NCBI GenBank assembly: GCA_903895005.1
Contig: CAITSH010000094.1
Location: forward strand, 1 to 15,784
Direction: 5' to 3'
Origin: an uncultured Pseudomonadota bacterium
GTDB lineage: Bacteria > Pseudomonadota > Gammaproteobacteria > Burkholderiales > SG8-39
Length of the DNA stretch: 15,784 bases
Within the stretch, counting starts at the first letter, position 1. Every line of letters starts with the position of its first letter. Position numbers and translations under genes: made by a program. Below, one piece after another: positions 1-15,784 of this stretch. The notes beneath the pieces are model-generated. The model was not told the origin of the DNA. It saw only the letters and a program-made list of their open reading frames with translations, and searched no databases.

Positions 1-450
1 ACCGGTGCCTCGCAAAAAAACGACGGCCCGGCCTCCGATGACGTACGACTGAACGGCAGCTACAGCCAGACACGCTGGTCCGAGGAGGAAGGCGGACGGG
101 TCTACCGGCACGACCTGCGCGCGCTGCTCGAATACCAGAGGGCATCGGGCAAAAGCGTGCGGCAATGGGCGCAATGGGAGCGCCTTGACATACCGATTCT
201 GGTGATACGCGGCAATGAGACCGACGCCTTGCTGCCCGAGACACTGAAGCGCATGCAAAAGAAAAAATCCGTGACAAGCATGCACATCCCGTTCACCGGC
301 CACACCCCGACGCTGAGCGACCCCAACCACATCGCCTGCATTGGCGCCTGGCTGCGCAACGACCCGGCGCTGACGCGGGAATTTTCCAGCCCCTACGCCC
401 CCCTGCCACCGGGTTCGGAAAAACGCACCGGAGCGCGGCCGCTCATCTGA
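1..450 (+). CDS. Alpha/beta hydrolase, C-terminal part (5' end outside window)
   Basis: The reading frame is open from base 1 to the TGA at 448-450, giving 149 residues of the C-terminal half of a protein whose start lies upstream. The visible part has the late layout of an alpha/beta hydrolase. A strand (PILVIRG, about residues 65-71 of the fragment) is followed by the acidic turn NETD (72-75), which would supply the catalytic acid. FTGHTP follows, with the likely catalytic His at 101, and then a final helix ending in a WL pair. The nucleophile elbow (GxSxG) must lie upstream and cannot be checked, so the substrate is unknown; esterase, lactonase and haloalkane-type activities are all possible. 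The last ~25 residues (rich in Pro, Ser and Ala) look disordered. The gene converges with the phosphatase-like gene at 544-1077, with about 93 bp between stops. Confidence 0.75.
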   Translation, partial: TGASQKNDGPASDDVRLNGSYSQTRWSEEEGGRVYRHDLRALLEYQRASGKSVRQWAQWERLDIPILVIRGNETDALLPETLKRMQKKKSVTSMHIPFTGHTPTLSDPNHIACIGAWLRNDPALTREFSSPYAPLPPGSEKRTGARPLI

Positions 451-543
451 AGCGCCTTACGGTGGCGGCCTGGCTTGGCGGCGCCCCCTTGCGGCGTGCC
501 GCTGCTTTCTACCAGCCGCGCTTGCGGCCGCGCCTTACGGCCC
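451..543. other. Convergent intergenic region with repeated 11-mer and weak hairpin
   Basis: This 93-bp spacer separates two convergent genes. The 11-mer GCGCCTTACGG occurs at 452-462 and again at 530-540. A short GC hairpin (GCGG-CGTG-CCGC, 491-502) is followed by TGCTTTCT (503-510). It could act as a weak terminator for the hydrolase gene, but the stem is only 4-5 bp and the T tract is interrupted. No gene is visible here. Confidence 0.3.
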
Positions 544-1077
544 TCACCTACGCACGCCTTCTGGCGGCAACTCGAAAGCAATCACCTCGGCGTTGCCCGC
601 CGGCGGGCGGGCACCGTCCTCGAGCAGCAGGTTGAGCATGCGCGCCACCCCCTTGCTCGATACCACCAGCGGGCAGGCGTCAATGTGGGAACGCAACCCC
701 GCCAGCGCCAAGGCAACGCGATCACCAAAGGCATCCTCGGACTCCCCGCCTGGCGGGGTCTGCCGCGCCTTCAGCAGATGCTCGGTTTCAGCAATCGGGC
801 GCCCGTTCCAATCACCCAGCAGACGCTCGCAAAACAGCGCGTCGGTGCGGATCGGCACCCCGCCCAGCCCCGCCGCAATCAGTGCGGCGGTGCGCTGCGT
901 GCGCAGCAAGGGGCTGGCGATGATGACTCCGATGCCCAGGCCGGCAAGCCGGGGCACGATGCCCATGGCCTGCGCTTCGCCGTGCGCGGTGAGCGCGATG
1001 TCCTGGTCGCCACCGCAGCGCAGACCGCGCAGGTTGTATTCGGTTTCACCATGCCGTACAAAATAAAACCTCGCCAT
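544..1077 (-). CDS. Histidine phosphatase (phosphoglycerate mutase-like) family protein lacking the second catalytic His
   Basis: A 177-residue protein of the histidine phosphatase superfamily (phosphoglycerate mutase/CobC/SixA-like), cytosolic, with no signal peptide or membrane segment. The N-terminal signature FVRHGETEYN is intact, with the phospho-accepting His at residue 9 and Arg at 8. The second conserved block ASPLLRTQRTA (54-64) supplies the next Arg, and ERLLGDWNGRP (84-94) contains the usual acidic residue. The second catalytic His, normally in a V-[SA]-H-G motif, is missing: the aligned stretch reads LVVSSKGVARM (137-147), with Ser-Lys where His-Gly is expected. Family members act on phosphosugars, nucleotides, alpha-ribazole phosphate or phosphoproteins, and the substrate here cannot be told. 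The ATG start fits the position of the RHG motif, and a GGGG stretch lies 9-12 nt upstream. The gene is alone and convergent with the hydrolase at 1-450. Confidence 0.85.
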   Translation of the reverse strand: MARFYFVRHGETEYNLRGLRCGGDQDIALTAHGEAQAMGIVPRLAGLGIGVIIASPLLRTQRTAALIAAGLGGVPIRTDALFCERLLGDWNGRPIAETEHLLKARQTPPGGESEDAFGDRVALALAGLRSHIDACPLVVSSKGVARMLNLLLEDGARPPAGNAEVIAFELPPEGVRR

Positions 1078-1246
1078 CCGACAATCCCCGCATCAGTAAA
1101 GCAGGCCGCCATCGGCCGCTATTTCTTGCTGGACGGTGTTTAACCATCCCTACCGGCAAAATGCGACTGCGCCTGTGGTGCCTGCCCCGGGCGTCTCACT
1201 ATCCCGCTACATCGCTATACCACTATCCTTGGAACAAGCATAACGC

Positions 1247-1292
1247 GGCAGAGGCCTGGTGCCGCCCCGCCGCAGTCGGGGCCCAGGCTGCC
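1247..1292. other. Imperfect GC-rich hairpin
   Basis: Three short stems stack in order: GGCAG with CTGCC, CCTGG with CCAGG, and GCCCC with GGGGC. Small left-arm bulges and a loop around CGCCGCAGTC complete it. No T run follows on either strand, so a classical Rho-independent terminator is not supported. It may still mark the 3' end of the minus-strand channel transcript. Confidence 0.3.
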
Positions 1293-1303
1293 TTGTCGGC
1301 GCT

Positions 1304-1323
1304 AATTTCTATAAATTTCTATA
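1304..1323. repeat. Perfect tandem duplication of AATTTCTATA
   Basis: The decamer AATTTCTATA occurs twice head to tail (1304-1313, 1314-1323) and is followed by ATTTTCC. The AT tracts are in phase with one helical turn, which favours intrinsic bending. Read on either strand it offers several TATA-like -10 hexamers, so it is a plausible promoter for the minus-strand phosphatase gene about 230 bp away. Confidence 0.5.
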
Positions 1324-1395
1324 ATTTTCCAGCAATACCTTTATTTGTTTCCCGCTGCGCCGCTTCCACTTGCTGCATCTTTTGCTGCAGGTCTT

Positions 1396-1435
1396 GTCTT
1401 GGTGCGTCTTAGCGCGTCTTAGCGCGTCTTAGCGA
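1396..1435. repeat. Four-unit decamer array (GTCTTAGCGC)
   Basis: The units are GTCTTGGTGC (degenerate, 1396-1405), GTCTTAGCGC (1406-1415), GTCTTAGCGC (1416-1425) and GTCTTAGCGA (1426-1435). The array runs into the 3' end of the minus-strand channel gene, whose TAA stop (1431-1429) and last Arg codon lie in the final unit. Each full unit brings another in-register TTA, read as TAA on the minus strand. Confidence 0.7.
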
Positions 1436-2529
1436 AAAGCCACGAAAGGCAGAACAATGTTGAGCAGCGCAAAGCCGATGCTTATGGACAACCATGAAGC
1501 GCGGTCCAACTGCCTGGAGAATTCCTTCTCGTCCTTGCGCAGATAAAAGTAGCCTGAGGTCAGGGAAGCCGCGACGCATAGGGAAATGGTGAAAAGACCG
1601 ATGCTCGTGACAAAGTCCGGCAGGCCAAACTGGCCCGAGGTTGGAACCATGGAATTGACAATATAGGTGTTCGCGACGGTGCCAAAATAGGCGGCGGACG
1701 GAATGGCAAACCGCGGCCCCGCATCGGACGGACGGATGAAAAAACTGCCGAGCGTGAGTATCACGCCTGCAAACAGGCCGAGGAAAATCTTCAGATACAC
1801 GCCCAAGCCCTCGCGCTTGATCGTCAGCGCAAAGTTGTATTCGCTATAGGTGGTGCGCTGGCCTTCCTTGACGCGCGGATCACCGTGCGTCGTCAAGTAG
1901 GTATGGGCTTTGACGACATGCTGAAAACCGTCGATCGTATATCCGGGCACCCTGACGCGGCTGCTGCGGTTAGCCGCAGTGTCGGCGACATAGCGCAGTT
2001 TGGACACGTCGCGCTCGGAGTCCTCGATGTAAATGTTCAACATGTGATCATCCAGCGGGCTGCGCGTCGTGTTGAAAAACTTCGTCATTCTGCCCACCAG
2101 CTTGTAGCTTCGGTAGTGGGTGCCGTCCGCTGCGGAATAACTGTCCTGCAACTCCTTTTTCTCAATCCTGCCGTCCACCACTTGAAAGCTGCGGCCCGGG
2201 TCAAATGATTCATCGCCCTTCCAGCGGAACCAGACGTAGAACGTCGCCGTCCAGAACGAATCGCGGATCGAGAGGGTTTCAATGCCATCCAGATAAATCC
2301 CGACATGCACCGGAGTAAACCCGTCCCCGGGCGGCAGCGCGTCGGGCTGCGTCTTGCCCGGTTCGCGGGCATTGGGGTCCATGCGCAGGAGGTGATTGCG
2401 GTGGGTGACCTGCTCGTCCTCCAGCACAACAGACACAGCCATCACCCCGAGCGTGCTGTAGAGGAGCACGATCGAAAAAACCCAAACCCTGATGAACAGG
2501 GTTCTTTTTGGCGGCAGTTCATTTGACAT
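1429..2529 (-). CDS. Prokaryotic pentameric ligand-gated ion channel (Pro-loop receptor) homologue
   Basis: An inner-membrane protein of 366 residues from the ATG at 2529; an in-frame TTG at 2535 is less likely. AGGAG lies 10 nt before the ATG. Residue numbers below count from the TTG. The order fits the pentameric ligand-gated channel family. A signal or anchor segment (about 11-36) precedes an extracellular beta-rich domain containing VHVGIYLDGI and FTA-like TFYVWFRW. A Pro-loop segment RSPLDDHMLNIYIED (158-172) matches the family's PFD...L.I.IED pattern. Four membrane spans follow, at about 245-267, 276-296, 304-330 and 347-366. The Pro in the span 2-3 loop (298) and the Asp starting span 3 (307) are also typical. 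No Cys-loop cysteines are present, as in other bacterial members. Family members open a cation or anion pore on binding protons or small ligands; the ligand here is unknown. It lies downstream of a binding protein and a permease on the same strand. Confidence 0.7.
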   Translation of the reverse strand: MSNELPPKRTLFIRVWVFSIVLLYSTLGVMAVSVVLEDEQVTHRNHLLRMDPNAREPGKTQPDALPPGDGFTPVHVGIYLDGIETLSIRDSFWTATFYVWFRWKGDESFDPGRSFQVVDGRIEKKELQDSYSAADGTHYRSYKLVGRMTKFFNTTRSPLDDHMLNIYIEDSERDVSKLRYVADTAANRSSRVRVPGYTIDGFQHVVKAHTYLTTHGDPRVKEGQRTTYSEYNFALTIKREGLGVYLKIFLGLFAGVILTLGSFFIRPSDAGPRFAIPSAAYFGTVANTYIVNSMVPTSGQFGLPDFVTSIGLFTISLCVAASLTSGYFYLRKDEKEFSRQLDRASWLSISIGFALLNIVLPFVAFR

Positions 2530-2734
2530 GGGCAAAGCTCTCCTGTTGCGGGCGCTCTAAAGGGCACGGTGACCGGGGCACCGGTCAGGCATGGCGAATA
2601 TAGCGCAGCCGGTGCGGCATCCGGCATCGGACGCGGGGCAAGGGTCCCGCCGCCGGGTCAAAATCAAGGGGCGTTTGAATGGATGCCGACAGGCGTGCCG
2701 CTCGCGATTCATTCGTCGTGGGTATTTATCGTGC
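2530..2734 (-). other. Leader/spacer upstream of the channel gene with a perfect hairpin
   Basis: This 205-bp gap between the binding-protein gene and the channel gene could hold a separate promoter for the channel. The clearest element is a perfect 7-bp stem with a 4-nt loop, TGACCGG-GGCA-CCGGTCA (2570-2587), which ends about 40 nt before the channel start. No T tract follows it in the direction of transcription. The AGGAG site near 2539-2543 belongs to the channel gene. Nothing else is recognisable. Confidence 0.5.
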
Positions 2735-3766
2735 TTATTCGTAGTAATTATTGGTGGCTCGCGCGAACGCCTCGTAGAGCGGCGGCAGGCTGATCCCGCG
2801 CTTTGCCATCAGGGGATGCCGTGCGTAGACCAGATACTGCCGTGGCATCACCTGCGGGATGTCTTTCGGCGTCACACCGCCGGAGAGCACCTGGATCGCC
2901 ATGCGGGCGGCGACCTCGCCCTGCTCAAAGCCTGAGGCCCCGAGGGCGAACATGCCCCCATCCTCGACCATGAAGCCGCCAATACCCACCACCGGCACCG
3001 GCGAATTGGCCTCGGTCCAGTTCATGAGATCGGCCGGGGCGACCAATTTTTTCATCGCTGCGGTCTCATAGACGTTGCGGTAGTTGGACACCAGAATCAA
3101 GTCAGCCTTGCCCTTCGCGCCAAGGACCGCCTTTTTCCATTCGTCAAAGCTGCCGGTTGCCACAGAGTCGACGATCCTGAAAGGCGCCCATTCGAATGCT
3201 TCGATCGCGTTGGAATCGGTCAACACCGAGTCGGAACGGTCACCCAGTTGCATGACCCGGCGGCCAAGCGGCACGCCGCCGGCCAGACGCATATCGAGCA
3301 GCGCCGTGCGCAGGTCCGTGAGCGGCTTTCTCTCATAGATGCCGGTCACATTGCCGGCCTTGCCGTAGCCGTACGCCTGCACCGAGCCGTTGATACCGGC
3401 AAATATGATCGAAATACCCGGCTTGCCGGCGAACGCCTGGGCGGCATAGAGCTGTGCGTCGTCGTCCACGGCAATGATCAGCGCCGGGTTGAGTGACTCG
3501 ATGGCCCGTCGTGCTATCGCGCCGGCGTTTTGCTTGAACTGCTTTTCCGGATGGTTCTTGGTGTCCATGTAGTGCCAATGCACCTTGTATCCGAGCTTCG
3601 CATCGAGCGACCGCTTGAGGCCGGAGTCAATATCGCGCGTCCAGGAATAATCGCGCGAATAGCTGTGCAGCACCAGGATGCGCGGCTGGCTCAACTTGAA
3701 CCAGGTGGCGCCTACGAGGGCAAGCCCCAGAAAGACCCAGATCAGGATGATTTTCAGCTTGCGCAT
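2735..3766 (-). CDS. Periplasmic ABC-type substrate-binding protein (ABC_sub_bind-like)
   Basis: A 343-residue protein that starts with a hydrophobic segment (about residues 6-22 after MRKLK) and no lipobox Cys, so it is exported or anchored facing the periplasm. The mature part opens with ILVLHSYSRDYSWTRDIDSG, the first strand and loop typical of ABC_sub_bind family periplasmic proteins and of related sensor modules. Later segments such as PALIIAVDDDAQ, GISIIFAGI and VPVVGIGGF show the alternating strand-helix pattern of a two-lobed binding protein. I chose the ATG at 3766 because it overlaps the permease stop in a TGATG, a common translational coupling arrangement; an upstream TTG at 3790 is possible but weaker. 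No ABC permease or ATPase gene is nearby. The protein may therefore serve the coupled permease or the ligand-gated channel as a sensor. The ligand cannot be read from sequence. Confidence 0.75.
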   Translation of the reverse strand: MRKLKIILIWVFLGLALVGATWFKLSQPRILVLHSYSRDYSWTRDIDSGLKRSLDAKLGYKVHWHYMDTKNHPEKQFKQNAGAIARRAIESLNPALIIAVDDDAQLYAAQAFAGKPGISIIFAGINGSVQAYGYGKAGNVTGIYERKPLTDLRTALLDMRLAGGVPLGRRVMQLGDRSDSVLTDSNAIEAFEWAPFRIVDSVATGSFDEWKKAVLGAKGKADLILVSNYRNVYETAAMKKLVAPADLMNWTEANSPVPVVGIGGFMVEDGGMFALGASGFEQGEVAARMAIQVLSGGVTPKDIPQVMPRQYLVYARHPLMAKRGISLPPLYEAFARATNNYYE

Positions 3767-5610
3767 CACATCAGCCCCATCCAGGACCAAAGGGGGATGC
3801 TGGCATATACGCCCGCCAGCCGGACCAGATTCATGAACAGGTTGAACTTCAGGAACGCGCTCTCGTCATACACGCCTTTTTCCCGAAGCGCGTCCCTGAA
3901 CTGCTGGTAGTGCGGACACTGGTAGGGGAGCAGCCACAAGTCACCCAGCAGCAGCAGGATAAAGCCGATCACCCAGGCATGGATGCCGGCATGACTGGCA
4001 AGGGGCATGAAAATCGTCGCGCACAGCGCGATCGTGGCCGTGTTGGGAATCGCGGTGCGCAGCACCATCACGACAACGAACAGGATCGCAACAAAAGAAT
4101 TGAAGTCGGTGCGCATCACCTCGCTGAGAAAAACCAGGTGCCCGCTGATCCACTTGTCGAGGCCAAAATAAGCGAAAAGGTTGAGGATGCCGACAAGGCT
4201 CCCGAGGTAAATCAGCGAAGGCCAGTCGGTTTTTTCGCGAAACTCGTTTTTTCGCAGCAAGCCGAATAAAAGCAGCGCGTAGAGAATGGCCATTCCAAGC
4301 CAGGATGGCGGGACATTGTGCATGGACGTGGTAACCACGCCGAGGGCAAAAACCAGCACGCCGGCAATCGCCGCCCACTCCCTTGTCTTTATGCGGCCAA
4401 GCAGCGAGAGCTGGACTTCAACCTGCGCCTTGGAGATATGGCTCTCCTCTTTGTTCGGGAACGCCACGGCAATGGCAAGAAAATAAAGGATCAGCATCGA
4501 CGCCGCTGCGGCGGCGGAGGCAAGCGTCCAATAAAGCCATTGAAAATGCTCCTGCTGCTGCGGCTGGAGTAGTCCGAATATTACAAAGTTGACCGAACGG
4601 CTGGTCATGAAACAGGCGGAAAGCAGTGTCGCCCCGGTGAAGGCGGCGACTGCAAGCCGGGTTGCCGCCTTGCCGCGCAGTTCAAATTTCACCGTCTCCA
4701 CCATATCGATCAGGAACGGTGCCACCAGCACCGCGCGCGCGTTGATTGAGGGAACGATGGGGGTGAGCAGCATGCCGGTGAGCATCAAACCCAGGTTATG
4801 CCCGCTGGCGGTGTTGGGCAGGTAACGAAGCAGCCACAGCAGGAAACGAAAAGAAAGACCGGACAGCACCACGACCGTACCCAGCCCGAGGATGCTCAAG
4901 GCCATGAAAAACCCCTCGGAGGAGAAACCGGCAAGAATGATTTGTGTCGGCGCCAGGCCGAGAGCCAGCGTGGCCATCAGCGCAAACAGCCCCGGAATGA
5001 ACTCGTCGACCAGTTCGAACACCCACATCACCGCCGTGGCCGTAAAGATGGCGAGGAACACCGTGGCCTCGCGGCCAAGCCCCAGATCACTGCCAAAGGC
5101 CAGCACCAGCAGCGGCATGACAATGGCGGCAAACCAACCGACCGCGTGCACCGCGTCCAAACCGCGGCGTGGCAGCGCACGGGGCGCCGCAATCCTTTGT
5201 CGAATGCGCTCACCGCCAAAATTGGCGAGCAAGGAAAAATAAAACTGCGCCTGGTGGCCCGGGTTGTATTGGTTGAGCCCGGCAAGGCTCGCCCTGGGGA
5301 TGGCGAAGGCCACCACGTCGGTCAGCGCAACCGCTTGCGACAGGTAATGCGGCACCTCGGTTGCAGCCTCCTCGCCAAACCGCGTCGATTCAACCGCGAT
5401 CTTCTTCCCGCCGGGCGTCACCAGTTCGACGCTGCCCTCGTGCAGCAGATACAGAAATTTCGCATCCGCATCGGCAAGATAGATGGTCTCGCCCGCCTTG
5501 AATCGCCGTTCCTGCACGTTGCGCAAGATACGCGCGAGGCTCTCGTTGAGGCTGCGCGAAATGATCGGGTCCGAGGTCAGCCTTTGGGCGGCGCGTAAGC
5601 TTTCGGACAT
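3766..5610 (-). CDS. Cyclic nucleotide-binding domain fused to SLC13/ion-transporter-superfamily permease
   Basis: A 614-residue fusion. Residues about 33-130 form a cyclic-nucleotide-binding (CAP-like) beta-roll: RRFKAGETIYLADADAKFLY, LLHEGSVELV and RFGEEAATEV (77-86). In this family the phosphate is held by a Glu in FGE and an Arg a few residues later. FGE is present at 78-80, but the aligned Arg position reads Gln92 (LSQAVAL), so cAMP or cGMP binding is uncertain. Residues about 153-612 are a polytopic membrane domain with around 10-12 hydrophobic spans and two PNTA turns (LPNTASG at 264, IPNTATI at 521). This resembles the divalent anion:sodium symporter (SLC13) branch of the ion transporter superfamily, where such turns line the substrate and ion sites. 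The substrate is probably an anion such as a dicarboxylate or sulfate, by inference. It starts at ATG 5610 without a strong ribosome binding site and ends in a TGATG overlap with the binding-protein gene. Confidence 0.75.
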   Translation of the reverse strand: MSESLRAAQRLTSDPIISRSLNESLARILRNVQERRFKAGETIYLADADAKFLYLLHEGSVELVTPGGKKIAVESTRFGEEAATEVPHYLSQAVALTDVVAFAIPRASLAGLNQYNPGHQAQFYFSLLANFGGERIRQRIAAPRALPRRGLDAVHAVGWFAAIVMPLLVLAFGSDLGLGREATVFLAIFTATAVMWVFELVDEFIPGLFALMATLALGLAPTQIILAGFSSEGFFMALSILGLGTVVVLSGLSFRFLLWLLRYLPNTASGHNLGLMLTGMLLTPIVPSINARAVLVAPFLIDMVETVKFELRGKAATRLAVAAFTGATLLSACFMTSRSVNFVIFGLLQPQQQEHFQWLYWTLASAAAAASMLILYFLAIAVAFPNKEESHISKAQVEVQLSLLGRIKTREWAAIAGVLVFALGVVTTSMHNVPPSWLGMAILYALLLFGLLRKNEFREKTDWPSLIYLGSLVGILNLFAYFGLDKWISGHLVFLSEVMRTDFNSFVAILFVVVMVLRTAIPNTATIALCATIFMPLASHAGIHAWVIGFILLLLGDLWLLPYQCPHYQQFRDALREKGVYDESAFLKFNLFMNLVRLAGVYASIPLWSWMGLM

Positions 5611-6008
5611 GGGCGGGTGTTGGCGTGTTCGCGTGATGGCGTGATGGTCGGAAAATTCCGGGGGTACGCCTCAGGCTACGGAAATAGCGGGTACATCAAT
5701 CGACTGTGGGGCATCGAGGATCAGCGGCGGGAGGCGCAAATTATAGGGGCTATTTTACCCTTTGCCGCAGGCTAATTGCTCCTGCCCCCCAAGCCGATCC
5801 AGAAGCGATCCGATCATCACGGACAAAAATCATTTCGTCGCGATCGGTGCCGCTGCCACCCCGCACAAGTACCAGCACTGTGCTTGGCTGCGTTCGCATC
5901 TTGCCTGCGTAAGGCCCGTTTACCTCGAGGCATGGTGTAATGCCCTGCAACCGCACCGGGCTGGCGAGGCATCAGCCCCCCACTTAAAAAGTCTTCAAGG
6001 GTCCACCC
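5611..6008. other. Divergent intergenic region, promoters expected
   Basis: About 400 bp lie between the minus-strand permease gene and the plus-strand FolE-like gene. A consensus -10 for the minus strand lies at 5740-5745. The first 40 bp next to the permease start contain imperfect GCGTG/GATGG repeats. A 68-codon GTG-started frame on the minus strand (5750-5956) has no ribosome binding site and no recognisable motif, so I do not call it. I found no convincing promoter for the FolE-like gene. Confidence 0.5.
5740..5768 (-). promoter_or_regulatory. Candidate sigma-70 promoter for the permease operon
   Basis: On the minus strand the hexamer TATAAT (5745-5740) is a perfect -10 match. The hexamer 17 bp upstream reads GCGGCA (5768-5763), a poor -35, so an activator may be needed. 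Transcription would start near 5733, leaving a leader of about 120 nt before the ATG at 5610. Confidence 0.35.
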
Positions 6009-6659
6009 ATGAAAAACGACAGCTGCGACCACGAACCTGGCGCATCCGCCGAGGCCGGGCTTATCGGCATCCCGCGCACGGGACAATTCAATCCGGCCGC
6101 GTTTGAGCAAGCCGTGACCGACATGTTGCTCGCCTGCGGCGTCGCGGCCGATTCGGTACACACCGGCAAAACGGCCAAACGCGTGCGCGAGCTATGGGAA
6201 AAACGCCTGCTCGGCGGCTACGCCATCGACCCGGCATCGGTCCTCGGCGCAGGCTTCGAGGACCCGCGTGAAGACATGGTGGTGATACGCGGGATTGCGG
6301 TGTACGGCGTATGCCCGCACCATCTGGTGCCGTTTCGCGGCGTTGCGCATGTGGCCTACGTACCCGGCGGACGCCTGCACGGCTTCGGGCGCATCGCCCG
6401 CATGGTCGATGCCATCGGCAACCGCTTCACCTACCAGGAATGGATGACGCGCGACATAGCCCAGGCGATGGTGACCCATGGGAAAGCCAGGGGCGCCGCC
6501 TGCGTGGTCGAGGCGGAGCAGTTGTGCCTGCTGCTGGGCGAAGACCGGCGCGGCGACGAGCGGGTATATACCCAGGCCTTTACCGGATGCTTCCAGGACA
6601 ACGCCCCGTTACGCATGGAGTTTCTGCGCGCAATCGGCAATAGCAACCGCCTGCCCTGA
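6009..6659 (+). CDS. folE: GTP cyclohydrolase I (FolE-type) homologue with catalytic His replaced by Gln
   Basis: A 216-residue cytosolic protein of the GTP cyclohydrolase I fold. The canonical enzyme converts GTP to 7,8-dihydroneopterin triphosphate, entering folate or pterin synthesis. Zinc ligands are visible as Cys102 and His105 in VCPHHLVPF and Cys173 in AEQLCL; His104 is also kept. Other core blocks are GVAHVAYVPGGRLHGFGRIAR (split as 111-120 and 121-131) and the QE pair in TYQEWMTRDIA (143-144). Two changes stand out. The His two residues before the last Cys ligand, equivalent to E. coli His179, is Gln171. The GLSK segment of the usual enzyme reads GFGR here. The C-terminal block with EDRRGDERVYT resembles a divergent FolE branch rather than the housekeeping one. 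The start ATG has AAGGGT about 6 nt upstream. The gene stands alone and is divergent from the permease operon. It may be a specialised paralogue rather than the folate enzyme. Confidence 0.85.
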   Translation: MKNDSCDHEPGASAEAGLIGIPRTGQFNPAAFEQAVTDMLLACGVAADSVHTGKTAKRVRELWEKRLLGGYAIDPASVLGAGFEDPREDMVVIRGIAVYGVCPHHLVPFRGVAHVAYVPGGRLHGFGRIARMVDAIGNRFTYQEWMTRDIAQAMVTHGKARGAACVVEAEQLCLLLGEDRRGDERVYTQAFTGCFQDNAPLRMEFLRAIGNSNRLP

Positions 6660-6958
6660 TCGCCGCGGGCGGCAAGGTCGCCATGCACACCAGCACCAAA
6701 GAAAACCGCTGTGCCAGGCTTGCCGCCAATACCGCGCAACCGTAACCGGCGGGCATAGGCGTTTTTCAGGAAGGAGTCTGGTGATTACCTCACCGGCTTT
6801 CGCAATGCCCTCTCGACGATCCCCACGCGCTCGCGTGTTCCCGATTTTGACGCACAAGATTTCCGGATAGCGCCCCCCACAGGAACACGCCTTTTTAACG
6901 AAAGCGAAAAACCACATGACACTGCGCAGCCCGGGCCCTGCGCGGCCTCGCCCATTCT

Positions 6959-7022
6959 CAGTCCCAGTGCCAGTGTGACTGTGTGACTGTGTCAGTGTGA
7001 CGGTGCCCGTGCCCGTCCCCGT
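6959..7022. repeat. Degenerate simple-sequence tract (GTGTGACT and GTGCCC units)
   Basis: The tract moves from CCAGTGCCAGTGTGACT through two GTGTGACT octamers to a run of GTGCCC-type hexamers ending in GTCCCC. It is non-coding in appearance and lies 30 bp upstream of the shared AT-rich motif. Slippage-prone length variation is likely. Confidence 0.6.
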
Positions 7023-7049
7023 TTGCTGCGGTCGACCAGAGGGAACAGG

Positions 7050-7069
7050 TTCATTAATTTTTGTAAATC
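7050..7069 (+). promoter_or_regulatory. AT-rich 20-mer shared with the phytochrome leader, copy 1
   Basis: The sequence TTCATTAATTTTTGTAAATC differs at one base (T against G at position 9) from the copy at 10061-10080. It lies 124 bp upstream of the lipase ATG, in an otherwise GC-rich region. It could be a common regulator site, an UP-like promoter element, or one end of a repeated unit. Confidence 0.45.
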
Positions 7070-7117
7070 CGCCCCCGGCAGCAGCGTCCACCGTGCACTA
7101 TACGGCGCGCTCAATCG

Positions 7118-7143
7118 ATGCAATGCATGCAGTTGCATTTTTT
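7118..7143 (+). promoter_or_regulatory. ATGCAA/TTGCAT inverted repeat followed by a T run
   Basis: ATGCAA (7118-7123) pairs with TTGCAT (7133-7138) around the 8-bp palindrome TGCATGCA (7124-7131). Six Ts (7138-7143) follow at once. It could be a protein-binding site or a weak attenuator-like hairpin in the lipase leader. The low stem GC content argues against an efficient terminator. Confidence 0.35.
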
Positions 7144-7157
7144 GATTTCTGACATTT

Positions 7158-7179
7158 TTAGTCCGGACGTTAGTCCGGA
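7158..7179 (+). promoter_or_regulatory. Direct repeat TTAGTCCGGA, 12-bp period, before the lipase RBS
   Basis: TTAGTCCGGA occurs at 7158-7167 and 7170-7179 with a CG spacer. Each copy contains the palindrome TCCGGA. The second copy abuts the AAGGAG ribosome binding site of the lipase gene (7179-7184). Its place suggests an operator or a translational control site. Confidence 0.4.
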
Positions 7180-7192
7180 AGGAGCAGCCACA

Positions 7193-8341
7193 ATGACGCC
7201 ATCGCCTTGCAACCGATTGCCCCCGCAGCGACCCTTCGCAAGTTGGCGCCACCTTGCCGCCATGCTGCTGGCGCTCTCTGCGCCACTGGTCCAGGCCCAG
7301 TCCCCGACACCGGCGCAAGGTCCGGCAGGCTGGGAACGCACCCACGCCTGGACGAGCGGCGGCGCCGGCGCGGGATCCGCGCCCTCGGTGCTGCTCATCC
7401 ACGGGCTCGCCTCGACCTCTGCGGTGTTTACCGCGCCGCACACCGCCTGGAACATCAAGCATCTTGACTACGATCCCAAGGCCGTGCCGACACTGAATCA
7501 CACCGTAGACGCCGGTATTTCACCGCGGCCGGCGCGCCACAATTTCTTCGAGGAACTGGGCCGCAGCTACCACGTTGCAACCTGGACCCAGATGCCGTGC
7601 ATCGGAAACGGCAACAAGCCGAGCAACGCCTGCCTCGGTGCCGACACTTTCAATGCAGCCTACCGCAGCGCGCCGTGGGCGCTGCGCAAGCTGCTTGACG
7701 AGACATCCGGCCCCATCGCCATCGTCGCGCACAGCCGCGGCGGGCTGATCGCGCGGCGCCTGCTCAAGGACTTCGGCGATGCGGGCGGACGCATCAAGTG
7801 GCTGGTGACGCTGCACGCGCCACACGCGGGCACCACGATCGCCGGGCGTCCGGCGGCGATCAACGACGGCGTGAGTGCGCTGCTCAAGGTGCTGCCGAAA
7901 AGTCTCTCAGGGCACGCGATCAGCGCGCGTGACACCCTGCTTTCGATGAGCGGAACCGCAGGCGCGGAGGAGCTCGCGCCGCAGGGCGCCAAGAGCCTGT
8001 TTCCCGCACTGCAGGCCGGAGAACGGCAGGTCCCGGGCATTGCCTACCTCAGCTACGGCGGAACCTCGCCGAACGCCATCCGCTTCTACGTCAAGGCTCC
8101 GGGTGTGGGCGTCAAGACCTTCAGCTTGTTCCACACCCCGGCCTTTCCCGAGTTCAAGGACGGCGGCGGCGACATGCTGGTCACGGACGCCAGTGCGCGA
8201 TTGCCCTGGCGGGGCGCCCCGCATGTGTCGCAGCCTTTACACCATGGCGAGGTGCTGTGGCATGTGCCGACCATGATGTCGGTCGGCGCATTCATCAAAG
8301 CGGCACCCAGGGCGGCATCAGGCGGCGAGGCCGCGCGTTAA
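7193..8341 (+). CDS. Secreted alpha/beta-hydrolase lipase/esterase
   Basis: A 382-residue protein starting at the ATG at 7193, chosen because AAGGAG sits 8 nt upstream and a Sec signal peptide follows directly: Arg/His-containing n-region, hydrophobic stretch LAAMLLALSAPLV (21-33), and likely cleavage after VQA (35). An in-frame ATG at 7118 would put 25 extra residues before the signal and is rejected. The mature part has the oxyanion strand SVLLIHGLAS (65-74), the nucleophile elbow AHSRGG with Ser181, an aspartate-rich loop GGGDMLVTDAS (324-334) with candidate acid Asp327 or Asp332, and a late HHGEVLWH segment with candidate catalytic His352 or His357. This fits lipases and triacylglycerol or polyester hydrolases, and the substrate is not determined. 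It lies 121 bp before a second secreted lipolytic gene on the same strand, so a shared role in extracellular lipid use is likely. Confidence 0.8.
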   Translation: MTPSPCNRLPPQRPFASWRHLAAMLLALSAPLVQAQSPTPAQGPAGWERTHAWTSGGAGAGSAPSVLLIHGLASTSAVFTAPHTAWNIKHLDYDPKAVPTLNHTVDAGISPRPARHNFFEELGRSYHVATWTQMPCIGNGNKPSNACLGADTFNAAYRSAPWALRKLLDETSGPIAIVAHSRGGLIARRLLKDFGDAGGRIKWLVTLHAPHAGTTIAGRPAAINDGVSALLKVLPKSLSGHAISARDTLLSMSGTAGAEELAPQGAKSLFPALQAGERQVPGIAYLSYGGTSPNAIRFYVKAPGVGVKTFSLFHTPAFPEFKDGGGDMLVTDASARLPWRGAPHVSQPLHHGEVLWHVPTMMSVGAFIKAAPRAASGGEAAR

Positions 8342-8462
8342 ACCATCGCCCCCGGGCAAAAAATACGGGGCGCGACAACACCCGCTCCATGCGCTGCCCG
8401 CGACCACTGGGCCGGCGATTCACTGAAAATCAAAACAACACCTTAGACGAAGGAGATGGGCG
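8342..8462 (+). other. Spacer between lipase and phospholipase-like genes
   Basis: A GC hairpin (CGCCCC at 8347-8352 with GGGGCG at 8367-8372, 14-nt A-rich loop) sits just after the lipase stop without a T tract. AAGGAG at about 8450-8455 serves the next gene. Cotranscription of both genes is plausible. Confidence 0.35.
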
Positions 8463-9650
8463 ATGTGCAAGCAATGGCGGATGGCGGTACTGTTTGTTTT
8501 GGCCACAAGTTGGCAGACGGCGCAGGCATTCAACGACTACGAGCACAGCGAAATCGGGGATGCCGCGTTTGCTAGCGCGATCGCGGGTCTGGAACAAGCG
8601 GCCCCCGGAAGCGCGGCCAAACTCTTTGCCACCCCGCATCTGTCCAGTGTGACCCCGGCTGCCGGAAAGCGCGCCGAACCGATCTGCGCCGTCGCTGGCG
8701 GAAAAGACCTTGTCTGCTTCTCCTTCGGCGACCTGGTCGCCATTTACGGCGACTTCGCCGAGACCTTTGCGGAGGTGAACAACCCCGCAATTGTCCAACG
8801 GGCGGCAACGCTGAAAGAAATCGTGGGGGGGCGCAGGCACTACACGGCGTTTGCCAGCGAAAAAAAGCACGTGATGGAACTCGCCGCGCACAACGCCACC
8901 CACTTCTCCATGGGCGCCGCGCAGGCCTACGTGCAATGGCACGGACAGGCGCTCACCCTCGCGGCGCAGCCGGGCCGGCTCTGGGAGGCGCTGCACTACG
9001 AGGCGCTCGCACTGCACAGCCTGACCGATCTCTTCGCGCTCGGTCATATGCTCGAAGACCGTGAACGGACCGACCAACTGGTCAAATGGGCGCGCAAAAA
9101 CAACACGGCGTTGTCGGCCGCCGTTGCCAAGGGTGGCAGCAGCGCCATGGGCGGGCTGGTGAACTTCTACCACAACGCATTCAATTTCCGGGGCGCAATG
9201 GTGAAGAACCTCGCCGGGGAATCCTGGCGCGCTTACGGCGACGGGAAGTACCGGATCGTGGATGCCGCCTGCGCCCGCAAGAGTTATATCGAGAGGCGCG
9301 CCTGCGTTGATGTGGCCACAAAGGCGCAGCGCGACATCATCGTCAACGCTGCGGCGAAAAGCCTGTCCGGCGTCCTTGCCCGGGCAACCGGCAAGTCGCT
9401 TCCCGCCGGCACGGAGTACGCGGCGCTGGCCCATGTGCCGATCGAATTCAAGGACACCCAGGAACCCTTGCACCCCGAGCATCAAATTCCCCAGATCGCC
9501 CGGCTGGCCATCGCGATGAAGAGCCAGGGGCGTCCGATTCAGGACCACGGATTCGATTTCAGCCTCGGCTACCTGAAGTACGCACCGGGCGTCGTAGGGG
9601 GGGTTGTCGAATACGCCGGTTTCGTGAAGCAGCATTGCTGCAGCAAGTGA
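8463..9650 (+). CDS. Secreted zinc-dependent phospholipase C-like protein
   Basis: A 395-residue protein with a signal peptide (cleavage likely after AQA, residue 22) and AAGGAG 7 nt before the ATG. The mature protein carries an ordered set of candidate metal ligands typical of zinc-dependent phospholipase C/P1-like folds: His28 near the new N-terminus (YEHSEIGD), Asp90/Asp97 in FGDLVAIYGD, His143/His147 in AAHNATHF, and His178, His185, Asp189 and His195 in HYEALALHSLTDLFALGHM. FYHNAFNFRG and WRAYGDG (234-261) also recur in this family, by memory. Such enzymes use a three-zinc site to cleave the phosphodiester of phospholipids. The C-terminus ends in a Cys-Cys pair; four more Cys (75, 85, 270, 281) could form disulfides, which fits a periplasmic or secreted protein. 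It follows the lipase gene by 121 bp. Activity on lipid rather than another phosphodiester is inferred. Confidence 0.7.
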   Translation: MCKQWRMAVLFVLATSWQTAQAFNDYEHSEIGDAAFASAIAGLEQAAPGSAAKLFATPHLSSVTPAAGKRAEPICAVAGGKDLVCFSFGDLVAIYGDFAETFAEVNNPAIVQRAATLKEIVGGRRHYTAFASEKKHVMELAAHNATHFSMGAAQAYVQWHGQALTLAAQPGRLWEALHYEALALHSLTDLFALGHMLEDRERTDQLVKWARKNNTALSAAVAKGGSSAMGGLVNFYHNAFNFRGAMVKNLAGESWRAYGDGKYRIVDAACARKSYIERRACVDVATKAQRDIIVNAAAKSLSGVLARATGKSLPAGTEYAALAHVPIEFKDTQEPLHPEHQIPQIARLAIAMKSQGRPIQDHGFDFSLGYLKYAPGVVGGVVEYAGFVKQHCCSK

Positions 9651-9685
9651 ACTCACCCTTGGCATTGCCAGGATCGGCTTGCATG

Positions 9686-9727
9686 CCATGGACAATGGAC
9701 AACGAGCAATGAGCAATGGGCAATGGA
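9686..9727. repeat. Six-unit heptamer array (CAATGRR)
   Basis: The units in order are CCATGGA, CAATGGA, CAACGAG, CAATGAG, CAATGGG and CAATGGA, in exact 7-bp register. The array starts 36 bp after the phospholipase-like stop and is non-coding. A 7-bp period is not a multiple of 3, so it is not a coding repeat. Confidence 0.7.
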
Positions 9728-9779
9728 CTAGTGGCTGAAGCCAGGGATGTGGGATGCGGTTTTCCGCATGGAGGGTCCT

Positions 9780-10001
9780 ATGAAACCCACCTTGCGCCAA
9801 ACCTGCGCGAAACACCACGCGCTGCCGCCACGGCTCAGGGGCTCAAAGACAGTCCTGTACCAGGAAAACACCGTGTGGCTGACATGGCATAAGGCCGCAA
9901 AGCCGCGCCAGACGGTCGTTCCCAGCCGATCGGCCGGGAAAAGCCCGGATCGCAACAACGATCCGGGCGTGGTGCGGCAGCCCCTGAAGGCGGGCCTTTA
10001 A
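9780..10001 (+). CDS. Possible small basic protein, unknown
   Basis: A 73-codon frame (MKPTLRQTC... to ...QPLKAGL) with GGAGGG (9770-9775) 4 nt before the ATG. By my count 57 of 73 codons end in G or C, which is coding-like for this genome. The product is rich in Lys and Arg, has no signal or membrane segment, and matches no family I recognise. The 3' third contains a perfect 10-bp inverted repeat, so the DNA may matter as RNA structure rather than protein. It could be a real small gene, a decayed gene, or a leader RNA of the phytochrome operon. No function is assigned. Confidence 0.35.
   Translation: MKPTLRQTCAKHHALPPRLRGSKTVLYQENTVWLTWHKAAKPRQTVVPSRSAGKSPDRNNDPGVVRQPLKAGL
9929..9968 (+). 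other. Two mutually exclusive hairpins
   Basis: GCCCGGATCG (9943-9952) and CGATCCGGGC (9959-9968) form a perfect 10-bp stem with loop CAACAA. The left arm can instead pair upstream with CCGGG (9934-9938, loop AAAAG), extended by GATC on each side across a small bulge. Alternative pairing of one arm is the layout seen in attenuators, but no T run follows. Confidence 0.45.
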
Positions 10002-10060
10002 ACCGCATGCCCTTGTCTATCAGGCGTCCCGCCCATCCACTTCGGCCGGAAGAATCGGAG

Positions 10061-10080
10061 TTCATTAAGTTTTGTAAATC
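10061..10080 (+). promoter_or_regulatory. AT-rich 20-mer shared with the lipase leader, copy 2
   Basis: TTCATTAAGTTTTGTAAATC matches the copy at 7050-7069 at 19 of 20 bases. It is 140 bp upstream of the phytochrome ATG, against 123 bp for the lipase copy, in the same orientation. A common regulator or promoter element is the simplest reading. Confidence 0.45.
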
Positions 10081-10220
10081 GCAATCCACGGGCGTATCGC
10101 CCCGTTATGCTGCTTTTCCAAAAGTGAATTCTTTGTCTCCATTTGAATTTTCTGATGACGTATTCAGAGAAGAACAGCCTTGGTCGCACACAATGATTCG
10201 CCATCAAAGGGAAGATATAA

Positions 10221-11708
10221 ATGCCTGCCGCCGATTTGAACGCCCTCCAGCAGTGTGAGAAAGAACCCCTCGCCAACTCCGGCTTGATCCAGCCCAATGG
10301 CGTCCTGCTCTACATCGACAAGTCGAGCCTTGAAATCCGTTACGCCAGCGAAAATACCGCCAGCCTCCTCGGAGAAGGGCCGGAAGAGTTACTCGGCCTT
10401 GACGGCAAGGACTGGCTTGAGCAAAACCTTCCGGCGCTTGTGTCGTGGCCGGCCAGCGCCGGCCGGCGGATGCACTTCCCCGCCTCCGTGGATATGGGGC
10501 ACGGAGAACTCGACGTCCTGATCTCGGGAACCAGCGCCGGCTGGTTGGTCGAGTTCGAGGCCTCTCAGCAGGTAAGCGTTGATCTGGGCAGCATCCGTAT
10601 CCAGGCACCTTCCGGAATGCTCGACGCCACCGGGCTGCAAGTGCTCCGTAACAGCCTGGTTGAGGCGGTGGCCCGCACCACGGGCTATGACCGCGTGATG
10701 CTTTACCAATTTCATCCGGACTGGTCCGGCGAAGTGCTGGCGGAGGCCGCCAAACCCGGACGCGGCTCTTATCTTGGCCTGCGCTTTCCGGCAACAGACA
10801 TACCCGCGATCGCCCGCAATCTGTATGCCCAGACCCCCTATCGTCACATACCAGATTCCTCCGCCGCTCCGGTGCCGATCAAATGCCCCGCCGGCTCCGG
10901 CACAGCGCTTGACCTGACCTGGTCAGATCTTCGCTCCGCATCCCCCGTTCATATGCAGTATCTGGCCAACATGCGGGTGCTGTCCTCCTTCTCCACATCG
11001 ATCATGATGGACGGCAAGCTGTGGGGGCTCATAGCCTGTCACGACGACACAGCCAAGGTCATTCCGCTTGCGGCACGCGAACACTGCAAGAGCCTCGCGG
11101 CGGATTTCGTGAAGGTACTCTCCGATTATCGTAATTCCGTTCAACGCGACCTCTATGCGGCTGCGGTAGAAGTGGTGACGCCTGTCCGGGGTTTAATCTC
11201 GGGCAATGCCGACATCGCCAGCGCCATCAGTTCACAGTTGCCCAAGATCGCGGCCCTTACCGGCTCGACCTCGGCCGCTTTATTCGTTGGCGAATCGGAG
11301 AAATCCTGGGGACCGGGTCCGGTTGATGAAGAGTTGCGCTCCATCCACAACTGGTGCCTGAAGAACCAGGCAGATCAGCTGTTCTGGATGGACGACCTGC
11401 CTGCAAAAATGGGGCTCTCCACAAGCCTTCCACTGAGCTGCGGCATGCTCGGGTTGAGCATGCGCGCGAAACAACTGAACAACGCACTGGTCAATATTTA
11501 CCTGTTCCGTCCGGAAGAGGCGGGCGAAATCGCATGGGCCGGCAACCCCAACAAACCCGTCGAGCAGGCGGCGGACGGCCAGAGCCTGTCGCCGCGCAGC
11601 TCCTTTGAAAAATGGGTGGAAGTGCGCAACGGCCACTCCAGGGCGTGGGAAGACGATGCCCGTTTTGCGGGGCAACAACTTCGCGAACTACTGACCACCT
11701 GCCTCTGA
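10221..11708 (+). CDS. bphP: Bacteriophytochrome photosensory core (PAS-GAF-PHY) without output domain
   Basis: A 495-residue soluble red/far-red photoreceptor. The N-terminal PAS domain (about 1-115) begins with QQCEKEPLANSGLIQPNG. Cys12 is at the position of the biliverdin-attaching Cys of bacteriophytochromes, though the usual IQPHG reads IQPNG. The GAF domain (about 130-310) keeps LYQFHPDWSGEV, the RFPATDIP motif with Asp193, SPVHMQYL with His244, and ACHDD with His274, the residues that surround the chromophore. The PHY domain (about 320-490) keeps the tongue motif PRSSFEKW (458-465). The protein ends within 35 residues of that motif, where typical bacteriophytochromes continue into a histidine kinase. 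Output must therefore act in trans, most simply on the hybrid kinase that starts 22 bp downstream. The start has AAAGGGAAG 7 nt upstream. No heme oxygenase gene, which would supply biliverdin, lies in the window. Confidence 0.9.
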   Translation: MPAADLNALQQCEKEPLANSGLIQPNGVLLYIDKSSLEIRYASENTASLLGEGPEELLGLDGKDWLEQNLPALVSWPASAGRRMHFPASVDMGHGELDVLISGTSAGWLVEFEASQQVSVDLGSIRIQAPSGMLDATGLQVLRNSLVEAVARTTGYDRVMLYQFHPDWSGEVLAEAAKPGRGSYLGLRFPATDIPAIARNLYAQTPYRHIPDSSAAPVPIKCPAGSGTALDLTWSDLRSASPVHMQYLANMRVLSSFSTSIMMDGKLWGLIACHDDTAKVIPLAAREHCKSLAADFVKVLSDYRNSVQRDLYAAAVEVVTPVRGLISGNADIASAISSQLPKIAALTGSTSAALFVGESEKSWGPGPVDEELRSIHNWCLKNQADQLFWMDDLPAKMGLSTSLPLSCGMLGLSMRAKQLNNALVNIYLFRPEEAGEIAWAGNPNKPVEQAADGQSLSPRSSFEKWVEVRNGHSRAWEDDARFAGQQLRELLTTCL

Positions 11709-11730
11709 TATCCCATCAGGCGATTAATGA

Positions 11731-14700
11731 ATGAGCAACAACATCGATCAGGACGTCCTCCGCCGCGCTCTCCAGGCCCAATTCGGCACGGTCGTGTGCT
11801 ACCGCACCGTCATCTCGACGGATAACACGGAGGAGGTTCTGTCTGGTGATTGCGATACGCTGACTGGCCACCCTGCTAGCGCATTTTCGGGCTCCGGTGG
11901 CCGCCGAATCGAGCAGCTTGTATTCCCCGGAGACGCCGCCCGCGTGCGCCGCGAGCGCGAGTTGCAATTAAAGAAGACCGGGGAATACAGCGTCCAGTAT
12001 CGTTTGGTGCGTCCCGATGGGGGTACCTCTTGGGTGCGCGACGTAGGCACCCAAAATACGGGCGCTACCGGAAGCGTCGTGCGCGAAGGCGTGCTTGCAG
12101 ACATCACAGCCCAGCGTGATATGAACCAGCGCGCAGGCCGACTCGAGCTGGAACTTGAAAATTCCAGGGCGCTGCTCAACGGCATCAGCGATGGGACCGA
12201 TACCCACCTGATGGTCCTGGAAGGCGATGCGACAATATTCCTCGTCAACCGATCATGGCTCGAATACGACGCCGGTCGCGGATTACCCGGATCAACAAGA
12301 GACTATTGGGTCGGCCGCAACCTGCTCGACCTGATCGAAACCAGCGGCGACCCCGCGCTCGGAGGCGCCGATCTGGCATCGTCGGTGCGCGATATCCAGG
12401 CGGCGGCACGCAATGCCGCCCGGGTAACCGCGGTCGTGCCACTGCAGTGGGAAACACATTATTTTGTCATCACCGCCACGCGACTTCATGGCGACTTCAA
12501 TGGTGTTCTCCTGGTGCGCCAGAATGTAACCGACCTCAAGCGCGCCGAACTGGCCGTGATCGAGCAACAGACGTTTCTGCAATCGATCCTGGATTCATCG
12601 AAACACTTGGGCGTGGTCGGCATCAACCGTGAACACCGGGTTGCCTTGTTCAACCCTGCGGCAGGAGGCATCTTCGGTGCAATGCCGGGCGATGTTATCG
12701 GGCGCCCGCTTGAAGTGCTGGAGGACTTTCTCCCGACCGGATCAACCTGGCGACGCGAAGTGAACCAGGCTCTCGAGACCGGCAAGGACGCGCTGTTCGA
12801 GAGCGGGGATTTCCCGGCCACGCCGGAAAAATTCTACGAGAACCGTGTCACCCAGGTGCGGGCCCCGGAGGGCACAGCCCTCGGCAGCGTGATGCTGCTG
12901 CGCGACATCACCGACGAGCGCGCCTACGCAACGCGCATGCAGAAAATAAACGAGGAACTCGAACAACGCGTGCTTACACGTACAAAAGAGCTCGAAATAG
13001 CCAAAGACCAGGCTGAGGAAGCCAGCCGCGCCAAGTCGACGTTCCTCTCCAACATGAGCCATGAGATCCGCACCCCCATGAATGCGGTGATCGGAATGAC
13101 CGATCTGGCTCTTGAGACATCGCTGGACCAGCATCAGATGAAACTTCTGCGTTCAGTATCCTCGTCCGCCAAGTCACTCCTGTCCCTCCTTAACAACATC
13201 CTCGACGTCTCCAAACTCGAGTCGGGGAAAATGGAAGTGGAGAAAATTCCGTTCAGCATCTCCGGCTTGATTACCGAAGTCGGGGACATGATGGGCGTCA
13301 CCGCGCGCCGCAAGGGGCTGAAGATTGAAGTCCGACTGGCAGAGGACGTCCCCGCGGTCCTCCTTGGCGATCCGACAAAGCTGCGCCAGATCCTCGTCAA
13401 TCTGATCGGCAATGCCATCAAGTTCACCGAAAAAGGCGGACTGACACTCCAGGTCAAGCGCGCTGAAGCGGCTGACAAGTATCACTTTTCAGTGATCGAT
13501 ACCGGCATCGGCATTCCGCAGTCTGCGATTTCAAAAATTTTCGAGCGTTTTTCACAAGCGGATGAGTCGACAACGCGGCGCTTTGGCGGTACGGGACTGG
13601 GCACCGCCATTTGCAAAGGACTCGTCGAGGAGATGGGGGGGCGTATCTGGGTCGAGAGTGTCGACGGGGTGGGAAGCAACTTCCAGTTCACGATATCAAT
13701 GCCCGTTGCCACGGGCGTGGACGAAGCACAATTCCTGAAGGACACGCTTCGCCAAAGCGGTCGCTGGACGCGCCCCCTCGAAATCCTCTACGCCGAGGAT
13801 ATCGAGCTCAACCAGCAACTTGTCGAAATGCGCATGAGCCAGCGCAAACACCGCGTGCACATCGCCGAGAACGGCCGCGCGGCCGTCGATATGTACCTGA
13901 AAGGAAAATACGACATTATCCTGATGGATGCCCATATGCCGGTCATGAACGGACTGGATGCGATTCGGGAAATTCGCCGCCTTGAGCAAAATACCGGGGC
14001 ACACATTCCGATCATCATGCTCACTGCAAGCGTGCTGGAGAGCGATCGCGCAATATGCCTTGCCGCGGGGGCTGATGATTTCGCATGGAAGCCGGTCGAG
14101 TTTGATCTGCTATATAACAAGATTGCGAATTTCTTCGAATCCTTCGCGCACGGCACGACAGTCCTTGAAAAAACAAACCTCGAGCTTGAGAAAGGCGAAT
14201 ACCGCTTCCTTGATATACAAAAAGGACTCGAGGTATGGGGCGACGCGGGGGTACTTCGTCGCGCATTGAAGAAAATGGGCAATGACTACGGTGACGTCGC
14301 GCTAAAAACAACAGGTTTTTGTCGTGAAGGAAATTGGAACGCCGCGAAGGAATTACTTCACGCGTTCAAGGGTGCCGCCGGGAACCTGGGCATCCGGGAA
14401 CTGCCCGAACTTGCGAGCTCATTAGAGCTCGAAATAAAAGCCGGCGGCCCAGCCAGCCAGACACTTCTTGACGAACTGTCGTCGAAAGTAGCGGTGCTGC
14501 TTCAGGACCTGAGGCAGTTGGAAAGCCCGGCCGAGCCGGCGCAGGCCGTCCCCGCCGGGCTGGATTTGGAATCCGTTACTGCGTTGCTGCGCGGGCTCAT
14601 TGATGAACTTGGCAGGGATGAGATCAACGATGAGACCATCTCCCATCTGCGCCACCACCTGGGCGAGGAGCGTTTCGCACCGGTCGAGAACCAACTTGAA

Positions 14701-14991
14701 TCGTTTGAGTTGATGCGCGCCGCCGAGGCGGCAACGGCGCTTCTCGCATCCCTGGTGTCCCCCGCCCCCCCGGCGCCCGCAGCCAGCGCAGAAGTCGCAC
14801 CCCTTTTGAAAAAAATCATCCTTGGTCTTGAGGCATCCGACATCGACGACGAGGCAGTCGAGGCGTTGCGTTTGCTAATTGATCAGCAAAGCTATTCAAG
14901 GCTGGAGACAGCGCTTGATTCCTTTGAGTTCAAGGAGGGTATTGCCATCGCAAATGCAATGCTGGACCAATTCGGAGCCCCCAATGAGTGA
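11731..14991 (+). CDS. Triple-PAS hybrid histidine kinase (PAS3-HisKA-HATPase-REC-HPt) with duplicated C-terminal module
   Basis: A 1086-residue cytosolic sensor kinase with no membrane span. Order: PAS (about 15-130, with RPDGGTSWVRDVG), PAS (148-272), PAS (278-398), a helical linker (400-430), and HisKA with phospho-accepting His444 in SHEIRTPMN. The ATPase domain follows, with N box Asn561, DTGIGI from Asp590, and GGTGLGTAI at 619-627, where the third box has Thr for the usual Leu. The receiver has Glu689/Asp690, phospho-acceptor Asp733, Thr765 and Lys787. The HPt domain has His877 in HAFKGAAGNLG. A C-terminal tail carries two similar ~60-residue modules (946-1008 and 1021-1081). The full relay His-Asp-His is thus in one chain and can pass phosphate to the response regulator encoded next. 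It starts 22 bp after the phytochrome stop with only a weak ribosome binding site, and its end overlaps the next gene by 8 bp. Light input through the upstream phytochrome is inferred. Confidence 0.9.
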   Translation: MSNNIDQDVLRRALQAQFGTVVCYRTVISTDNTEEVLSGDCDTLTGHPASAFSGSGGRRIEQLVFPGDAARVRRERELQLKKTGEYSVQYRLVRPDGGTSWVRDVGTQNTGATGSVVREGVLADITAQRDMNQRAGRLELELENSRALLNGISDGTDTHLMVLEGDATIFLVNRSWLEYDAGRGLPGSTRDYWVGRNLLDLIETSGDPALGGADLASSVRDIQAAARNAARVTAVVPLQWETHYFVITATRLHGDFNGVLLVRQNVTDLKRAELAVIEQQTFLQSILDSSKHLGVVGINREHRVALFNPAAGGIFGAMPGDVIGRPLEVLEDFLPTGSTWRREVNQALETGKDALFESGDFPATPEKFYENRVTQVRAPEGTALGSVMLLRDITDERAYATRMQKINEELEQRVLTRTKELEIAKDQAEEASRAKSTFLSNMSHEIRTPMNAVIGMTDLALETSLDQHQMKLLRSVSSSAKSLLSLLNNILDVSKLESGKMEVEKIPFSISGLITEVGDMMGVTARRKGLKIEVRLAEDVPAVLLGDPTKLRQILVNLIGNAIKFTEKGGLTLQVKRAEAADKYHFSVIDTGIGIPQSAISKIFERFSQADESTTRRFGGTGLGTAICKGLVEEMGGRIWVESVDGVGSNFQFTISMPVATGVDEAQFLKDTLRQSGRWTRPLEILYAEDIELNQQLVEMRMSQRKHRVHIAENGRAAVDMYLKGKYDIILMDAHMPVMNGLDAIREIRRLEQNTGAHIPIIMLTASVLESDRAICLAAGADDFAWKPVEFDLLYNKIANFFESFAHGTTVLEKTNLELEKGEYRFLDIQKGLEVWGDAGVLRRALKKMGNDYGDVALKTTGFCREGNWNAAKELLHAFKGAAGNLGIRELPELASSLELEIKAGGPASQTLLDELSSKVAVLLQDLRQLESPAEPAQAVPAGLDLESVTALLRGLIDELGRDEINDETISHLRHHLGEERFAPVENQLESFELMRAAEAATALLASLVSPAPPAPAASAEVAPLLKKIILGLEASDIDDEAVEALRLLIDQQSYSRLETALDSFEFKEGIAIANAMLDQFGAPNE

Positions 14992-15784
14992 TACCCAGCG
15001 GTTTAAGATCCTGGTAGTTGATGACGAACCGGCGAATCTCAACCTGATGCGCCAGATCCTCAAGAACCAGTACGACCTCTCTTTTGCGAAGTCAGGTCTG
15101 GATGCGTTAGCCAATCTGCAAAAACAAACCCCCGACCTCATCCTGCTTGACGTAATGATGCCGGGCATGGATGGCTATGAGGTCTGTCATAAGATCAAGT
15201 CCGACCCCAGATTCAGCGCAATCCCGGTTATCTTCTGCACCGCCATGTCGGAGGAAGGGGACGAAGTAAAGGGATTCAAGCTGGGCGCGGCCGACTACGT
15301 GACCAAACCTGTGCGCCCTACGGTGGTATTGGCCCGCGTCAGCGCCCACCTTGCGCTTGCAGACCAGCACCGCGCGACCCGCACGCAAGTTCGTATTGCG
15401 AACAAGGATCTGATAGATTCGCGTCTGAAGACCCTTTTGATGCTTGGCAAGGCCGCCGAGTTCAAGGACAACGACACCGGACTGCATGTTGTTCGCATGT
15501 CCAAGTACTCCCACATGTTGGCCGTCGCCAGCGGCTGGAACGAGGAGTCCTGCGAAGTGCTGCTTAATGCGGCGCCCATGCACGATATCGGAAAGATTGC
15601 CACTCCCGACAATATTCTCAAAAAACCCGGACCGCTCGATCCCGATGAGATGGCCGTAATGCGCTTGCACTGCGAAGCGGGGGCTCAAATCATTGGCGAG
15701 GCACAGTCCGATACGCCACTGTTCAAGATGGCACAGGAGATCGCCCTCAGCCACCATGAAAAATGGGACGGCAGCGGCTACCCG
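14984..15784 (+). CDS. Response regulator, REC-HD-GYP (cyclic-di-GMP phosphodiesterase), 3' truncated by window
   Basis: The ATG at 14984 lies inside the end of the kinase gene (ATGAGTGA, 8-bp overlap, a sign of translational coupling), and the frame stays open to the window end, giving 267 residues. The receiver domain (about 7-120) has Asp13/Asp14, phospho-acceptor Asp56 in LLDVMMPGMDG, Thr86 and Lys108. The HD-GYP domain (from about 145) shows the conserved order: GLHVVRMSKYS with His168, HDIGKIATP with the HD pair at 200-201, His229, the HH pair at 257-258, and the GYP triplet at 265-267, which is cut by the window edge. Such RpfG-like proteins hydrolyse cyclic-di-GMP to GMP or pGpG when the receiver is phosphorylated. 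The metal ligands visible so far are intact, so activity is likely. It is the natural output of the upstream kinase. Confidence 0.9.
   Translation, partial: MSDTQRFKILVVDDEPANLNLMRQILKNQYDLSFAKSGLDALANLQKQTPDLILLDVMMPGMDGYEVCHKIKSDPRFSAIPVIFCTAMSEEGDEVKGFKLGAADYVTKPVRPTVVLARVSAHLALADQHRATRTQVRIANKDLIDSRLKTLLMLGKAAEFKDNDTGLHVVRMSKYSHMLAVASGWNEESCEVLLNAAPMHDIGKIATPDNILKKPGPLDPDEMAVMRLHCEAGAQIIGEAQSDTPLFKMAQEIALSHHEKWDGSGYP

Follow-up and report, generated by a model that had tools for sequence, protein, structure and literature searches.

The window, by which we mean the whole 15,784-nucleotide stretch of DNA analysed, was searched for open reading frames, and three closely spaced genes were found on its forward (+) strand. 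The first (10221-11708, 495 aa) encodes a stand-alone bacteriophytochrome and the second (11731-14991, 1086 aa) a hybrid histidine kinase. The third starts at the ATG at 14984 and is incomplete, running to the window end at 15784 (267 aa); it encodes a REC-HD-GYP response regulator. An earlier, sequence-only reading had placed the first two genes at the right coordinates, and the close spacing it described was also found: a 22-bp intergenic gap (11709-11730) without a plus-strand terminator-like site, followed by an 8-bp overlap of the kinase and REC-HD-GYP genes (14984-14991). A scan of the window for sigma-70-like promoters found none (2.3 expected by chance), terminator-like sites in the window were no more numerous than chance, and no heme oxygenase gene was recognised within it. 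These results confirm a split gene trio, composed of an output-less red-light sensor, a separate kinase and a REC-HD-GYP protein.

The domains of the phytochrome were assigned from Pfam, homologues and comparison of its AF2 model with the PDB. PAS_2 (residues 12-114, 10254-10562), GAF (residues 144-278, 10650-11054) and PHY (residues 327-492, 11199-11696, covering positions 13-175 of the 183 in the profile) all scored above the Pfam cut-off, and AF2/Foldseek agreed on a bacteriophytochrome photosensory core. The AF2 model contained the complete core with a mean pLDDT of 87.8, and its best PDB match was 6ptq_A (TM 0.78). The chain stops 33 residues past the PRxSF motif, and the end of PHY at residue 492 bears out the proposal that the 495-residue protein finishes just after this domain. 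The BphP equivalog NF041576 gave 206 bits where 1040 are required, indicating no same-chain output kinase by this model. Cys12 (10254-10256), which we take to be the expected biliverdin-binding cysteine as in known bacteriophytochromes, was invariant in 39 aligned relatives, as were Asp193, His244, His274, Arg459 and Ser461; all six presumably hold their known bacteriophytochrome chromophore-pocket roles. On sequence grounds, the first protein is a predicted complete biliverdin-type photosensor without an effector. A homologue search that admitted chains of up to about 866 aa found 1160 proteins. Kinase, GGDEF and EAL domains are absent from the domain annotations of all 120 listed; one of these, P0084, has PF01255.

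In the kinase, Pfam matched PAS_3, PAS_4, HisKA, HATPase_c, Response_reg and Hpt. The sequence-only reading had given this separate 1086-residue protein three PAS domains, and all three were recovered, two by Pfam and one by AF2 topology. PAS 1 (residues 21-124, 11791-12102) and PAS 3 (residues 293-392, 12607-12906) were seen by both methods, while PAS 2 (residues 157-265, 12199-12525) had no Pfam match and was called from the PAS-like order of strands and helices in the AF2 model. Pfam and alignment placed HisKA at 13030-13227 with His444 at 13060-13062, HATPase_c at 13366-13701, an internal receiver at 13783-14124 with Asp733 at 13927-13929, and Hpt (residues 858-922) at 14302-14496 with His877 at 14359-14361. 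The Hpt domain was absent from the earlier description. The phosphorelay residues His444, Asp733 and His877 were invariant in 28 aligned kinases. The pTM of the AF2 model was only 0.34, too low to define how the domains are arranged. The linker between PAS 2 and PAS 3 (residues 266-292) was as conserved as HisKA (mean identity 0.81 each), and it may be regarded as a weak lead to a candidate contact site. Relatives of kinase residues 1-430, eligible up to about 1900 aa, were also searched for fusions. None of the 93 listed had a PHY domain in the precomputed Pfam lists, so that no fused phytochrome-kinase version was found.

The third gene (14984-15784) was also identified as proposed, with Response_reg and HD_5 matched by Pfam. 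Its receiver Asp56 lies at 15149-15151 and its HD domain begins at 15476. Relatives of this protein are 340-361 aa long. HD and HHExxDGxGYP-type motifs, which we take to be HD-GYP phosphodiesterase motifs by their known roles, can be read as far as the window end and are also conserved among the relatives, suggesting that the gene probably encodes a cyclic-di-GMP-degrading enzyme.

The conservation of the trio was examined in the ten clade loci with a readable flank (L001-L008, L058 and L140). An orthologous kinase gene lies directly downstream of the phytochrome gene in all ten, and a REC-HD-GYP gene comes next in nine. In L058, the spacing (20 bp, then an 8-bp overlap) is close to that in the window. 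In addition, the longest contig of 8 of 24 close kinase clusters was exactly equal in size to the longest contig of a phytochrome cluster. The pair is therefore conserved, as the earlier reading had left to be checked. Among 210 genomes of the window's order, an intact phytochrome of this clade (E<=3e-134) was present in nine, which include all eight with a kinase match at E<=1e-150; this kinase scan scored three candidates per genome only. The genome of L001 (G001) fell outside these eight despite its adjoining kinase gene. Pairwise distances of phytochromes and kinases from ten pairs were highly correlated (r 0.988; none of 5000 permutations attained this value), a result that joint inheritance of an operon could explain by itself. 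Fifteen candidate contact positions were conserved in 22 clade rows of the alignment and rare in 12 other rows, five intermediate rows being left out of the comparison. Heme oxygenase, which probably supplies the biliverdin, is encoded no more than three genes away in three of the ten loci (L005, L006 and L058), downstream of the HD-GYP gene in L058; none was found within three genes in L002, L003, L007 and L008.

We consider it likely, with a probability of roughly 0.7, that the three genes work together as a single light-signalling unit in which the phytochrome acts in trans on the hybrid kinase and the kinase feeds the REC-HD-GYP protein. The split, the complete photosensor, the intact relay residues, the gene order and the co-inheritance, as read from the sequences, underlie this reading, and the recurrence of the trio in relatives suggests a light sensor that works through a partner. 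As we infer them, light control, contact between the proteins, the sequence of phosphotransfer steps and the effect on cyclic-di-GMP would run as follows. The phytochrome would dock most likely on the three-PAS sensor region of the kinase or on the helices joining this region to HisKA, and its red/far-red state would set kinase activity. Phosphate would then pass from His444 to Asp733, to His877 and to Asp56 of the REC-HD-GYP protein, whose phosphorylation would change cyclic-di-GMP breakdown. The kinase PAS domains could also sense something of their own. Taken as a whole, the earlier interpretation, of a photoreceptor that controls its kinase by contact and through it cyclic-di-GMP breakdown, is partly supported.

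Alternatively, the kinase PAS domains may sense their own signal and the phytochrome may act on another protein, for example the REC-HD-GYP protein, with both sharing an operon through a common cyclic-di-GMP response. Operon membership alone does not imply contact, and of the three PAS domains of the kinase, PAS 1 is conserved least (mean identity to the window kinase 0.48, versus 0.58 and 0.59 for the others). Moreover, stand-alone phytochrome genes in L011 and L013 lie between a CheB-CheR-PAS-GGDEF-EAL gene on the upstream side and a hybrid kinase gene on the downstream side. However, no kinase ortholog at E<=1e-150 was found in the 201 genomes of the order without an intact clade phytochrome, a pattern that agrees better with obligate partnership than with a shared output. 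In L001, where an opposite-strand GGDEF-EAL gene stands in place of the REC-HD-GYP gene, the kinase is kept. Independent sensing is judged unlikely.

It is much less probable still that the phytochrome is the remnant of a fused phytochrome-kinase, now a decoy or losing its function. Decay does occur around this family: Thiocystis violacea (L009/L141, G009) has a broken copy with a 332-aa ORF and two in-frame stops in the match, and at one locus of the fused group (L079) the 605-aa product is followed by an ORF holding a piece of a kinase. Against this, 116 of the 120 listed homologues (of 1160) are 485-540 aa long, the other four being pieces of 337-412 aa, so the window phytochrome is not a truncation unique to its genome. 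The chromophore-pocket residues are invariant in the 39 relatives. In the tree, 87 stand-alone phytochromes lie on one side of a branch with support of 100 and 19 fused ones on the other, and the stand-alone members span Pseudomonadota, Nitrospirota, Campylobacterota and Bdellovibrionota rather than being scattered truncations. Finally, an assembly artefact or a false stop splitting a single chain, for which no supporting point was found, has a negligible chance: the three genes start at 0, 1 and 2 modulo 3, so that correcting a single stop could not join them and a point error at 11706-11708 cannot account for the break, and the gene boundaries are the same in relatives. Frame, family length and relatives thus rule out both sequencing error and truncation.

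The window trio is one instance of a large stand-alone phytochrome group, in which a CheB-CheR-PAS-GGDEF-EAL gene is the commoner neighbour (34 of 75 stand-alone loci). In 21 of the 75, the rule applied here gave no signalling gene directly adjacent on the same strand, so not every member of the wider family has a partner gene beside it. When 300 genomes were scanned, a stand-alone phytochrome at E<=1e-65 was found in three, each with the CheB-CheR-PAS-GGDEF-EAL gene adjacent. Eight other genomes had a full-length match to the latter (34-45% identity) and no stand-alone phytochrome at that threshold, and it was rejected as an exclusive phytochrome partner. Pfam analysis of neighbours at four of these eight loci showed no common stand-alone sensor; a solute-binding protein (L142), a PAS-GGDEF-EAL protein (L144), a queuosine enzyme (L145) and a DUF455 protein (L147) were found instead. 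PAS domains occur in both partner classes and are too general to count as a shared docking domain. We lean slightly towards the view that 'short phytochromes' without an output form an old class, widespread across several phyla, whose members never regained an effector, signal only in trans through lineage-specific partners and serve as a portable light subunit for PAS-containing cyclic-di-GMP regulators. In the window's clade the partners would be hybrid phosphorelay kinases with HD-GYP proteins; many alpha-, beta- and gammaproteobacteria would use CheB-CheR-PAS-GGDEF-EAL proteins instead, and a few would use CheB-CheR-kinases.

The open-licence PMC literature, in the parts covered here, names no stand-alone phytochrome with a partner kinase. 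RpBphP1 of Rhodopseudomonas palustris likewise signals by touching another protein in a light-dependent way. It does so via C-terminal PAS9 and HOS, whereas the window phytochrome has nothing past PHY, and the partner of RpBphP1 is the gene repressor PpsR2 instead of a kinase (PMC6899989, in part). Short LOV proteins such as PpSB1 are also effector-less photosensors with presumed trans signalling. Unlike the window phytochrome they are blue-light flavin sensors, and the sections of PMC6798134 considered name no partner gene for them and describe phytochromes only with attached effectors. Photoactive yellow protein, which differs in chromophore and fold, is likewise a single-module photosensor, and its gene is predicted to share operons with genes for HisKA/HATPase or GGDEF/EAL proteins; the sections of PMC12826048 considered report no pyp operon that also includes a phytochrome gene. 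The putative RtBphP1 operon of Ramlibacter brings together phytochrome, heme oxygenase, response regulator and hybrid kinase, but RtBphP1 has its own histidine kinase domain (PMC6848086, in part). PadC and BphG tie red light to cyclic-di-GMP turnover, as proposed here, through GGDEF/EAL fused to the photosensor (PMC9587094 and PMC8846402, in part), whereas in the window two more proteins would link the photosensor with HD-GYP, if they are linked at all. The canonical bacteriophytochrome histidine kinases among the PDB matches (DrBphP, Agp1, PaBphP and SaBphP) share PAS-GAF-PHY, the pocket residues, the tongue and kinase output via a phosphorelay, but their kinase is on the same chain; in the window the genes are separate and the kinase has three PAS domains of its own plus REC and Hpt.

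In the usual view of phytochrome signalling, torque is transmitted along a continuous helix from PHY to the attached output. A photosensor ending at PHY with a dedicated partner would require another coupling mechanism, and separate sensor and kinase proteins make such coupling testable by mixing, titrating and swapping. Such a sensor and partner would also amount to a red-light switch in two parts, ready for use, and through them light would enter the control of cyclic-di-GMP in purple sulfur bacteria and related organisms.

The three plus-strand genes proposed in the sequence-only reading were recovered at the same positions by ORF and Pfam reading: a 495-aa PAS_2-GAF-PHY phytochrome (gene 1, 10221-11708), a 1086-aa hybrid kinase (gene 2, 11731-14991) and a REC-HD-GYP gene (gene 3, from 14984, cut by the window end), with starts at 0, 1 and 2 modulo 3. 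The nearest solved structures to gene 1 were bacteriophytochrome cores (best 6.8e-67), and its AF2 model (pLDDT 87.8) gave TM ~0.65-0.81 against them. Cys12, Asp193, His244, His274, Arg459 and Ser461 were invariant across 39 aligned relatives and presumably have the functions that we assigned from known phytochromes. The PRxSF motif lies 33 residues before the end of the chain. Judged by sequence and model, gene 1 is a complete photosensor. The relay residues His444, Asp733 and His877 of the kinase and Asp56 of gene 3 were intact, and the kinase also contains an Hpt domain. The middle PAS of gene 2 had no Pfam match in the window protein and showed PAS topology in the AF2 model, whose mean pLDDT of 78 and pTM of 0.34 make single domains readable, not the overall arrangement. 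The HD-GYP motifs of gene 3 were seen up to the window cut and are conserved in relatives.

In the AF2 model the kinase ends, past the Hpt domain, in two helical segments that resemble each other, residues 946-1009 and 1019-1081 (together spanning 14566-14973 of the window, residues 946-1081); only 12 of the 27 relatives aligned cover the second. Elsewhere in the window, 3766-5610 (-) encodes a 614-aa anion symporter of the DASS/SLC13 type that carries a cyclic-nucleotide-binding domain at its N-terminus (34-112), an unusual fusion. Long ORFs overlap on opposite strands at 8430-9818 (-) and 8463-9650 (+), neither with a Pfam match; an NCBIfam search with the minus-strand ORF found no match.

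That the short phytochrome is a truncation private to this genome, as the sequence-only reading had considered, is excluded. A search of ~5.8 billion proteins with gene 1 returned 1160 matches; among the 120 listed, 116 were 485-540 aa, the other four were shorter pieces, and none had a kinase, GGDEF or EAL domain listed. A one-genome-per-species scan gave 346 relatives. The best 80 of these comprised 75 stand-alone and 5 fused proteins by length, a share that is not a measure for phytochromes at large, as the 80 were picked for likeness to a stand-alone set. An unrooted tree of 106 photosensory cores (maximum-likelihood quick search, SH-aLRT; nine partial matches omitted, identical sequences included once) parted 87 stand-alone cores from 19 fused by one branch with support 100. 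L079 was counted among the fused: its ORF is 605 aa long and has a tail of 122 residues, and the ORF after it contains a kinase fragment. The stand-alone side includes members from Pseudomonadota, Nitrospirota, Campylobacterota and Bdellovibrionota, and the window's clade (ten members including the window) formed a single group, support 100.

The pairing of phytochrome and kinase recurs in this clade. At all ten loci with a readable flank (L001-L008, L140 and L058, whose phytochrome is cut by a contig end), the next downstream gene was a PAS-HK-REC-Hpt kinase, followed in 9/10 by a REC-HD-GYP gene; L001 has an opposite-strand GGDEF-EAL gene instead. L041 (83% identity over 273 residues) stops inside the phytochrome and is uninformative on neighbours. 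It is the closest relative in the genome collection, from a MAG titled Bordetella parapertussis, a label that may be wrong judging by gene content. Across 210 genomes of the order, an intact clade phytochrome was found in nine (E<=3e-134), followed by an E-value gap to a broken copy (3e-102) and then to 1e-79. The kinase, with three candidates scored per genome, was found at E<=1e-150 in eight, all within those nine; in the ninth, G001, it adjoins the phytochrome (L001), yet missed the cut-off. The broken copy, in Thiocystis violacea (L009/L141), is a 332-aa ORF with two in-frame stops within the match; that genome had no kinase match at E<=1e-150, and none lay in the ~1 kb left before the contig end beside L009. 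Metagenomes support the pairing independently. There, relatives of kinase residues 1-430 numbered 24 at E<=7e-75, and the next matches fell to 3e-16. For 8 of these 24 clusters the longest contig was exactly as long as that of a phytochrome cluster, which suggests that both lie on the same contigs. Phytochrome and kinase distances (10 + 10 proteins) correlated with r 0.988, reached in 0 of 5000 permutations, a value that would also be expected from shared descent of an operon; for phytochrome and HD-GYP, r was 0.907 (n=9).

Partners in the wider stand-alone family were scored among the 75 loci in L001-L080 as directly adjacent, same-strand genes within 300 bp. The window-type kinase was the neighbour in 9, a CheR-containing GGDEF/EAL protein in 34, fragmentary GGDEF/EAL in 3, another kinase in 2, and a CheB-CheR-kinase and a CheB-CheR protein without output in 1 each; 4 were cut by contig ends and 21 had no adjacent signalling gene by this rule, including L025 and L036, where CheB-CheR and GGDEF/EAL ORFs occur further upstream, at a distance of two or three ORFs. 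The architecture CheB-CheR-PAS-GGDEF-EAL was confirmed by Pfam for L017, L031 and L046, and CheB-CheR-PAS-GAF-HK-REC for L038. In the 34 loci, the CheB-CheR-PAS-GGDEF-EAL-type gene often overlaps the phytochrome by 4 or 8 bp, often with a heme oxygenase on the other side. In two Paramagnetospirillum loci (L011:2394-12036, L013:5435-14888) the stand-alone phytochrome has a CheB-CheR-PAS-GGDEF-EAL gene on one side and a hybrid kinase on the other; in L011 a REC-HD-GYP gene also follows. A second Chromatiaceae set of 524-539 aa stand-alone phytochromes (L047, L049, L050, L051, L055, L056, L066, L069, L070, L073) had no adjacent same-strand signalling gene at any of its ten loci; L049, L050, L070 and L073 have a REC-GGDEF gene nearby on the other strand.

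As a control, the CheB-CheR-PAS-GGDEF-EAL class was searched in 300 genomes from the order to which an Azonexus genome belongs. A stand-alone phytochrome (E<=1e-65) occurred in three, and in all three the best match to this class adjoined it (58-100% identity); the G346 match spans residues 184-1484. Eight further genomes had a full-length match (34-45% identity) without such a phytochrome, and therefore this protein family also works without one.

Heme oxygenase matches lay within three genes of the phytochrome in 36/75 stand-alone loci, confirmed by Pfam in L014, L017, L058 and L005, and in L006 inside a longer ORF. Within the window's clade this held only for L005, L006 and L058, and none was recognised in the window. 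In L058, the locus of closest spacing to the window, heme oxygenase directly follows the HD-GYP gene; that of the window may thus lie just past 15784.

In the literature, signalling in trans is described for short LOV proteins (PMC6798134), RpBphP1 contacts PpsR2 via extra C-terminal domains (PMC6899989), and PYP operons contain kinases and GGDEF/EAL genes (PMC12826048). Searches of the open-licence PMC literature found no report that names a kinase as the partner of a stand-alone phytochrome, which is weak evidence of absence. Since gene 1 ends at PHY, torque cannot reach an attached kinase through a continuous helix, which is the usual route. The main rival to direct contact is that phytochrome and kinase both feed one response without touching. 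From a complete photosensor and a complete relay in one gene cluster, we infer all further steps of the contact reading: the phytochrome would dock on the kinase, at either its PAS array or its connecting helices, and alter kinase activity with light, and the signal would pass along His444-Asp733-His877-Asp56.
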